Below, in pieces: positions 1 through 64,000 of a stretch of 64,000 nucleotides of DNA. Under the pieces are notes generated by a model that saw nothing but the letters and a program-made list of their open reading frames with translations, made no database searches and was not told the DNA's origin. Source of the stretch: a bacterium D16-76 (lineage in GTDB: Bacteria > Bacillota > Clostridia > Oscillospirales > Acutalibacteraceae); NCBI GenBank assembly GCA_009917445.1, contig QZEE01000002.1:1-64000 (forward strand), given 5' to 3'. Each line of letters starts with the position of its first letter. The first letter of the stretch is position 1. The position numbers and the translations under genes were made by a program.

Positions 1-48
1 CTGGGGCACCAGATCTTCTATTGTTACCATGTGGTATTTCAGCTGCAT
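1..48 (-). mobile_element. Transposase N-terminus, IS1182-like, cut by window edge
   Basis: The minus strand starts an ORF at position 48 and runs off the left edge. Only 16 residues are visible, beginning MQLKYHMVTIEDLVPQ. That opening resembles IS1182-family DDE transposases, which start with a similar 'MVTIEELVP' segment. A GGGGATGAG purine stretch lies just upstream of the ATG. Whether the element is intact cannot be told from this window. Confidence 0.55.
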
Positions 49-143
49 TTTCTCATCCCCCTGCTTCTATCATTATACCATATTGGGGTGGCAGGGGATA
101 GTTTGTCAACACGGCCAATTTACAGCGCTAAAGCCAGCAGGCT

Positions 144-297
144 CAAACCCGCATAAAACCTAGATAAATGAAAATCACCTATCGTTGTCCAAACCTTGGG
201 GGGCAGAACTGGATAGGTGATTCACATGTCTTTACCATACAAAAAAGATGCCTGCGGCCTGTTTGGCCCCCAAAAAGCTAGGTTTTATGCGGGTTTG
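144..297. repeat. Nested inverted-repeat element (MITE-like)
   Basis: A perfect 20-bp inverted repeat occupies 144-163 and 278-297. Inside it is a second inverted repeat built on CACCTATC / GATAGGTG. The element is about 154 bp with no coding capacity and sits just beyond the truncated transposase. It may be a non-autonomous element or a strong structural terminator. The rest of 49-436 has no gene that I can support. Confidence 0.5.
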
Positions 298-436
298 CGG
301 CACCTCGACAAGCCCAAAACAAAAGTATTGCAAAAAAGATGCCAATCGTCATGATTATATTATAGCATATGCGAGAGAAAAAAGCAAGTTCTAATTAGTC
401 CTTTAAACATGGCAGCGACCCAAAATGCTTAGGAGT

Positions 437-1306
437 CTACTCATCCTCCGCCAACTTCTTAACCTCAGAAATACTCAACCCAGAAATATCAGCAATATCC
501 TCCAGAGACATTTTTCGTGCCAGAAGGCGCTTGGCCGTGGCCATCTTTGCGTTGCGTTCCCCTTCGGCACGTCCTTTAGTGAGACCTTCAACTCGGCCTT
601 TCTCAATTCCTTCTTCCAGCCCCTCCTGCCGTCCAATCCAGCGTTCATCCTGCAATTTTGCCGTCAGTGTCATAAGCCTCTCCATCCTTCCTTTATCGGA
701 TTTGATGTCCTCCACGGCCTGGTCTATCTTCATAAGATAGTTTGAATCCGAAATATCTACGGATAATTTACGGTGCCGCGCGTGGATGTAACGGAGGAAA
801 TCCAGCGCGGGTTCGCTCATGTTGGGGATTTTGAAATTCGCGTTCAAAATATAGGCGTGGGAGCCATCCTCATATAGCAAGTCCTCCGCGCCTTCGATGA
901 CGCTCTTACGCTTGTAGAGCGCCAGCCCTCGCTTATAGTAATCGTCTGTGCAGATAAAAATCACGTAACTTTCATGAAGCTTGCGGTAAGTCTCTGCCGC
1001 TTCCAACGTCCGGCGGTCGATGCTGCTCTGGTAAAAGCGGATGCGCTTCTCCAAGTCATACGCTCGGCCCACCTGCATCTCCACGCAGTATTGAGTGCCC
1101 TCTGCGTCAGCCAGAGAAATATCCAGTCGAATGCCATGCAGGAAAAGCCCGTCTTTGATGTCCTGCTGCTTTTCGATGAACACGATTTCCGCGATTTCCT
1201 TTTCCAGCACGGCCTCCAGAAGCGGCTTGACATTCTCAGGCTGGCGCATGACCTCGCCAAAAACCAGGTCATTGGCCAAGCTGATATCAGAAATGTCTAT
1301 GCTCAT
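437..1306 (-). CDS. Rpn family PD-(D/E)XK nuclease / putative transposase
   Basis: This protein of about 289 residues matches the Rpn (recombination-promoting nuclease, PF12784) pattern. It opens with a segment on unfinished replication-type loci (LANDLVFGEVMRQPEN), followed by the nuclease core with Asp in RLDISLAD and the E-x-Q pair in VEMQVG. The C-terminal third is Arg/Glu/Gly-rich (repeated EG.EKGR units), typical of the family. The ATG at 1306 is preferred because an AGAGAGGTGG ribosome site precedes it. Such genes are common in gut Clostridia, usually as stand-alone mobile-type genes. The host function is not known; DNA cleavage promoting recombination is the family activity. Confidence 0.75.
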   Translation of the reverse strand: MSIDISDISLANDLVFGEVMRQPENVKPLLEAVLEKEIAEIVFIEKQQDIKDGLFLHGIRLDISLADAEGTQYCVEMQVGRAYDLEKRIRFYQSSIDRRTLEAAETYRKLHESYVIFICTDDYYKRGLALYKRKSVIEGAEDLLYEDGSHAYILNANFKIPNMSEPALDFLRYIHARHRKLSVDISDSNYLMKIDQAVEDIKSDKGRMERLMTLTAKLQDERWIGRQEGLEEGIEKGRVEGLTKGRAEGERNAKMATAKRLLARKMSLEDIADISGLSISEVKKLAEDE

Positions 1307-1372
1307 GGGAACCACCTCTCTGCTTTTATTATACCCGAAATGGGGGAGAAGTGCAACTGTTTTTGGGAATGA

Positions 1373-1600
1373 TCAGAGCATCTGCATGCCGCTGTCCTCC
1401 TGCTCCAACTCATCCTGCCCATCTTCGGAGAGGCTCTCATCGCTGACAATTTGGAGGAAATCCAGACGTTTAGCCGCATAGAGGGCGTTACTATTTAACT
1501 GTCGCTGCCACGTGCCCGCATTGGGCGACCATCGAAAGCCGTGCCCCTTCAGCGCAGTGCGGATGTCAGCATCAGGCTTCTCATCGAAGAAAACCTGCAA
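1373..1600 (-). pseudogene. Truncated C-terminal copy of the gene at 5,093-6,124
   Basis: This 75-residue reading frame closely matches the last 75 residues of the larger protein at 5,093-6,124, sharing FRWSPNAG, WQRQLN and LYAAK segments. The nucleotide similarity starts at the equivalent of codon 'LQ(I/V)FFDEKP' and stops abruptly just beyond it, and no ribosome site precedes the frame. I read it as a leftover from rearrangement of the mobile-element remnant, not a working gene. Confidence 0.65.
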
Positions 1601-1634
1601 ACGGTTATAAACAATAAAGCAAAGGAGGAACCTT

Positions 1635-1763
1635 ATGGAACGGCGCGTCCTGCGATATTTCTACACGGTGGCCAGGGAGGAGGACATCGCCATGACCCCC
1701 TACAGCGCCCTGGCTGGCGGCAGGCTCAGCAAGCGTCCCGGCCGCCCCCTCCATGTGGTGTAG
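1635..1763 (+). pseudogene. Chimeric remnant: LysR N-terminus joined to aldo/keto reductase segment
   Basis: A 42-codon frame follows a good ribosome site (AAGGAGGAACCTT) at 1621-1634. The first 17 residues (MERRVLRYFYTVAREED) look like the start of a LysR-type regulator. The next part (IAMTPYSALAGGRLSKRPGR) looks like an internal segment of an aldo/keto reductase. The two halves come from unrelated families, so the frame is probably a deletion junction between neighbouring genes rather than a functional peptide. Confidence 0.5.
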
Positions 1764-1789
1764 CTTGGCGGCCCCATCAAATGCAGGAA

Positions 1790-1815
1790 AAAGGGCGTGC
1801 CTGCGCACGCCCTTT
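1790..1815. terminator. Bidirectional intrinsic terminator
   Basis: An 11-bp perfect stem (AAAGGGCGTGC with its complement) with a CTGC loop. On the minus strand it is followed at once by a run of Ts, so it ends the GH32-like gene. On the plus strand T-rich DNA follows after a few bases. Confidence 0.8.
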
Positions 1816-1837
1816 GCCTAGTTCTTTTTTGGGCCCC

Positions 1838-3229
1838 TCAGCCCTTCAGCCCTTTGGCCACCCGGCATCCACTGACCCGCAGGCTGCCGCCGGTGGCGAA
1901 GACGCTGACGCTGCCCCCGAATTTCCGATAGGCCCGGGCGTTCAGGGCCACGCCGTCCACGTAAAGGGTGGCGATGGTGTCGTCCACGATCATCCGCACA
2001 TGGCAGGGCTTACCGGGTTCCAGGGAGATGGGGCGTTCCAGGCCGATGTTCTGGTTGTCCGGCCAGGGCCAGTTGGGGGATTTCTCGAAAAGCAGACGGC
2101 CCTCGTCCAGATGGAACAGGAACTGTTGGCTCTCGCCGGTGTCCTCGTTTTCGTAGAAGCGCACGCCGAAGGACTGGAGGCCCTGGGGAAACGCCGCGTC
2201 AAATTCCAGCCGGAAGATGTCCCCCGCTTCCCGGCAGACCACCTTTTCCGCGCGCCTGTCTATGGATTCGACCGTGAAATCTTCCACCGGCTGAGGCTGG
2301 GCGAAAGCGTCCCACACGCTCTGCGGGGGCCGCACACCAAGAGTGCCGTCAGCCCGCTGGTAGACCTCATGGGCCACAAAGGTGCCGCCCCACTGGAAAT
2401 TTTTGTTGTCATCCTCATCCTCCTTGGTGGGCACCCAGCCGAAAAGGATGCGCTGGCCGTTGAGCGCAAAGGTGCGGCCCGCGTAGTAGGCCCGGCCGTC
2501 AAAGGCGTCGTCCTTGGGGGCCAGCCAGGGGCCGGAGAGGCTTTTGCTCATGCGGTAGACCATCTTGCTGCGGTGGCTGTATTCGGTGACGATGTGGTAC
2601 CACCAATCGCCTATCTTGAACAAGTCCGGCATCTCGTGCATGGTGAAAAGCCCTGGAGCCCAGAAGTCCCCCTCAAACTTCCAGTCCTTCAGGTCTTTTG
2701 ACGTGAACTTTACCGTGCGGCCTGTCTGCCGGGTTTTGGGCCCCTGCAGCCGCGCGCCCAGAATCAGCAAATATTCTTCTTTCTCCTCATCCCATAGCAC
2801 AAAGGGATCCCGCCAGTCGTCGGGGTCATAGCCCGGCTGGGGGGCGAAGGTGAGCGTGTCCTGGGTCTTTGTCCAGTGAACCAGGTCCTGGCTGACGGCG
2901 TGCATCAGCACTTGGGCGGGCCGGCCCTGGGCGGGGTAATCCCGGTTGAAGCCCGTGTAGAAGCTGTGGTACTGGCCCTGAGCCTCAAACACGCTGCCCG
3001 CGAAGATGAACTGATCCTGCTCTTCGTCCGTGCCCCGGGGGATGGCCACGCCCTTGTCTTCATAGTGGACGAAATCCCGGGTCAGTGCCAGATCCCAGCC
3101 AAAGGGCTCCCCAAAGGGGCCGGGTCTGCGGGTGTCCCGTTGATGGAAAAGGTAGAACATATCTCCCTTGCCAAAGGGCATACAGTCTCCGAACCAGGTG
3201 CCGGGGAATTGGTAATAAAGTTGTTGCAT
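1838..3229 (-). CDS. GH32-like glycoside hydrolase (beta-fructosidase-type five-blade fold)
   Basis: A cytoplasmic protein of 463 residues with no signal peptide. The N-terminal segment (FPGTWFGDCMPF) occupies the place of the GH32 WMNDPNG nucleophile box. The WRDPFV motif (around residue 150) fits the conserved RDP box, and HEMPDLF (around 205) fits the box carrying the acid/base Glu. The C-terminal third is a beta-sandwich-like domain. The GH32 family cleaves fructose-containing sugars, but the first box departs from consensus, so substrate is open. It is a single-gene unit with its own promoter and terminator; no transporter lies beside it. Confidence 0.75.
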   Translation of the reverse strand: MQQLYYQFPGTWFGDCMPFGKGDMFYLFHQRDTRRPGPFGEPFGWDLALTRDFVHYEDKGVAIPRGTDEEQDQFIFAGSVFEAQGQYHSFYTGFNRDYPAQGRPAQVLMHAVSQDLVHWTKTQDTLTFAPQPGYDPDDWRDPFVLWDEEKEEYLLILGARLQGPKTRQTGRTVKFTSKDLKDWKFEGDFWAPGLFTMHEMPDLFKIGDWWYHIVTEYSHRSKMVYRMSKSLSGPWLAPKDDAFDGRAYYAGRTFALNGQRILFGWVPTKEDEDDNKNFQWGGTFVAHEVYQRADGTLGVRPPQSVWDAFAQPQPVEDFTVESIDRRAEKVVCREAGDIFRLEFDAAFPQGLQSFGVRFYENEDTGESQQFLFHLDEGRLLFEKSPNWPWPDNQNIGLERPISLEPGKPCHVRMIVDDTIATLYVDGVALNARAYRKFGGSVSVFATGGSLRVSGCRVAKGLKG

Positions 3230-3273
3230 ATGGTCGGCCTCCTTCTATGGTCGCATTAATGGTTATGTTCGGT

Positions 3274-3295
3274 GCCCCTGCTGAACAGCGGGGGC
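3274..3295 (-). other. 5'-leader hairpin of the GH32-like gene
   Basis: Inverted repeat of nine pairs with one mismatch around a GAAC loop, lying between the promoter and the start of the GH32-like gene. It would form in the leader RNA. A role in translation or transcript stability is inference only. Confidence 0.4.
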
Positions 3296-3299
3296 TTTT

Positions 3300-3338
3300 A
3301 CCGTTCCCAATTCTAGCATGGAACGGTAGAAAATACAA
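3300..3338 (-). promoter_or_regulatory. Promoter with operator-like palindrome for the GH32-like gene
   Basis: On the minus strand TTGTAT (3338-3333) and TAGAAT (3315-3310) are 17 bp apart. A perfect 8-bp inverted repeat, ACCGTTCC / GGAACGGT (3300-3307 and 3320-3327), straddles the -10 box. That arrangement suits a repressor of a sugar-use gene. The remaining gap, 3,339-3,559, is AT-rich with a short palindrome (TCAGAAAATTTTCTGA), and I see no gene in it. Confidence 0.6.
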
Positions 3339-3559
3339 GAGCGTAAAGGGTCTGTGGCAGGAAATTTTCTATAGGCCGGGTCTGCGAGGAAATTGTTAGG
3401 GGCCATAAGTTGGTGTATTGCATTTTTGGAGGTGCTTTATAGGTTCAGAAAATACGCAGTGGGTAAGCCTATATCTGGACAAAGGATTAGAATCAGATAG
3501 ATTATTCAGAAAATTTTCTGATTCCCTGGAATTAGTTTTTTGATATGGAAAATCAGCGG

Positions 3560-5011
3560 TCACATCGTCAAGTCAGAGCTTCCCTGCGGCCCTTCGGGGA
3601 CTAAACCAGAAGCATCCGTAGTATCTTTCAGAGCACTTGGGCTGAGATATTGCCCCTGCTCCAAAGACATCGGACTCCCTAATTCCTTAAGATAGGCTCC
3701 CACATTGGTGTATTCCACGCCCTCCGCCGTGACGAGCGGTTGCCCCTGATACAGCACGCAGCGGCGGGAAATTTCCCCGAACCGTTTCCCGGTCAGCGAA
3801 AGGTTTTCTGCATTCATCAGATGCCTGCGCTGTTCCGGGGCGGTTTTTTCACTGTGCTTGACTTCAAACACAGCGCAACGATTTTTCCGCTTGTCGTAGA
3901 CCACCATATCGAACTCGCCCGCGGCAAATTGCAGCTTGAACACCCTCTGCTCCGGGCCCGCTGCCTTCATGGTCTCCAGCAGGACGATGTCCTCCAGCAT
4001 ACGCCCCCGCACTTCCTCCAGGATGCGCTGTGCCGCCAGTTCCTTCTCCCGTTCGCTGAAGGTCTGAAATGTTCTGTCCTGCACGAGCGAATAGACCAGC
4101 GCTTGCGCCTGGCAGTACCGCAGCCCCGGCTGGGTGATGAGGATGTGTTCCAGCGGGGTGCTGCCGGTGGTGGTTTCTATGGGGCAGTTGACGATGAGGT
4201 CTAGGGCTTGCAGGTACTCTTTGATCTCCCGCACATGGGCTTCTGTGAGCCCAATGCGCTGTTCTTCCTGATCGCGAATCTCCAAAATCTCCTTGTGCCG
4301 CTCTGTCACGGCGGAAACGTCAATGGAGTCCAGAGGCTTTGTCAGCACGCCCAGCACAAAGCGGTGGTTCATGTCCTCTATAACACGGTTGATGGCGCCG
4401 GTCAGCTCCCCCGCGTCGATGCCCTTTGTGGAGAAATCCAGCTCCCCGGCCCGCAGCGTCCCGCCGTAGCGAATATATTCATCGATACTGTTCCGATGCA
4501 GCAGTCGGCAAAATTCCCGGTAGGGGATGAAGGTGGTGTGGAGCGTCACGGCGCGGTCGTATAATTCTTCTCGTTCTGCCAGCCAGAAGCCCAAGGAATC
4601 GGTACCGGAAAGCACCAGTTTCATGCCGCAGCTTGCGTACACATCGGAAAAAAGGGCGGCAGAATCCACAAATTCTTGCATGAGGGTGGCTTCGTCCAGG
4701 AACACATAGCGGAAACCCTGCTCCTGGAGGGCCTTGATATCCCGGTTGACAGAGGCCATGGTGTCCGTGCGCTTTGCTTTAAGATAAGCGGCCTTTTGCC
4801 GCTGTTCCTCCGTCATGTTGAGGATCGCCTGGCGGAGCAGGGTGGTTTTCCCTGTCCGGCGCAGCCCGTAAAGGAGGCACACCCGGTCACTTCTGCCGCC
4901 GTACAGGTATTGTTCCAACTGGGCATAGCAGTCACGCTTTTCCCAGCCGCGCACACCTTCCGCAAAGTCCAGAAGTGCAGTTCCGGTCATCACATTTGTT
5001 TCAAATCCCAC
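3560..5011 (-). CDS. AAA ATPase with DUF4143-type nuclease-like C-terminus
   Basis: The protein (about 483 residues) has a clear Walker A, GLRRTGKTT, near residue 50 and Walker B YVFLDEA near 105. The C-terminus carries GEFDMVV...AVFEVKHS, the D...E-x-K layout of the restriction-like domain found in DUF4143 ATPases. These are widespread stand-alone ATPases in anaerobes with no firmly established role. The GTG at 5011 is preferred over other starts because AGGAGG lies eight bases upstream. It is a lone gene between the GH32-like gene and a decayed mobile-element block. Confidence 0.75.
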   Translation of the reverse strand: MGFETNVMTGTALLDFAEGVRGWEKRDCYAQLEQYLYGGRSDRVCLLYGLRRTGKTTLLRQAILNMTEEQRQKAAYLKAKRTDTMASVNRDIKALQEQGFRYVFLDEATLMQEFVDSAALFSDVYASCGMKLVLSGTDSLGFWLAEREELYDRAVTLHTTFIPYREFCRLLHRNSIDEYIRYGGTLRAGELDFSTKGIDAGELTGAINRVIEDMNHRFVLGVLTKPLDSIDVSAVTERHKEILEIRDQEEQRIGLTEAHVREIKEYLQALDLIVNCPIETTTGSTPLEHILITQPGLRYCQAQALVYSLVQDRTFQTFSEREKELAAQRILEEVRGRMLEDIVLLETMKAAGPEQRVFKLQFAAGEFDMVVYDKRKNRCAVFEVKHSEKTAPEQRRHLMNAENLSLTGKRFGEISRRCVLYQGQPLVTAEGVEYTNVGAYLKELGSPMSLEQGQYLSPSALKDTTDASGLVPEGPQGSSDLTM

Positions 5012-5092
5012 GCCGGGCACCTCCTGTCTTGGGTGGATTTATTAAAATTAGTATACCACATCTGGGCGGGGAAGTCGAGGGGGAATGTGGGG

Positions 5093-6124
5093 TCAGAGCA
5101 GATGCATCCCGCCATCCTCCTGCTCCAACCCATCCTGTCCATCTTCGAAGAGGTCCTCATCACTGACAGGCTGGAGGAAATCCAGATGTTTAGCTGCGTA
5201 GAGGGCGTTATTGTTCAACTGCCGCTGCCAAGCCCCCGCGTTAGGTGACCACCGGAAGCCGTTGCTTTTCAGCACGGAGCGGGCGTCAGTATCGGGCTTC
5301 TCATCGAAAAAAATCTGCAAACGGTTATCTTCGGTGTTAGTCTCTACACGCCCCCCGTCAAACTCCCACCCTTCATAGTGGGCCGCCTTATGTGCCGAAA
5401 GGGAGGCAATGCGCCCCTTCACCCGGCGTATCTCCGCACTGTTGTTGGACAGAGCCCAAGCGGGGTAGGGCTTGTCCTCCAGGTGCCAACTGCTGGCCAT
5501 ACCCGATTTCAGCTTTTCAGCCTGCTCCTGTGTCAGCAAGGGACACCCGTCCAGGGTCTTGTGCTTGCGATAGTAAGCGTTTACTCCTTTCATCCTCTCC
5601 TGGGCCCGCTCAAGGCCGGCCAGCTTGCTTTCCAGCTTGGCAATGGCCTGGGGGTCGTCGGCACTGATACCGCCCATGCCCGTGCTGCGGATCTTATCCA
5701 GCAGGCTCTGGATGTCGCGCCACTCAGCCATATTGCGGTCGCGGGCAACGTTTTGCTTCTCCTTTTGGCGGACAGGAAAATTTGAGCCACCCGTAATCAG
5801 AATAGAGGGTACGCGGGCGTCGATGGCGAAACCCTCGTTCATATTGTTCGCCAACTTCCGGGCATATGTATCTAGCAGGCGGTCGATCTTCTCATGGTAC
5901 ATGGGGTCAACGTGGGATTTCTGCCGTTCTGCCAGGGCAGCAGCTTCGTCCACGCAGCGGTGGTACTCTGCCGTGGCGCTGCCCGGCTGATAGTCCGAGA
6001 AACTGTTCATGTCCTTGGCACGTTTAGCCGCATCCTCCCGGATGGGATAGTAGGGCGGGGTGCTTTTTTCTGCCATATGTCCAGCACTTTTTCGGAACTT
6101 TTTCACTTTTTTTCTGCCCGTCAC
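5093..6124 (-). CDS. Mobile-element protein of unknown function
   Basis: The 343-residue protein is rich in charged helices. It has a segment reading DARVPSILITGGSNFP followed by a coiled-coil-like region, and a C-terminus with FRWSPNAGAWQRQLN. Proteins of this layout occur in integrative and conjugative elements and plasmids of Clostridia, near DUF4314 genes as here. I cannot name a biochemical function. Its stop is followed by no other element gene, and a second truncated copy of its 3' end lies at 1,373-1,600, so the element is broken. The GTG start overlaps the stop of the upstream gene (ATGTGA), which suggests translational coupling. Confidence 0.6.
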   Translation of the reverse strand: MTGRKKVKKFRKSAGHMAEKSTPPYYPIREDAAKRAKDMNSFSDYQPGSATAEYHRCVDEAAALAERQKSHVDPMYHEKIDRLLDTYARKLANNMNEGFAIDARVPSILITGGSNFPVRQKEKQNVARDRNMAEWRDIQSLLDKIRSTGMGGISADDPQAIAKLESKLAGLERAQERMKGVNAYYRKHKTLDGCPLLTQEQAEKLKSGMASSWHLEDKPYPAWALSNNSAEIRRVKGRIASLSAHKAAHYEGWEFDGGRVETNTEDNRLQIFFDEKPDTDARSVLKSNGFRWSPNAGAWQRQLNNNALYAAKHLDFLQPVSDEDLFEDGQDGLEQEDGGMHLL

Positions 6125-6315
6125 ATGGTCATTTCGAAGGGAAGATCGTCCTCCGGGCTGATTTCCTCCGGCGCGGGCGGAGCATCGTCGTCCGTCACAA
6201 AGGGGAGGCCGGGCGGCATCCCCGGCTCGTCATTGCACAGACCTTGCAGTTCGATGCGAGTGCCCACCGGGTACTGCTCCTTGACTCGCTCAACTTTATT
6301 CCTGTCAAAATTCAT
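6121..6315 (-). CDS. DUF4314-like small protein, shortened
   Basis: About 64 residues. The N-terminal half (VERVKEQYPVGTRIEL) matches the start of DUF4314 proteins of conjugative elements. The usual 'GDRGTV...' beta segment is absent and is replaced by an acidic, proline-rich tail. The second ATG of the frame is preferred since AAGGAGG lies nine bases upstream. It overlaps both neighbours slightly, as in a tight operon. Confidence 0.55.
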   Translation of the reverse strand: MNFDRNKVERVKEQYPVGTRIELQGLCNDEPGMPPGLPFVTDDDAPPAPEEISPEDDLPFEMTM

Positions 6316-6718
6316 CGTCATTTCCTCCTTCCGCATGGCGGGGCCTCATGGTGATCTGATTTGCGGCACTCAGGCCGTAGGCCCGGATGAACATGGCCAG
6401 TGATACCATCATGAAGTTCCGGGGCGAGAGCAGGCTTGGGTCAGCCAACTCCCCCAGAGCCACTGTCCGGCTGCCGGTCAGGATGTCTTTGGCCAGCGCG
6501 AAGCAAACGTAAGACAGCCCGTTCAAGTGCTGGGGCCTGGCCGACTCTATGTCGATGCTCCTTCTGCCCACGAAGGGCTCCACCTGCGCCCAAAGTCTGT
6601 AATCTGCTGTTAACAAAAAAAGGACTGCAGTAAATTTCTTACCGCAGCCCTTATGAAGCCGTATTTCTTTTTCGAACAGCACCCCGTGCGCATCATTTCG
6701 GAAGATCATCTGAATCAC
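6305..6718 (-). CDS. Mobile-element protein, possibly DUF6075-like
   Basis: A protein of about 137 residues with hydrophobic helices in the middle (AVLFLLTADYRLW, LSYVCFALAKDIL). It begins MIQMIFRNDAHGVLFEKEI, which recalls small proteins of Clostridia conjugative elements such as DUF6075, but the match by eye is weak. It overlaps its downstream neighbour by about a dozen bases, so it belongs to the same remnant operon. Confidence 0.5.
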   Translation of the reverse strand: MIQMIFRNDAHGVLFEKEIRLHKGCGKKFTAVLFLLTADYRLWAQVEPFVGRRSIDIESARPQHLNGLSYVCFALAKDILTGSRTVALGELADPSLLSPRNFMMVSLAMFIRAYGLSAANQITMRPRHAEGGNDDEF

Positions 6719-6845
6719 GCCCTTTCAGCTTTTCTAAGTCCTTCTGGATCGCCTCAGCCTCGGCAGGTTCCCGGTGGAAGCCCGGAATCTGCTTCATGAA
6801 GTTCTCGTAGGCTTGATCGATCACGTTGTTTGTAAAGTTCAACAC
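6693..6845 (-). CDS. Short hypothetical protein heading the element remnant
   Basis: Frame of about 50 codons starting at a GTG that follows AAAGGAG by ten bases. It is mostly helical and charged (AEAEAIQKDLEKLKGR) and overlaps the start of the next gene. I do not recognise it. It is probably the leftover first gene of the conjugative-element block. Confidence 0.35.
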   Translation of the reverse strand: MLNFTNNVIDQAYENFMKQIPGFHREPAEAEAIQKDLEKLKGRDSDDLPK

Positions 6846-6885
6846 CTTGTCAAGTCTCCTTTCAAATTTTCTCCGGAAATGCGAA

Positions 6886-6915
6886 AAGGCCCACAGGTTT
6901 TTTCCTGTGAGCCTT
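6886..6915. terminator. Hairpin with T-runs
   Basis: Twelve-pair stem (AAGGCCCACAGG / CCTGTGAGCCTT, one wobble on the minus strand) around TTTTTT, with short T-runs beyond both ends. Its direction is uncertain. Confidence 0.5.
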
Positions 6916-7045
6916 CTCAAATTTTTTCGGGTTTTTACGTCGCTGTGTGTTTTTCTGTTTTACGTCGGTTCAAGTCCCACTTTTGGCGGTGGCATCTCCC
7001 AAAACACGTCATCCCGTGACGGTCGTTTTTTGGCCTCTTGAACGC

Positions 7046-7075
7046 CGAAAAACCGCGCCATGGCGCGGTTTTTCG
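7046..7075. terminator. 30-bp perfect palindrome, bidirectional terminator
   Basis: Perfect 15-bp inverted repeat around CATG, with GC-rich core CCGCGCC and A5/T5 arms. It sits 30 bp downstream of tRNA-Thr in the tRNA's reading direction and is the probable tRNA terminator. Confidence 0.75.
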
Positions 7076-7104
7076 AGGGTGGCATCTTTTTTGTCGGTCA
7101 TTCA

Positions 7105-7179
7105 TGGAGCTACTGGTCGGATTTGAACCGACGACCTGCTCATTACGAGTGAGCTGCTCTACCCCTGAGCCACAGTAGC
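7105..7179 (-). tRNA. tRNA-Thr (anticodon CGT)
   Basis: Full cloverleaf on the minus strand: acceptor GCTACTG/CAGTAGC, anticodon loop CTCGTAA, T-loop TTCAAAT, encoded CCA. Confidence 0.95.
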
Positions 7180-7193
7180 AAGATAGCTTATAT

Positions 7194-7222
7194 ATTATAC
7201 ACGATACAGCAGGATACGTCAA
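7194..7222 (-). promoter_or_regulatory. Sigma-A promoter of tRNA-Thr
   Basis: TTGACG (7222-7217) and TATAAT (7199-7194) are separated by 17 bp on the minus strand, just upstream of the tRNA. Confidence 0.8.
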
Positions 7223-7330
7223 GATGGCAGGCGCATTTTTCCCTTAAAATTTTCGGGAAGGGATTTTGTCATTTTGAACCCGCCTTATGTGGCCCGCAAA
7301 GGGCGGCGCTTTACCTGCTTTCCTTTTCGT

Positions 7331-7359
7331 TTGCAAAGTTGGGGATGCTATGCTACAAT
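7331..7359 (+). promoter_or_regulatory. Sigma-A promoter of the kinase/MscS unit
   Basis: TTGCAA (7331-7336), 17-bp spacer, TACAAT (7354-7359), about 35 bp ahead of the kinase start. Confidence 0.7.
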
Positions 7360-7393
7360 GAGGGAAAGATTTCTCTCTGGAGGGTTAAGCTTT

Positions 7394-7966
7394 ATGGGAA
7401 GGCCATATATTGTCGGTATCAGCGGGGGCACGGCCAGCGGGAAGTCTACTTTAAGCCGGATGCTGGAACAGGAATTGGCGGATTTGAAGGTGAAGACGTT
7501 CCACATGGACGCGTACTTCAAGCCGGACGGTGTGCGGCCTAAGGCGGCGGCGCCGGTTACGGGCGTGGTCTATTATGATGACAACTGCCCGGAGACCATT
7601 TACGCGGAGCGGCTTCGGGAGGATTTGGCCCGGGCTGCGGGGGAAGGTTTTGACATTATTTTGGTAGAGGGGCTTTTTGCCCTGTGGTATGACTGGCTGG
7701 CAGGGCAGCTGGATTTGAAAATCTTTATAGACTGCCAGGCCGACGAACGCATTGTGCGGCGGCTGCGGCGGAACATGGCGGAACGGGGGCTCTCATTTGA
7801 GGAAGTGGCCGGGGTCTATTTGGACATGGTGCGGTACCGGCATGAGCAGTACATTGAGCCCACCAAGTGGCGGGCGGATTTGATTTTAAACGGCTCGTCG
7901 CCTTCGCAGCTGGCCAACGGGATGCTGTTGGATTTTTTGCGGCGGCAGGTGCGGGAAAAACGGTAA
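7394..7966 (+). CDS. Uridine kinase / phosphoribulokinase family P-loop kinase
   Basis: A 190-residue kinase. The P-loop GGTASGKST lies near residues 11-19, followed by FHMDAYFKP, the lid-side Asp region of uridine kinases, and IILVEGLFAL as Walker B. Family members phosphorylate uridine/cytidine or related sugars; single-domain versions in Clostridia are often annotated simply as 'uridine kinase family'. The ATG at 7394 follows CTGGAGGG. The mscS-like gene starts 26 bp later, so they are probably cotranscribed. Confidence 0.8.
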   Translation: MGRPYIVGISGGTASGKSTLSRMLEQELADLKVKTFHMDAYFKPDGVRPKAAAPVTGVVYYDDNCPETIYAERLREDLARAAGEGFDIILVEGLFALWYDWLAGQLDLKIFIDCQADERIVRRLRRNMAERGLSFEEVAGVYLDMVRYRHEQYIEPTKWRADLILNGSSPSQLANGMLLDFLRRQVREKR

Positions 7967-7992
7967 AACTTTACAGGGATCGGGAGGCTGGC

Positions 7993-8841
7993 ATGGAAGC
8001 GGCGTGGAACATGAAAATGGCGTGGAACGAATTTACCCAAGGCTTGTGGGCGTGGGCTTCGGGCTTTGCGGGCAATTTGCTGGCGGCGGCGCTGATTTTG
8101 CTGGTGGGCTGGTGGCTGGCGCGGCTGGCGGGCAAATTGACGAAAAAGGCTATGGGACGGGGCCCCATGGACCCTTTGGCGGCAAGCTTTGTGGGGTCGG
8201 CAGTAAAAGGGGTGCTGCTGCTGGTGGCCGGGGTAAGCGCGGTGGCCCGGCTGGAAGTGGACATCACCTCTTTAGTGGCGGCCCTGGGCGCGGCGGGGCT
8301 GACGGCCAGCTTTGCCTTGCAGGGGAGCTTATCCAACTTTGTAAGCGGGATGCAGATTATTTTTACCCGGCCTTTTAAGATGGGGGATTACCTGTCTTTT
8401 GAAGGGCACGAGGGTACGGTGAAGCGGATTGAGGTGCTGTACACCATTTTGGCTACCTTTGACAACAAGGAGGTCGTGGTGCCCAACTCTAAGATGACCA
8501 GCAGCATTGTGGTGAATTTTACCAGCAACGGCACCAGGAGGCTGGACCTTAGCTATGGGGTGGGCTACCAGGCGGATCTGGCTTTGGTGAAGTCTTTGCT
8601 GGGTGAGCTGGCGGAGGCAGACAGCCGCGTGCTGCGGGACCCGGCCCCGATTATTGCGGTGGGCCCGTGGGAGGACAGCTCGGTCACTATGGTGATGAAG
8701 CTGTGGTGCCGGCAGGAGGAATATTGGGACCTGTATTTTTCTATGCAGGAGAAGGTCAAGGGAGCTTTTGATAAGGCGGGGGTGCCTATCCCCTATCCGC
8801 AGATGGACGTCCACTTGGATCAGAAGCCTGGGGGGATGTGA
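7993..8841 (+). CDS. MscS family mechanosensitive channel
   Basis: About 282 residues. Three membrane segments fill roughly residues 15-120, ending in the Gly/Ala-rich pore helix (GAAGLTASFALQGSLSNF), with the MscS hallmark FKMGDYLSFEGHEGTV after it. The C-terminal cytoplasmic vestibule domain follows. The channel releases solutes on hypo-osmotic shock. ATG 7993 follows GGGAGG. The last 56 bp overlap the 3' end of the convergent spoIID gene. Confidence 0.9.
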   Translation: MEAAWNMKMAWNEFTQGLWAWASGFAGNLLAAALILLVGWWLARLAGKLTKKAMGRGPMDPLAASFVGSAVKGVLLLVAGVSAVARLEVDITSLVAALGAAGLTASFALQGSLSNFVSGMQIIFTRPFKMGDYLSFEGHEGTVKRIEVLYTILATFDNKEVVVPNSKMTSSIVVNFTSNGTRRLDLSYGVGYQADLALVKSLLGELAEADSRVLRDPAPIIAVGPWEDSSVTMVMKLWCRQEEYWDLYFSMQEKVKGAFDKAGVPIPYPQMDVHLDQKPGGM

Positions 8842-9925
8842 GCTGGGTGCCGGAGTAGTAGTGGGACAGGATTTCTTCGTAGCTGGCGCCCTGCTTGGCT
8901 AAGAACACGGCCCCGGCCTGGCTCATGCCTACCCCGTGGCCCCAGCCCCGGACATGGAAGGTAAGGCCGTTTGGCCCGGGCTCCCAGGTGAAGCTGGCGC
9001 TGCGCAGGGAGAGCATGGTGCGCAGGTCCCCGCCGGAGACGGTTACGCCCCCTAATTGGGCTTGCTTTACCATGCCTGCGGGGGTGTACTCGATGTCGGT
9101 AAGCCAGGCGTCGGAGGGGCCGGACAGGTCGGGCGGGGTATCGGTTAGGGCTGCTTCGGCCAGGGTTTTAAACTCTTCCTCGGTGAAGGTGCGGCTGCTG
9201 TAGTAGCCGTCGCTGAGCTTGTCGCCCGGGCTGGCTACGGGCTGGAGGTAGGGGCAGTTTTCCGCCGCGCCGGGGTCCCATACGTTGGCGGCGGCTTCTG
9301 TGCTGCCGGGGGAAATGGCGAAGTAGGGCGTTAAGGCGGGCTTGCCCTGCCAGGTGAGCAATTGGCCCTTAACCTGCTGCACAATGCCTTGCAGCAGGGT
9401 CAGGTTGGTTTCGTAGTCTTCCCCCCACCGGGCCTGCATGGCGCTTTGGGGCACGTAGACCAGCCAGTTTTCGCTGTCGCAGGCAAAGTCTGCGCCGTTT
9501 GCCTGTCCGCTGCCCCGCTGGCGGGTATAGTAGGTATAGGCGGCTACGGCCTGGGCTTTTAGGGCTTCTGGGGGGCTGGAAAGGTCCATTTCACAGGCTA
9601 TGGCCGCGGCCAGGAATTCTTCTGCCGGGACGGTGAGGGTTTGGCCGGTGGCTACGTCGTAGAGGGTGAACGCCTCTTCGGTCTGGCTGCTGGGCAGGGC
9701 GGTGCCTTCTAAAAAGTTGGGCAGGAGGCTTTCGGCCGGTATGGGGGGCGTATCGGTGGGGGCTGGAGTTGGCGAGTCGGAAGGGGCCGGGACGGGCGGC
9801 CTTTCGCCGGAGGCGTCTGCCCACAGGGTAAAGGCATATACGGCGGCAGGCAGGGCGGTATAGGCCGCGTAAAGCAGCACGAGTACCAAAAGCACGCGCA
9901 CGGCCGGGCTGCGGGGGTTTTTCAT
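8786..9925 (-). CDS. spoIID: SpoIID-type amidase enhancer / lytic transglycosylase, sporulation
   Basis: The 379-residue protein has an N-terminal membrane anchor (VLLVLVLLYAAYTALPAAVYA) and a Pro/Thr-rich linker. The SpoIID domain follows, with IACEMDLSSPPEALKAQAVA containing the catalytic-type Glu, and the terminal signature RGWGHGVGMSQAGA. SpoIID degrades septal peptidoglycan during engulfment, acting with SpoIIP. Its presence indicates a spore-forming lineage. The gene faces mscS and overlaps its end. Confidence 0.85.
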   Translation of the reverse strand: MKNPRSPAVRVLLVLVLLYAAYTALPAAVYAFTLWADASGERPPVPAPSDSPTPAPTDTPPIPAESLLPNFLEGTALPSSQTEEAFTLYDVATGQTLTVPAEEFLAAAIACEMDLSSPPEALKAQAVAAYTYYTRQRGSGQANGADFACDSENWLVYVPQSAMQARWGEDYETNLTLLQGIVQQVKGQLLTWQGKPALTPYFAISPGSTEAAANVWDPGAAENCPYLQPVASPGDKLSDGYYSSRTFTEEEFKTLAEAALTDTPPDLSGPSDAWLTDIEYTPAGMVKQAQLGGVTVSGGDLRTMLSLRSASFTWEPGPNGLTFHVRGWGHGVGMSQAGAVFLAKQGASYEEILSHYYSGTQLTSPQASDPSGRPSADRG

Positions 9926-10053
9926 GGGGGTTCGCTCCTTTCCTTTGTTACATTTTTCGGGTTTAAATCTTTCAAATCAGATAGGGTTTTTCGGATAAAA
10001 TTCGGGAAATCTTATAAAATTTGCATTTTGTATATTTAAAAATTGCAAAATGG

Positions 10054-10082
10054 TTGACTTCCCTCCCCCTTCACGATAGAAT
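10054..10082 (+). promoter_or_regulatory. Sigma-A promoter of citrate synthase
   Basis: TTGACT (10054-10059), 17-bp spacer, TAGAAT (10077-10082). Confidence 0.75.
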
Positions 10083-10130
10083 AGTAGGACAGCATGGAAA
10101 ATCTTTAGGATCGTGGAAGGAGCGTATGGG

Positions 10131-11486
10131 ATGCAAGAGATGGAGAACAAGTCCGCCATGAAGGAGCTTTGCGAGGAATACCGGCGCAACAACAGCATTT
10201 CAAAGGAGGAGTATGCCCGCCACCGGGTAAAGCGGGGCCTGCGCAACGAGGACGGCACCGGCGTTATGGCGGGGCTGACCCATGTGTGCAATGTCCACGG
10301 CTATTTGATTGACGACGGCGACAAGGTGCCGGACAAGGGGCGGCTGACGTACCGGGGCATTAACGTGGAGGACATTGTGGCCGGGTGCGGGGCCGAGGGG
10401 CGGTTTGGCTTTGAAGAGGTGGCGTGGCTGCTGATTTTTGGCAAGCTGCCGGACAAGAAACAATTTGACCGCATGTGCGGCCTGCTTTATGACAACCGGG
10501 AGCTGCCGGAATATTTCCCGGAGGATATGATTATCAAGGCGCCGTCGAAAAATATTATGAACAAGCTGGCCCGCTCGGTGCTGGCTTTGTATTCGTATGA
10601 TGAGAACCCGGATGACCAGTCTTTGGAGAACAACATGCGGCAGAGCATAGCGCTGATTGCCCGGATGCCCTCGATTATGTCTTACGCTTACCAGGTGAAG
10701 CGCCGCCATTTTGACCGGGAAAGCATGTTCTTCCACCCCTATGAGCCGGGGCACTGCACGGCAGAGGCTATTTTGAACGCTTTGCGGTCGGACAGGGTCT
10801 TTACCCAGGAGGAGGCCCGGCTGCTGGACCTGCTGATGGTGCTGCACGCCGAGCACGGCGGCGGCAACAACTCTACCTTTACCACCCGGGTGCTTACCTC
10901 GGCGGGGACAGATATTTACTCGGCTATTGGCGCGGCGGTGGGGTCTTTGAAGGGCTTCCGCCACGGCGGGGCCAACCACCGGGTGCGCATGATGATGGAC
11001 GACATCATGGCAAACGTAAAGGATTGGGCCGATGACGAGGAAGTGGGCCGCTATCTGGGAAAAATCCTGCGGGGCGAGGCGGCGGACGGCAGCGGGCTGA
11101 TTTACGGCATGGGCCACGCCATTTACACCTTGTCCGACCCTAGGGCGGTGATCTTGAAGGAAAAGGCCCGGGGGCTGGCAAAGGAAAAGGGCTTTGACAA
11201 GAAACTGGACTTGTACGAGCGGATTGAGCGGCTTTCGCCCCAGGTGTTCTACCAGGTGACGAAAAAGGAAAAGGTTATTTGTGCCAACGTGGATTTTTAC
11301 TCGGGCCTGGTGTACGAGATGCTGGGCATACCGGAGGACCTGTTTACGCCTATGTTCGCGGTGTCCCGCATTGCCGGCTGGTGCGCCCACCGTATCGAAG
11401 AGCTTACCACCGGCGGGCGCATTATGCGGCCTGCTTACCGGGCGCTGCCGGTGCGTCAGCCCTATAAACCCATGGCCGAGCGGTAG
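10131..11486 (+). CDS. gltA: Citrate synthase
   Basis: The 451-residue protein carries both catalytic boxes: the substrate-binding LHAEHGGGNNSTF and the active-site GMGHAIYTLSDPRA, with a C-terminal R-I-A-G-W-AH-type segment (VSRIAGWCAHRIEE). It condenses oxaloacetate and acetyl-CoA to citrate, here probably for glutamate synthesis. The ATG at 10131 follows AAGGAG by eight bases. It stands alone, as is common in Clostridia with an incomplete TCA cycle. Confidence 0.95.
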   Translation: MQEMENKSAMKELCEEYRRNNSISKEEYARHRVKRGLRNEDGTGVMAGLTHVCNVHGYLIDDGDKVPDKGRLTYRGINVEDIVAGCGAEGRFGFEEVAWLLIFGKLPDKKQFDRMCGLLYDNRELPEYFPEDMIIKAPSKNIMNKLARSVLALYSYDENPDDQSLENNMRQSIALIARMPSIMSYAYQVKRRHFDRESMFFHPYEPGHCTAEAILNALRSDRVFTQEEARLLDLLMVLHAEHGGGNNSTFTTRVLTSAGTDIYSAIGAAVGSLKGFRHGGANHRVRMMMDDIMANVKDWADDEEVGRYLGKILRGEAADGSGLIYGMGHAIYTLSDPRAVILKEKARGLAKEKGFDKKLDLYERIERLSPQVFYQVTKKEKVICANVDFYSGLVYEMLGIPEDLFTPMFAVSRIAGWCAHRIEELTTGGRIMRPAYRALPVRQPYKPMAER

Positions 11487-11532
11487 GGCTTGGCCCCCAC
11501 TAAAAGCTATGGCGGCGGGGCGCGGATTATGC

Positions 11533-11561
11533 TTGTGCAGAAGGGCAGAACGTGCTATAAT
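11533..11561 (+). promoter_or_regulatory. Sigma-A promoter
   Basis: TTGTGC (11533-11538), 17-bp spacer, TATAAT (11556-11561), 50 bp ahead of the membrane protein gene. Confidence 0.7.
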
Positions 11562-11611
11562 AAGAAAATACCCCTGGCGGGGCGAATCTGATAGGGCGGC
11601 GAGGTCTGTTT

Positions 11612-12496
11612 ATGATGAATGTTGGAAATGCTTTAAAGGTCCTTTGCGTAGGGTTTGGCGTGGGAGTAGTGCTGCGGGTGGTACAAATGTTGTATTTCTT
11701 CGATTACGCTACCGGCTTTTATACGGACGGCGGCTTGGTGGCGGGGCTTAGCTTAGGGCTGCCGTTGCTGGCGGCGGTGGTGAATGGCGTAATGTGTTTT
11801 AAATCCCGGCGGTATTTTGGCCCATATGTGCCCAGGCGCAACGCCCTTGTGGGGGGTGCGGCGGTTTTTTCGGGGCTGGTGCTGATTGTTTCTTCGGTTT
11901 TGCAGGGCATTGACGCTTTTCATTTTTGGAAGACCGGCCTTTCCGGGTATGATTTTGCCCACCAGAAGACTATCTATTTTGCTTTCCTCCTTGCCTCCCT
12001 GCTGTTTGGAGGGGTACAGCTGTATATGTCCGTGGGCTTTTTTACAGGGCAGAGGAATTTGCAGGCCGTCCCGCTGCTTTACCTGGCGGCGGTGGCTTGG
12101 GGGATAGCCAACCTGATTTTGGCCTATGTGTTCTACGCTAAGTCCTCTTCTTTTGTAGAGAATTTCTTCTCCGTGATCAGCTGCGCTTCTTTGCTCATGA
12201 GCCTGTTTTACCTGTGCAAGCTGTTTGCCGGGGTGGACGAAGAGGGCGCTGCCAAGCGCGTCTTTGTTAGCGGCGGGCTGGCTGTGGTATTGACGGTCAC
12301 GTATTGCTTCTCCAACTTGGCCTTAATGCTGCTGGGACGCCAATATGTGGGGGAAGCGCCTGGGCCTATCCAGCTTTCCAGCTTAAGTGTGGCTTTGTTT
12401 GTGCTTACGTTCTTGATCAATTTCCGGAAGTACAGCCTGCGGCGTACACCTTCGGAGGCTTCTAAGCAGGAAGAGCGGAAGTTTAAACCGAATTAA
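11612..12496 (+). CDS. Polytopic membrane protein of unknown function
   Basis: The 294-residue protein shows about eight hydrophobic segments spread over its length (for example GLVLIVSSVLQGI, FAFLLASLLFGGVQLYM, LLMSLFYLCKLF). The tail is short and basic (FRKYSLRRTPSEASKQEERK). I do not recognise a family. It has its own promoter and terminator. Confidence 0.7.
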   Translation: MMNVGNALKVLCVGFGVGVVLRVVQMLYFFDYATGFYTDGGLVAGLSLGLPLLAAVVNGVMCFKSRRYFGPYVPRRNALVGGAAVFSGLVLIVSSVLQGIDAFHFWKTGLSGYDFAHQKTIYFAFLLASLLFGGVQLYMSVGFFTGQRNLQAVPLLYLAAVAWGIANLILAYVFYAKSSSFVENFFSVISCASLLMSLFYLCKLFAGVDEEGAAKRVFVSGGLAVVLTVTYCFSNLALMLLGRQYVGEAPGPIQLSSLSVALFVLTFLINFRKYSLRRTPSEASKQEERKFKPN

Positions 12497-12502
12497 AAAA
12501 GG

Positions 12503-12533
12503 ATGCCGCCGGGCCCAGGGGCTTCGGCGGCAT
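12503..12533. terminator. Bidirectional terminator between convergent genes
   Basis: Stem ATGCCGCCG / CGGCGGCAT, with A-run on the left and TTTT on the right, placed between the membrane-protein gene and uxaC. Confidence 0.8.
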
Positions 12534-12544
12534 TTTGCTGGTTA

Positions 12545-13984
12545 TCAGACGGTTTCCAGGTCAAACCCGAAATACTGTACGGCATTGTTATAGCAGATGC
12601 CTTTTAGGAGGGTTGTAAGCTTTTCCATATCCTTGGGGTACTCCCCCCCTTCTACCCAGGCGCCCAGGAGGTTGCAGAGGATGCGGCGGAAATACTCGTG
12701 GCGGGGGTAGGAAAGGAAACTGCGGGAGTCGGTAAGCATGCCCAGGAAATTGCCCAGGAGGCCCAGGTTTGCCAGGGAGGTCATTTGCTTTACCATGCCG
12801 GCCTTGTGGTCGTTGAACCACCAGGCCGCCCCCTGCTGCACCTTGCCTACGGTGCCGCCCTCCCCAAAGCAGCCGATGGTGGAGCCGATGGCCGCGTCGT
12901 CGTTGGGGTTTAGGCTATAGAGGATGGTTTTGGGCAGGGCGTCCTTTTCTGCCAGGGCATTGAGGACTTCCGCGATTTTATTGACCGCGGCGGTATGTAT
13001 GGCGTCAAAGCCGGTATCAGGGCCCAGCTTGCGGTACTGGGGCTTGTGGTTGTCACGGCTGCATCCAAAATGGATTTGCATAGCCCAGCCCAGGCGGGCG
13101 TATTCGCCGCCGACAAACTGTAGGAAGGCGGTTTTAAAGCAGAGCTCCTCTTCCCTGCTGACGGCTTCGCCGCCCAGGCGCTTGGCGAATATTTTTTCTA
13201 TGGCTTCCGGGGAGGCGGGTTCGTACATGAGGAACTCCAGCCCGTGGTCGGAAAGGCGGCAGCCCAGGGAATCGAAAAAGGCCATGCGGTTTTGCAGGGC
13301 TTTGCAAAGACCGGCAAAGGTGGAGATTTCTACCCCGGCGGCTTTGCCCAGCTTTTGCAGGTAGGGCAGGTAGTCGAGCTTTTCCAGGTTCATGGCTTTA
13401 TCGGGCCGGAAGGCGGGCAGCACCTGCACCGGGAAGCTTTTGTCCGCGGCCAGGGCCTTGTGCCAGCGAAGGTCGTCGGCTGGGTCGTCGGTGGTGCACA
13501 ACAGCGTTACGCCGGAGCGGAGGATCAGGCTGCGGGCGCTCATGCCGGGCTGCTGGAGTTTTTCGTTGCACAGCTGCCAGACCTCTTCCGCCGTATCGCC
13601 CCCCAGCACGCCTTTGTAGCCAAAATAGCGCTGCAGCTCCAGGTGGCTCCAATGGAACAGGGGGTTGCCAATGGCTTTGTCTAAGGTCTCCGCCCATTTT
13701 TGGAAGCGCTCACGGTCTGGCGCGCCGCCGCTGACATAGGGCTCGTCTATGCCGTTTGCCCGCATCTGGCGCCATTTGTAATGGTCGCCGAAATAGCCGC
13801 CCTCTGGGTTTTGGCCCCCCAGCCACAGCTGGGTGATGTTTTCAAAGTGCTGGTCCTCAAAAATCTCCTGGGGGCTGATGTGGCAGTGGTAGTCTACAAT
13901 AGGCAGCTTGGCCGCACAGCTGTGGTAGAGCTCCCGGGCGGTCCCGGTTTCCAGCAAAAAGTCCTGGTCCATAAATTCTTTCAA
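12545..13984 (-). CDS. uxaC: Glucuronate isomerase
   Basis: The 479-residue protein has the UxaC opening (KEFMDQDFLLETGTARELYH), metal-binding VDYHCHISP, and downstream QIHFGCSRDNH and YPRHEYFRR boxes. It converts D-glucuronate to D-fructuronate, or galacturonate to tagaturonate, at the head of hexuronate breakdown. A TTG at 13984 is the best start: AGGAGG lies eight bases upstream and the protein then has the family's usual N-terminus and length. No other uronate genes are adjacent. Confidence 0.93.
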   Translation of the reverse strand: MKEFMDQDFLLETGTARELYHSCAAKLPIVDYHCHISPQEIFEDQHFENITQLWLGGQNPEGGYFGDHYKWRQMRANGIDEPYVSGGAPDRERFQKWAETLDKAIGNPLFHWSHLELQRYFGYKGVLGGDTAEEVWQLCNEKLQQPGMSARSLILRSGVTLLCTTDDPADDLRWHKALAADKSFPVQVLPAFRPDKAMNLEKLDYLPYLQKLGKAAGVEISTFAGLCKALQNRMAFFDSLGCRLSDHGLEFLMYEPASPEAIEKIFAKRLGGEAVSREEELCFKTAFLQFVGGEYARLGWAMQIHFGCSRDNHKPQYRKLGPDTGFDAIHTAAVNKIAEVLNALAEKDALPKTILYSLNPNDDAAIGSTIGCFGEGGTVGKVQQGAAWWFNDHKAGMVKQMTSLANLGLLGNFLGMLTDSRSFLSYPRHEYFRRILCNLLGAWVEGGEYPKDMEKLTTLLKGICYNNAVQYFGFDLETV

Positions 13985-14115
13985 GGGTATGACCTCCTTA
14001 CAAACGGTATAGGGTTTTCCTCTTACCATTGTATCCCTTTCGGCTGCCGTATGCAAGGGCTGGCCGGGAAAAAGGCGGGGCTGGGGAAATTTTGGGGCTG
14101 TTTTGCAAAAATCTA

Positions 14116-14144
14116 TTGACTTTGCAGGGAAACTACCGTATATT
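14116..14144 (+). promoter_or_regulatory. Sigma-A promoter of the HTH regulator
   Basis: TTGACT (14116-14121), 17-bp spacer, TATATT (14139-14144). Confidence 0.7.
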
Positions 14145-14190
14145 TCAAAGTAGGAACATTTGCATCCGGACTCTGTCTACAGGAGGGCTT

Positions 14191-14778
14191 ATGCGTAAAG
14201 ACGAACATAGCGGCGCGATTTTCCACGCCTTTCAAAAATCCTTCCGGGCCCTGCAGGGGGACATGCCCCTGGGGGACTTTGCCAAAAAGCTGGAAATGTC
14301 CCAGGCCCTTGTGCGGACTTACCTGGATGGCACAAGGTTTCCGGATTCCCAGGGGCTGCAAAAGATTTCGGAGCTGTGCGGCGTGTCGGTTGACTGGCTG
14401 CTGGGGCGCTCGGATTTCCAGGTGAAGGAGCACGCCAACATCACCGCCCAGGAAATGGGGCTGAGCGAAAAGGCGGCGCTCTTCCTGCAAAACGCCAAGG
14501 CCAAGGGCGCGGAATCCCCGGAAGGGCTTTACCCGCAGCTGGTGAGCATGCTGATGGAAAACAAGCACTTTACCCGGTTTATCCAGCAGGTACAGCAGTA
14601 TAAAAAGCGGGTGGAGGAAATGGAACAGAAACTAAAGGGGGCCGCCCCCTCTATGCGGGATTTTTACGCCTACCGCTTGAAGAGTGAGAAGGCCGCTGTG
14701 GCCCAGGTGCTGGGCGACCTGCTCAGCGATATGGCGGATTTGCCTGGGCTGCAGGAAGAGGGCAAGAAGAAGGGGTAA
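14191..14778 (+). CDS. XRE-type helix-turn-helix regulator
   Basis: About 195 residues. An XRE/Cro-like HTH spans roughly residues 25-75 (FAKKLEMSQALVRTYLDGTR... LCGVSVDWLLGRSD). A helical C-terminal domain with coiled-coil character follows (RFIQQVQQYKKRVEEMEQKL). DNA targets are unknown. Start ATG 14191 follows AGGAGGG. Its base composition is that of the host, so it belongs to the chromosome rather than the adjacent prophage. Confidence 0.8.
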   Translation: MRKDEHSGAIFHAFQKSFRALQGDMPLGDFAKKLEMSQALVRTYLDGTRFPDSQGLQKISELCGVSVDWLLGRSDFQVKEHANITAQEMGLSEKAALFLQNAKAKGAESPEGLYPQLVSMLMENKHFTRFIQQVQQYKKRVEEMEQKLKGAAPSMRDFYAYRLKSEKAAVAQVLGDLLSDMADLPGLQEEGKKKG

Positions 14779-14805
14779 GGCGGGCAAATCTAAAAAGAAG
14801 ACAGA

Positions 14806-14838
14806 AAGGCCGGCGCAGCACACCGCTACGCCGGCCTT
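14806..14838. terminator. Bidirectional terminator next to the attachment site
   Basis: Perfect 10-bp stem AAGGCCGGCG / CGCCGGCCTT. On the minus strand T-rich DNA follows, so it served the truncated gene at 14,869. Confidence 0.75.
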
Positions 14839-14868
14839 CTATGCTTATTGGGGGGGATTAAAAAGAGC

Positions 14869-14949
14869 TTACTTCAAGCCCTCATAAACCGCCACGGCGC
14901 AGGCAACGGTCGCGCCTACCATGGGGTTGTTGCCCAATCTAGTCAATTT
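14869..14949 (-). pseudogene. Orphan 3' end of a host gene at the left prophage boundary
   Basis: The minus-strand frame ends with KLTRLGNNPMVGATVACA, continuing about ten residues to a TAA at 14869-14871, and is followed by a terminator. The GC-rich composition stops inside this codon run, near 14,935-14,950. Upstream the frame continues only a short way into AT-rich DNA before a stop. So the prophage seems to have inserted into the 3' part of this gene. I do not recognise the gene. The attachment core lies most likely around 14,930-14,950. Confidence 0.55.
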
Positions 14950-15075
14950 TGCGTATTTGTGTATTTCGTTGAAAATGGAAAGGTTTTTATAACGCTAAAT
15001 TGGATTATATCCACAACACGTTTGCGGAATTATGTGTATTTATGTAAATGTGTCCGTAATATTGTGCCCACCAAT

Positions 15076-15097
15076 GTGTCAACTTTGTGTCAACTTT
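15076..15097. repeat. Tandem 11-bp direct repeat before int
   Basis: Two exact head-to-tail copies of GTGTCAACTTT just upstream of the integrase promoter. They resemble arm-type integrase sites or a repressor/excisionase binding site. Confidence 0.6.
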
Positions 15098-15101
15098 CCT
15101 C

Positions 15102-15131
15102 TTGACTCTTCTATATGTATGATGCTATAAT
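15102..15131 (+). promoter_or_regulatory. Promoter of the integrase gene
   Basis: TTGACT (15102-15107), 18-bp spacer, TATAAT (15126-15131). Confidence 0.75.
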
Positions 15132-15165
15132 ACATACTGAAGTACGATCAAGGAGGGATAATGTT

Positions 15166-16449
15166 ATGGGAAAGATAATGACATCTTTTAACGAGAAACA
15201 AAACGGCAGTCGTAGTTGGGGATATAGATTTGAAGTTGCTTCCGAACAAGGTCAGAGAAGATGGATAAGAAAAAGAGGGTTTAGCACAAAAGCTGAGGCT
15301 TTGAAGGCTGGTCGTGAGGCTCTTGCACAATACGAAAATACCGGGGAAATCGTAACCCCATCGGAATTATCATTTTCCGATTTTGCTAATATTTGGTTAG
15401 ATAGTATGTCAGGAAGTGTAAAAGAAACTACGTTAAATAACTATAAAAAAAGACTACGCTTATATATTACTCCACATATAGGTTTATACGCCTTAAAATC
15501 TATCAAGAAAAACACTTTAAGAAACCTTTTGAGAAAATTGTATGAAAGTGGATTATCTTATAATACGCTAACAAGCATAAAAGGGATGCTAACAAACTGT
15601 TTTGCTTTCGCTGTAGACGAGCAATATCTTATCCAGTCCCCAGCCAATGGAAAACTAACAATACCAAAAAACGACAACTTTGAAAATGAAAGAATTGTAA
15701 GTACATCTAAGCCCCATGTTTATATACCAAAAGACAAATGGGAACAAATCATTGAAAGGTTTCCAGAAGGGCATCCATCGCATATACCATTGATGCTTGG
15801 ATATAAATGTGGGATGAGATTAGGAGAAGTTTTCGCTTTACAGTGGAAAAATATAGACCTAGACAGCAATACAATTATTATAGAAAGCCAAGTACAATGG
15901 CATAAAAACGAGCGACCTAAGAAAGAACGAAATAACCCTAATAAACGTAACACAACAGAAGAAAGCGGGTTTTGGTATATTTCTAAGCCAAAATACAATT
16001 CTTCAAGAAAGATTACAATCGACCAGGATCTTTCAGACTTACTTCGGCGCAAAAAAGAAAACCAGGAAAATTCGGCTAAATATTACGATGATCTATATAC
16101 GTACTATAAAGTGGATGCTCGTGGCATCATATCTATCGGTCAAGGCGATACAAGTAATACTTTAGATTTGGTAAATGTTAGAGAAAATGGAACTTTTGTC
16201 AGCCCTCGCACTATGCAACACACAAGTTCCATTATCCATCACAAAATGGAATATCCTGAGTTTGACTTTCATAGTCTTAGACATACACATGCAACTATAC
16301 TTGCTGAAAATGGTGCATCGCCTATGTATGTACAGCATCGCCTTGGTCACAAAAATATAAGTGTAACAATAGGCGTATATTTCCATTATACAGAGCATTT
16401 CGACCAAACTGGTAATGAGTTGCTAGAAGAAATATTTAGTGAAACGTAA
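15166..16449 (+). CDS. int: Tyrosine-family phage integrase
   Basis: The 427-residue recombinase has an N-terminal arm-binding domain (SWGYRFEV, WIRKRGFSTKAEA), a SAM-like core-binding domain around 80-190, and the catalytic domain. The tetrad is visible as R in GMRLGEVFALQW, H-x-x-R in HSLRHTHAT, and Tyr in the GVYFHYTEHF region after GHKNIS. It integrates and excises the prophage at the adjacent site. ATG 15166 follows AAGGAGGG. It is the only gene besides the 70-codon one at 59.9 kb that reads on the plus strand within the prophage. Confidence 0.93.
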   Translation: MGKIMTSFNEKQNGSRSWGYRFEVASEQGQRRWIRKRGFSTKAEALKAGREALAQYENTGEIVTPSELSFSDFANIWLDSMSGSVKETTLNNYKKRLRLYITPHIGLYALKSIKKNTLRNLLRKLYESGLSYNTLTSIKGMLTNCFAFAVDEQYLIQSPANGKLTIPKNDNFENERIVSTSKPHVYIPKDKWEQIIERFPEGHPSHIPLMLGYKCGMRLGEVFALQWKNIDLDSNTIIIESQVQWHKNERPKKERNNPNKRNTTEESGFWYISKPKYNSSRKITIDQDLSDLLRRKKENQENSAKYYDDLYTYYKVDARGIISIGQGDTSNTLDLVNVRENGTFVSPRTMQHTSSIIHHKMEYPEFDFHSLRHTHATILAENGASPMYVQHRLGHKNISVTIGVYFHYTEHFDQTGNELLEEIFSET

Positions 16450-16463
16450 TGGTGGAAAAAAAA

Positions 16464-16486
16464 GAGGGGCGCAAAATGCGCCCCTC
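16464..16486. terminator. Bidirectional terminator between int and the lysis module
   Basis: Stem GAGGGGCGC / GCGCCCCTC with A-run on the left and T-run to the right, between convergent genes. Confidence 0.85.
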
Positions 16487-16493
16487 AAGTTTT

Positions 16494-17063
16494 CTAGTTT
16501 CTATGTTGCATTAGATTTGATATTCCGTCAGCATCTTCCATATCGATAACGATTAGCTCATGCATTGCTGGCTGCACCACTGTGTGCATATAGCCATTCC
16601 CGTTAATAGCCTCGTAATCATTAAATAGTTCCCAAAACGCCTCAGATTCCATTTTCGTCCATGCCTGTAATGGGTTATGGTCTTTACTTGTATAATATCG
16701 ATAATTTTGAAGTAAGCTATCACGGAGTTTATTCCGTTCACGTCCCTTAATACCATCTTCCATTTCCATTAAACGTCTTGTATTGTCATCTTGCGCTTTA
16801 CGCAATTCCTGAATTTCATTTTCTAGCGCCTGCTGAATTTCCACACTTTTTTGACGATATTCAGGAAATTTTTGAATTGCCTCAAGCGCCTCGTTTAATT
16901 GTGTTTTATTGTCATCCTTTTCTTTAATCTTCTTTACCGCAAAGTTTTTCACTTGAATGTATATCTTAACAATGAAGTAGGCGGCAAGAATAAGACATAC
17001 AAGATCTGTAATCGTAAAATTCCCAAATATTTTGAGAAAATCTTCTATCCCAATCATTTTCAC
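16494..17063 (-). CDS. Membrane-anchored coiled-coil phage protein
   Basis: The 189-residue protein has one N-terminal membrane segment (LVCLILAAYFIVKIYIQV) and then a long coiled coil (QKSVEIQQALENEIQELRKAQDD). The C-terminal domain of about 90 residues includes YYTSKDHNPLQAWTKME. Proteins of this form lie near lysis genes in gut Firmicutes phages. It could be an accessory lysis protein; function not established. It is the last gene of the minus-strand transcript. Confidence 0.65.
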   Translation of the reverse strand: MKMIGIEDFLKIFGNFTITDLVCLILAAYFIVKIYIQVKNFAVKKIKEKDDNKTQLNEALEAIQKFPEYRQKSVEIQQALENEIQELRKAQDDNTRRLMEMEDGIKGRERNKLRDSLLQNYRYYTSKDHNPLQAWTKMESEAFWELFNDYEAINGNGYMHTVVQPAMHELIVIDMEDADGISNLMQHRN

Positions 17064-17086
17064 CCTCCTATTTCAATTATGTATAC

Positions 17087-17413
17087 TTATTTTGGTGAAA
17101 CACCTTCCGGTGCATTTACTACCTTGCTCATAGAACAAAGATCGTCAATTAGAGAACTGACCTCATCATAGTTTACATCAAAATTGATCGTTTCAGAAGA
17201 TACCTTAATCATTGCAAGTACCCACTCTTTACGATCAGCGCCATTATCAAATTTTTCTTCGGCCTCTTTCATATACTTTACAATAAGATCAATCACCTTA
17301 CTCCAATTCTTTTCTTTTATTGCTTTCTTTACGTATTTAACTAAAGCGACAATAAGCGTTATAATTGTGAGAATGGTAGTTAAGTTTGAAAGAAGAAAAT
17401 TTAAGAAATCCAT
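17087..17413 (-). CDS. Probable holin (LLH-like)
   Basis: The 108-residue protein has one N-terminal membrane helix (LSNLTTILTIITLIVALVKYV) followed by a positively charged helix and an acidic C-terminal domain. That layout is seen in LLH-type phage holins. It lies within the lysis block two genes after the amidase, which supports the role. Holins open the membrane for endolysin release. Topology alone does not prove it. Confidence 0.6.
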   Translation of the reverse strand: MDFLNFLLSNLTTILTIITLIVALVKYVKKAIKEKNWSKVIDLIVKYMKEAEEKFDNGADRKEWVLAMIKVSSETINFDVNYDEVSSLIDDLCSMSKVVNAPEGVSPK

Positions 17414-17431
17414 ATTATAACCTCCACATAC

Positions 17432-17758
17432 TTATATAGCTGGACTATCTTTAGATCCGCTATCCATTTCGGCATAATTGTTAATCTTTGCAGATTCATA
17501 TGTTATACCGCCCTCTTTGTGATCAGACTTAGCCATGTTGAGATAAAATGAACAAATCGTACCGTGTGAAGTCCATGGTAAGCCTACCATAGCAGAAACC
17601 CATGGTAGGCTACCAGTATATCCCTTTAAAATACAAAGTGTTGCTAGAAAGATACCTCCAAGAGTTACCGCCCATAGCAACCACCGCACATCAGATATTA
17701 ACTGTTTAGAATAATCTCTTTTCTTATGGCTAGTCTTTTTTCTCAAATGAGAAGCCAT
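17432..17758 (-). CDS. Small membrane protein of the lysis module
   Basis: 108 residues with a basic N-terminus and one or two hydrophobic segments (WLLWAVTLGGIFLATLCIL; SLPWVSAMVGLPWTSHG). Its start overlaps the stop of the amidase gene by one base, so the two are translated together. It may be a holin-like or antiholin-like partner; I do not recognise a family. Confidence 0.6.
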   Translation of the reverse strand: MASHLRKKTSHKKRDYSKQLISDVRWLLWAVTLGGIFLATLCILKGYTGSLPWVSAMVGLPWTSHGTICSFYLNMAKSDHKEGGITYESAKINNYAEMDSGSKDSPAI

Positions 17759-18753
17759 TAGATTACCTCCATCATCTTGGCAAAACGATACAAAACAGTA
17801 ACTAACTGTTCACGAGTCATAAGGTCTTCCCACATTCCGTTAAACTCTCCAGAGGTGCTGCCTTTAATCAGCCCAGAGTCAACAGCCCACTTTCGTGCCT
17901 CTTCGCTATAGGCACTAGCATCATTATCACGCCACTGCTGGCGCATTTCGTTGAAGAACTTATTAAATTGTTTACCATCCATGATTTCTTCCTCCTTTGT
18001 CGCTGGATCTTTGGCAGATGCAATTTTATTGATATAGTCTAGGCATACCCAACCTTCACCAGTGAAGCCCCAGTTGCCATCTTCTTTAGAGATAATCACT
18101 ACCGTACCATCGGGATATGTCTTGATAACATTTCCATTTATTGGGCTTGTCCTACAATTCAATCCATCATCTGCATTAACCTGGCCTTGATATGGTTTGA
18201 ATGGCCCAGCGGGTACACCGCTCAGTTTTTGATTCACTTCTTTCGCTAACTGTCCAAGCCTACTATATGTAAAATCACCTGGACACGATTTATTGTCAAA
18301 CCAACGATGCGCAGTTAGCACCATTTCGTCAGATTTAGGGCGATAAGCTAAAGTTGTTGACTTATCGCCAAGCCACAGAAGTTTCTTCTTTCCGTTGCGC
18401 TGGCAAATATCTGTACACAGATTTACAAGAGACTTCCACACGTTGGCGTTGAATGCATAAGGATGGAAAGAATCACTGGCACACTCAATGGTAATTGCCC
18501 TATCATCATTATCCCAATTAGATGTACACCAAGAATGATCAATCTCATCTACAATAGTTCCAATCCTTCCATCAGTACCAATACCATAGTTACAACTGGC
18601 CTCCTTGCCAGAACTATAGAAGAAGTCGCAAAGCCATTCAACAGAAGTTTGTCCCACAACACAATGTGGTGTAATCCTCTCAATAGCATGGGATTTGCGA
18701 CCACCTTGCATTGGGCTTATTTTACGCATACAGCTAAGAGAACTGTTGCTCAT
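17758..18753 (-). CDS. Endolysin: N-acetylmuramoyl-L-alanine amidase
   Basis: The 331-residue protein begins with an Amidase_2/PGRP domain (residues 20-165). The zinc ligands are visible as H30 in ITPHCVVG and His/Cys in ALTAHRWFDNKSCPGD; NYGIGTDGRIGTIV and RAITIECASD are typical. An SH3-like domain with DGLNCRTSPI follows (about 190-245). The C-terminus (EEARKWAVDSGLIKGS... TREQLVTVLYRF) resembles an S-layer-homology motif. It cleaves the stem-peptide amide bond of peptidoglycan for lysis. Confidence 0.9.
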   Translation of the reverse strand: MSNSSLSCMRKISPMQGGRKSHAIERITPHCVVGQTSVEWLCDFFYSSGKEASCNYGIGTDGRIGTIVDEIDHSWCTSNWDNDDRAITIECASDSFHPYAFNANVWKSLVNLCTDICQRNGKKKLLWLGDKSTTLAYRPKSDEMVLTAHRWFDNKSCPGDFTYSRLGQLAKEVNQKLSGVPAGPFKPYQGQVNADDGLNCRTSPINGNVIKTYPDGTVVIISKEDGNWGFTGEGWVCLDYINKIASAKDPATKEEEIMDGKQFNKFFNEMRQQWRDNDASAYSEEARKWAVDSGLIKGSTSGEFNGMWEDLMTREQLVTVLYRFAKMMEVI

Positions 18754-18773
18754 ATGTATCTACCCCCTTGCAT

Positions 18774-18941
18774 TTAGGAAGCAATAGGCATAGCAATCCC
18801 GTTTAGCACCACATAAAAGATATTGCGGTTACTGCGTTGCGCAGCAAAACGTTCATATGCCTCTGCAACCATTTCACGATTGTTGACAAAATTATCCTTT
18901 GTACGATTACTACCATGAATAAGCTTTAAAAGTTTACTCAT
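18774..18941 (-). CDS. Short phage protein, 55 residues
   Basis: A small frame reading MSKLLKLIHGSNRTKDNF... and ending in GIAMPIAS. An AAGGGAGATGG ribosome site precedes the ATG at 18941. It fills the gap just ahead of the amidase gene, and the terminator at 18,963-18,988 lies just upstream. It is basic and mostly helical. I do not recognise it. Confidence 0.65.
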   Translation of the reverse strand: MSKLLKLIHGSNRTKDNFVNNREMVAEAYERFAAQRSNRNIFYVVLNGIAMPIAS

Positions 18942-18962
18942 TTGTACCATCTCCCTTCATAA

Positions 18963-18988
18963 TAAAAAAAAAGGCCATATCTGGCCTT
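18963..18988 (-). terminator. Intrinsic terminator upstream of the lysis genes
   Basis: Stem AAGGCCA / TGGCCTT with a TATC-type loop, followed on the minus strand by eight or more Ts. It separates the fibre/DGR genes from the lysis block. The gap to 19,060 holds nothing else that I can name. Confidence 0.85.
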
Positions 18989-19060
18989 AACTGAATAAAA
19001 TCATCCAGATGAGTTCGTCACTCTAATTTATCTTCCTATGCGGATTTGTCAGCCTAAAAT

Positions 19061-19519
19061 TTATCTTACCCACAATGTCCACCCAAACAGATCGTAACTT
19101 GGCAACATACCTTTACACAGTTTATAATCAAGCCAATCGAAAATTACAATCACTGGACACGCCAGTATACACCAAAGAAATGTGTAGAGCGGACAAATTT
19201 GCCCAAGGATATTTCCAAACTGATTTGAATAATCCCATACCCCAAGACCTAGCCATAGATTTAATATGCATCCTGCTATAAATTCCGCTGCCGTAATAAC
19301 TAATCCACCAATCAATGATTGTTTTTGTAGGGACAGTTCCCACGGGATCATGTCATTTGCAATATCTAATGGCACACATATCAGAGCTGCTAACAAAACC
19401 ATGCTCCAATGTGTATATCCCCTCCACACAATTTCAAGAAAACCATATAGCACGCCGCCAATACACCAGCGTACTATATGGCTAGATATTTTACACATAT
19501 TTTTTGAGAATTTTTCCAT
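19061..19519 (-). CDS. Membrane protein, possibly ABC-transporter type IV (PF06541-like)
   Basis: The protein of about 152 residues has roughly four hydrophobic segments. One region reads GFLEIVWRGYTHWSM and another GLGVWDYSNQFGNILGQICPLYTFLW, features I associate with the 'putative ABC-transporter type IV' family, also found in gut phages near lysis genes. ATG 19519 is preferred because AGAGGG lies seven bases upstream. Holin-like function is possible but not shown. Confidence 0.6.
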   Translation of the reverse strand: MEKFSKNMCKISSHIVRWCIGGVLYGFLEIVWRGYTHWSMVLLAALICVPLDIANDMIPWELSLQKQSLIGGLVITAAEFIAGCILNLWLGLGVWDYSNQFGNILGQICPLYTFLWCILACPVIVIFDWLDYKLCKGMLPSYDLFGWTLWVR

Positions 19520-19543
19520 GCTAAACCCTCTTTGTTTCAACGG

Positions 19544-20134
19544 TTAATTACCATTAAGCCTTGCAACAATGGCGTTCATTTGTGTCTGCGCCACGTTCAA
19601 TTTATCAGCAACTTCGGAACTATACGGTTCTGGTAACTCCATACCATACTGCACACTAGCAATGGCATCCACATCGTCTAGTGACATAACATAAGCTTTT
19701 AGCGCATTATGATAAGTAGTTTGAGAGGTAATTAACGTTTGAGCAGCTATATAAATTCGTGCAATTTCAGATGCTGAATAGATCCTACACACTCCCCCAT
19801 CTGCTTGATATGGAAACTCAGTACCTCCAAGTTCTACAACACGGAAAAGGTTTGCGATATTACTCTGATCCTCTATCGAAAGGTTAAAATGAACTTCTTC
19901 ATCGTTAAACTCAATATCAATACCAGACACTATCACTGCATTACAAGCAGAAGATATTTCAGAAATTTTCGCTGAACGAATTACTTCTACAGAACTATCC
20001 GTTCCAATAATTTCCACAGCATCATCAATAGTAATCCACCCTTTATTCACCGCTTTCAATAATCCAGCAGCACTAATAGAAGGAGAACTATTGTTTAACC
20101 CGTTCATATACAGCATACGTAAATTTTCTTTCAT
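19544..20134 (-). CDS. Phage protein downstream of the DGR
   Basis: 196 residues. The N-terminus has AGLLKAVNKGWITIDDAVEIIG, a helical segment seen in small tail-module proteins. The middle reads ELGGTEFPYQADGGVCRIYSASEI followed by a helical segment (QTTYHNALKAYVMSL). That second part recalls DUF4376-type tail-assembly proteins, but the similarity is by eye. It starts five bases after the previous gene's end, so it is cotranscribed with the DGR genes. Confidence 0.6.
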   Translation of the reverse strand: MKENLRMLYMNGLNNSSPSISAAGLLKAVNKGWITIDDAVEIIGTDSSVEVIRSAKISEISSACNAVIVSGIDIEFNDEEVHFNLSIEDQSNIANLFRVVELGGTEFPYQADGGVCRIYSASEIARIYIAAQTLITSQTTYHNALKAYVMSLDDVDAIASVQYGMELPEPYSSEVADKLNVAQTQMNAIVARLNGN

Positions 20135-20139
20135 AACTT

Positions 20140-20424
20140 TTATACCTCCAACGCTGCTGCGATAAGTTCATTTAAACGTGAATTTATCACCTTAGTTTTA
20201 TCAACACTTCGATTATGCCTGTTGATAACATACCAATCATAGCAGTTACCTTCCATATCTTCGTCCGATTTATCTTTTCTGACAACATAAAACGAATCGT
20301 GAATTGTACAGTCTGGATATTCCGTTACCACAGACTGAAATCCTTCTAGGTCTGTATGCTTATCGCCTTTGGTTCGTAGAACTTCTTCTCCGATAAGCTC
20401 GTTTGTTCCAAAAATGTACTCCAA
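20140..20424 (-). CDS. Small acidic protein overlapping the RT gene end
   Basis: 94 residues starting at a TTG (20424) that follows AAGGAG by eight bases. It overlaps the last 79 bp of the reverse transcriptase gene in another frame. The sequence has a segment HDSFYVVRKDKSDEDMEGNCYDWYVINRHN that looks like a small beta-rich domain. It lacks the basic four-helix character of DGR Avd proteins. Its position next to the RT makes it a candidate accessory gene, without direct evidence. Confidence 0.6.
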   Translation of the reverse strand: MEYIFGTNELIGEEVLRTKGDKHTDLEGFQSVVTEYPDCTIHDSFYVVRKDKSDEDMEGNCYDWYVINRHNRSVDKTKVINSRLNELIAAALEV

Positions 20425-21491
20425 AGCAATCTCTCCTTCCGTGAATTTATTCGGATAACATTCTTCAAGTCTTTTAACACACCTTTCTTAATTCGTTTCT
20501 TAAATATGTTGTAGTGATTGCAATGTGTTAATTGACCGATTTGTGATATTACGCCAGCCGCCCATCTTGGTTGTATATGACGGTTAAGCCTCTTCTTCGT
20601 GTAATACATACTCAGTTTCCTTTTAATTCTTAATAAGTTTCTCTTTCTAAGTAATGTAAAACCGCGCCCATACCTATAACCTAGAGCAGATGGCATACGA
20701 GATGCAACAGGAAATATTTGCCAATTTGATTTTAGGTTTAACTCTTTCTTGTTTAGCCAGTCTTCCATAGCCTTTAGTAATTTTCTTAATTTTCTCTTGT
20801 TGCTCCCAAATATCGTAAAATTGTCCATATACCTAATATAATGCGTTACTCCAAAGCCACCCTCTCTTATTAGATGATCTAAGGGTTGCAAAACAGTATT
20901 CGCAAACCATTGTGATGTATAAACTCCAATTTGAATACCATTCTGAGTAATACGCTCAATTAGATCTATGACACGTCTATCTTTTATCAACTCTTTCATC
21001 CTGTTATGAACATATATAGGTTTTATGCTATCATAAAAATGGTGTATATCTGCTTCTAAGCAATACTTTGTACCACGAACATCTGTTTCCATCCATTTTT
21101 CTATAGCTTTCATCCCATAGTGTATTCCTCGCTTACGAATACTTCCACAACAATATTTATCCATTCCTCGCATTAAAACAGGCTCGATTACTTGAATAAG
21201 CGCATGATGCACATATTGATCAGGCCATAATGCGGGTTCGCATATATCTCGGTATTTACAAGCCGACCTATCCCATCTCCTTTTCTTTTCAACGGGCGTT
21301 GGGATAAATCCATCCACAATAATTTTTCGCAATTCAACAACTCTAGCAGACATGTTTTGTTCTACCCAAGCTACTGTTTTATTAGGCTTATGTCTTGGCA
21401 ACCATCTATGGGTCTTATTGACCTCAACCAATGCAAACATTAAGTTCTCATCGGAAATCAATTTTTCAAAAATATTGTTCATTCTCTTCAT
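20346..21491 (-). CDS. DGR reverse transcriptase (YMDN variant)
   Basis: The 381-residue RT copies the template RNA into mutagenised cDNA that replaces the variable repeat. Motif A is CLEADIHHFYDS with Asp148. Residues 188-194 read IGVYTSQ, the IGxxxSQ motif that distinguishes DGR RTs from retron and group II intron RTs. The catalytic box is Y221-M-D223-N224, with Asn where YxDD is expected. The C-terminal thumb is basic (RKRNLLRIKRKLSMYYTKKR). The ATG at 21491 follows GGAGGAG by nine bases. TR lies 174 bp upstream of the start, and the target gene lies beyond that. Confidence 0.93.
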   Translation of the reverse strand: MKRMNNIFEKLISDENLMFALVEVNKTHRWLPRHKPNKTVAWVEQNMSARVVELRKIIVDGFIPTPVEKKRRWDRSACKYRDICEPALWPDQYVHHALIQVIEPVLMRGMDKYCCGSIRKRGIHYGMKAIEKWMETDVRGTKYCLEADIHHFYDSIKPIYVHNRMKELIKDRRVIDLIERITQNGIQIGVYTSQWFANTVLQPLDHLIREGGFGVTHYIRYMDNFTIFGSNKRKLRKLLKAMEDWLNKKELNLKSNWQIFPVASRMPSALGYRYGRGFTLLRKRNLLRIKRKLSMYYTKKRLNRHIQPRWAAGVISQIGQLTHCNHYNIFKKRIKKGVLKDLKNVIRINSRKERLLWSTFLEQTSLSEKKFYEPKAISIQT

Positions 21492-21664
21492 TATAGGGTG
21501 CTCCTCCTTAAAGCCTCGTGATGTTTCCTTCGCTCCGAAGAGAGTACTAAACCACGCCCTATCAGCTAATCTTCACCAAGGGGTGTGCGAATGCCTGCGC
21601 CATATAGAAAGAGCGGAGTACTCTAACTACTCTGATAATGTTAGCCAAACTAAATACTTAGGAT
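21492..21664 (-). ncRNA. DGR spacer RNA between TR and RT
   Basis: A 173-nt non-coding stretch directly follows the TR on the minus strand. It contains inverted repeats such as AGAGTACT / AGTACTCT and CTCCG / CGGAG. In the Bordetella phage DGR the equivalent segment is part of the RNA needed to start cDNA synthesis. The structure here is inferred from pairing only. Confidence 0.6.
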
Positions 21665-21798
21665 GCGACAGCCGATGTTGTCGTTAGCGTTAGAAGCCCT
21701 GTTGTAGTTCACGTAGAACAAACCGTGATTACGGTTCTGGTTATAGTTACCCCCAACGTGCAGACAAGGGTTGGAAGCGTTGAAGTTCCAGTTATCCG
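21665..21798 (-). ncRNA. DGR template repeat (TR)
   Basis: The 134-bp segment matches the variable repeat at 22,020-22,153 base for base, except at 16 sites. At 15 of them the template (minus-strand) base is adenine. Read in the target frame it has many AAC codons (N-W-N-F-N-A-S-N-P...). Downstream on the minus strand lies the spacer RNA and then the RT. The flank 21,799-21,960 has a further small hairpin (GCTTCCT / AGGAAGC). Confidence 0.95.
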
Positions 21799-21964
21799 CG
21801 AAACACATACGAAACCCGACTGCTGCGCAAGCAATCCCAAAAACTGATATCGAAAAGCTTCCTCAATCCCAGGGTGGTAATTAAGGAAGCACGTTTTAAC
21901 TATATTTTTAAAAATGTAGATAATTTATTTGAGTATCAAACTACTTTCATATAATAAACTAGCT

Positions 21965-21992
21965 TGTGGGGAAAGTTGACACTCTCCCCACA
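21965..21992. other. DGR target hairpin/cruciform
   Basis: A 12-bp inverted repeat (TGTGGGGAAAGT and ACTCTCCCCACA, one wobble) with a 4-base loop lies 10 bp past the stop of the target gene and 27 bp past the VR. No T-run follows it on the minus strand, so it is not a standard terminator. Size and position fit the DNA hairpin that DGRs use for target recognition. Confidence 0.75.
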
Positions 21993-22001
21993 CCCCTCTC
22001 A

Positions 22002-24887
22002 TCAGGGTAATTTTTGGAGGCGACAGCCGATGTTGCCGTAAGCGTAAGAAGCCCTGTCGTAGTACACGCAGAACAAACCGAGATTACGGTTCTGGCCATA
22101 GTTACCCCCAACGCACAGACAAGGGTAGGAAGCGAAGAAGCTCCAGTAATCCGGTATATAAGTCTGGTCACTGCCACTAGAAGCAGAAGGCACAAACATT
22201 GGGAATCCTCCCGCCGTAACTACATTTAATGCAGACGGATATCCGCTAGTAAGTGTACCAGCTACTGTACCATTAGCATTATCGCTAAACTGATTTGGAT
22301 TCAAAATAATGTTCAGACCGTTGCTATTGTAATAACAACCATCCATCCAGTCATATACATTATCCCATAGACCCTCAATCCAACGATACTGAGTATACCC
22401 CCATGTAGTACGATTTGCAGCAGTAGTTCCAGTATGATAAGACATTGAGTCCGTTTTGCCGTTGTTTTCTTTTGAGCCACCGGCGGAACATCCAAATCCA
22501 ATCTTCCCCTGGCTCTCCCAATCAGCAAATTCCACGATATACAAAAGCCAAATAGTAAACCTCATTGCAAAATCGCTTTGCCATATGGTTGTACCCAAAT
22601 TGTGAATAGCAGTACGTGCATTGGCACGAGTTACATTGCAAGCCTGGGCAACATTAGTTGTAGACTTATAAGTGCTTGTGGCACAATGATACCTACCGAT
22701 ATATACAAAGTCACGCTCACCCTTACCATCGCCCCGGTTCATATGTGCAGGCGAAACAGAGAAACCATCATTTGCACCATCGGAAATCTGAATCTTTAAT
22801 TTATTTCCGCTCTTGGTAAGCTTGTACCAGAACTTTGGAATTTTAACTAGAGTACCAGCAGCACTGTCTGTTTCCTTTACCATCCCACTCCATGGCATTA
22901 AATTGTCGAATGGGGAACTACCAGCACCATTTCCAATAGCTGGCACAGGATCTGTAAATCTAGCAGCAGCATCAGTTCTAGTTAGCTTAGTTGTACTAGT
23001 TCCATCCCATTCAACACCATAGATAGTAGTAAGTTTTGCTGTCACAGCACATGTTTTATTTTCTGGCGCAAGATGATTTGTTCCTTCAGCGACCTTAATT
23101 GTAATTGTCGCACTTCCCGTACCCTTGCCAGTAACAGTAACAACATTGCCATTGACACTTACAGTCGCAACACCTGTATTGCTTGATGTTGCAGAGATTA
23201 CACCATCACCAGTACGTGTTACAGTAATTGTCGTGTTAGGGGAGGCCGCAGTAAGCGAAACGCTTGTCTTGTTGATACTAAGACTTCCAGCGGCTTTACC
23301 AATAGTCCAGGCCACAGTTTTTGCAGTTGTAGACCCATCGCTCCATTTGTAGTTTGAGCCTGGTGTAAATGTGGCATTATAACTACCAGCATTTGTGCCA
23401 ACTGTTATGCCACCAATGGTCATTTTCGATGTATCATAATTGCTCCAACTTGGACTCTGTTCTGCACCAGAATAAGTAAGCGATCCGCTCTGACTTGGCA
23501 CATTTGCAATCACAGCTTTCTGGATTGTCCAGCTAACAGTTTGCTCAGAAGAAGCACCATCGCTCCACTTATAATTTTCTGTAGGCGTAAACTTAGTGTC
23601 ATAACTACCAGCATTTGTGCCTTTAACAATACCAGCCATGGTCATTTTTGCACTATCATAACCATTCCAGCTTGGAGATAACTCATTGCCGTTATATGTC
23701 AAAGTGCCACTTTGTGTAGGAACAGAAATAGTCGCTTTGTCAATCTTCCAGGTGACAGTTTTGGAAGTAACCGACATATCGTCCCAACAGAAATCTTCAG
23801 TAGGAGTAAATGTTGCACTATATGTTCCAGCATCCGTTGCTTTAACAACCCCACCAATAGTTAATTTAGTAGGATCGTAATTATTCCATGCCGCATTTTG
23901 TTCAGCACCCGTATATGACAAAGTACCATCTTGACTTGGTACTGTTGTAATAACTGTCTTATTTGGAACGGCAGTAATATGGCCTGCTGGATTTGAATTA
24001 ACCATTCCATCTGTTGAAATAGGGAACAGCGCAAAATAATACGTTGTCCCATTAGTAAGCCCAGCTACTTCCAATGGCGTTGTTTGATGTGCGTTTCTGG
24101 TCGTGCTGTTCAGTGCCAAAGTTCCATCCTCTGGGGATGTAGGGTAACTCCCTTCCTTATACACTACCTTTGTACTCCCCCAGGTTGACACAGTAATGCC
24201 ATCTTCTACGATTGTAGCCGCAGGATCAGTCCATGTAAGACTAATTCTCCCGTTTAGCTGAGAAGCTACACTAAGCGCTGATACATTTCCTGTTGGTACT
24301 GCATTGGGAGTTTCTGTAAACTCATTTGCGGTATCGTCAGTATACATCTTCGTGGTCGTATATGGGAAAAACTTATAGAAATATTTTGTCCCATCAGATA
24401 ATCCAGTATCGCAAAAATACTGGTCTTTGTAAGCATTTCGTGTCTTGCTATCCACGACAACCGTACCATCGCGCCTGCTACTAGGCACAGAGCCAGCCTT
24501 ACGAACTAGTAGCGTTCCAGCCCACTTAGATAGCACGGTTTCACCGATAGCAATATCCTCTGGGTCTGTCCACTTAACATATACTTTCCCAGAGCTTGTA
24601 ATTGTAGTAATATCTGTCACTGCGGCTAGTGGTGTTCCACCGCCACCCCCACCAGATGTAATTTCTTCCCACTGTTCTGTTTCTGGGTTATACCCCTCTA
24701 ATGCTTCTTCGGCAGGATTATAGCGCATACCATGAACGCCATCTTCTGAAACTAGCAATGCAGAAAAATGATCCTCAGCACTAGTTCCATCTTTGCTTTT
24801 GACTTGATCCGCCGATGTTTCCTGATATACAATATGGTATTGCCCGTCATCGCCCTTAATGCGCTTTCTTGTTTTATATATTGACAC
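22002..24887 (-). CDS. DGR target: Ig-rich phage surface protein with C-type-lectin/FGE-like variable domain
   Basis: 961 residues. The N-terminus (1-85) looks like a tail-attachment region and ends in a poly-Gly linker. Two fibronectin-like domains follow (about 90-310). Then come three tandem ~75-residue repeats that share VPSQ-GTLSY-G-EQ...NYD..K(L/M)T and FTP...WSDG motifs (about 312-540), and a BIG2-like domain (about 545-620). The C-terminal ~340 residues have the DGR-type lectin/formylglycine-enzyme fold (WLLYIVEFADWESQG, NVYDWMDGCYY, GCRLQKLP). The VR is residues 912-956. It probably binds a host surface receptor at the tail tip; variation would alter specificity. Confidence 0.92.
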   Translation of the reverse strand: MSIYKTRKRIKGDDGQYHIVYQETSADQVKSKDGTSAEDHFSALLVSEDGVHGMRYNPAEEALEGYNPETEQWEEITSGGGGGGTPLAAVTDITTITSSGKVYVKWTDPEDIAIGETVLSKWAGTLLVRKAGSVPSSRRDGTVVVDSKTRNAYKDQYFCDTGLSDGTKYFYKFFPYTTTKMYTDDTANEFTETPNAVPTGNVSALSVASQLNGRISLTWTDPAATIVEDGITVSTWGSTKVVYKEGSYPTSPEDGTLALNSTTRNAHQTTPLEVAGLTNGTTYYFALFPISTDGMVNSNPAGHITAVPNKTVITTVPSQDGTLSYTGAEQNAAWNNYDPTKLTIGGVVKATDAGTYSATFTPTEDFCWDDMSVTSKTVTWKIDKATISVPTQSGTLTYNGNELSPSWNGYDSAKMTMAGIVKGTNAGSYDTKFTPTENYKWSDGASSEQTVSWTIQKAVIANVPSQSGSLTYSGAEQSPSWSNYDTSKMTIGGITVGTNAGSYNATFTPGSNYKWSDGSTTAKTVAWTIGKAAGSLSINKTSVSLTAASPNTTITVTRTGDGVISATSSNTGVATVSVNGNVVTVTGKGTGSATITIKVAEGTNHLAPENKTCAVTAKLTTIYGVEWDGTSTTKLTRTDAAARFTDPVPAIGNGAGSSPFDNLMPWSGMVKETDSAAGTLVKIPKFWYKLTKSGNKLKIQISDGANDGFSVSPAHMNRGDGKGERDFVYIGRYHCATSTYKSTTNVAQACNVTRANARTAIHNLGTTIWQSDFAMRFTIWLLYIVEFADWESQGKIGFGCSAGGSKENNGKTDSMSYHTGTTAANRTTWGYTQYRWIEGLWDNVYDWMDGCYYNSNGLNIILNPNQFSDNANGTVAGTLTSGYPSALNVVTAGGFPMFVPSASSGSDQTYIPDYWSFFASYPCLCVGGNYGQNRNLGLFCVYYDRASYAYGNIGCRLQKLP
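22020..22153 (-). repeat. DGR variable repeat (VR)
   Basis: 134 bp inside the 3' end of the target gene. Compared with the TR, 15 adenines have changed to G or T, and one C to T. The changes cluster at first and second codon positions, mostly of AAC codons, giving residues such as Y, S, F, G, D in VR where TR would encode N. The 3' end (coding sense) is the GC-rich AACATCGGCTGTCGC stretch, the likely start of mutagenic homology. Confidence 0.95.
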
Positions 24888-24901
24888 AGTTCTACCTCCG
24901 C

Positions 24902-25279
24902 TTATTCAATAGAAATTATCTCAAGCCATTCATCGTTTGTGTTTTGTCCAACTGGTTCGTTTTTTGATACCACTGTGCTATTTCCAATAGAAGAAGGGTT
25001 TGCGGAAAGATCAACCCATTCATCTAAAATAAACCGATAAAAATGCCTAGTTGATTTCACAAAATACACCTTATCGATAGGAGCTAAAATAGCCAAACGT
25101 TCTTCCTCTGTTTCTAGGTCAATGATATCCGTTAGATGCTTTCGCACACCATCTTGTGTATCATAGTAGATATCTCCGGTATCAGCACAAATGAAATACT
25201 GACCAGGTTTGATAGGGTATAAAGAGAAATTTTTCACCTTAGAGAGAGTGGTTTCGTTTGTATCAAAAAGATACGTCAT
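24902..25279 (-). CDS. Phage tail-fibre-module protein
   Basis: 125 residues. Short beta-rich units read GQYFICADTGDIYYDTQDG and DKVYFVKSTRHFYRFILDEW. Similar units (display of 'fibre attachment' residues) are seen in head-fibre and tail-fibre small proteins. It lies 14 bp ahead of the DGR target gene, so the two are cotranscribed. I do not assign a specific function. Confidence 0.6.
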   Translation of the reverse strand: MTYLFDTNETTLSKVKNFSLYPIKPGQYFICADTGDIYYDTQDGVRKHLTDIIDLETEEERLAILAPIDKVYFVKSTRHFYRFILDEWVDLSANPSSIGNSTVVSKNEPVGQNTNDEWLEIISIE

Positions 25280-25309
25280 TTACCTAAACACCTCCTATTT
25301 ATAAAATTA

Positions 25310-25334
25310 GGAAGAGGGCATAACACCCTCTTCC
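25310..25334 (-). other. Intergenic hairpin
   Basis: Perfect 9-bp stem GGAAGAGGG / CCCTCTTCC right after the fibre gene end. There is no T-run on the minus strand, so it may slow transcription or protect the RNA end rather than terminate. Confidence 0.5.
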
Positions 25335-25345
25335 CATAAATCCGA

Positions 25346-26344
25346 TTAGAATGTGCCAACAGTTAGAGCCTCAACAACAGCATCCCACTTGGCCTTATCC
25401 CCATCCGCAATCTTAGCAAGTTCCTCAGCGTTTGCATGATCGTGCTTTTTCTGCACAGCATCTTCAAGATTAGCCTCTGTCTGAGTGTAAGTATCAAGCA
25501 GAGCTTTGTTGCTATGAGTGTGTGTATCAGCTTCAAGGGCAGTAACACGAGCAGCAAGGGCGGTCAGATCCGCAGCCTTAGCATAGTCGCCAATTTCTAA
25601 AGCAGCAATCGCACCATCCGCATACTCCTTAACATAAGCCACAACGGAAGTCGCAGTAGCATCCTCTGGCAGAGTACCAACAAGAGTTTCAAGATCGGAA
25701 ATTGCCTTGTTAATAGCGGTTACATCATCTGGATGAGCCTGAATCCACGCAGCCAGTTCCGCTAGAGTGTCCATAGATTCCTTGGCATTCTCAGGAATAA
25801 GCTGTTTAGCCAGTTCTTCATTTGCGATAGTACGAGCTGACTTACCAGTATCGGTGCCAATTAGGGTATCAACCTTACCATCAGTTGTATCTAGCGCAGT
25901 CTGATCGGCCTTACCGTTAATCTTTGTTTTCAGAGCATCTACAAGCTCGTCCTCACTCACCTTATCCTTGCTTGCCAACGCACCCAGGGTGCCAACCTCG
26001 CCAGCAACAACATCGGCAACCTTCTGATCGACATAATCTTTGGCAGCCTTTGTGGTTGGAACAGTAGTGTGATCAGCATTCGAATCGATGGTAGTGGCAT
26101 AAGCTTTAAATACGTTCACCCAAGCAGATCCATTCCACACATCGCCAGCGCCAGTAGTTTCATGGATGTAAAGCACACCCTGAGCAGGAGCAGTAGGTTT
26201 TTCACCAGTATAGAACCGAATAGCCTCGGTATACAGGTTGGGGCCAAAGAACAGCTCTTTAGTGTTCTCGCACAGATAGAAAGAGTTGACTTCACGAGTA
26301 GCGGGTAGATTTTCACGATTACCTTTGTAAACTAGTTTTGCCAT
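25346..26344 (-). CDS. Fibre protein with trimeric helical stalk
   Basis: The 332-residue protein starts with a domain (MAKLVYKGNRENLPAT... FYLCENTKELFFGPN) like small fibre-attachment proteins. It continues with long alanine-rich helices (about 90-330) of the trimeric coiled-coil type, including ELAAWIQAHPDDVTAINKAI, which recurs in gut-phage fibres. It is probably a tail or baseplate fibre subunit. It lies just upstream of the DGR target operon segment. Confidence 0.7.
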   Translation of the reverse strand: MAKLVYKGNRENLPATREVNSFYLCENTKELFFGPNLYTEAIRFYTGEKPTAPAQGVLYIHETTGAGDVWNGSAWVNVFKAYATTIDSNADHTTVPTTKAAKDYVDQKVADVVAGEVGTLGALASKDKVSEDELVDALKTKINGKADQTALDTTDGKVDTLIGTDTGKSARTIANEELAKQLIPENAKESMDTLAELAAWIQAHPDDVTAINKAISDLETLVGTLPEDATATSVVAYVKEYADGAIAALEIGDYAKAADLTALAARVTALEADTHTHSNKALLDTYTQTEANLEDAVQKKHDHANAEELAKIADGDKAKWDAVVEALTVGTF

Positions 26345-26390
26345 AATAGAACATCCTTTCCGTTTATAAAAATATTTATTATATATAGAA

Positions 26391-26407
26391 AAAGGGATTT
26401 TGCCCTT
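26391..26407 (-). terminator. Weak intrinsic terminator
   Basis: Short stem AAGGG / CCCTT with a TTTTT run on the minus strand, between two fibre-module genes. Confidence 0.55.
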
Positions 26408-26420
26408 AATCTAGCTGATA

Positions 26421-26873
26421 TTAAAAAACTCCTACATAATCAAGCGGATCGTCACCTGATACTGGATCACTAAACGATCCAACAAAATCATCAGAATCCC
26501 CTTGGCTCTTTGCATCGCTCTCTTTAGTAACACGATCTTCAACAATAGAATCCGCACTACCATTATTAGCTGATGAATAAGTGTAAATCTCACCCGCAGA
26601 AATCCAGGTAAGTTTGCATACTCCATCTTCATTTAACACATAAAACATATCATCTTTGCGTGTTTCTCTAGGTTTATCATCTGGTGTAATAGCCCACGTT
26701 CCATCAATATTGTAAATTCCAGTAGACAAAGAATTGATAATAACGGGACTTCCACTTATATTTGTAACTGGCTTATTATTTAGAAGGTTGTAATCGGTCA
26801 CACCATCACCTCCTGCGCCTCCGTTACCTGAGCCTAATGACACAACGGCATTTATCCAACTCAAATCTGTCAT
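26421..26873 (-). CDS. Tail/baseplate accessory protein
   Basis: About 150 residues, starting at the ATG preceded by GGAGGTGGGG. It contains a Gly-rich linker (SLGSGNGGAGGDGVTDYN) and a beta-rich middle (GIYNIDGTWAITPDDKPR), with an acidic low-complexity tail. Small proteins like this attach fibres in gut siphophages. I do not recognise a named family. Confidence 0.55.
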   Translation of the reverse strand: MTDLSWINAVVSLGSGNGGAGGDGVTDYNLLNNKPVTNISGSPVIINSLSTGIYNIDGTWAITPDDKPRETRKDDMFYVLNEDGVCKLTWISAGEIYTYSSANNGSADSIVEDRVTKESDAKSQGDSDDFVGSFSDPVSGDDPLDYVGVF

Positions 26874-26888
26874 TAACCCCACCTCCAT

Positions 26889-27179
26889 TTAATACGCATA
26901 AAAGATATTTACATCTACTGCGCTAGAGAAAATCAAAGATGAGATCTCGTACTGTCCCATTCCAAGTTCAAAAACACCAGTTGGCAGTTCAATATCTTTG
27001 CCATTTATTTTGACAACCGTTCCAGGCGCACATGAAATAGTGAACTTCTTTAGAGTCATTGGTCGAAACGAAAGAACGCTATTCTTATTTAACCTAAGCT
27101 CATTCTCTTTAAACACCTCGACCATATTTTTGTTAGGGACAACCGTTCCAATATAATTACCAATATTTGCTAATGACAT
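26889..27179 (-). CDS. Small beta-rich tail protein
   Basis: 96 residues with alternating short strands (FTISCAPGTVVKINGKDIELP, GVFELGMGQYEISSLIF). Its stop is one base before the next gene's start area. It is likely a tail-tip or baseplate component because of its place in the operon. No family recognised. Confidence 0.55.
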   Translation of the reverse strand: MSLANIGNYIGTVVPNKNMVEVFKENELRLNKNSVLSFRPMTLKKFTISCAPGTVVKINGKDIELPTGVFELGMGQYEISSLIFSSAVDVNIFYAY

Positions 27180-27416
27180 TTAATTACCCCCTCCGTCAGT
27201 GATAGAGAGTATTTCATTCCAAACATCTCCATCCCTTTGATCTTGGGGTTGCTCAGAAGAGTAAACTTCTTTTCTGGATATCTTTTCTAGTTCCTTGTCA
27301 ACTTGCATTGCCAAAGAATCTTCGCCATTTCCATTAACTGATTGCATCCAATCTATGGTAGGCAAGTCATCTGTTTTGGTGTAAACAGATATACCTAGAT
27401 ACTTTGTCTTACTCAT
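27180..27416 (-). CDS. Short tail-module protein
   Basis: 78 residues, beginning MSKTKYLGISVYTKTDDLPT. It abuts its neighbours with no gap, so it is part of the same transcript. It is soluble and mixed in structure. I do not recognise it. Confidence 0.55.
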   Translation of the reverse strand: MSKTKYLGISVYTKTDDLPTIDWMQSVNGNGEDSLAMQVDKELEKISRKEVYSSEQPQDQRDGDVWNEILSITDGGGN

Positions 27417-27431
27417 TCCTTGCCCCCTTTC

Positions 27432-28358
27432 TTATACTAATGTTACATAGAAAAATTCCTGTAAACTCATTTCTCCAACTTCGCTACGATTCAGATTCTT
27501 AACCTCTCTAACCCAACGTTTGCGCTTCAACCCAGCAGACACACTACTTGCTATACCGATTTTATTACTTGCAGAAATACAGTAAATCAGTGTTTCTACA
27601 AGTTCTGAAAAAACCTGTATTTCACTTGATATTTTTTCTCGTTTAATTGCAGCAGTTTCTAAATCGGATGAATCAATCACTATCTCACTATGTCCACTTC
27701 CTAGCGTATAGTGTATTTCATATTTAAGAACATCACACGCAATAGCCATAGCGGATTCTATGCCTATCCTATATGAAAAGAAAATATTGAATGGCTTGCT
27801 ACATAAAGCAATCTTATTTAAAATATGTTCAAAAGAGTGTTTCTTCGTTTCAATGTCACTAGATTTGATAAGTAAGCTTCCATTTACTCCTATAAATGAT
27901 TTTAGATTTGTATGCAAACTGCCATTATCAATTTTAATTCCACTCTCTATTCCTTTTAAAACTGACTTCGTGATCGCATCAACATCATTCGATGAGTTAA
28001 TTCCGATTGCATTTCTTAACTTGAAAAAAGATTGTGCATACAAGTTTATATCGCTATTGCTTATTCCAATCAAATTATTCTGCGCACCAGTTCTAGTCTT
28101 TTTTACAAAATCAGCACTACTATCGATTGCAATGCAAGATGAAATTCTTTCACGAATAGTTAGCAGTATTTCATCAATCTTAGATACAAGCGCAATATTA
28201 CTTTTAAGAGCTACCGCCTTTTGCAGCGTATAATAATCGAGCATTGTTTCCAAGATAATTCTGTTTGAAGCAGTAATTCCATCTCGAAACGGGATTGAGT
28301 ATATAAGCACATCGGCCTCTGTGAGAGGCTTTTCTATAAATACATCAAACTCTCTCAC
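27432..28358 (-). CDS. Tail-module protein of unknown function
   Basis: 308 residues, predicted all-helical with repeated AxxS/Ixxx segments and no membrane helix. The GTG start follows TTAGGAGG by nine bases. It sits between the tail-spike-like genes and small fibre genes, so a baseplate or fibre-spacer role is likely. No family recognised by eye. Confidence 0.55.
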   Translation of the reverse strand: MREFDVFIEKPLTEADVLIYSIPFRDGITASNRIILETMLDYYTLQKAVALKSNIALVSKIDEILLTIRERISSCIAIDSSADFVKKTRTGAQNNLIGISNSDINLYAQSFFKLRNAIGINSSNDVDAITKSVLKGIESGIKIDNGSLHTNLKSFIGVNGSLLIKSSDIETKKHSFEHILNKIALCSKPFNIFFSYRIGIESAMAIACDVLKYEIHYTLGSGHSEIVIDSSDLETAAIKREKISSEIQVFSELVETLIYCISASNKIGIASSVSAGLKRKRWVREVKNLNRSEVGEMSLQEFFYVTLV

Positions 28359-28377
28359 ACTACGTTACCTCCTAATG

Positions 28378-28794
28378 TTAGTTGTCAGATGTAGGTGTTG
28401 GGTTTACAACAGACAGATTCAAAGATCCTGGTTTTAGTGTCATAATTGTATCTTTTTCTACCGTTCTAACAGCACTTAAATTACCGAACATAAGCAAGTT
28501 TCCTTCTTCCTGGCTATCAAAAATTGTATAATGGCTCATTGTTCCCCAGTCGGCAGTACTTTCATCAAAGTCGATTGACTGATCATTTGTAATAGCGCCA
28601 GATGTAGGCTCACTCATTACAGTTAGTTCAACACGAGCATATCCAGCAGAAGCAGGAGGTTCAGTTACGCCAGTACCATCCAAGTTAGGCTCAGTTGAAC
28701 TTAATCCAACATAATAGCTGCTTGGAATTGGTGGAACCTCTTTTGTGCGGAATACATTGCCTGCTACTAAATCAAGAAAATATGTAGTATTCAT
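28378..28794 (-). CDS. Small phage tail fibre protein
   Basis: 138 residues. The first half (TYFLDLVAGNVFRTKEVPPIPSSYYVGLSS) resembles a widespread family of phage fibre/attachment proteins that begin with a similar 'NYLLDLLAGN' type segment. The rest is beta-rich. It likely docks to the tail-tip complex next to the large S74-containing protein. Confidence 0.6.
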   Translation of the reverse strand: MNTTYFLDLVAGNVFRTKEVPPIPSSYYVGLSSTEPNLDGTGVTEPPASAGYARVELTVMSEPTSGAITNDQSIDFDESTADWGTMSHYTIFDSQEEGNLLMFGNLSAVRTVEKDTIMTLKPGSLNLSVVNPTPTSDN

Positions 28795-28853
28795 ATAGTT
28801 GACCTCCTAAATATAATAAAACTGCCGCCCATATAAATGAGCGGCTTTATACC

Positions 28854-29252
28854 TTAATTTGTGAAAGGCTTATTTATATTGTTGATGATATGGAGAATAC
28901 CTTGCTTGGGAATTTCTATAGCGCCAGATACATCCCGAATCGAAATCTGATATATATATTTTCCAGAAAGATTACGTGTATCAATAGGCGTTAGTGTAAC
29001 GCTTAGTACGTTATACACCTCTCCATCCCTATCTGGCTCTGCCCTAATTGTCATCGGCTTTGATACCAGCGGCTTTGTTGCTCTTTTATTCGCATAGTCA
29101 ACAATCGAAAAATTTGCAGTACAAGAATACAAATCAAATGGCTTTTTATTCTTATAAAAATAGAAATGAAAAGCAAGTTCTTCTGTAGAGCCTCCCACAA
29201 AATCATAAAATGGTAATGTGTATATATTGGGAATTTCCATTCCTCCCACCAC
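28854..29252 (-). CDS. BppU-like baseplate upper protein (N-terminal-domain type)
   Basis: 132 residues. It shows two sets of beta-strands (FVGGSTEELAFHFYFYKNKKPF; VTLTPIDTRNLSGKYIYQISI) like the N-terminal domain of BppU, which links the tail tip with receptor-binding proteins in lactococcal-type phages. Position directly after the large tail protein supports this. Start choice (GTG or ATG) is not settled. Confidence 0.55.
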   Translation of the reverse strand: MVGGMEIPNIYTLPFYDFVGGSTEELAFHFYFYKNKKPFDLYSCTANFSIVDYANKRATKPLVSKPMTIRAEPDRDGEVYNVLSVTLTPIDTRNLSGKYIYQISIRDVSGAIEIPKQGILHIINNINKPFTN

Positions 29253-29254
29253 CT

Positions 29255-29446
29255 TTATTCATTTGTTTTTGACTCAACATTTTTAGATTCTTCTTCATTT
29301 TCGATATCTTCCTGCAACTCACGAACAAGCGCCCGCATTTCTTTAATCGTTTCTCCCATTAAAATTGCATTGTCACCATTTACCATAATTTGAGAAAGAC
29401 GATTATGATTGTTGGCAATAACTTGAACAATCTCTAACTTAGTCAT
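29255..29446 (-). CDS. Small coiled-coil tail protein
   Basis: About 63 residues with one long amphipathic helix (ETIKEMRALVRELQEDIENEEE). ATG 29446 follows AGGAG by eight bases. It lies between the large tail protein and the BppU-like gene. It may be a chaperone or spacer for fibres. Confidence 0.5.
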   Translation of the reverse strand: MTKLEIVQVIANNHNRLSQIMVNGDNAILMGETIKEMRALVRELQEDIENEEESKNVESKTNE

Positions 29447-29457
29447 ATTCAAATCTC

Positions 29458-32400
29458 CTATCGTTTCAGTTTGTATATTTCGTTTTTCAAAGACTGGACT
29501 TCTCTCACTAAACTTTGTATCATAAAAGTATTCAGCGAAACAAAATCTTCGTATGCAAGCCTATAATATACATCCTCGATTCCATCTCTCTTATTCACTT
29601 CCTGTACTGGAGTAATAGATAAACCAGAAAAGTCTTTTGTAGTCAATCCGCTATTTTTTAGAGCATCTTCTACATCTTGAGCAATAAAACCTGTGTGGAA
29701 TCTACCAGATGTACCATTTTTCATTTTATAAAAGCTTGGCTTTAAATTCATGTAGAAGTCCTTGTACTTGTCCATGTCGTAGTTTATGTCCTTCTTTAAA
29801 CGCCTATCAGATCGAACACGAGGCGCTTCAGATGCATATACACCATTATCTACAACATAGAAATCGTGGTCATTCTGTGCAGACATTCGGCAACCTAGTT
29901 CAGTAACAATAAAGTATGGCTCAACATCCTTACCTCTGCTTCCATACATCATTGCCCCATATGTCCTTCTGGCTCCATTTGATCCGTAACCCTTACAAAA
30001 ACCGCCATGAGAACATGTTAAAGCAATCTCATCTGCATCTATATTTCCAGCTAAAATATAACTTGCGTTAATAGCAATGTAATACCTACTTCCTTGTTGG
30101 TAAGAGTAAATACCATCCTGGTAGTAATCGCCAGATCTTTCAAAAAGAGCTTTTGCAATATTCCCTCTAGTGACCGTGGCATCTGTTCCGTCTTTTCCAT
30201 TTTGTCCATCTTCGCCACGCATTTTCATTGGAGCATTCCAAGTCTTGCCTCCATCATAGGAATAAGAAGAATATAGATCGTATAGCACATTCAGATTTCT
30301 ATGCCAACCTGTGGTACTAGTAGTTGGGTAATTAGCATAACTTGAAGTAGGAGTAGCCAAATATGTTCTTGCATATAGTACTCTGATAGGGCTGCTATTT
30401 GATCCCCATGTAATATTACCTTGCAGATTGATACTGCCTTTCATAATAACATTTCCATCTGGATCAACGTAGAAATTGCCATTTCCAGTTTTATAGTTTC
30501 CACCTACTCTTATTCCGCAACCCAACAACCAGCTATCGTAATTAGGATCACCTTCTAGTGTGCCCTGAATAATTGTAGTACCCCCAACAGTGCCTTTAAA
30601 ATACGCATCTTTTGCGGAGATGCTACCATCCTTCTTTACCCAGAATTTAGCTGCGCTTGGGTTATTTGCTCCTACCCAAATAGCATACAAAGAATCCTTG
30701 TTACTTCCGCTGCCATTCAAAGCAACATAAGTTGATCCACTGCCAGAATGCAAGTAGTCTTCTTCGATATCAAATCCGCCAATCTTACCACTCTTTGCAA
30801 TAACTTTTCCTCGAAAATACGCATTTCCATCATTTATATCCAAGAAGAAATTTGCATTCTTTGGCATACCATCAGAATCGAAAGTAATCTGTTTTGTTCC
30901 ATCCATAAACTCAGGCGTAACCGTTGTGCCGTTTGTATCGAATAACAGTTTAGTTCCCGCTACAATACCATAGTCAGGATCTATAATGATTAGCCCATTA
31001 TCATTCTGGAATACGATTCTTGAGTTATAAAGCCATGCGCCAGTACCATCAACTTGGAACATCATCGTTCCAGTCCGGTTTCCATTTTCATCTACAAGAG
31101 GATTTTGCAAAATGCAGCTATTGCCTAAAATAAGATTGCCTGCAATTAAATCAGCATTTACACCCCATTGAACACCAGTTTCAGGAGTAGCAAACAATCC
31201 AATGGCTAGTTTTGCAGTTTTAAAGCCATCATCACTCATAGCGATCATATTATCAACCATTCTAAGTTGATAATTTGAATTTCCACCAACAAAAATACCA
31301 TTGCTATCAAAAACGACTTTTTGATCTTTTGCAGAAATAATAGCATCCACAGCACCTTTTTTAAGATTATCCATAAATACATCTACATCAGTTGCTTTAT
31401 CAGCAGTCCGATTATAAATATACTTGCTGGCATCAAAACTTCGACTTGTCCTCGATGCATTTCTAATTTCTTCGGCCCAGCTTTCGGCTCCGTTTTTCAA
31501 CCTATATCGATTTGAGAAAACCAAATTGAAATTGGTAATGTTTTCAAAATCTAGTTCGATTCCAATGATTTTGGCATTTAAAACTCCTTCACTGCCAAGC
31601 TCTAAATAAACCGCCTTGCCTAATTCAAGCCTATTTTTATAAGGCTCAAATTTTTCATGATATAAAAAGTTTGCGCTGTTAATGCTAAACTCATATACAG
31701 GCCACGCATAATCACTCAAAGCCTCAGACCCGAAATCGTAAAGATCTTTTTGTACAGAATATTTCTGGAACTCATTCATACTTACAGTAAAATATGAATT
31801 GGAATCGCTCGTACTGAATGATAGTGAAGTACCTTTATACTCTGTAACTTCGTTTTCAATTTGAGCAGAAATATCACTAGAAAACTGTGAAAGTCTTCCA
31901 TCTATTGTAAGCATTCCAGTTTTGAACTCATGACCTGAGTATTTGGTCGCACCAAGATACGCCGTTAGAGTAAAGGCATTATTGTTTTGCGTTTCCAATG
32001 TACCACGAATCACATCGGCTGTGATACCAACATTTGGTATTGACAAAGAACCTCCCGCAATCGTATACATTATCTTTTGATAATCTGACAAATCTATTTT
32101 TACAATTTTAGATTGAGATATCGACACTTCGCCAGATACTTTTGACACAGTTCCAGAAACGGTTGTACTTACATCGGTTGCAACAAAAGTTTCTTCTTCG
32201 ATTGATCCCTCAATCATATATTGATTTAGAATTTTTCTTTCTGCATCAGTAAAATATTTATTGAATGAAAGCTGATTCACTATATCTTGAACGCCAACAG
32301 TATATCTATCTAACTCATCAGATATTGAATCAATCTCCGATTGTTTAGATGCTATATCTTGCTTTTTTGAACTAATCTTTGCATTTATATCATTTAGCTG

Positions 32401-33444
32401 TTGTTGCTGATACTGTTTACCTGCATCAGTTACTTCCATTGCGCCAGACTGTATATTTACATTTTGCTGGCTCACCAAAGAATCAAGTTCACCTTGCAAA
32501 TCTGTTAAATCAGCTTCTGCGCTTAATTTCTGCGCCGTCAACGATGCTCTTGATGCTGTCAACCCCATATAATACTGTTGCTTGCTAAGAATATCAAACT
32601 GCCATGCTCTTACACGATCTGCAAGAGTCATATTGCTGCCGCCGACTTTTACATCTAGATCACCATTGTTAATAAAATAGCTTAAATCAACAATGTAATC
32701 AGATCCTATTGGGTTGACATCACGAATCGACAAATCATCAGCGCCATATATGTGCATCTTCGTAGCTAACTCATCTGTTAGTTCTTCAACTTGGATAGTA
32801 TCAACCAAATTTTGATAGTTCAGATAAATCGGTATAGTGTCTGCATCTTCATTTGCATCATAAGCGTTTATTGTTTTTTTATATACATCAAACACTATTG
32901 CGCATCGGTACTTCTCCATTGCGTCACTATATAAAAACGAAAGAGCATCGCTGTCATATTGATCAAAAGTTCTATAACAACTAATCAGCCTAGGAGCTAC
33001 GTACCCAACACGCCATGTTGGATCAAGCTCAATAATTCTGCCTAAAATCGTATCTGCTGAATTTACAGGGTTCCAGAAATTGTACGTTCCTTCTTCTAAA
33101 AATAAAGTCTTTGTGCTAAATAGATACTCTAATGAATAGCCATTGACTGTCTTTTCTTCATTGATACCATCACCATTTTTCACCGGAGACATCAATACGT
33201 ATATTCCTAAATCCTCAGTATAAACTATTTTGTAACTTGAAAGTGCGGCATACAACGGATTTATCATTCCTTTTACTTGGTATGGAACCACAAATGATAT
33301 TTCGCTTACATCTGTATAGTTGATTTTCATTGTTAGATCGTGTGCAAATGGTATTACGCCTAAATCTGAATCAGATAAATTCCTCAACCTTAACTGCGGC
33401 TGCTCTCGATTTGCACTCTTGATTTTTGAATAATCCAGATACAT
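29458..33444 (-). CDS. Tail-associated protein with C-terminal S74 chaperone domain
   Basis: The 1328-residue protein has an N-terminal tail-hub part (about 1-400) of the prophage endopeptidase-tail type, a long helical/coiled section (about 290-400), and a central beta-rich fibre part. Its end (RSDRRLKKDINY... HTGFIAQDVEDAL, about 1245-1328) is the peptidase S74 intramolecular chaperone domain, with its Ser and Lys side chains. S74 trimerises fibres and cuts itself off. It is the likely tail tip adhesin, next to Dit. Confidence 0.85.
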   Translation of the reverse strand: MYLDYSKIKSANREQPQLRLRNLSDSDLGVIPFAHDLTMKINYTDVSEISFVVPYQVKGMINPLYAALSSYKIVYTEDLGIYVLMSPVKNGDGINEEKTVNGYSLEYLFSTKTLFLEEGTYNFWNPVNSADTILGRIIELDPTWRVGYVAPRLISCYRTFDQYDSDALSFLYSDAMEKYRCAIVFDVYKKTINAYDANEDADTIPIYLNYQNLVDTIQVEELTDELATKMHIYGADDLSIRDVNPIGSDYIVDLSYFINNGDLDVKVGGSNMTLADRVRAWQFDILSKQQYYMGLTASRASLTAQKLSAEADLTDLQGELDSLVSQQNVNIQSGAMEVTDAGKQYQQQQLNDINAKISSKKQDIASKQSEIDSISDELDRYTVGVQDIVNQLSFNKYFTDAERKILNQYMIEGSIEEETFVATDVSTTVSGTVSKVSGEVSISQSKIVKIDLSDYQKIMYTIAGGSLSIPNVGITADVIRGTLETQNNNAFTLTAYLGATKYSGHEFKTGMLTIDGRLSQFSSDISAQIENEVTEYKGTSLSFSTSDSNSYFTVSMNEFQKYSVQKDLYDFGSEALSDYAWPVYEFSINSANFLYHEKFEPYKNRLELGKAVYLELGSEGVLNAKIIGIELDFENITNFNLVFSNRYRLKNGAESWAEEIRNASRTSRSFDASKYIYNRTADKATDVDVFMDNLKKGAVDAIISAKDQKVVFDSNGIFVGGNSNYQLRMVDNMIAMSDDGFKTAKLAIGLFATPETGVQWGVNADLIAGNLILGNSCILQNPLVDENGNRTGTMMFQVDGTGAWLYNSRIVFQNDNGLIIIDPDYGIVAGTKLLFDTNGTTVTPEFMDGTKQITFDSDGMPKNANFFLDINDGNAYFRGKVIAKSGKIGGFDIEEDYLHSGSGSTYVALNGSGSNKDSLYAIWVGANNPSAAKFWVKKDGSISAKDAYFKGTVGGTTIIQGTLEGDPNYDSWLLGCGIRVGGNYKTGNGNFYVDPDGNVIMKGSINLQGNITWGSNSSPIRVLYARTYLATPTSSYANYPTTSTTGWHRNLNVLYDLYSSYSYDGGKTWNAPMKMRGEDGQNGKDGTDATVTRGNIAKALFERSGDYYQDGIYSYQQGSRYYIAINASYILAGNIDADEIALTCSHGGFCKGYGSNGARRTYGAMMYGSRGKDVEPYFIVTELGCRMSAQNDHDFYVVDNGVYASEAPRVRSDRRLKKDINYDMDKYKDFYMNLKPSFYKMKNGTSGRFHTGFIAQDVEDALKNSGLTTKDFSGLSITPVQEVNKRDGIEDVYYRLAYEDFVSLNTFMIQSLVREVQSLKNEIYKLKR

Positions 33445-33460
33445 ATATGCCTCCTTTCTT

Positions 33461-34261
33461 TTAAGCTCCTGTGTTATATAAAAATTGTCCGCTAATCGTA
33501 ACGATTCCAGTGCCCACGATTAGCAGATCGTTATCTCCTGAAATAAGTTCAAAGAATTGAAAATTGAAATAATCATATAGATTATATTGCTTATTAGGCT
33601 CCTGCAAAATACAGTTTTCATTATCAATTTGAATCGTTACTCCGTCCCCTGGAAGATTTGTAAACTTCATAGTTTTTACAGTACTTCGATTCGTAATGGA
33701 AAATTCTCTACACCCAGGCGAAACAACAATTTCTAAGTTCGGTTTAAACAACTCATGAATTGTACTATAATTTGCAAAAGTATATTCTCTCTGATTGGTA
33801 ACTGATATTGCTTCTTCAAACGGAAAACCGTAAGCATATGGACAATCGCACACAAACGTTGCCTCAAATGCCATAGGAAACCAGCCAACGCTAATCGGTG
33901 TAAGGCTCTTAACCAAACACTTGTATTCTACATTCTCAAGATCTGGCTGTTCTATCAATAGCCACTGATAATCTTGATATCCAGTAAGCCAAAACGATAT
34001 CTCTTGTATCTGATATCTATCCAAACGTTCTTCGCTGGCAAATATGATGTTAAACGTTAAAGGCTCATCGTGATATCTAACACCGTAATGTAATGGGGTG
34101 ATTCTGTTTGCTATGCGTGATTCAACGATATTTGCACTATTCCCAAAAGAATTATCAGAATGTTTGTTGTTACCTATATCACAGACCGTAAGCCCAAACT
34201 CAGATGCAGATTTGCCAGCAAATGTGAAATCAGTTGGCCTAAACACATATCTCACCTCCAT
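33461..34261 (-). CDS. Distal tail protein (Dit)
   Basis: 266 residues with the Dit-type layout: N-terminal ring domain (FTFAGKSASEFGLTVCDIGN, typical start of the family) and a C-terminal galectin-like region (FAT...VCDCPYAYGFPFEE). It forms the hub on the tail end, between tape measure and tail-associated protein, in the standard siphophage order. Confidence 0.85.
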   Translation of the reverse strand: MEVRYVFRPTDFTFAGKSASEFGLTVCDIGNNKHSDNSFGNSANIVESRIANRITPLHYGVRYHDEPLTFNIIFASEERLDRYQIQEISFWLTGYQDYQWLLIEQPDLENVEYKCLVKSLTPISVGWFPMAFEATFVCDCPYAYGFPFEEAISVTNQREYTFANYSTIHELFKPNLEIVVSPGCREFSITNRSTVKTMKFTNLPGDGVTIQIDNENCILQEPNKQYNLYDYFNFQFFELISGDNDLLIVGTGIVTISGQFLYNTGA

Positions 34262-34274
34262 TTTAATTGATTAA

Positions 34275-34299
34275 GGCGGGGAGAAGTTATCTCCCCGCC
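34275..34299 (-). other. Strong hairpin between Dit and tape-measure genes
   Basis: Perfect 10-bp stem GGCGGGGAGA / TCTCCCCGCC with a 5-base loop. No T-run follows, so it may mark an RNA processing or partial termination point. Confidence 0.55.
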
Positions 34300-34306
34300 C
34301 TTTCAG

Positions 34307-37300
34307 TTACACTTTAATCTTCAACATTCGTGCAATCTGATTCAGCATATCACGTGAAACCTTTTGATGCTGACTTACAGTGTTTGAATCTGCATTGCCT
34401 TGAATAATCGTATCGCCAATACTAATAACCGTATTGGCTCCATTATTTTGTATCTTCATGTTCTTGTCCAATACATCCGTTAGCAAGAAATCTTGCATAT
34501 TGGTAGGAAGATTATCTAGCGCCTTTGAAAGAGTGCTTATTCTGTCCATTTGCTTGACAAGGTTATCAACCATCTGTTCACTAAGCACCCATTCTTTTTC
34601 TTTCAACAAAGAAATCTGCTCGTTTGACTTTATATCTCCGCCACCAACAATACCACCAGTGTGATATCTATATTTCTTGTAAACGTCATACAACAATGGG
34701 CCACCCACTTTATCAAGAAACCAGCTTGCTCCATCTGTCACAACCTTTAATCCGTAATTGGCAAGCATGGCAGCAAGGCGCTTGTTTTCTTCATGCATAT
34801 CAATACGCTTTTGATTATCGGAAGCGGCCCACGCCTGACTGTTAGCATACATGCGCTTTACAATAGCGTGTATGTTTTCTTCATCCGTTGGCTGTACCGA
34901 TCCCTCGGGCTTTCCAACAACGACATTGGTGGAGTTTCCACCGCCCTTGTTAGAATTATTGATATCGTTTTGAATACTATTTAAAGCAGTGACATAATCA
35001 CCGTATTTTTGCGCCGCAAGCAAAGCGTTATTCCAGGCAGTAGTAATTTCACTATTCAATACAGATCCATACTGAGTATTCCACTCAATTAACTCACTGT
35101 ACAAGGTGTCCCAGTTCGTTTTGATGTACTCAATAGCCATATCATACAGTTTTTGGTATGAAGAAATGCTATCTTTTAATATAGCTATCTCTTTATCCTT
35201 TTCTGCATGATACATTTCTTCCATTTCATCAAGTGCATCTTTTTGAGTATCTACGGCTTTATCGGACTGTTCATCTGCTAAATCTCCCTGCAACTCAGCG
35301 AGTTCTTCTTGTAACTTCGCTCTCTCCGCATGCGCTTCCCTACTATCATCCAAACTTAAAGCATCAATCCGCGCTTGCAGTTTTGCAATTTCTTTTAATC
35401 TCTTTGATTTATTCTTTTCGTACTTTTCTTCCTCTTTGGTCGCATCAAGAGATTTCTTCTTCATATCAATGATATCTGAATATGCGTCTTTCATGTCCTC
35501 TAACGCATCAATTTGATTCTGAATACGTTGTTTTAACATATCCATTACATACTTCAAAATATCATCAATACCGCTCTTCATGTCTTTAAGTTGATCTGTT
35601 AGTGTTTCACCAGCTTTACCAACACCATTGGCTGCGTTTTCTCCCAATGCCCTAAATGCATTTATATTGTGTAACGCTGCCTCCATTTGCTCATCCGACA
35701 GATCTAGCAAAGCCAGGCTTGCATAGACAAGCCCCCATGTAGCATTGGTAGTTTCCTCAGTAGCAAACAATAGCTGATTTAGATCTTCAATCGATTCACC
35801 ATTTAAGGCAAGTCTCAGCCTATCAACATAAGCCATAGCATTTTCAACTGCTAGTTGCCTAGTCTTCGCTGCAATAACTTTGTTAATATTTTCCTCATTG
35901 ATTACAAGCTGCCCATTTTCATCAGTCAAATACTGCATGTATTCCAGGCCAAGGTCTTTTATCTTTTGGAAGGTGTCAACAGAGATGTACCCTTGGTATT
36001 CTTTGTATTCGTCAGCCGCATCGTGAAGAGTATCGTACACATCCTGTAGTCGATCAATAGCATCGTCTATGTTGTTCACCATGTCCATTATGGTGTTTAC
36101 AACATTCTCTTTAACTTCTACTATCTCATTTTCGTAATCCCACCATAGATCACTTAACTTGCTGACCTCATCGCTCGTATCTGAATAACCTTGTGAGCGT
36201 AAATATTCGGCTTCTTCATGCGCGACCTTTTGCATCTTCTTGTAATACTGAACTATGTCGCGTGAATATTGTTCGACTTTGCCAGGATTCTTATCGACAA
36301 TCGCCATCTCTATCCAGTTTTCAGACAGAGTGATTTTGTTCTTATAATTGTCGATTGTACTCTCATATGCTTCTACGATTGTTTCTTGAATACTTTCTTT
36401 GTACTCCCACCATTGCTTTTGCAAATCTTGTATATAATCTGAATTTTCCGCTAGTCCTAGCTTGCGATACTTATTCGCTTGCTCATGTACAGCGGCTTGC
36501 ATCTTCTTATACACTGCAACAATTTCATCAGCAGAAGCGCCCTTCTTTTCCATAAGGAAAATGTCATGCTCAAAATCGCCGATGATATCATCGATTTCTT
36601 CTTTGAGCTTCTTTAAGGTTTCTTCCAGATGTTCTTCAAGCGTTTTGGTATCAGCAGTTGCGGATATATTAACATTTGTGTTAATTGTAGTAGATGAATT
36701 ATTGCCAGAGTTACCCCACGCCGTACCCGTAGCACCTGTTTTGTTGGTTTCAATATGTAATCCCTTGCCAGTAAACCTACCTGTCGCATATGCTGGTAAA
36801 GAGATTCTGATTTTTTTGTTACTCTTTAATATCTTCTTGGTTTCATCAGCGGTATAAACCTGGTCACCATCATCCAGATTTACAATTTCTGGGCCATGCA
36901 CACCAGCCAGATACGCATTACCATCTGTCACTACAAGCTCAGGCTTAGGCTTGCCATTCGGTGAGTACTCATCACCAACTAATGACGGGCCAGCACTTGC
37001 CTTTCTAGTACCTTTAGCATATACGCCCTTTGCAACAGCCGCAATAGCACCAAGTCCAGAAGATACTGAACCTCTTACGCCACCAGAGTTATTCAATGCT
37101 TGTACGGCGGTTAATACACCATACACAGCGCCTCTTGCAGCGTTTGCCTTGGTCTTAAATGAATCAAACTGACTGTTTATGCTCCCAAGACTTTGCCTAT
37201 TTAAGTTTTTGATAGCACCAGAAGTATTGTTGACTAACCCAGTAGTATCATCTGCCGTTTCTCCAACATCTTCAACCTCTTCTTCGGCATCGCGCAGATC

Positions 37301-40300
37301 GGCATTCTTGTTCACATAGTCTATTGCATCTTGAACGCTCTTTACCTGTCCTTGAGCATTAGTCAATGTAATTCCATCAACCTCAGCTAACTTCTGAATC
37401 AAACCTTCGGCATCGCTCTTGGTCATTTGCATGTCAGACAACAAATTAGATAGGTTATCCAGATTTACATCTATATTTACTCCATCTTTTGAAACTGCGC
37501 CTAACTGCTCAAGACCTTCGATTAAATCTGTGACTTCGCCAGTTACGTTCAGCAAGACTACATTGTCCAGATCTCCGATCATTTCAGTAAGATCATAAAT
37601 TTCTTTCTTTGACTTACCTAGCTTTGTCATTTCATCGGCAATACCACTGACATTAAACACTTTCTTGCCAGCATTTTCAAATGCAAGCCCTAAATCCTCT
37701 AACTTAGGTATCACTTCATCTAAGTCATAAAGATTGATATCTCCCCACATTTGTAGTGCTTCAAGACAGGATAGGCAGGCTTCGCGGCTCATACCCATCT
37801 TTTCAGCGATAAGATCAAGGTTAGTAGGGTCAAAGTCTATATCCCAGCTACCATCGGCATTCTGGAATACAGATACTAATTGTTCGCCCTCTTCGTTGAC
37901 CATAGCACCAGCTTCAGACATACTATATAGCTTTTCAATAAAGCCAGCACCAGCACTATCAGCATCGCCAAACACTCCTTCAAGATTCATCATGGCTTGA
38001 TAAATCTGATCGAGGCCATCACTCCATCCCCATGTGTTTAGTTGCTCTTCACCAAACAAAAATTCTGCCGCAGCCCAGAAAGCATTTGAATTTGTCGTAC
38101 CGGCTTCAAACTGTTTATTTAATTCTTCAAATGCAGAAGCGTATGTTTGAAAATCATCGTCTTTTTCTGGCCCAGACATCGCAGAATCGTATCTAGCTTT
38201 TGCCGCTGACACTTCATCGAAACTGCTTGACATTCCCTCTAAAGCATCATTTAAGGCAAGCAGTTCTGGTGTAATCCACTCAAGTCCGCTGCCTCCAAGC
38301 GCCATCTGCTGAAGAATGTTCGCCAGGAACTCTGCGTTCATACCATCTTCTTGTAAAATCGTAGCAAGAACGTCACTCTCACTAGCTAACTCTTTAATTG
38401 CATCTGGCGTAATACCATCAATGGTTTTTGCCATCTGAACTAACTCTTTGCGAGAATCCTTAAAATCCTCTGATTCCCACAAATCGTTAATGCTCTTCTT
38501 CAAATTTTCAGCTTCACGAATAGCTACATTTTGTTCGCTATTGTAATCGCGGATAGCAGCCTCAATTTCTTCCCAGGTCGATGCTCCATCTTCTATAACA
38601 GCGTTGAATGCAATGTTGAAATCATCTTGCGACAGATCCATAAGTTTTTCTTTGAATCCATCAACTTGCTCTGACCACTTTTCATATCCATCTTCTTCTA
38701 TAGAATCAGTTGGGAAGAGCTTTTCTGTCATTGCAATCATTTTAGAACTAATATCGTTTGCAATTTTTTCTGAATGCTCAGTTTCCTTTTGCCATTGATT
38801 CCAAAGATCTTTATACGCATCGTTTTGTGAAAGCATGTAATCTACATATGCATCCGCCGAACCATCAGTTACGCCAATAAATTCAGAATCATTTGATAAT
38901 TTTGAAATTATTTCATTTCGATATTCAACCATCTCTTCAATGGTTTTAGGCGTATCTTTTATACTTTCAACAGACATCAAAGCTTTCTGTGCAATTAGAG
39001 TATTTGTGTTATTCGTTTGCTCAATAGCATCTGCCATTGCAACTTCATACTCTTCGCTTTTTGCAACCAGCGCTTTTACAAACGTATTATCAGATCCAAA
39101 TCGCTCTATTGCATTACTAGCATCTTCACGAATTATATTGTAGTTTTCCCAAAGTTCCTCAAAAGAACTGTTATTAGTTATTTTGTTTGGCAGATTATAA
39201 CCATTTGAATGTGAAACAACATAACCTCTTATTTTTTCTACATATGCTTCTTGAAACTCCGCTTGCGATCCAGTATCTTTTAGATAGTCAAGAACTGCTT
39301 GATCTGTTTCAGAATAGGCGTTAATAATTCCATTCCCTAAACCGCTAATATCTGCAACTGCTTGTTCTTGAGCTGCTTTTGCTCCTTTTGAACTAGTCGC
39401 AATATCAAGATTAAGTTGTTCGCTTGCCACTCCTAATATAGCTTCGTGTAAACTTCCATACTTCTTTATTGCTTCATCAAGCTTGAATCCAGTTAAATCT
39501 AATTGTTCCTGTAATGCATTTTGAGATGAGATAAATTCTTCTTGACTGCCCGTGCCATCGTCAACGGCGTTTTTATAATTATTATAATCAGACACTAGTG
39601 ATGATAGTTTCTTACCATTTTCAGCAGCTTCGGAACCCATCTCCATAAGTTCTTTTCTGGCTTCTTCTGCCCTCCCAGCAAAATCCTGTACAAGAGAAAT
39701 TATCATTGGAAGAACACCAAGTAGGAGCGTAATCCAGCCCATCGGAGTTGCCATTAAAGCTGCAAACGCCGCTTTAATTGAAGTCCCTAGGGCCGTAAAA
39801 GAAGTTGCACCAGCATAGTTAGCCGCAGTCTGCGCATTGGTTGTAGATATATTCATCAATTCTTGCTCTGTGAACGCACCTTGAGCAATTCCAGCCTTGA
39901 TGGTTTCATTCGTTACCATCTGGGTTGATGATACCTTTAACTTATCCGCAATTTCGCCAGTTTTCTTGCTCATTGCCTGTTCTAATTCGGCTACTGTATA
40001 TTGCTTGGCCGCTTCGGTTGCCTCAATCATTGCAGAAACTTGTGATTTTTGGGCATTTTGCATACCTAGCATACTCATCGCTAAGTCACGTTGTAGTGGA
40101 CTTAGTTGACTAAGTTGTGTAGCGTATTGTGTCAGCCCGTTTGTACTCTTACTCAAATCAATTTGCTGTAGTGATTCTACAACTGGAGAAACGGATGACC
40201 TTAAAGAAATAAAGTTTCCTATCAGCTTAACTATACCAGCACTTGCGACTAAAGCACCACTAGATCCTAACAAACCAAGATGTTTTGTAAGAAAATCTAT

Positions 40301-43216
40301 AACTTGCGATGCGGTATTAGCCCCATCAACAATGCCTCCTACTAATTCTGTAGGTAATAAATTCTGTGCTACGCTAACCCATGTTTGTTGCAGTGCGTTT
40401 AGCTTGTACTCAATAGAACTTTTAACTGCCTCCATCTCAGCATCGGCGTTGCCAAGGCTATTCTCCATTTTTTCAATAGCTACTTGCGCTTGATCAAAGT
40501 TTGATAGAATAGCAGCGCCCACCTGAGCACGATTCTTACCAAACAGCACCTCTAGCAACTGCGCTTGGTTCTTGTCGGTAAGTTCATCCCAGATATCCGC
40601 AATATCTTGTAAGATATCATATGTTGAACGATATGTATCTGGATCTCCAGGCTCAAACAAACTAATACCACGACCATTGTTACTAGCCACTTTGGTTAAG
40701 TCTGCAACCTTGCCTGTAAGAGAAGAAATAGTACCAGAATACTCTTCGGTTTCTTCGTCATACCCGCGAATACGCATTGAAATTGTACGCAATGCGTTAC
40801 CAGCTTGTGAAGCATCTCTTGTGATTTCTGTGGCGGCAGTTGCTAAAGCGATTGTTTCTTCAAATGTATTGTTAGCCGCCGCCATAGATGCTGACGATCT
40901 TGTCATAACTTCAACGATATCAGCATTTGAAACTGCCATCTCATTACCGATGATGTTAATCTTTGAGATAACACCCTCTAATACATCGTCAGCCTCAACA
41001 CCAAACGCCTTAACGATACTAATTAAGCCATCTGTAGCATCCTCTGCTGACATTTCTGGAGAAATTGCTGTAAAAATAGCAGAATTTTCAGCCATTTTTG
41101 CGGCTTGCTCCATTGTATACCCCAACCTACTCCATTCGGCAGTCTGAGATATAATTGCATTGGTAGTTACTCCTAACCTAGCAGCAGTATTACTAGCGCT
41201 TGAATAAAACTTTTGGTAGGCCGCATCGGATTCGTTTGTTGTCTTTCTCAAATCCACCATTGCTGAGTCAAGACTAATAATTGTACTTACAGCAGACTTT
41301 AGAATAGAAATTGATCTTGAAATAACTCCAAAAACAGATACAGTCGCAAGCGCCCACTCAGCAACCTTACCAATGTTTGTCTTGATAATATCTCCAAAAC
41401 TTTGAACATCTTTCCCAGCAGCCTTAACTTGCGATTTGAATGCCCCAAATTGAGCTGTCCATTTTGAAAGATCTGCGGAATTACTTACATTCTCTAATCC
41501 AGATTTCAATGTTTTAAATTGAGCTGATAATTGGTTATCAGTAAAAAGACTACTCCACTGATTTTTGATAACCTGTAGATCTGCTTTTGCCTTTTCAAGA
41601 TTTGAAGTAAACCTACTGTCTGAAATATCTGATCTTTGAATACGCGCCAACTCAGACATTTCCTTACTACACCCTTTTAGTGTAGTTTCCAATTTCTGAT
41701 ATAAAGAAACCTTTTCTTGATCTCCCATATCAGATGAATACTCAGCAGCAATATCGCGCAACCGTTGCATTTGCTCAACTAAGCTATCAGTTGGATGCGA
41801 TAGCTGATTCATCCGAGTTTGCATAGAGGCGATAGTAGTCGGGATATGCTTCATCGCCTCATCTACTTCTCTTGCCTTATCAGCTAATTCGGCATTCGCT
41901 AGATTAACCTTTGATTGATTCTCTAGCCTTGATTGCTCCGCCGCTTCTGCCTGCCTAGCATATTGAATTATGTTTTGATATGGAGTGGCCTGGGCCATCA
42001 AAGCCTGCTTTTGAGCTTCATAATTCTTCAACTGCTCTTGTAAAACAGATAGTTTTCCTTTATCTGTAGTAGGATCTAGCTTGACCATGTTGGCTTGTAC
42101 ACTTGCCATCTTATTTTCTACACTAATAATTTGTGTGTAAAGAGCATTTGCGCCTCTAAGCTGTTCCTTAAACACAGACACATCATCATTCAACTTATCG
42201 AAACTGTTTAAGAAAGAAACCATATTGGAGCCATCTAAGCTCTGCAATTCCGTTCTTAAACCATCAATTCTTGACTTAAATTCATCTGTTAAGATTCCAG
42301 CAGATTGTAATCTTTTTTCAACTAAGTCAAGTTCTGAAAACTGATCCGCCTTAATAGCATTTATATCTTTTGTTCTTAACTTATTTGCAAAATATTCCGC
42401 ATTCTGATATTCTCTAACTAATTCCTTTAGAGATTCCATTTGAGATTTAATCTCAGCCTTTTGAACCTTGCTTAGATTACCCTCAGCATTCATTAAACCA
42501 GAAATTTTATCTTGCAATTCATCGTAAGAATTAAAAATTGACATCAAATGTCCAGTGTCTTGAACTGGCTTAGATGATGTCAACCCTAAATATGTAGATT
42601 CAATTTTCTGTAAAGCTGTCTGCTGTTCCGTTAGATACGCAATCCTTGCTTCGTTATCTGACTTAGCCCGATTAGCAATCTGTTCCTCAATGTTTCTCTG
42701 CTTTTCTAAATTGAGCGTAACATTAGTTAGTTGTGTATCAACCTCACCTGTTGCGGTACTATATGTCTGTAAATATGAAACAGTGCGCCCTAATTGATCT
42801 GTTCCCTGGATTGATAAATTGAGTAGCTTTTCTTCGGCACCAGCTACTTCCTGCCACTTACCTGTAATTTTATCAACCTGAACGCCCATTCTATCTAACT
42901 GATCAGCCATGGCACGAGAAATATCAGGATTCACGTCAAGTGCTTTTAACTCAGCTTGAATTTTGCGAATAGAATTTTGATTCAGACTTACAGAAACACC
43001 AACTTCATGTGTTTTTGCTATTTGACCAAGTTGTTTTGTAATCTTTTGCGCTTCTGACTGAACTTTTGCATCATCCAACGAAACTTGAATCTTGATTTTG
43101 CTTCCAGCATTCACCATCTTAGCAATAGATGGGAGCTGTGCAGAAATCCGTTGTGCCGATGCCTGTTCGTCTGCCTCCAACTCTGTACTAAGCACTATTT
43201 TTAGATCGTCATCCAT
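34307..43216 (-). CDS. Tape measure protein, 2969 residues
   Basis: One of the largest genes here. The first ~600 residues are coiled coil. The core (about 660-1000) matches the TP901/tape-measure type (AARLGVTTNAIISQTAEWSRLGYTM, ending in NRAQVGAAIL). Hydrophobic helices occur around 1150-1200 (MGWITLLLGVLPMIISLV). The C-terminus has YHTGGIVGGG... EWVLSEQMVDN, typical of tape measures. It sets tail length and is ejected at DNA entry. Using about 0.15 nm per residue, a tail near 445 nm would be predicted. Confidence 0.9.
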   Translation of the reverse strand: MDDDLKIVLSTELEADEQASAQRISAQLPSIAKMVNAGSKIKIQVSLDDAKVQSEAQKITKQLGQIAKTHEVGVSVSLNQNSIRKIQAELKALDVNPDISRAMADQLDRMGVQVDKITGKWQEVAGAEEKLLNLSIQGTDQLGRTVSYLQTYSTATGEVDTQLTNVTLNLEKQRNIEEQIANRAKSDNEARIAYLTEQQTALQKIESTYLGLTSSKPVQDTGHLMSIFNSYDELQDKISGLMNAEGNLSKVQKAEIKSQMESLKELVREYQNAEYFANKLRTKDINAIKADQFSELDLVEKRLQSAGILTDEFKSRIDGLRTELQSLDGSNMVSFLNSFDKLNDDVSVFKEQLRGANALYTQIISVENKMASVQANMVKLDPTTDKGKLSVLQEQLKNYEAQKQALMAQATPYQNIIQYARQAEAAEQSRLENQSKVNLANAELADKAREVDEAMKHIPTTIASMQTRMNQLSHPTDSLVEQMQRLRDIAAEYSSDMGDQEKVSLYQKLETTLKGCSKEMSELARIQRSDISDSRFTSNLEKAKADLQVIKNQWSSLFTDNQLSAQFKTLKSGLENVSNSADLSKWTAQFGAFKSQVKAAGKDVQSFGDIIKTNIGKVAEWALATVSVFGVISRSISILKSAVSTIISLDSAMVDLRKTTNESDAAYQKFYSSASNTAARLGVTTNAIISQTAEWSRLGYTMEQAAKMAENSAIFTAISPEMSAEDATDGLISIVKAFGVEADDVLEGVISKINIIGNEMAVSNADIVEVMTRSSASMAAANNTFEETIALATAATEITRDASQAGNALRTISMRIRGYDEETEEYSGTISSLTGKVADLTKVASNNGRGISLFEPGDPDTYRSTYDILQDIADIWDELTDKNQAQLLEVLFGKNRAQVGAAILSNFDQAQVAIEKMENSLGNADAEMEAVKSSIEYKLNALQQTWVSVAQNLLPTELVGGIVDGANTASQVIDFLTKHLGLLGSSGALVASAGIVKLIGNFISLRSSVSPVVESLQQIDLSKSTNGLTQYATQLSQLSPLQRDLAMSMLGMQNAQKSQVSAMIEATEAAKQYTVAELEQAMSKKTGEIADKLKVSSTQMVTNETIKAGIAQGAFTEQELMNISTTNAQTAANYAGATSFTALGTSIKAAFAALMATPMGWITLLLGVLPMIISLVQDFAGRAEEARKELMEMGSEAAENGKKLSSLVSDYNNYKNAVDDGTGSQEEFISSQNALQEQLDLTGFKLDEAIKKYGSLHEAILGVASEQLNLDIATSSKGAKAAQEQAVADISGLGNGIINAYSETDQAVLDYLKDTGSQAEFQEAYVEKIRGYVVSHSNGYNLPNKITNNSSFEELWENYNIIREDASNAIERFGSDNTFVKALVAKSEEYEVAMADAIEQTNNTNTLIAQKALMSVESIKDTPKTIEEMVEYRNEIISKLSNDSEFIGVTDGSADAYVDYMLSQNDAYKDLWNQWQKETEHSEKIANDISSKMIAMTEKLFPTDSIEEDGYEKWSEQVDGFKEKLMDLSQDDFNIAFNAVIEDGASTWEEIEAAIRDYNSEQNVAIREAENLKKSINDLWESEDFKDSRKELVQMAKTIDGITPDAIKELASESDVLATILQEDGMNAEFLANILQQMALGGSGLEWITPELLALNDALEGMSSSFDEVSAAKARYDSAMSGPEKDDDFQTYASAFEELNKQFEAGTTNSNAFWAAAEFLFGEEQLNTWGWSDGLDQIYQAMMNLEGVFGDADSAGAGFIEKLYSMSEAGAMVNEEGEQLVSVFQNADGSWDIDFDPTNLDLIAEKMGMSREACLSCLEALQMWGDINLYDLDEVIPKLEDLGLAFENAGKKVFNVSGIADEMTKLGKSKKEIYDLTEMIGDLDNVVLLNVTGEVTDLIEGLEQLGAVSKDGVNIDVNLDNLSNLLSDMQMTKSDAEGLIQKLAEVDGITLTNAQGQVKSVQDAIDYVNKNADLRDAEEEVEDVGETADDTTGLVNNTSGAIKNLNRQSLGSINSQFDSFKTKANAARGAVYGVLTAVQALNNSGGVRGSVSSGLGAIAAVAKGVYAKGTRKASAGPSLVGDEYSPNGKPKPELVVTDGNAYLAGVHGPEIVNLDDGDQVYTADETKKILKSNKKIRISLPAYATGRFTGKGLHIETNKTGATGTAWGNSGNNSSTTINTNVNISATADTKTLEEHLEETLKKLKEEIDDIIGDFEHDIFLMEKKGASADEIVAVYKKMQAAVHEQANKYRKLGLAENSDYIQDLQKQWWEYKESIQETIVEAYESTIDNYKNKITLSENWIEMAIVDKNPGKVEQYSRDIVQYYKKMQKVAHEEAEYLRSQGYSDTSDEVSKLSDLWWDYENEIVEVKENVVNTIMDMVNNIDDAIDRLQDVYDTLHDAADEYKEYQGYISVDTFQKIKDLGLEYMQYLTDENGQLVINEENINKVIAAKTRQLAVENAMAYVDRLRLALNGESIEDLNQLLFATEETTNATWGLVYASLALLDLSDEQMEAALHNINAFRALGENAANGVGKAGETLTDQLKDMKSGIDDILKYVMDMLKQRIQNQIDALEDMKDAYSDIIDMKKKSLDATKEEEKYEKNKSKRLKEIAKLQARIDALSLDDSREAHAERAKLQEELAELQGDLADEQSDKAVDTQKDALDEMEEMYHAEKDKEIAILKDSISSYQKLYDMAIEYIKTNWDTLYSELIEWNTQYGSVLNSEITTAWNNALLAAQKYGDYVTALNSIQNDINNSNKGGGNSTNVVVGKPEGSVQPTDEENIHAIVKRMYANSQAWAASDNQKRIDMHEENKRLAAMLANYGLKVVTDGASWFLDKVGGPLLYDVYKKYRYHTGGIVGGGDIKSNEQISLLKEKEWVLSEQMVDNLVKQMDRISTLSKALDNLPTNMQDFLLTDVLDKNMKIQNNGANTVISIGDTIIQGNADSNTVSQHQKVSRDMLNQIARMLKIKV

Positions 43217-43233
43217 TCAATTCTCACCACCAT

Positions 43234-43725
43234 TTATTTTATATTAAGACCTCGCTTTTTAAGTCCATTTTTCATTGCTTCAACATGTGCTTTATTGCTT
43301 TTCAAATTCTCAATCGTTTTCTTCGTAAATGGTCTTGGCTCCATATACCGTAAGCCATTATGTGGGAAATCATATCCCATAGATTTATATCCTTGCCCAA
43401 ATTCAATCAACTCAGGCAAGTTCTTATCTGTTGTAACTCTCCAATTATCCTCACACCCAGTAGGGTTAGGCTCTGTTATATTTACAACAGTTAATTTTCC
43501 ATTTGAAGCAGACCCACCAGAAATAACAATATTTGATGGGTCTGCCATACCTCCGCCTAAACCGCGATTCCTATATCTCTTAGGCGTATAAACTCCATAA
43601 ACTTCCGAATCAATGGCGGCAGACTCTTCTTCCTTGACAGCCTTAAATACTTCGTTTGACAAAGTATCATCTATCTTACTCTGTACTTTGCTTTTTGCCA
43701 AAGCTAACGCTTGCTTTAAATTCAC
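43234..43725 (-). CDS. Tail completion / neck protein (HK97 gp10-like)
   Basis: About 163 residues. The C-terminal region (SMGYDFPHNGLRYMEPRPFTKKTIENL) fits minor tail or head-tail proteins of the gp10 type. The GTG at 43725 follows AAAGGGAG by about seven bases and is preferred. It directly precedes the tape measure gene. Confidence 0.6.
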   Translation of the reverse strand: MNLKQALALAKSKVQSKIDDTLSNEVFKAVKEEESAAIDSEVYGVYTPKRYRNRGLGGGMADPSNIVISGGSASNGKLTVVNITEPNPTGCEDNWRVTTDKNLPELIEFGQGYKSMGYDFPHNGLRYMEPRPFTKKTIENLKSNKAHVEAMKNGLKKRGLNIK

Positions 43726-43746
43726 ACCGCCACTCCCTTTCAATAA

Positions 43747-44409
43747 TTACTCAGATTCAATATTAGGTAAATGATCTTTCAGATTTACCAAATTAGACAA
43801 AACATTTGCGGTATTTACATTATCGGTAGGATAAGCTACCGCCTCCGCAAGTTTTGTCAGCGCTTCATAATCTACCCCATCCAACTTCTCAGACATAGAA
43901 GTAATAAAATTCTTTACAAGCCTTGCTGCATCTCCAAGTTCCTTAAACGCATCAGATCCGCCAGAAAGAACTTTGGCACGTTTCCAATCTACCGCATGGT
44001 GACATAGCTGAACAATTTCGTTTAGCATAATTTGATAATCCCTATCATTTAGGTTATCTAAATCCATTGCAATATAGAGATTTGACATGGCATCGATATC
44101 CATTATACTACCGCCATCATCGTCCTTATCTCCACGCTGCGGAATTGTAGGGATATCTGTGCATACTTGTAATAATGTAGCCCTTAACATTGGTGAAAGA
44201 TACTCTGGCCTAAAATTTTGTGAAGAATCGAAACAACCATTTAAAACGCGATTGATAAACGTTGTTTTTTCAGGAAGAGAAAGCCGTGTTTTAATTCTCA
44301 CCGTAAAACTGCTCTCTTGTACGCAAAAATCTCGCTCAATAAATCCTGCGCTTAAAGCTGTATTCTCTTTTAGGAAAGACCGAACAGTGTTAATTGAAAT
44401 CTTTTTCAT
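43747..44409 (-). CDS. Phage protein, possible tail assembly factor
   Basis: 220 residues, mostly helical, with an N-terminal domain (RIKTRLSLPEKTTFINRVL) and a C-terminal helical region. In siphophages the position just ahead of the tape measure is commonly occupied by tail assembly chaperones. No frameshift site was found joining it to a neighbour. Function is inferred from position only. Confidence 0.5.
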   Translation of the reverse strand: MKKISINTVRSFLKENTALSAGFIERDFCVQESSFTVRIKTRLSLPEKTTFINRVLNGCFDSSQNFRPEYLSPMLRATLLQVCTDIPTIPQRGDKDDDGGSIMDIDAMSNLYIAMDLDNLNDRDYQIMLNEIVQLCHHAVDWKRAKVLSGGSDAFKELGDAARLVKNFITSMSEKLDGVDYEALTKLAEAVAYPTDNVNTANVLSNLVNLKDHLPNIESE

Positions 44410-44427
44410 GTGAATATATATCCTCCA

Positions 44428-45147
44428 TTATCTTAATGCAAGTTTAAAATTGAATCTATCTGCATGTTGGCTTATCCAGCCACGATAATTCTTTTCCAGT
44501 TTACATACTGCTGTTCTATCATCGTCTTTAAACCAATTTAGATATGGTACAAAACCAGACCTATCAGGATTTGATAGCAAATCGTTTTGACCATCATGGC
44601 CTATGATAATAACCTTGCAGTTATCGTGTATTCTTGTAAGTACCTTCATGAGTTCGTCAAAATAAAAATTTTGGCATTCATCAATAATTACAACACGATT
44701 TTCAAAATTTGTTCCACGCAAAAATGTGTGAGTTAAGCACTCAATATACGCCGTTTGAAATTTCTCGTTTATCGGATTATCATAAAATGAGGTATTAAGA
44801 TTAACACCGATTTTTTTCAAGGCTTCATAAAATGGCTCAAAATATGGTTCTGACTTTTCCTCAATAGTTCCTTTCAAGTAGCCTTGCTTTTGCTCCTGAG
44901 TTGGTGCGGCAATATATGTAATACCCTGATACCTGCCATATTTACATAACAAATTTGCAGTTGCTGTTGCTATAAGTGTCTTTCCAGTACCAGCTTTTGC
45001 ATTGCAGAACACGATTAGTTTATCCATGCTCCAAATAGAATCACGAAATTCTTTTTGCTGTTCATCTAAAGTAAGCCCGTAAAATGGGTGATTCTTTAAA
45101 GAAGAAGGAGCGGACAGCCTATCTGAAGTACAAGTCATCTTAGCCAC
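44428..45147 (-). CDS. PhoH-like ATPase
   Basis: The 239-residue protein has Walker A AKAGTGKT near residue 52 and Walker B VVIIDECQNF near 155, with QEQKQGYLKGTIEEK, a typical PhoH-loop segment, between them. PhoH-like proteins are RNA-related ATPases found in many phages. Here it follows the ClpP-like gene in an operon, an unusual place among tail genes. Role in this phage is unknown. Confidence 0.85.
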   Translation of the reverse strand: MAKMTCTSDRLSAPSSLKNHPFYGLTLDEQQKEFRDSIWSMDKLIVFCNAKAGTGKTLIATATANLLCKYGRYQGITYIAAPTQEQKQGYLKGTIEEKSEPYFEPFYEALKKIGVNLNTSFYDNPINEKFQTAYIECLTHTFLRGTNFENRVVIIDECQNFYFDELMKVLTRIHDNCKVIIIGHDGQNDLLSNPDRSGFVPYLNWFKDDDRTAVCKLEKNYRGWISQHADRFNFKLALR

Positions 45148-45160
45148 AAGATTTCACCTC

Positions 45161-45808
45161 TCATAGAATAGTATCGATATCATCAATGATTTCATCTGCA
45201 ACACCAAGCTCAAGCATTTCATCACTAAACATAAACCAGTCACGGCGATAATTTGCATCAAACATTTGCTCGGTAATTTTAGTACTTGAAATAATGTATT
45301 CCTTTATAAGCGCCTCAAGCTTCTCTGTAAACTTCAAATTGTCGATTAGTTTTCCGATACTTCCCACTGCACCGGAAGATCCATCATGAATTAAGCAACT
45401 CGTATGCTTAAAGATGTAGCGTTTATGTCCAGCCATAAGTAACAGGCCACCAGCACTATACACTTTACCCATGCCGATTGTAATAACTGGCGTTTTTGAC
45501 AGCTTAATCAAATCGATTACATTCATTACCGCATCTACAGATCCTCCATCCGAATTGATGAAAATTTTGATAGGAACACGCTTATCAACTTCAATCCCAT
45601 TATCCTCTACATTCCACTTACGAATAGCTAGTGAGACTTCCAAAATATCATCTTCGATATCCGCATTCCACATAATTTCTCTTTTGGTGCGCATTCTGTA
45701 ATATTCTAACAATGATGGATCTGGTAACGTCCTATCTAATAGGTTAGCAATTTCTCCAAAATCCAACTCAATTTCGACATCATTTTCGCAAGCCGTTTTT
45801 GTATTCAT
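45161..45808 (-). CDS. ClpP-family serine protease
   Basis: About 215 residues from the ATG at 45808, which follows AGGAGAAC. The catalytic Ser is in VYSAGGLLLMAG and the catalytic His in SCLIHDGSSGAVG, matching the S14 (ClpP) fold; DGGSVDAVMNVIDL fits the usual substrate groove. Its start overlaps the preceding RuvC gene's stop region. In phages ClpP-like proteins are often capsid proteases, but this one lies far from the head genes. Confidence 0.85.
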   Translation of the reverse strand: MNTKTACENDVEIELDFGEIANLLDRTLPDPSLLEYYRMRTKREIMWNADIEDDILEVSLAIRKWNVEDNGIEVDKRVPIKIFINSDGGSVDAVMNVIDLIKLSKTPVITIGMGKVYSAGGLLLMAGHKRYIFKHTSCLIHDGSSGAVGSIGKLIDNLKFTEKLEALIKEYIISSTKITEQMFDANYRRDWFMFSDEMLELGVADEIIDDIDTIL

Positions 45809-45818
45809 TTTAGTTCTC

Positions 45819-46361
45819 CTATTGACAATTATTACATGTCTTATAAATTTTAATTGCATTAACAGCATAATATCCAATACAAATTGCATCGGAAAGATTA
45901 TCATCATCTGTATCAATTTCAAACTTTTCTTTTACAAATTGCATTGATAGAACTTTTGACATTTTTTCTGTATCTTCATCTACTCTTTTTATGTTTAGCT
46001 TAATTTCTTTCGATGTTCTGCTTCGAGCGTTACAGAAATTTTGCCATTGAGATGGAGCGACAATCCAATATAAAAACTCATTCTTTTCACAATGATTTAC
46101 CAACACACCTTGAAGTTGAGCTAATCTTTTAAAAACTTGAACATTATTTTTTCGCAACTGAATGTCTTCTAAAAAAACAGCATCAACTTCATGCTTCGTA
46201 ATCAGATCTTCAAGAAGCGATTCAATGCTCATAATTGTACGTTCATATGTATACTTCCTACTATCAAAGTACCAAGTGCCATAATCAAGTAACTTTTTAT
46301 TTTCATAATCAAATATTGACCAGGCACCACGTCTTGCTTGATCCAACGCAAGAATCTTCAT
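45819..46361 (-). CDS. RuvC-like Holliday junction resolvase
   Basis: 180 residues. The acidic active site of the RuvC fold is visible as Asp in MKILALDQA, Glu in VFLEDIQLR, and Asp pair in DDDNLSDAICIG. It resolves DNA junctions or removes branches before packaging. It starts the three-gene RuvC-ClpP-PhoH block just downstream of a terminator. Confidence 0.8.
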   Translation of the reverse strand: MKILALDQARRGAWSIFDYENKKLLDYGTWYFDSRKYTYERTIMSIESLLEDLITKHEVDAVFLEDIQLRKNNVQVFKRLAQLQGVLVNHCEKNEFLYWIVAPSQWQNFCNARSRTSKEIKLNIKRVDEDTEKMSKVLSMQFVKEKFEIDTDDDNLSDAICIGYYAVNAIKIYKTCNNCQ

Positions 46362-46378
46362 GCTATCACCTCAGAATG

Positions 46379-46403
46379 GAAAAAAGGAGGGCATTAGCCC
46401 TCC
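46379..46403 (-). terminator. Intrinsic terminator ending the tail-tube segment
   Basis: Stem GGAGGGC / GCCCTCC with a seven-base T-run on the minus strand. It overlaps the 3' end of the zinc-finger gene. Confidence 0.85.
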
Positions 46404-46753
46404 CGTTCCATATCAGTAAGTCCAATATCGGCGGGTTCAAACGATTTAATTTCAGCTACACCCTTTTTCTTCGCCTTACTTTTTTCATGCGATAGAGCGT
46501 ATATCTCTTTTAACAAATCTTGCACATTTGGTAAAAATTCATCCACATTTGAAAAATCAACATTGCGCTTGCTTAACGCATCAAATGCCTTACGAGCATC
46601 GTGATTAACCTGATATTCCATTAAAACTCCAAATAAGTAGAAATGCTCTAATGTGTCTGTGTGAACCCTCCAACTCTTATTTTTTTCGCAAGAGTGGCAC
46701 ACTTTGTATTGTGTGCCACATACCTTGCATTTCTTTTCAATACCGTCACTCAT
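46394..46753 (-). CDS. Zinc-finger phage protein, tail region
   Basis: The 119-residue protein starts with two C-x-x-C knuckles (KCKVCGTQYKVCHSCEKN), then a helical domain. Small proteins at this position, after the tail tube, often act as tail assembly factors. Whether the zinc site is functional is not known. Ends inside the terminator hairpin. Confidence 0.6.
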   Translation of the reverse strand: MSDGIEKKCKVCGTQYKVCHSCEKNKSWRVHTDTLEHFYLFGVLMEYQVNHDARKAFDALSKRNVDFSNVDEFLPNVQDLLKEIYALSHEKSKAKKKGVAEIKSFEPADIGLTDMEREG

Positions 46754-46762
46754 ACTGAAACC

Positions 46763-47533
46763 TTACTTAGTCGCCCATACCCAGTAGTACAGATTAGACT
46801 CATCTGCACAGTACTCTTTCTGAGCTGTTAGAGAAATTGGGTGACTACCCTCTGTCGTTAAATCGATGGTTACATTGTTATCCAGCTTGGCTTTCGGGAA
46901 AATCAGAACTCCTACACGCTTGGCATCAGTACAAATATCACGAACATACATCTGAATCAGATACTTAGCAGCAGTACCGAATGTATCACTGTTATCTGTC
47001 AGTTTAACAGCATCCGCAGTTTCATACTTGTAATAAACGCCAACCTGTGTCGCTGTAAAGCCCTCTGGCAGAGTGACAACATTCCCTTCAATTTTAGCAT
47101 TTGCATCCTCAAGGCCAACTTCATACTCGTCACCCTGAGTTTGGTCGCTGTTAATTGCATAAACGTATGGCGGAGCTTCTTTTGGAGTATAGGTTAGCGT
47201 AGCCTTTCCATCTACGACCTTTACCACATCAAAGTATTCAGACTCAATCATCTTATCTTCACTACCAACCTCGATAGTAGCCCCACGCTGAGAAGCAAGT
47301 ACCTGTAGGTTTGGAGTATCGATAGAAGCACCAAACACAGCGCCCTTAGCAGTATCGATCTGGGCAATCATTGCACCATATGCATCCTGCTTATCAATAG
47401 TTTCACCATTAAGTTCAAGTGAAGGATCGCCAATACCTACTGCGCTCCAATTCACTTTACCAGTCTCCAGGTTAATTTCTGTAACACGGCGAACTCGATC
47501 CATTAGAAAAGAACTAATACCATTCTTATCCAT
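46763..47533 (-). CDS. Major tail (tube) protein
   Basis: 256 residues, mainly beta structure, with a C-terminal Ig-type region (VTIDLTTEGSHPISLTAQKEY). The order after connector genes and before assembly and tape-measure genes fits the tail tube. No conserved short motif is diagnostic. It would polymerise along the tape measure. Confidence 0.7.
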   Translation of the reverse strand: MDKNGISSFLMDRVRRVTEINLETGKVNWSAVGIGDPSLELNGETIDKQDAYGAMIAQIDTAKGAVFGASIDTPNLQVLASQRGATIEVGSEDKMIESEYFDVVKVVDGKATLTYTPKEAPPYVYAINSDQTQGDEYEVGLEDANAKIEGNVVTLPEGFTATQVGVYYKYETADAVKLTDNSDTFGTAAKYLIQMYVRDICTDAKRVGVLIFPKAKLDNNVTIDLTTEGSHPISLTAQKEYCADESNLYYWVWATK

Positions 47534-47564
47534 TAAATATCATCCTTTCTTTAATTTTCTAGGA

Positions 47565-48275
47565 TTATAAATCCCCCATCCAATTTAGTTCTGATTTGTT
47601 TATCTTCTTTATATCTACACATCCACTGTAAATACCGCGCATTAGATTGTCGTACTCTTTAACTTTATACTCACGCATCATTTCATATAAAAAAGCGCCA
47701 ATGGGAATATCCCATAGCGCTGAGAAACTTTGTCTAATGGCTAAGTATGAAGCAAATGGCAATATAACTGACTTGAACGGCTTATTTGCCGCTGATTGGT
47801 TATCATATCGATCATCCTCAATCATCATATCTCTAGCAAAATCGTCAAATCCTTTTTCACGATTCTTTTTTAAATGATGAACTGACCGTATATAGTCTGT
47901 TATCAAAGTAAAAATTGCTCGATCAATCTTCACACCATCTTTATTTATAAGAGCTAAATCATTTGTGTTTGGGTTGATAATAGTTTTAAAACTCTTAAAA
48001 TCCAAATTCGGAATAATTATGCTCATATCCATAGCGGCGAACACTCCAAACATTGAAACGAATAAATCGTACTCGCCAACTTCTTCCCAATAAACGTGCA
48101 TTGAATCCCATATCTCTACTTTTCTATCTGCTGGTGTGGAAGTAATAAGCTTAACAGTAGAAAAATATTTCTGCTCCCCAAACTCTTCTATCTCGCCTAT
48201 TGTGGGTTGCCGAATTGTAATTCCTGAGTTAATCACATAGTCACGTCCACGAAAAACACACAACTGATCTATCAT
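47565..48275 (-). CDS. Phage protein between connector and tube genes
   Basis: 236 residues. The N-terminus (FRGRDYVINSGITIRQPTIGEIEEFGEQKYF) resembles proteins that follow tail-terminator genes in SPbeta-like phages, where function is open. It has no signal peptide or membrane helix. Four bases overlap with the gene before it, so translation is coupled. Confidence 0.55.
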   Translation of the reverse strand: MIDQLCVFRGRDYVINSGITIRQPTIGEIEEFGEQKYFSTVKLITSTPADRKVEIWDSMHVYWEEVGEYDLFVSMFGVFAAMDMSIIIPNLDFKSFKTIINPNTNDLALINKDGVKIDRAIFTLITDYIRSVHHLKKNREKGFDDFARDMMIEDDRYDNQSAANKPFKSVILPFASYLAIRQSFSALWDIPIGAFLYEMMREYKVKEYDNLMRGIYSGCVDIKKINKSELNWMGDL

Positions 48276-48769
48276 AAACGTTCACCATCTTGATTGCGTT
48301 CATGTGTAAAATATGGAATTTGCCATCCTGTATACCCATCATTGAATTGTACTTCTTCAGCATTACTGAGTGTAATTCCGCCCAATCCAAATAAAGGATG
48401 ACCGCCAGTATTTAAAATCTTGTCAACCTCGCTTGCAAGTAAGTCAGCTCTTGAACCTTGCAATAAATCAATTTGATCCTCATTACAAATTACATAAACA
48501 ACAATGGCTGTTTCTTTTACAACATCAGAATCCGAATATATTACACGACTTCGCATAGTGATAAAGTTCATATCTTTAGTAGTTGTTTTTGGTATGTAGA
48601 AGTGTGTTTTAACTCGATTCAATGCTGGACTTTTGCTACCAGTTCTTATATTTTCAAACTGTTGCATATTGTTACCAGTGTTCATCAAAAGGTCTACTAC
48701 ATTTTGATTTTTTAGCAACGCCTCTTTGAGCTTCTGTTTTTGTTCTCTCAATACATCGAAGTGCGGCAT
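48272..48769 (-). CDS. Probable tail terminator / head-closure protein
   Basis: 165 residues with an alpha/beta layout (VKETAIVVYVICNEDQIDLLQGSRADLLASEVDKIL). It follows the connector genes and precedes the tube gene, the usual position of the tail terminator. I infer the role from order and length only. Confidence 0.55.
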   Translation of the reverse strand: MPHFDVLREQKQKLKEALLKNQNVVDLLMNTGNNMQQFENIRTGSKSPALNRVKTHFYIPKTTTKDMNFITMRSRVIYSDSDVVKETAIVVYVICNEDQIDLLQGSRADLLASEVDKILNTGGHPLFGLGGITLSNAEEVQFNDGYTGWQIPYFTHERNQDGERL

Positions 48770-48780
48770 AAAACACCTCC

Positions 48781-49833
48781 TTACCAGTTACCAATTTGAA
48801 TCTTAATTTTTGCTGCACATCCAAGCGAATCGCATATTACGGATAATTCAAACGCTGTTCCGACAAAGCGCTGATCATCTTCTGCGATAATTGTGATTAT
48901 ATTTCCTTTCACATCAACAGATGTAATTGAATCAGTTTCTTCATAATCAACACGATAATCAAACTGATCTATACTATTACCATCGATATCAAAACAATCT
49001 ACACGAATTTGTTTTGACTCTCCAATAACCAATATATAATCTCCGTCAATGTCTGTCAATTTTATTTCTGCGGATTCACTGGGCAACGTACTATCTTCAC
49101 CAGTACTTGGCTTAAAATAATTTGCAATCATTAAATCTCTGCTATCTCTAGCATCGTCAAACTGGGTTTCAACTACCGCCCACTGAATGAGGCCATCTTC
49201 CTGATTTTCACTCCCAACTGCATAAGACACAGAATCAACCCTTGTGATTCTATAAACGGTAGGATTTACTTTGTTCTTATCCATAATGAATCTAAAATGA
49301 TCATCCAATAAAATAGTTTCTTCATTATATGGAATATAAACTAAGTGTTGATCATCGCCTACTGCAATATTAGTTTTCACTTTTTCACCCGTACCATACT
49401 GAGTACTGTTAGTACTATATACTGGATACTCAACTATTTCCCCAGATATAGGTGAAATAAAACGGATACTGTGTTTGCATTTCCATAATACCGCTTTTTC
49501 ATAAATTCTGTTGTTATCTGGCAGTGAAGCCACAATCCAACATACATCATCATCCTTTACGTATTGACCGCATTTTAGAATACCAATATTGCACAAAATC
49601 TGACGCACTGTTGTACTGTTAAATACGTCACTTGTTGCGTTTTGTATAATCGCTCTGCATAGCTGTGGCTCACGCTGAATTGATTTATCATAAATTTGAA
49701 CATCCTTGCCAATAAATGAGTCTAAAATTTCTTGAAACCCATCCTGACCATATGCCCAAAACTCATCATCTTCAAATCCACTGTTAAACAATGGACGTGT
49801 CATTCTATACCATGACTTAGACTCTTCTGACAT
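48781..49833 (-). CDS. Head-tail joining protein with Ig-like C-terminus
   Basis: 350 residues. The N-terminal ~250 residues likely form a head-closure/neck ring. The C-terminal ~90 residues form a BIG2-like Ig domain (DGDYILVIGESKQIRVDCFDIDG... ITSVDVKGNIITI). Ig domains on neck proteins can bind surface carbohydrates. Position after the adaptor gene supports the assignment. Confidence 0.6.
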   Translation of the reverse strand: MSEESKSWYRMTRPLFNSGFEDDEFWAYGQDGFQEILDSFIGKDVQIYDKSIQREPQLCRAIIQNATSDVFNSTTVRQILCNIGILKCGQYVKDDDVCWIVASLPDNNRIYEKAVLWKCKHSIRFISPISGEIVEYPVYSTNSTQYGTGEKVKTNIAVGDDQHLVYIPYNEETILLDDHFRFIMDKNKVNPTVYRITRVDSVSYAVGSENQEDGLIQWAVVETQFDDARDSRDLMIANYFKPSTGEDSTLPSESAEIKLTDIDGDYILVIGESKQIRVDCFDIDGNSIDQFDYRVDYEETDSITSVDVKGNIITIIAEDDQRFVGTAFELSVICDSLGCAAKIKIQIGNW

Positions 49834-49844
49834 CCAAACACCCC

Positions 49845-50237
49845 CTACAAAAAAGCATGTTGCTTCTGTCTATGTAGAAGTGTTTCAACTAATTCCTTCT
49901 GGCTATCCAGCTCCTGTTTTGTAACACGCTTTGTAGCATCTTGGCCTATAAGCTGTACATCCTTACCATATATACCATTTAAAGCCATCACACGACTAAG
50001 TTCTCTTTGCAAATATGATACGTACATCATCTGTGCCAGTGTACGAATGACAACATTATTCAGGTTGCCATCAAATTCTCGCTTTTTGCTGTCGTATTGT
50101 AGATCACAACCTATACTTAGTTCATAATCAGCGATCGCAGTTTCAAGCCAAACAGCCTCTAAACCTTCTGGGATTTCAAATTTTGTTAGAGGCATGGAAT
50201 GGAAAACTTGCTCGATGTCCGAAAATGTAGTTGCCAT
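49845..50237 (-). CDS. Head-tail connector (adaptor-like) protein
   Basis: About 130 residues, all-helical (LAQMMYVSYLQRELSRVMALNG), of the size of gp6/gp15-type adaptors. The ATG at 50237 is preferred because GGAGG lies seven bases upstream. It follows the capsid genes in the conventional position. Confidence 0.6.
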   Translation of the reverse strand: MATTFSDIEQVFHSMPLTKFEIPEGLEAVWLETAIADYELSIGCDLQYDSKKREFDGNLNNVVIRTLAQMMYVSYLQRELSRVMALNGIYGKDVQLIGQDATKRVTKQELDSQKELVETLLHRQKQHAFL

Positions 50238-50263
50238 CACCACACCTCCTTTCGCTGATTATT

Positions 50264-50719
50264 TTACTCTGAATCGCGCAACGCACGTAAGGTGTCCACT
50301 TTCCATGTCTCTGCATCCTCAGCACCAACACTAAAAGCAAGATCAACTAACATCTTCTTTTCAGCAGATGTCTTTACAAGCTCGTTCAACCTCTCATTAA
50401 ACTTAGCCTTAGTTCTAATCGCAAGCAAAGCTTTTACGGTTTCTTCTGTAAGAACAACAGGATCGCTATTTTCATCTTCAACACCAAACAGTTTATTTCG
50501 AGTCTCTTTGTCAACGATCTCAATCCGCGCATGTGAGCCTAACCCATCCGTTCCTACGAAAATCTTATTACCACTCTGGATCTGCGCAAGCAGTTCGTCA
50601 TATGATTCTAGTGGATAGTTTTTTGAACCAGCAGGAAGTTTAATGTCTCCGACACCAGTAATCCGCTTAAAATATAAATTCCATGCACAAAGATTATTTA
50701 CACATACTTTTGCTTCCAT
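50264..50719 (-). CDS. Head protein of unknown role after the major capsid gene
   Basis: About 151 residues. The ATG at 50719 follows AAAGGAG by eight bases. It starts MEAKVCVNNLCAWNLYFKRI and contains an alpha/beta section with LTEETVKALLAIRTKAKFNERL. It may be a minor head or connector protein; no family recognised. Confidence 0.55.
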   Translation of the reverse strand: MEAKVCVNNLCAWNLYFKRITGVGDIKLPAGSKNYPLESYDELLAQIQSGNKIFVGTDGLGSHARIEIVDKETRNKLFGVEDENSDPVVLTEETVKALLAIRTKAKFNERLNELVKTSAEKKMLVDLAFSVGAEDAETWKVDTLRALRDSE

Positions 50720-50744
50720 AAGAGTTTTCTCCTTTAAATTAGTC

Positions 50745-50767
50745 AGGAGGGGCACAAAGCCCCTCCT
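50745..50767 (-). other. Hairpin downstream of the capsid gene
   Basis: Perfect 9-bp stem AGGAGGGGC / GCCCCTCCT after the capsid gene. There is no T-run, so it may stabilise the capsid mRNA end or reduce read-through. Confidence 0.5.
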
Positions 50768-50779
50768 TATATTCATAAA

Positions 50780-51886
50780 TTAGATTTCTGGAATATCATA
50801 GTTAAGATCAGATACAAGACCAATCCAATGCTCCATTCCACGAGCAACATCAGCGCCAATCTCCATATCAAAACGAGTTAGATGCTGACGAGTCACGATA
50901 TCATCGCCCACCATTGAAGTTAAACCTCCACGCTGGAAAATTTGCAGCGGAGAAATTGAACCCTGCGGAATAAAGAATAGAAGACCCTGTGGCAGATACA
51001 GATCAAAATCTGTGCCCTCCTTATTCAGCTTTGTAAAGTTGATACCATTTGGCAGCTCTGTGATAAATGCGCCATTGTAGTAACTTACAAGCCCAGTCTT
51101 ACGAATTTCATCGGCAACTACGTTAGAACCGAAAGGAATGGTAGTATCGCCGAATGTCTTATACCCCATAAAATCGTTAAATGCGGAAATAGTGGAATAA
51201 TCGCCGCATATATTTACCTTACCGTAACGGCGCATGGTCTTTAACATATCGTCAACTGATGTCTTTACAATACCGTTGGCTTCGTGGAAATGCTTCACAC
51301 CTGTAGCATTTTTAATTCCATCATGCAGAACTTTAGTAACGAAGTACACACACTTGTTAAACATGTCTGTCTGCACCTGGTTAATACCCTCTCCGATATT
51401 GCCATCAAAGTTGCCGCTCTGAAGTTCACGATAATCCACAGCAAAGCCACCAGAAATAGTCTGAGTGCCGATTGGATATTCTGTATAATTTAGAGCAGCA
51501 AAAGGAACATCACTTGAAGAAGCCTGGAAACGAGAATCAACACTCTCATAATTGTAGGTCTTGACCATAACTGCTTCATGATATCCTACCGTATGATATG
51601 TACCCATAAAGCTAAATAGTTTAATACGCTCCAGCAGCTTAGGCTCAATAGCAAATCGAATAATAGTGTTGATTTCTGAACGTGCAACAGGATCATCATC
51701 GATAGCTTTTGAACACATTTCTTTGATAGTCTTTACAGACGCATCAATTACTTCTCCCTTTACGCTGGGCTTTTCACCCTGAACAAGCGCAGAAAAAACC
51801 TCCACAATGGGAGACTTTTTAGTGATACGAAGTGTATCAACATCGCGCTCAATATTTTTCATATTGATTTCATAAATGTTTTCCAT
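50780..51886 (-). CDS. Major capsid protein (SPbeta YonB position)
   Basis: The 368-residue protein is preceded by GGAGG eight bases from the ATG at 51886, one of the best ribosome sites in the window. It follows the protease/scaffold and decoration genes in the order seen for SPbeta YonD-YonC-YonB. The sequence has HK97-fold-like pieces (GGFAVDYRELQSGNFDG, DIVTRQHLTRFDMEIGADV). I assign it by position, size and expression signals. Confidence 0.75.
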   Translation of the reverse strand: MENIYEINMKNIERDVDTLRITKKSPIVEVFSALVQGEKPSVKGEVIDASVKTIKEMCSKAIDDDPVARSEINTIIRFAIEPKLLERIKLFSFMGTYHTVGYHEAVMVKTYNYESVDSRFQASSSDVPFAALNYTEYPIGTQTISGGFAVDYRELQSGNFDGNIGEGINQVQTDMFNKCVYFVTKVLHDGIKNATGVKHFHEANGIVKTSVDDMLKTMRRYGKVNICGDYSTISAFNDFMGYKTFGDTTIPFGSNVVADEIRKTGLVSYYNGAFITELPNGINFTKLNKEGTDFDLYLPQGLLFFIPQGSISPLQIFQRGGLTSMVGDDIVTRQHLTRFDMEIGADVARGMEHWIGLVSDLNYDIPEI

Positions 51887-51907
51887 TGTTTTTACCTCCA
51901 TTCAAAA

Positions 51908-52369
51908 TTACTGGACACGAATTACTGCCAAAACGCCAGAACCCATATAAGCAGTTTTCGCAATCACTTCAAAGTACACTGCATACCCAGTTACAGCAGT
52001 AGCTTTCTCAATTAGTCCGCCAATACCAAACACCAGCTTGTCCCCAACAGCCACGCTTGAGAAATCATTCTTGATTTCGGCCTTAGCAAGTTCGATCTCC
52101 ATATCCTCATTGGTGTGAAGATCATCGGCGCGAACATATTCGCCCTTCAGAACCACAGCCGTATCAGAAAAATTATGAATCTCGGGCTTGTCGTTGATGT
52201 TAGAAACGATTCGATAGCAAGCCCTTGCTTCATCTGCTGTAGCAGGAGCCTTGGCAGTCTTATTGACCTGATCAAGAATAACGCCCATTCCAACACGCAT
52301 ATCAGCTTCGGCTTTGCAATAACCTACATTCTGTACATTTTTAAATCCACCAATAGTCTTGTACTTCAT
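51908..52369 (-). CDS. Capsid decoration protein
   Basis: 153 residues of beta structure, with repeated short strands (AVVLKGEYVRADDL, VAVGDKLVFGIGGL). It lies between scaffold and capsid genes, as capsid-stabilising decoration proteins do in many siphophages. No name-giving motif. Confidence 0.65.
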   Translation of the reverse strand: MKYKTIGGFKNVQNVGYCKAEADMRVGMGVILDQVNKTAKAPATADEARACYRIVSNINDKPEIHNFSDTAVVLKGEYVRADDLHTNEDMEIELAKAEIKNDFSSVAVGDKLVFGIGGLIEKATAVTGYAVYFEVIAKTAYMGSGVLAVIRVQ

Positions 52370-52384
52370 CGCAATTCCCTCCCA

Positions 52385-53563
52385 TTAAAATACATTAACT
52401 GTGTCATTATCTGACTCAGACGAAACATCCTCAGACATACTGAAAATATCAATTTTTGAATTGATTTCAGAAACATTATTTTCGCGGCTCTTGCGCCCAA
52501 TCTCCGCATAGATTTTGCCAGTAATGCTACTGATCTCTACGCTAGTTGGATCTTTTTCAAAAGATTCAATCTCAGCCTTAGCATAATCACGCTCTTCATC
52601 GGTAAATCCTGACAGTGCCTCGTTTAGTTCATTCTGTTTCTTACATTTCTCCATTTCGGCGATTTTTGCATTAGCGTCAGCTAACCCAGCTTCTGCCAAA
52701 GCTAACTTCGCGTTTGCCGCTTCATAATCAGCACGTAGCTGTTCAATCTCAGCAACCTTTGCAGAAATATCCGCCTTTTTAGAGGCGATATCAGCCTGTA
52801 GTTGAGAAATTTCGGCATCTTTAGCTTGAACCTGAGCAACATACTGCTCCCACTTCGAGTTAGTTTCCGCTAACGCATTGGCGGCAGCGGACTGAATTTC
52901 GTTCTTCATAGCTTCATCCATAATTATTTCACCCTTACTTTCTTTTGATTTATTATTCAACTCCATAACTATTGCGGCTTCATCGGCAGGCTTTACGCTT
53001 AGTATCGCATAGCCACTATAATCATATATCTGTGGAACTCTACCTTTTTCAACCCAACCATCGGAGTAAATAATCACACCATCGTTTTCTTGCTTACCAA
53101 CAATTTCAACTGAACCTTTAATCTGAGATTCAGACATATGTTTAATAAGCCATTCTACAAACTTAGGGTAACGCATTTCGTCAAGCGTTCCCTCTGCGAC
53201 TAAAACTTTTTTCTTATCACCGTCTATTTCCACTTCATCAATATAAGCATTGCTAAAATGACCCACCATTGTTGCATCTTCAAACAAAGGCATATTACCT
53301 TTTACACCAGTCATCCCATGTCCATACGGCATATCTCTCTCTTCGGTTATAAACTCTGCAACAATCGACATTCCTATAACTGACTCCATATTAGCCTTTA
53401 CATAATCTTCATTCCAAGAAATACCATTAAATTGGTAATGTTCTTTATCTGGATGAATTTCATGCAAAGCCGCTTTAAAATGCCGTCTGCCATTTATGCT
53501 TTTTTTACTTGAAATTTCAAATAACGATGAAGAAGAATGAATCCATTCGTGTCTATTTGGCAT
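52385..53563 (-). CDS. Prohead protease fused to scaffold domain
   Basis: 392 residues. The N-terminal ~200 residues carry the protease-like domain (ERDMPYGHGMTGVKGNMPLFE, EIVGKQENDGVIIYSDGW), and the C-terminal half is a long coiled coil (AEISQLQADIASKKADISAK) typical of phage scaffolds. An internal ATG at 52921, with AAGGGTG ten bases upstream, could give a separate 178-residue scaffold. SPbeta YonD occupies the same place. Confidence 0.7.
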   Translation of the reverse strand: MPNRHEWIHSSSSLFEISSKKSINGRRHFKAALHEIHPDKEHYQFNGISWNEDYVKANMESVIGMSIVAEFITEERDMPYGHGMTGVKGNMPLFEDATMVGHFSNAYIDEVEIDGDKKKVLVAEGTLDEMRYPKFVEWLIKHMSESQIKGSVEIVGKQENDGVIIYSDGWVEKGRVPQIYDYSGYAILSVKPADEAAIVMELNNKSKESKGEIIMDEAMKNEIQSAAANALAETNSKWEQYVAQVQAKDAEISQLQADIASKKADISAKVAEIEQLRADYEAANAKLALAEAGLADANAKIAEMEKCKKQNELNEALSGFTDEERDYAKAEIESFEKDPTSVEISSITGKIYAEIGRKSRENNVSEINSKIDIFSMSEDVSSESDNDTVNVF

Positions 53564-53580
53564 TATTCATCACCCCCTAT

Positions 53581-55248
53581 TCAACCAGATGGTGACGGAC
53601 TTGCATTTCCGTTATTTGCAATCGTAGATTCTGTACTCTTATTAGTTGGTAACTCGCCAGGATTATTATCAACATCCTGATATTCTGGATTGTCTTTTCC
53701 AGTAACCGTAAACGATGTTTTATGAACAGGATAACGATTTTCAAAGTCTTCGTCCAATTCATAATCCATCAGAGATAAATAGTCATCAGCATTTATTCCT
53801 GTAGCGGAAATCCAAGCAAGCAGACTCCCCTTCCCTCTTGCATACAAATCAGCAAAATATTTAACTTGCTTTTCTTGATTTACAAAAGTAATTGGCAAAA
53901 CCCTAAACTCAATACGATAATTCCCATCTCTAATTACATTATAGTTGAGGCACTTATTGAGTTCTTCTACTATATCTTCAATCCATATAAACACATTACG
54001 AGAAATTATTTCAAGATTTAATGTAGCAGTCGCATAGTTACCTGTTGAACTACCACTAAGCGCAGCGCTAGAAAAACCAATTCCATCATTTACATCATCT
54101 TTTATAGCGTTCTCGTTTTCCTCATCTAGTAAAGATATGTCGGATGGTAAAAAGTCCATCTTTGTACCAGCCGCCAACGAAAAGAAAGATACGCCGTTAT
54201 CTCCGCGCTTCTGAGTTAATGCGGATTTTACGGTATTGTGTTGGGCTTGCTGCTGCTGCTTTGAGAGCGCGGATGTACCTTTTTTTTCTCCTTCTGGAAA
54301 GGTTTGATAATATATTTTATTATTCACTGTGTCTAGGACACGCCGCTTTGTATCAACAAAATATTTTGCATAATCAATATCGTCTAAAGCCGCCACTGCA
54401 AATGGGACACCATACACATCGTTTTGACCACTCTTAATTTTTGTTACGATAGTCTTTCTCCAATCCAGTCTTAACCAGTTAGCTCCATTTAACGACTCCC
54501 CATTATGATACTTATCCCATCCATCTTGGATCTGCTTAGGAAATCCAAGCAACTTTCTCTTTCTTTCATTTTCAGACATGGTATCAAAATACCGTAGGTT
54601 AAATGCTACTTCATAGCAATTATTCCTACGGCCAATAATTCTGACATATTCTATTGGAAGAGATATAACAACCGTGTTTATTCCTGCCGAATTTACTTCA
54701 GTAATATTCGAGATATCAAAATCTGTCAGCAACGATTTATGATCTACTGGAACTGTGCGTGTTTCCATATACCCAACATACATTCCATCATTTGCATCAT
54801 GGAAAATCGCATCTCTTATCACTTCTTTATATCTCATAGAACGCAAAACACTATTCATTTTGTCTGCGCTATTTCGATATCCAACCCGTTTTGCCCCCGC
54901 CTTTTTAGGCTTTGCAACTACAATATAATCAAGTGAGTGAAGACTTTTTAAACTATCAATCGCCGTTGTTACAACACCATTAGAGTAGTATGCCCATTTT
55001 GCCCATTGACGTAACTGAGTTATATGATTCATTGGGTCTTGGGCCATAATTGATATTTCTTCGGTAGAATACGGTGATACGCCCCTAGAATTTGAATTTA
55101 TAAAACCCATATGCAAAGATCCAAGCCCAGCGTTAAATTCATAAGATGATTCTTTTTCTGCGTTTACTTCATTATATCCAGGTGTTGCCTCCGTTGGATT
55201 GGCAGAATCTCTTTTTTTTGAAAAAAAACTAAAACGCGAACCCGCCAT
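53581..55248 (-). CDS. Portal protein
   Basis: About 555 residues (ATG 55248, with GGGGGTGAA nine bases upstream). It lies directly downstream of the terminase gene. The sequence shows the helical wing and stem-type layout of portals, including NHITQLRQWAKWAYYSNGVV and EYVRIIGRRNNCYEVAFNLRYF. The C-terminus is Asn/Ser/Pro-rich. It forms the dodecameric DNA channel. SPbeta YonE is the positional equivalent. Confidence 0.75.
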   Translation of the reverse strand: MAGSRFSFFSKKRDSANPTEATPGYNEVNAEKESSYEFNAGLGSLHMGFINSNSRGVSPYSTEEISIMAQDPMNHITQLRQWAKWAYYSNGVVTTAIDSLKSLHSLDYIVVAKPKKAGAKRVGYRNSADKMNSVLRSMRYKEVIRDAIFHDANDGMYVGYMETRTVPVDHKSLLTDFDISNITEVNSAGINTVVISLPIEYVRIIGRRNNCYEVAFNLRYFDTMSENERKRKLLGFPKQIQDGWDKYHNGESLNGANWLRLDWRKTIVTKIKSGQNDVYGVPFAVAALDDIDYAKYFVDTKRRVLDTVNNKIYYQTFPEGEKKGTSALSKQQQQAQHNTVKSALTQKRGDNGVSFFSLAAGTKMDFLPSDISLLDEENENAIKDDVNDGIGFSSAALSGSSTGNYATATLNLEIISRNVFIWIEDIVEELNKCLNYNVIRDGNYRIEFRVLPITFVNQEKQVKYFADLYARGKGSLLAWISATGINADDYLSLMDYELDEDFENRYPVHKTSFTVTGKDNPEYQDVDNNPGELPTNKSTESTIANNGNASPSPSG

Positions 55249-55263
55249 TTTTATCTTCACCCC

Positions 55264-57063
55264 CTAATTATAAAATGTAACGAACTCGTAATCTTCATTA
55301 TCTGAATGCAAATCATTCTCAAGTAATTCTATGAAATAGTTACCATATGATACCGATGTATATCTATCCTTCCTAGCACCTGGCCTTTCCTCTATCTTGA
55401 TAGCGCCAGTCTGATTCATAACCGTATAATCCAATGCTATCATTTCGTTGATAAGAGCAACTGTTTCTAAGAACGGTCTTTCATAGAATACTTGTTCTTC
55501 AACATCAAGATTTTCATAACCCTTTACAAGACGCTGTAGTTCTTCCGTTCCCTCTTGATTGTTTACCATCAGCTCAATCATACTACTTTCAAGAGTATTT
55601 CTCATACAAACAGCGATCTTACTATTTGTTTCTAATTGAGCCTTGACAGAAAACACTACCGGATCTTGCCCCGCAATAATAATTCGGTTTCTCAATTTTT
55701 CGTCATTCATACAAGTCCATGGAGGATATTCAACATTACGTTCCTCATCGTAAAGAACTTTTGCAAGAGCATCGAAAACGCTTACACCAGCGTTCCTTGT
55801 ATCAAGCACACAATAATCAGCATCAAAATCCGAAAATAGCTGCTTAATTCTAATTGCCTGCTTTGTTGTTTCAAACTCAGTTTGAGTTTCAATGTATAGG
55901 ACTTGTCTCCGATATCCTTGCTTAATCCTAATCTGTTCTCCGCTGGAATCGGTTGCCTTATATTCTTTACTTTCTGGTAAAGCGCGAATCAGGCTAAAAA
56001 TAGAATTATCGTTACCAGATCCACCCTCTGGCGCAATATCGCACGATACTATACGAATTTCGCCTTTCTGCTTTGGTATTGTTTCTTTTGGCTTGATCCT
56101 CGATAAGACATCTTCATTCTTACGTGGATAAAACGGACGTTTTAATACACGGTTTTTATTTAACATGTCATATGTAAAATAAGCATGGGCGTTTTCTGCA
56201 ATCATCTGATTTTCATACTCAATCGCCCAGGCCATACTATCTAGTTTCTGACGTTCCTTGATTAAGAAACTTCTTGTTTTTATTTTATGCTTTAGCGCAA
56301 TACTATAATCCATCGCAATAAGGATAGATGAATCCTTTTGCAACATATCCTTCATGAATGTTTTCATAGTAGTCCACATCCAATGGTTTTTATACCAGGC
56401 TGAACTAATATATATTTCTTTAGGCTCTTCTAATAGTTCCTCATATTCATCTAACTCCATATAAGGAACTTGTCTAGCAAATAGAAATGGTGACAAAACC
56501 GTATCAATAATATTTTTTACAATCATACGGAACTCTTCGTATATCATAACTGTAGCACGATATCCGCGAGAATTTTCATTTGCCGCCACAACTATAATTG
56601 AACTTCCATTGTGAAATACTACCTCAATTTCGTTTTGACTGTCTTTAATCGTGAGTATTTCTTGTTCAAGTAAAGGAGATCTTGGTAGTATCTCTTTCTT
56701 TATTTTTTCTGACACAATAAGACGCGCCTGCTTTTTGGTTGCCGATGCTACAACAATCCTAGCACCAGGACGTAAAATTGCCTCTTTACAAGCGTATACT
56801 GCAATAATAAATGATTTTGCTGCGCTTCGAGCCGCTACAATACAAATGCTAGGATATATATCCATTAAAAACAAAATAATATGCTGGTATAAGTGGAGTA
56901 CAATTCCAAAATACCTTTGTACAAACCTGCTTGGATTCCTTCTCCAAAATGTTATCCAATCAATTAGGCGTAGTACACGATCTTGATTTCCCAAATACTG
57001 AGTACTTGAAAAATGTGTATGCAGATTTTTTTGACGTTTATCTGCAACTTTATCATAGTTCAT
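55264..57063 (-). CDS. terL: Terminase large subunit
   Basis: The 599-residue packaging motor has a Walker-A-like box AARSAAKS (77-84) and Walker B VMIYEEF (172-178). The nuclease domain contains IVSCDIAPEGGSGNDNS with its first Asp and CVLDTRNAGVSVF further on. It cuts and pumps the genome into the prohead through the portal encoded next. It corresponds to SPbeta YonF in position. Confidence 0.9.
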   Translation of the reverse strand: MNYDKVADKRQKNLHTHFSSTQYLGNQDRVLRLIDWITFWRRNPSRFVQRYFGIVLHLYQHIILFLMDIYPSICIVAARSAAKSFIIAVYACKEAILRPGARIVVASATKKQARLIVSEKIKKEILPRSPLLEQEILTIKDSQNEIEVVFHNGSSIIVVAANENSRGYRATVMIYEEFRMIVKNIIDTVLSPFLFARQVPYMELDEYEELLEEPKEIYISSAWYKNHWMWTTMKTFMKDMLQKDSSILIAMDYSIALKHKIKTRSFLIKERQKLDSMAWAIEYENQMIAENAHAYFTYDMLNKNRVLKRPFYPRKNEDVLSRIKPKETIPKQKGEIRIVSCDIAPEGGSGNDNSIFSLIRALPESKEYKATDSSGEQIRIKQGYRRQVLYIETQTEFETTKQAIRIKQLFSDFDADYCVLDTRNAGVSVFDALAKVLYDEERNVEYPPWTCMNDEKLRNRIIIAGQDPVVFSVKAQLETNSKIAVCMRNTLESSMIELMVNNQEGTEELQRLVKGYENLDVEEQVFYERPFLETVALINEMIALDYTVMNQTGAIKIEERPGARKDRYTSVSYGNYFIELLENDLHSDNEDYEFVTFYN

Positions 57064-58047
57064 TTATTCCTCCGAACCTGACAAGTTAAATTCCTTATCA
57101 AGTTCCTTAGACCCAGTTAAAATATTACGCAATGGACGCGCCATAAAACGTGTAATATACTCTTTTAGTTTATCAAAATCTGCATATAATTTTTTGTCTT
57201 TATAATATTCAGCGGGACAATAATCCTCAATATCCCTAATCAGAACACCTAAAGGAGAGAGTTCAACATCCGCCTCCGCTTTCTTTTTTCTGTCCTCTAT
57301 TTCTGTCGTAGCAGCTTCAATATATCCCTTATAAGCATTTGCCAGAGCGCCAACGCCATTTGCGCTTGTCTGAACACTAACTTGCAAATTATATTTTAAA
57401 TAGCACAAAGAAGTATATAGTTCCTCTTGTCTTTTATCGATTGGCTCTCCATACTTTTCAACCCAGCTATTGTATTCGTTTTCCATAACCTTGTAGGCAT
57501 TATCATCAAAACCCAATCCGAAGCGCCTTATTGTCTCTTCACTGATTTCTATATCCTGATTATTGACAGCATCATCTATGCTTTCTGCATTCTCTACTTG
57601 CGCTTCCCATCTTCTAATCAGTGTATCAGAATATGTTTCACCCGCAGTTTGATTCAAATTAAGCTTTGACACATATGCGCTCATACGATTTCTATTTGCG
57701 GTAATTTTTCGAGATGCATCCCAAGCCGTTTCATCCAGAACCATATCTGTTATCTGGCAGATTCTTTCAGCCGCAGCATATTCGTCCTTATCGAAAAACT
57801 TTACATATTGCTCATATAGCTTATATAAGCATTTCTTGCAAATTGTCATGTAGCCATTATTACCTTCATATATAGGGGATTTTGACACATTAAAATTCCC
57901 TTCCTGCTTTGCATACTTGTGTCCACAGCAAGAACATCTATATGTTTCGTCAGTAACAACTGGCGACTCGATCTGTGAAAGCTTTGCATTCTTGTCAACT
58001 TTAACTATACTTGAAATAGGTTTCTTCAACTGCTTTTTTGCCGCCAA
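57064..58047 (-). CDS. Probable terminase small-subunit-like protein (YonG position)
   Basis: About 327 residues with an N-terminal zinc-binding pattern (CSCCGHKYAK... ICKKCLYKLYEQY, about 40-85) and a helical remainder. It directly precedes terL. The TTG at 58047 has GAGAGG upstream and gives MAAKKQLKKP. Small terminases bind the packaging start; that is inferred from position and the SPbeta-like order. Confidence 0.6.
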   Translation of the reverse strand: MAAKKQLKKPISSIVKVDKNAKLSQIESPVVTDETYRCSCCGHKYAKQEGNFNVSKSPIYEGNNGYMTICKKCLYKLYEQYVKFFDKDEYAAAERICQITDMVLDETAWDASRKITANRNRMSAYVSKLNLNQTAGETYSDTLIRRWEAQVENAESIDDAVNNQDIEISEETIRRFGLGFDDNAYKVMENEYNSWVEKYGEPIDKRQEELYTSLCYLKYNLQVSVQTSANGVGALANAYKGYIEAATTEIEDRKKKAEADVELSPLGVLIRDIEDYCPAEYYKDKKLYADFDKLKEYITRFMARPLRNILTGSKELDKEFNLSGSEE

Positions 58048-58072
58048 TATAATCACCTCTCATTTTTGCACA

Positions 58073-58099
58073 TAAAAAAATCCAGCATTATGCTGGATT
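58073..58099 (-). terminator. Terminator of the tRNA operon
   Basis: Perfect 9-bp stem AATCCAGCA / TGCTGGATT followed on the minus strand by a run of seven or eight Ts. It separates the tRNA array from the terminase genes. Confidence 0.9.
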
Positions 58100-58115
58100 A
58101 AATAATAAATATTTA

Positions 58116-58184
58116 AGTTCTGGTGGGACTCGAACCCACGGCATACCTCCTGGCGCGGTGCTCTACCGACTGAGCTACAGAACC
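58116..58184 (-). tRNA. Degenerate tRNA (anticodon not assignable)
   Basis: Good acceptor stem (GGTTCTG / CAGAACT), D-arm and T-arm (GTGGG TTCGAGT CCCAC), but only 20 nt lie between D-arm and T-stem, and no 5-bp anticodon stem can be formed. It is 69 nt long with no encoded CCA. Probably a decaying tRNA. Confidence 0.55.
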
Positions 58185-58307
58185 ATATATGACAGGCTTA
58201 ACGTACCTGTAGGCTATTGCTTTTGAGACAAAATGTCAACGTAGCTTTTTAAGTCGCGTATTCATACGGACAGTACCATAACTAAGGAATGCTGATTTAA
58301 CAGTGGA

Positions 58308-58380
58308 GGCTCCGGTGAGACTCGAACCCACGACATACAGCTTAACAGGCTGCCGTTCTAACCATCTGGACTACAGAGCC
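58308..58380 (-). tRNA. tRNA-Asn (anticodon GTT)
   Basis: Acceptor GGCTCTG/CGGAGCC, anticodon arm GCAGC CTGTTAA GCTGT, T-loop TTCGAGT. CCA not encoded. The gaps 58,185-58,307 and 58,381-58,496 hold only small hairpins. Confidence 0.93.
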
Positions 58381-58496
58381 ATATATTTAGCCAGCCTCCG
58401 AAAAAGTGTGTGTATACCCACTACAGTTTTATTGTATTTGTTTGTAGATGATCAATTTACAACCCTCATACAATAACATACTGAACTGGCCTTTTT

Positions 58497-58572
58497 TGGT
58501 GCGCCCAGAGGGACTTGAACCCTCGACCTACCGCTTAAAAGGCGGTTACTCTACCAACTGAGTTATAGGCAC
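58497..58572 (-). tRNA. tRNA-Lys (anticodon TTT)
   Basis: Anticodon arm ACCGC CTTTTAA GCGGT, T-loop TTCAAGT, encoded CCA. The spacer 58,573-58,760 has a GGCATAC/GTATGCC hairpin at 58,579-58,620 and no gene. Confidence 0.95.
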
Positions 58573-58760
58573 ATATTTGGCATACTTTTTCAGACTCTCG
58601 AAGTTCCGTTGAGGTATGCCAGCCCGCCGCGCTCCTGATCGGCTGTGCCGCTTTGCTTACAGCGTTTAGGTTTGCTATCGTGTTTCCTACGCCAGATTTT
58701 CACTGGAGGGTGCGACCCCATATCTCTAAATATTTAGAAATCCACATTTTAAATTTAAAC

Positions 58761-59144
58761 TTAATCCTCGCTAGTCGGTAAAAAATGAGGATTTTCTGGA
58801 TAAAACAAGATATTTCCAGATTTGATTGTGCCACAATATGAACACCACTCATATGGCCCAATATGTTTAAAATGATGCTTACCTTCAACACACAATTTTT
58901 GCTTTGCTAAAGCTTCATCGCATCTTTTTATTGATTCTTCTCTTTTGGAAATTGAGAATAAACCCCAAGGGTTTTTGTCTGATCCTATTTCATTTGGATC
59001 ACAATCCCACTCATACCCATCTACTGGATATAATTCGTCTAGTGATTCCACCTTCTCAAATAACGCTAGTTGCGATTTATAAACATCATCTAAGACATCC
59101 TGGATTGAAGGATATTTTTGCAACACTTCTTCCCATATACTCAT
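58761..59144 (-). CDS. Hypothetical zinc-ribbon protein inside the tRNA array
   Basis: 127 residues. It is acidic and ends with CVEGKHHFKHIGPYEWCSYC, a likely C/H zinc site (C-x-x-C with upstream Cys and His). It lies in the same orientation as the tRNAs and would be carried on the same transcript. I do not recognise a family. Confidence 0.65.
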   Translation of the reverse strand: MSIWEEVLQKYPSIQDVLDDVYKSQLALFEKVESLDELYPVDGYEWDCDPNEIGSDKNPWGLFSISKREESIKRCDEALAKQKLCVEGKHHFKHIGPYEWCSYCGTIKSGNILFYPENPHFLPTSED

Positions 59145-59171
59145 AATACATCTCCTATTACAAAAGTAGAA

Positions 59172-59258
59172 TGGTAGGGAATATAGGATTTGAACCTATT
59201 AAGCCCGAAGGCAACAGATTTACAGTCTGCCGCAGCTCTCCAACTCTGCCGATTCCCT
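59172..59258 (-). tRNA. tRNA-Tyr (anticodon GTA)
   Basis: Class II tRNA with long variable arm (TTGCCTTCGGGC region), anticodon loop CTGTAAA, T-loop TTCAAAT, encoded CCA. Confidence 0.95.
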
Positions 59259-59263
59259 ATATA

Positions 59264-59351
59264 TGGAGCGGGAGGTAACGGAGTCAAACCGTTTCTCTAT
59301 AGATATGGAGCATATGACATACCTACAGTGTTTTGCGTAAACTATCCCGCT
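59264..59351 (-). ncRNA. tRNA-like element with extended central stem
   Basis: Acceptor-like stem AGCGGGA/TCCCGCT (7 bp), a short GTTT/AAAC hairpin in the D-arm position, a T-arm-like hairpin (AACGG TTTGACT CCGTT), and CCA after the stem. The central arm is an 11-bp stem, CTGTAGGTATG/CATATCTATAG, with a 10-nt loop TCATATGCTC, twice the normal anticodon stem. Both wobble pairs are G-U only on the minus strand. It abuts tRNA-Ser by one base. Not a standard tRNA. Confidence 0.6.
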
Positions 59352-59438
59352 GGCGATGGAGGTAGGATTTGAACCCACGGAGCATTACGCCCTCCTGTTT
59401 TCAAGACAGGTGCATTAGACCAACTCTGCCACTCCACC
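59351..59438 (-). tRNA. tRNA-Ser (anticodon TGA)
   Basis: Class II tRNA: acceptor GGTGGAG/CTCCATC, anticodon arm CCTGT CTTGAAA ACAGG, long variable arm, encoded GCCA end. Confidence 0.95.
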
Positions 59439-59441
59439 ATA

Positions 59442-59627
59442 TTATTCATCCCAAGGTATTTTATCTTCTAAATCAAACGGCAAACTTGCAACCGCACATT
59501 TAGCAAAACCACCCTTTACCTTGTGCCATAATGTAAACTTCTTTCTTTCTGGATTCTGGGATATAACATACTCATCACCAGATACAGTTCTACATGTCAT
59601 CAATGGGCCAGATTCAGATGATGGCAA
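59442..59627 (-). CDS. Small protein within the tRNA array
   Basis: About 61 residues from a TTG at 59627; a slightly upstream non-ATG start after AGAGGAT is possible. The sequence (TCRTVSGDEYVISQNPERKKFTLW) looks like a small beta-rich phage protein. It lies between tRNA-Ser and tRNA-Glu in the same orientation. Not recognised. Confidence 0.45.
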   Translation of the reverse strand: MPSSESGPLMTCRTVSGDEYVISQNPERKKFTLWHKVKGGFAKCAVASLPFDLEDKIPWDE

Positions 59628-59686
59628 CTTTCTAATAATTTTATCCTCTATGATTTTTCACTCCATTTACATATTTGTGTTAATAT

Positions 59687-59762
59687 TGGTGACACCAGCG
59701 GGATTTGAACCCACACTCTCCGACTTGAAAGGACGGCGGCTTAACCATTCGCCTATGGTGCC
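59687..59762 (-). tRNA. tRNA-Glu (anticodon TTC)
   Basis: Acceptor GGCACCA/TGGTGTC, anticodon loop CTTTCAA on stem CCGTC/GTCGG with a U-U mismatch, T-loop TTCAAAT, encoded CCA. Confidence 0.92.
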
Positions 59763-59765
59763 ATA

Positions 59766-59856
59766 TGGATGGGGTGACTGGATTTGAACCAGCGTGCGAA
59801 CACTGCTGTTCTTGTCAGAGTCAAAGTCTGATGCCTTACCACTTGGCGACACCCCA
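59766..59856 (-). tRNA. tRNA-Gln (anticodon TTG) with long variable arm
   Basis: Core matches normal tRNA-Gln (TGGGGTG/CACCCCA, anticodon arm TCAGA CTTTGAC TCTGA), and CCA is encoded. The variable region is 21 nt and contains a 5-bp hairpin GAACA GCAG TGTTC, a class II feature never expected in tRNA-Gln. Length 91 nt. Confidence 0.85.
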
Positions 59857-59869
59857 ATATAAAATTATC

Positions 59870-59898
59870 TTGCAAAAGATGGTGTTATGTGATATAAT
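59870..59898 (+). promoter_or_regulatory. Plus-strand promoter inside the tRNA array
   Basis: TTGCAA (59870-59875), 17-bp spacer, TATAAT (59893-59898). It drives the 70-codon gene that follows. Confidence 0.8.
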
Positions 59899-59933
59899 AA
59901 CCACACAATATTTATCTCTTGGAGGTACATCAA

Positions 59934-60146
59934 ATGAGCGAAGAAGTAAAGGCCACAAAAAGAGCAAAACGCACAACTGAACAACGCATTCAAGACCAAA
60001 TTGATAAAATTGATGTAAAAATTGCCGAGCTTCAAAAGAAAAAGGAGGAACTGCTTAAACCATTAAAAGCAAAAGAGTTGATAGAAAAAGCAGCAACTTC
60101 TATGTCGCTTGAAGAACTCGCAGAAAAACTTGGTATAGACCTCTAA
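59934..60146 (+). CDS. Small coiled-coil protein on the opposite strand
   Basis: 70 residues starting MSEEVKATKRAKRTTEQR, with a long charged coiled coil (KIDVKIAELQKKKEELL) and a C-terminal helix-turn (SMSLEELAEKLGIDL) that could be a short HTH-like module. It has a consensus promoter, a GGAGG ribosome site, and its own terminator. The gene reads against the tRNA operon, so it might be expressed in the lysogen. Function unknown. Confidence 0.75.
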   Translation: MSEEVKATKRAKRTTEQRIQDQIDKIDVKIAELQKKKEELLKPLKAKELIEKAATSMSLEELAEKLGIDL

Positions 60147-60153
60147 TCGCATC

Positions 60154-60177
60154 GCCTCGCCTTTTGGTGGGGCTTTG
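60154..60177 (+). terminator. Terminator of the opposite-strand gene
   Basis: Stem GCCTCGCC / GGTGGGGC with two G-T pairs, loop TTTT, then TTT. Confidence 0.65.
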
Positions 60178-60262
<85 letters not shown>

Positions 60263-60265
60263 ATT

Positions 60266-60341
60266 TGGAGTGAGAAACGGGACTTGAACCCGCAACATCC
60301 GACTTGGAAGGACGGCGCTCTACCAGTTGAGCTATTCTCAC
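60266..60341 (-). tRNA. tRNA-Gly (anticodon TCC)
   Basis: Acceptor GTGAGAA/TTCTCAC, anticodon loop CTTCCAA on stem CCGTC/GTCGG with a U-U mismatch, encoded CCA. The spacer 60,342-60,478 has small hairpins only. Confidence 0.93.
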
Positions 60342-60481
60342 ATATAACCAGCTTACAGCGCTGGTCGTGCTGCCAACTCTCCGCTGTTTGGGCGCGGCGG
60401 TTTCATCGAAAACCTGCTAAACTTCATCGCTGCCAGATTGCGAAGGTTTCTATTCTACATAATTATTATGTAGTGGGCATG

Positions 60482-60552
60482 GGGGCGGAGGCGGGAATCG
60501 AACCCGCATCTACAGCTTATGAGGCTGTCAAGGCACCTTTCCTCTACTCCGC
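60482..60552 (-). tRNA. tRNA-Met (anticodon CAT)
   Basis: Anticodon arm ACAGC CTCATAA GCTGT and T-arm GCGGG TTCGATT CCCGC. Acceptor AGCGGAG/CTCCGCC has an A1-C72 mismatch, as in initiator tRNAs. Could also be a lysidine-modified Ile tRNA. Exact 3' end is uncertain. Confidence 0.85.
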
Positions 60553-60706
60553 TATAAGTAGCCAAAAAAAGGCTACGAGAGTGATGCTGTTTTTCATTTT
60601 CATTATGAGTGAAGTATATTGCTGTAAGCATCACATATGGGACACATTTTAAGAATGATATTTTAACAGAATATTCCTTAAAGTATGTTTGCTGTAAGTG
60701 TCCCCA

Positions 60707-60782
60707 TGGTCTGAGTGGCGAGGCTCGAACTCACGGCCTCTGCATCCCAAATGCAGCGCTCTACCGACTGAGCTACACCCAG
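60707..60782 (-). tRNA. tRNA-Pro (anticodon TGG)
   Basis: Acceptor CTGGGTG/CACTCAG, anticodon loop TTTGGGA, T-loop TTCGAGC, encoded CCA. A 9-bp hairpin (ATCGCCTAA/TTAGGCGAT) lies just upstream at 60,787-60,822. Confidence 0.95.
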
Positions 60783-61036
60783 ATGTATCGCCTAACAAGT
60801 CAACAATGAAATATTAGGCGATGTGTTTTTACTGCGTAAGATGATTTTTTCACCGGATAGCCTATTTTGTGCATTGATAATTTGCCGCTTGTCATACAAC
60901 TATACACATTGTACCGCCTAAGCTAACCAGCGGAGCTACGTTTTTTGGCAGGAATGATAGCTCGGCACCACGCAGTCATAGAATAAAACCACTCAAGCAA
61001 ATCTCTCCTTGCAAAGTATTTTAGTACGTCCTAGCA

Positions 61037-61613
61037 CTTAATCTTTAAATCATATTTATGGCTGGATCTTCACCCTACCTCCATTACCTTCCTTATTATT
61101 CTGCCACTGGGGAGATAAGTCTGAGCTTCGGGGAGCGACCCCTAACTTCTTACCCCGACACATATTGTGTCAAACCCACACAAGAATGTTTACTTGCAAA
61201 TTTCACCGACCATTCAGAATTACTATTTTAATCATTATATAATAGATTCATCTAAATTGTCATACGGCTACTTTAACCAGCGACTTTCGCTATAGTCAGA
61301 TTTCTCCAACATCAAGACAGAGCGCATTATCGGTTTTACCTCCGTCATAGCGGCTACCACACCACTACCCCATAGGCTTATTCTCCACTGGAGCGTCTAT
61401 TGTTGCGCCCGAAAGCTCTGTGCATTATAAGACGATAACTCTTGGCGATATACGTTTTTGTTGGTAGTTTCTACCTTCCTAATGTATATCACTATACACT
61501 AGCAGCCATCCACCAAAGTATCCTTTGGATTCAAACTGAAAGTACCGCACACCTCGGAGTGCTGGTAACACTTTGTTCACCGAGTTAGCCATAAACATGA
61601 TTTAAAGATTAAG
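61037..61613 (-). ncRNA. Large structured RNA, ROOL-like (alternatively GOLLD)
   Basis: A 577-nt region without coding capacity is closed by a 27-bp helix: 61,037-61,063 pairs with 61,587-61,613 with one wobble that is G-U only on the minus strand. Many internal hairpins occur (CCAAAG/CTTTGG, GACACA/TGTGTC, GGTAG/CTACC, CTCGG/CCGAG). It sits inside a phage tRNA operon between tRNA-Thr and tRNA-Pro. Size near 580 nt and phage/tRNA context match ROOL RNAs; GOLLD RNAs are longer. Assignment needs a covariance search. Confidence 0.65.
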
Positions 61614-61630
61614 TTGTCAAAGATCATTGA

Positions 61631-61703
61631 AGCTGGCGAAGGGATTTGAACCCATGGCATACGCATTACAGGTGCGTTGCTCTACCAACTGAGCTACGCC
61701 AGC
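61631..61703 (-). tRNA. tRNA-Thr (anticodon TGT)
   Basis: Acceptor GCTGGCG/CGCCAGC, anticodon arm ACGCA CCTGTAA TGCGT, T-loop TTCAAAT. First tRNA of the operon; CCA not encoded. Confidence 0.95.
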
Positions 61704-61708
61704 AAATC

Positions 61709-61776
61709 ATTTAATGCGCTGCTATGTTTATAGTATAGCATAACACGGTGCATTTGTCAATAGCAGCGCATTAAAT
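61709..61776 (-). promoter_or_regulatory. Promoter of the tRNA operon framed by a 17-bp inverted repeat
   Basis: TTGACA (61760-61755), exactly 17 bp, TATACT (61737-61732): close to consensus for the host sigma factor. A perfect 17-bp inverted repeat occupies 61,709-61,725 and 61,760-61,776. One arm covers the probable start point and the other the upstream edge of the -35 box, so a repressor site is likely. Confidence 0.8.
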
Positions 61777-61790
61777 TTTTTAAAAAATTT

Positions 61791-62099
61791 TCAAGTTCGA
61801 TTCAAAATAGAAAGTTTAGATGGATCTCTTTCTCGTATTGCAGATTTTAGGTTATCCCCCGGCTTAAAAACCACAGAAAGGTAGTCATCTGAAGTACGCA
61901 ATTCCTTAGTCCGTGGGTCACTGAAAAGATGTCCTTTTCTTTCTTTTACCTCAAAAGATCCAAATCCACGAATTGTAACCTTTTCACCATTTATCAACGT
62001 TTCTGAAATAAGTCGAAAAACGTCATTGATAACTGTATCAGCCTGGCTTTTGTAATAATCCATATCAGCTAATGCCAACACTAAATCTTTTCGCTGCAT
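61791..62099 (-). CDS. HU/IHF-family DNA-binding protein
   Basis: 102 residues with the HU signature (TIRGFGSFEVKERKGHLFSDPRTKE) and the dimer N-terminus (ALADMDYYKSQADTVINDVFRLI). SPbeta carries an HU-like gene (yonN) in the same neighbourhood. It bends DNA, probably for genome compaction, replication or packaging. Confidence 0.9.
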   Translation of the reverse strand: MQRKDLVLALADMDYYKSQADTVINDVFRLISETLINGEKVTIRGFGSFEVKERKGHLFSDPRTKELRTSDDYLSVVFKPGDNLKSAIRERDPSKLSILNRT

Positions 62100-62107
62100 A
62101 ACCCCTC

Positions 62108-63337
62108 CTAACCCAACTTAATCTGATAATACGCATCAGCACCGATATCTGGCTTAAACACCATCATAAGTTGCCCAGGAGTTGAATATAAACGTTTGCT
62201 ATTGGCATACTCATCTGTACCGCATAAACTACGCACTACCATACTCTCTATACCAAGCTCTTCAAATTCTTCTTTATGATGTTTGTCTGCTAAAATAACA
62301 TAGTCAATACTCTTTCCATATTTTTTAACAAAGAGAGTATTTAATGTGCGCCCAGCATTACGCACGTTATCTAAATCACCATGTGTGGCACAGACACCAT
62401 ATCCGCATACTTTGAAATATAAAAATTCATAATATTCCGCTTCTGGGAAAGAAACGTCACTACGGTTGATAAGCCTCTGTTTTAACCACCATGGAATTAG
62501 CCGCTCCATATTATCAGCATGAATGCTATCATTTTTATTCTGAATAGTTCGTAAATGATTACCATATGTAGAGTGTACGATTGTTTCTTGCACTTCATCA
62601 GCCATCGTGTCAATAGCCTGTGCAATAATCTCAGACACTTGCATAATCTGATTGCAAACTAGCTCTTCTGATGCCACCCTAGCACTCACATGTATAGCAC
62701 CATGTGCCATATCACCCAAAAGAACAACATGCAACTTCCTACACTGATGTAATCTCAATCTCTCAATAACAGATCCAACTAAGTGCTCAACCCTAGATCG
62801 GCACACCCTTATGTCATATTTTTCCCATATGTTATCAGTTACCATCCCGTAATGCCAATCTGCAAATACAACAATAGCCTCACTATCATCGCAGAAACAC
62901 GGCGAAACCTCGTTCACACCTAAAGGCATAAACTCATTAAGCGAATTAGCTGATTCAACAAGCCTATCCTCCAGGTTTTCAATTCTGCCAATTTTGTCAA
63001 CTAATTTATTGAACTCCCTGCGCTGATCAAAAAGACGTTTAGATTCTTTTCTGGCTTCAGCAATCTTGCAATCAAGCTCATCAATATAGTTTCCCTGGAA
63101 ATCATCTTGTTTAGCATACTTCTTTTTGAAGTATTGCGCAACCGCATATCCGCAGTATGGAGTAACAGCGGCAGCTTTCCTTAAACTATCGCTGTTGTAC
63201 TCCATACCCGTGGCCTTAACTATATCATCCCAGTTTAAATCTTCCGGATCTGGCTTTTCCTCGACTTTTGTTTCAATCAGCCGAAGACCATATTCATATA
63301 AGTCCTCCCCATCCCTTTGTCTATATTTTGGATTCAT
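62108..63337 (-). CDS. Calcineurin-like metallophosphoesterase (YonJ-like)
   Basis: 409 residues. The N-terminal ~80 residues include an HTH-like part (NWDDIVKATGMEYNSDSLRKAA), then a coiled coil. The phosphoesterase core (from about 150) shows D-x-H in FADWHYG, GD in LLGDMAHG, GNH in STYGNHLRT, and HGD in CATHGD; the last box is DKHH instead of the common GHTH. It probably acts on nucleic acids or nucleotides. SPbeta YonJ is its likely counterpart. Confidence 0.8.
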   Translation of the reverse strand: MNPKYRQRDGEDLYEYGLRLIETKVEEKPDPEDLNWDDIVKATGMEYNSDSLRKAAAVTPYCGYAVAQYFKKKYAKQDDFQGNYIDELDCKIAEARKESKRLFDQRREFNKLVDKIGRIENLEDRLVESANSLNEFMPLGVNEVSPCFCDDSEAIVVFADWHYGMVTDNIWEKYDIRVCRSRVEHLVGSVIERLRLHQCRKLHVVLLGDMAHGAIHVSARVASEELVCNQIMQVSEIIAQAIDTMADEVQETIVHSTYGNHLRTIQNKNDSIHADNMERLIPWWLKQRLINRSDVSFPEAEYYEFLYFKVCGYGVCATHGDLDNVRNAGRTLNTLFVKKYGKSIDYVILADKHHKEEFEELGIESMVVRSLCGTDEYANSKRLYSTPGQLMMVFKPDIGADAYYQIKLG

Positions 63338-63343
63338 ATAAAA

Positions 63344-63538
63344 TCACCCCTCATTTTCTGGGGGTATCTCCACTACTCGTTCAATAGACAGATTCACTTC
63401 TGGTAATCCGCTCCAACGCTTTAGTACATCTAACAATCTGTATGTACGTGTACCATCACGCTTAAACTCCGTAATAGTCATATCTTCAACATCAATCTCG
63501 CAGTTTTTAAAATATTCCCCAGATACTTTATTCGCCAT
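63344..63538 (-). CDS. YonK-like small protein
   Basis: About 64 residues from the ATG at 63538, which follows AGAAGGGAA. The layout MANKVSGEYFKNCEIDVEDM... TYRLLDVLKRWSG... is that of SPbeta YonK, a small structured protein of unknown function. As in SPbeta, it is directly upstream of the YonJ-like gene. It overlaps the end of the upstream ORF. Confidence 0.65.
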   Translation of the reverse strand: MANKVSGEYFKNCEIDVEDMTITEFKRDGTRTYRLLDVLKRWSGLPEVNLSIERVVEIPPENEG

Positions 63539-63776
63539 TACCATTTCCCTTCTGGCTCCAATGCTTACGCCGATTGTACTGTTGCCGCCGCCTATCATGC
63601 TCCCGCACAAACTCAGCAGCTCTAATATTAGAGCTGGCGATTGGCCTCATCAACTCAATCGTTTCAGTACAGAAATAATGATGTCGCTTGGAATCCTGCT
63701 TCATAGTGCGAGGAAACCTAATGCCTGGAAACATCTCAACCAGAAGTTCTTTTTCAGCCTTTGTAATTTGAATCAC
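63528..63776 (-). CDS. Small phage protein before YonK
   Basis: 82 residues, basic, with TKAEKELLVEMFPGIRFPRT and RHHYFCTETIELMRPI. Proteins starting with a similar 'KELVKEMFP..FPRTMKQ' segment occur next to YonK-like genes in gut siphophages. Function unknown. The rest of the window, 63,777-64,000, has one 7-bp inverted repeat (63,864-63,889) and no supported gene or clear sigma-A promoter. Confidence 0.65.
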   Translation of the reverse strand: MIQITKAEKELLVEMFPGIRFPRTMKQDSKRHHYFCTETIELMRPIASSNIRAAEFVREHDRRRQQYNRRKHWSQKGNGNGE

Positions 63777-64000
63777 TAATTATTCATCCTTTACAATTTA
63801 TTTTTGGATTTCAACTTCGTTCTATCCTATATGACCACTAAGAAAATTAAATTTACCGTGTTGAACAACACATGTAAATGAATGTTGTTTCAGAATTTAT
63901 CGACCGAAAATGGGCCATTTTTGTATGTTTTTGCACAAATCAGAGTTAATCAACCACCTTCTTTACGAAATTAAAACCGTAAATTTTTAGGTCACACTCA

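What the first reader, a model, noticed from the sequence alone, without database searches (positions are those of the whole stretch)
20346..24887. Diversity-generating retroelement in an SPbeta-like prophage
TR (21,665-21,798) and VR (22,020-22,153) are each 134 bp and differ at 16 positions, of which 15 are adenines in the template sense. The TR is full of AAC codons, the RT has the DGR-type IGxxxSQ motif, and the VR is at the extreme C-terminus of a lectin/FGE-like protein. Together this is the hallmark of a DGR. Its target is a tail-module surface protein, so it should let the phage change its host receptor.
Basis: partly seen in the sequence, partly recalled or inferred. Interest (0 to 1): 0.85.

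Follow-up and report, generated by a model that had tools for sequence, protein, structure and literature searches.

The report
Phage mutation device with altered enzyme
A gut-bacterial prophage carries a device that rewrites the end of one of its tail proteins, and its copying enzyme belongs to a branch with a changed catalytic motif whose errors at adenine rarely give cytosine.

Summary
The diversity-generating retroelement (DGR) is real: a 141-bp TR/VR pair with 16 of 18 differences at template adenines (P 8e-9), VR at the end of a tail-protein gene, then a stem-loop, TR and RT, in a prophage with an SPbeta-like terminase. The "lectin/FGE" fold was not confirmed. (2) Relatives are active: six locus pairs share a TR while their VRs differ at 98 sites, 94 of them template adenines. 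(3) Adenine changes in the clade are almost all A->G and A->T; A->C is 39 of 1189, against 538 of 2856 in YxDD DGRs and 87 of 185 in a neighbouring YMDD clade. Serine codon choice and shared targets favour an enzyme bias over selection. (4) The TR-RT spacer is Rfam's RT-18 RNA; a model of it matches 93 of 93 clade loci and 0 of 63 loci of the Avd-type group. YxDN arose once in this sample, so motif and lineage cannot be separated. New variant of a known kind.

The parts
20346..21491 (-). DGR reverse transcriptase, 381 aa, IGVYTSQ, catalytic motif YMDN
   Evidence: PDB relative 8ub7, E 3e-20
20820..20822 (-). codon of Asn224, in the place of the second Asp of YxDD
   Evidence: invariant in 25 of 25 aligned clade RTs
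21504..21585 (-). RT-18 RNA (RF03021) between TR and RT
   Evidence: 76.8 bits, gathering 41.3; covariation
21658..21798 (-). template repeat (TR)
21965..21992 (-). stem-loop, 12-bp stem and 4-nt loop, starting 9 bases past the stop codon of the target gene
22013..22153 (-). variable repeat (VR)
22002..24887 (-). target gene, 961 aa, tail protein (PHROG 5302 over residues 671-959)

Best explanation
This is a phage DGR, active at least in its relatives. The TR is transcribed together with a structured 3' domain (RT-18 RNA); the RT binds that RNA, copies the TR with errors at adenines, and the cDNA replaces the VR at the stem-loop-marked end of the tail-protein gene. The RT belongs to a clade whose catalytic YxDD has become YxDN and whose errors opposite template A are nearly all insertions of dC or dA (A->G, A->T), rarely dG (A->C). 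Without A->C an AAC codon can reach 9 residues (N, S, I, D, G, V, Y, C, F) instead of 15. Shown by computation: the parts, the clade, natural A-specific VR variation in relatives, the spectrum, the RNA family. Inferred: transcription and RNA binding, priming and homing steps, that the bias lies in the enzyme, and that the Asn contributes to it.
For: TR/VR statistics. YxDN in the window and its close relatives; one clade, support 100/100 in a tree without the motif columns. Same-TR pairs: 94 of 98 VR differences at template A. Spectrum: A->C 39/1189 in 93 YxDN pairs, 538/2856 in 257 YxDD pairs; by RT cluster (70% identity) mean share 0.034 in 42 YxDN clusters, P 3e-14 against 86 YxDD clusters. 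Serine reached from AAY, TCY:AGY, is 3:202 in YxDN, 27:3 in the L004 clade and 19:65, 11:23, 14:25 in three other YxDD groups, while clade target genes upstream of the VR use both kinds (1351 TCC/TCT, 1944 AGC/AGT). Forty YxDD loci with homologous targets have A->C 0.237. RT-18: Rfam in the window and 17 of 17 clade loci tested; own model 93 of 93; 117 both-sided pair changes against 41.4 shuffled. Stem-loop after the VR in 75 of 92 clade loci, after the TR in 4 of 92, in 8 of 460 shuffles.
Against: A single origin of YxDN, so motif and lineage are confounded. 6 of 86 YxDD clusters also have an A->C share of 5% or less, and 11 of 42 YxDN clusters exceed 5%. The serine test shows no difference from the Avd-type Q10 group (1:78), whose A->C share is nevertheless 0.129. 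For BPP-1 bRT (YMDD) dG opposite A is itself only 2.4% when A follows on the 3' side (passages of PMC12875486), like the clade's 26 of 920 template adenines; the contrast with bRT is in A-before-C alone. VRs in genomes have passed selection, and selection is visible: AAY->TGY (Cys) is 1 of 871. Four-fold degenerate third positions gave only 8 changes in the clade, 1 of them A->C: no neutral test. Helix 2 of RT-18 pairs in only 67% of cells. No reads of the window's own phage; no structure prediction.
Confidence: 0.85

Rival explanations
1. An ordinary DGR whose missing A->C reflects selection on the tail protein (His, Thr, Ala, Pro, Arg, Leu disfavoured) and not the enzyme.
For: VRs are seen after selection; Cys codons are nearly absent among AAY products in the clade, 1 of 871.
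Against: Ser as TCY is rare while Ser as AGY is common (3 against 202); 40 YxDD loci with homologous targets keep 0.237; both contexts, A before A and A before C, are depleted against YxDD.
Confidence: 0.15
2. The bias is an enzyme trait of the lineage, but caused by other residues or by the RNA; the Asp-to-Asn change is a neutral passenger.
For: One origin only; 6 of 86 YxDD clusters are as low; spectra also differ strongly among YxDD groups, 0.129 to 0.470 by pooled share for groups of 15 loci or more.
Against: None direct; the second catalytic Asp lies in the active site by alignment with bRT, and Asn is kept in all 25 clade RTs aligned.
Confidence: 0.45
3. The YMDN RT is defective and the window's VR is a relic of earlier activity.
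For: YMDD>SMAA is used as an inactive bRT control in PMC12875486 (figure legend passage); the window has no close strain to compare with (L003 already differs at 15 TR sites).
Against: Six same-TR pairs in the clade with fresh A-specific VR differences; Asn kept across the clade.
Confidence: 0.03

Closest known systems
BPP-1 DGR of a Bordetella phage (bRT, Avd, Mtd; RT structure 8ub7)
   Same: A-specific TR/VR changes, homologous RT (E 3e-20) with the SQ motif, stem-loop after the VR (a stem-loop deletion is among the mutants in PMC12875486)
   Different: YMDD there, YMDN here; Avd there, no bAvd match in the window's genome or in 23 clade records (the 14 control genomes gave none either, but 7 of 7 Q10-type records did); bRT inserts dG opposite A before C at 26.8% (unselected cDNA in E. 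coli), the clade shows A->C at 8 of 1341 such template adenines (genomes)
DGRs of Clostridia phages with YxDD RTs (for example Butyrivibrio phage Arawn, RT 32% identical)
   Same: Order VR-TR-RT, homologous target ends in 40 of 51 Q49-type loci, RT-18-like RNA in 25 of 31 Q49 and 57 matches over 58 Q169 loci
   Different: YxDD; A->C share 0.18-0.22
Rfam RT-18 RNA (RF03021)
   Same: Full-length match above the gathering score
   Different: Rfam's entry as printed names it only 'RT-18 RNA, sRNA gene'; here it is placed between TR and RT of a DGR
DGRs surveyed by DiGReF (PMC3521204, passages)
   Same: SQ-motif RTs, A-specific changes, C the rarest product
   Different: That survey found both aspartates 100% conserved and argued against a strong enzymatic bias

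Membership tests
Diversity-generating retroelement | TR/VR pair differing at template adenines | tested here: met
   16 of 18 differences, P 8e-9
Diversity-generating retroelement | RT of the DGR type next to the TR, with the SQ motif | tested here: met
   IGVYTSQ; PHROG 1423; matches bRT 8ub7
Diversity-generating retroelement | YxDD catalytic motif (100% conserved in PMC3521204) | tested here: not met
   YMDN in the window; motif ends in DN in 156 of 515 sources, copies included. Since these RTs have A-specific TR/VR pairs and vary in nature, I read this as a variant, not as an exclusion.
Diversity-generating retroelement | VR varies at template A while TR is constant | tested here: met
   In clade relatives: 94 of 98 differences in six same-TR pairs. 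For the window's own phage not testable with the tools.
Diversity-generating retroelement | Accessory protein Avd (present in many, not all) | tested here: inconclusive
   No match in own genome or 23 clade records; the family scores below its cut-off even in the 7 positive records
Diversity-generating retroelement | C-type lectin fold of the variable domain | tested here: inconclusive
   No Pfam or PDB sequence match; structure prediction was off
Rfam RT-18 RNA | Covariance-model score above gathering | tested here: met
   76.8 against 41.3 bits
SPbeta-like phage | Related packaging genes | tested here: met
   Terminase 38% over 93% to SPbeta-type phages
SPbeta-like phage | Serine recombinase as integrase (recalled for SPbeta) | tested here: not met
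   PF00589 tyrosine type

The most novel reading that the evidence does not exclude
The Asp-to-Asn change in the catalytic motif is a natural switch of error type: it leaves the RT promiscuous at template A for dC and dA but shuts out dG, giving a DGR with a reduced amino-acid alphabet, and RT-18 RNA plays the scaffold role that Avd has elsewhere.
Probability: 0.3. Interest if true: 0.75.

Novelty: new variant of a known kind. Interest (0 to 1): 0.55.

Why it matters
A large clade of reverse transcriptases, with signs of recent activity, does without the second catalytic aspartate that the DiGReF survey found invariant in DGRs. DGR lineages also differ in which wrong base they insert, from 3% to 47% A->C, so how DGR RTs misread adenine can be tested by comparing natural enzymes. 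And an Rfam RNA known here only by a number gets a place, and probably a role, in DGRs.

Tried and rejected
Further VRs or targets in the genome: none found. A dead RT: disfavoured by the same-TR pairs. Target-family selection as the sole cause of the spectrum: disfavoured. Four-fold degenerate adenines as a neutral test: too few (8 changes in the clade). Literature: 'diversity-generating retroelement' + YMDN, 0 papers; 'reverse transcriptase' + YMDN + motif, 0; with YxDD, YADD, YMDD, YxDN, 21 papers of which 20 listed, YxDN in none of those listed; with YxDN or second aspartate, 0; spectrum searches; RT-18 (RT-18 in none of the 9 listed, 0 papers). Passages only were seen of PMC12875486, PMC8144416, PMC3521204, PMC6642488 and PMC11792537. 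Two papers that could hold prior statements (Wu 2018, gkx1150, and Weinberg 2017, gkx699; both recalled) are not held, so priority for YxDN and for the RT-18 link is not established.

Weak points of the counts: L003 and L024 are one locus and both stand among the 93. The best pair of L129 lies downstream of its RT and may belong to another element; it was kept (6 of its 24 changes are A->C). Group names (Q49, Q38, Q10, Q169, Q04) mean the best-matching query RT and are not taxa; membership shifted between because queries were added. Viral-contig scans kept the best 80 loci when more matched, so this is a sample. Trees held 34 of 82 and 18 of 91 YxDN rows.

Full report
Observation. The repeat pair is real. 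In those 134 bp the adenine changes are 8 A->T, 7 A->G and no A->C; the one A->C lies in the last seven bases. The VR ends 8 bases before the stop of a 961-aa ORF (22002-24887) whose residues 671-959 match PHROG 5302, tail protein. The RT (20346-21491) follows the TR. The genome has no other copy of TR/VR.

Setting. The window is contig C72, bases 1-64000, of a 3.78-Mb genome in 148 contigs. SpoIID, citrate synthase and glucuronate isomerase genes lie to the left, then come a tyrosine integrase (15115-16449), an amidase (17758-18753), the DGR, Dit and tail genes, portal, terminase and eleven tRNA genes. The terminase is 38% identical to SPbeta-type phages over 93% of its length; the best match is an unannotated 176-kb faecal phage at 45%. 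'SPbeta-like prophage' is fair for packaging; other genes were not compared with SPbeta.

The motif. The close RT relatives found first, L003, L031-L033 and L047, all have YMDN. A scan of one genome per species (22 loci) and seven scans of viral contigs, with the loci, gave 515 sources; the RT motif ended in DN in 156, in DD in 356, and was other or unread in 3 (copies included). In trees built without the motif columns the DN rows form one clade (34 of 34 rows, SH-aLRT 100; 18 of 18 rows, 100/100) nested among YxDD RTs. The Asn is invariant in 25 aligned clade RTs. [quoted passage not shown]

Activity. Six pairs of clade loci have 97.6-100% identical RT DNA, no TR differences over the aligned part (65-143 bases), and VRs that differ at 13, 15, 21, 10, 16 and 23 sites, of which 13, 14, 20, 9, 16 and 22 are template adenines: 94 of 98. 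Against that, four pairs from different contigs had identical TRs and identical VRs (L086/L087, L130/L131, L133/L134, L148/L152); the remaining identical pairs were copies of one locus. The window's nearest kin, L003, already differs from it at 15 TR sites, and 16 of 29 VR differences fall on shared template adenines.

Spectrum. Of 515 sources, 350 TR/VR pairs remained after 99 without a pair, 64 duplicates and 2 without a readable motif were dropped. With the last 25 bases left out, A->C is 39 of 1189 adenine changes in 93 YxDN pairs and 538 of 2856 in 257 YxDD pairs; for A before A 26/534 against 262/1274, for A before C 8/581 against 111/861. Of 92 YxDN loci with at least six changes 64 have none. 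By RT cluster at 70% identity the mean share is 0.034 in 42 YxDN clusters; the means of YxDD groups run from 0.085 to 0.48 (P 3e-14 for 42 against 86 clusters), but 6 of 86 YxDD clusters are also at or under 5%, and 11 of 42 YxDN clusters are above it. The first, smaller round gave 37/1071 against 382/2251. The other extreme is the L004 clade, YMDD: 87/185 A->C and 17/185 A->G. So DGR lineages have their own error spectra, against what DiGReF's authors concluded.

Enzyme or selection? Serine can be reached from AAY as AGY or TCY. YxDN loci show 202 AGY and 3 TCY, the L004 clade 3 and 27, groups Q169, Q49 and Q38 65/19, 23/11 and 25/14; the Q10 group, 78/1, is no different from YxDN. Clade target genes upstream of the VR use 1351 TCC/TCT and 1944 AGC/AGT codons. 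Forty of 51 Q49-type loci (grouping) have target ends homologous to the clade's at E<1e-5, and their A->C share is 0.237. I take the bias as mainly enzymatic. Selection is visible too: AAY->TGY (Cys) is 1 of 871. For comparison, unselected BPP-1 bRT cDNA in E. coli has dG opposite A at 26.8% before C but only 2.4% before A (PMC12875486, passages); the clade's genomes have A->C at 8 of 1341 template adenines before C and 26 of 920 before A, YxDD loci 111 of 1809 and 262 of 1925. The two kinds of data are not on one scale; against bRT only the A-before-C context stands out.

The RNA. The TR-RT spacer aligned with covarying helices and Rfam named it: window 21504-21585 is RT-18 RNA, RF03021, 76.8 bits, gathering 41.3. 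At the gathering score RT-18 lies just upstream of the RT in 17 of 17 clade loci and in 10 of 18 YxDD loci, all ten of the Q169 type; 0 of 4 of the L004 clade and 0 of 4 of Q49. RT-17 was found in 5 of 18 further loci, all among the nine of the Q38 type. Over 28 sequences (27 distinct) 20 pairs show 117 both-sided changes against 41.4 in shuffles and 84.6% of cells paired, slid versions at most 44.3%; helix 2 is weak at 67%. A model from these (R1) gave 93 matches over 93 YxDN loci (18 of which it was built from), 57 over 58 Q169 loci (10 built from), 25 of 31 Q49, 6 of 15 of the L004 clade, 8 of 85 Q38 and 0 of 63 Q10 loci at E 0.01, with rough E-values and many of the Q49, L004-clade and Q38 matches weak. 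bAvd-like proteins were found in 7 of 7 Q10-type records, all below the curated cut-off, in 0 of 20 other YxDD records and 0 of 23 YxDN records. RT-18 and bAvd were not seen together in this sample. My inference is that RT-18 is the 3' domain of the template RNA that the RT holds where there is no Avd.

Stem-loop. A strong hairpin follows the VR but not the TR: score 20 or more in 75 of 92 clade loci, 4 of 92 after the TR, 8 of 460 shuffles. In the window it has a 12-bp stem and a 4-nt loop (21965-21992), nine bases past the stop. This fits the stem-loop behind the VR of BPP-1 (recalled; a stem-loop deletion is among the mutants of PMC12875486).

Verdict. The finding is a correct call of a known kind of system. 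What deserves a specialist's time is the clade it belongs to: the YxDN motif, the near loss of A->C, and the RT-18 link. Motif and lineage are confounded by a single origin, and prior statements in two papers not held here cannot be excluded.

Noticed in passing
L004, L439-L455: YMDD DGR clade with the opposite spectrum: 87 of 185 adenine changes are A->C and 17 A->G, over 15 loci.
   Followed up: partly
L125:3072-4145, L126:534-1607: DGR RT with TSI in place of TSQ (SQ motif lost) and YVDN, yet the two share a TR and their VRs differ at 13 sites, all template A.
   Followed up: partly
window TR position 39 (21760) and 17 further clade rows: Of 29 non-adenine changes in the clade 18 are C->T, 17 of these at a C followed by A, mostly at two recurring CAC sites; unexplained, perhaps selection for aromatic residues (L003 and L024 are one locus).
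   Followed up: partly
clade VRs, AAY codons: Cys (TGY) is almost never reached from AAY, 1 of 871, although T at position 1 and G at position 2 are each common.
   Followed up: partly
L002 (G000:C44): A second DGR in the same genome: YMDD RT with its own TR/VR, 15 of 15 changes at A.
   Followed up: no
window 58304-61703: Eleven tRNA genes in a row beside the phage packaging genes.
   Followed up: no
L003 / L024 / L054: The nearest relative, in the same genus, has its RT split between two frames near residue 300.
   Followed up: no
L316, L320, L334, L036, L007: Rfam RT-17 RNA directly upstream of DGR RTs of another, YxDD, group: 5 of 9 tested.
   Followed up: partly
L129:3063-3981: A-specific repeat pair downstream of the RT rather than upstream, with an unusual 6 of 24 A->C.
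   Followed up: no
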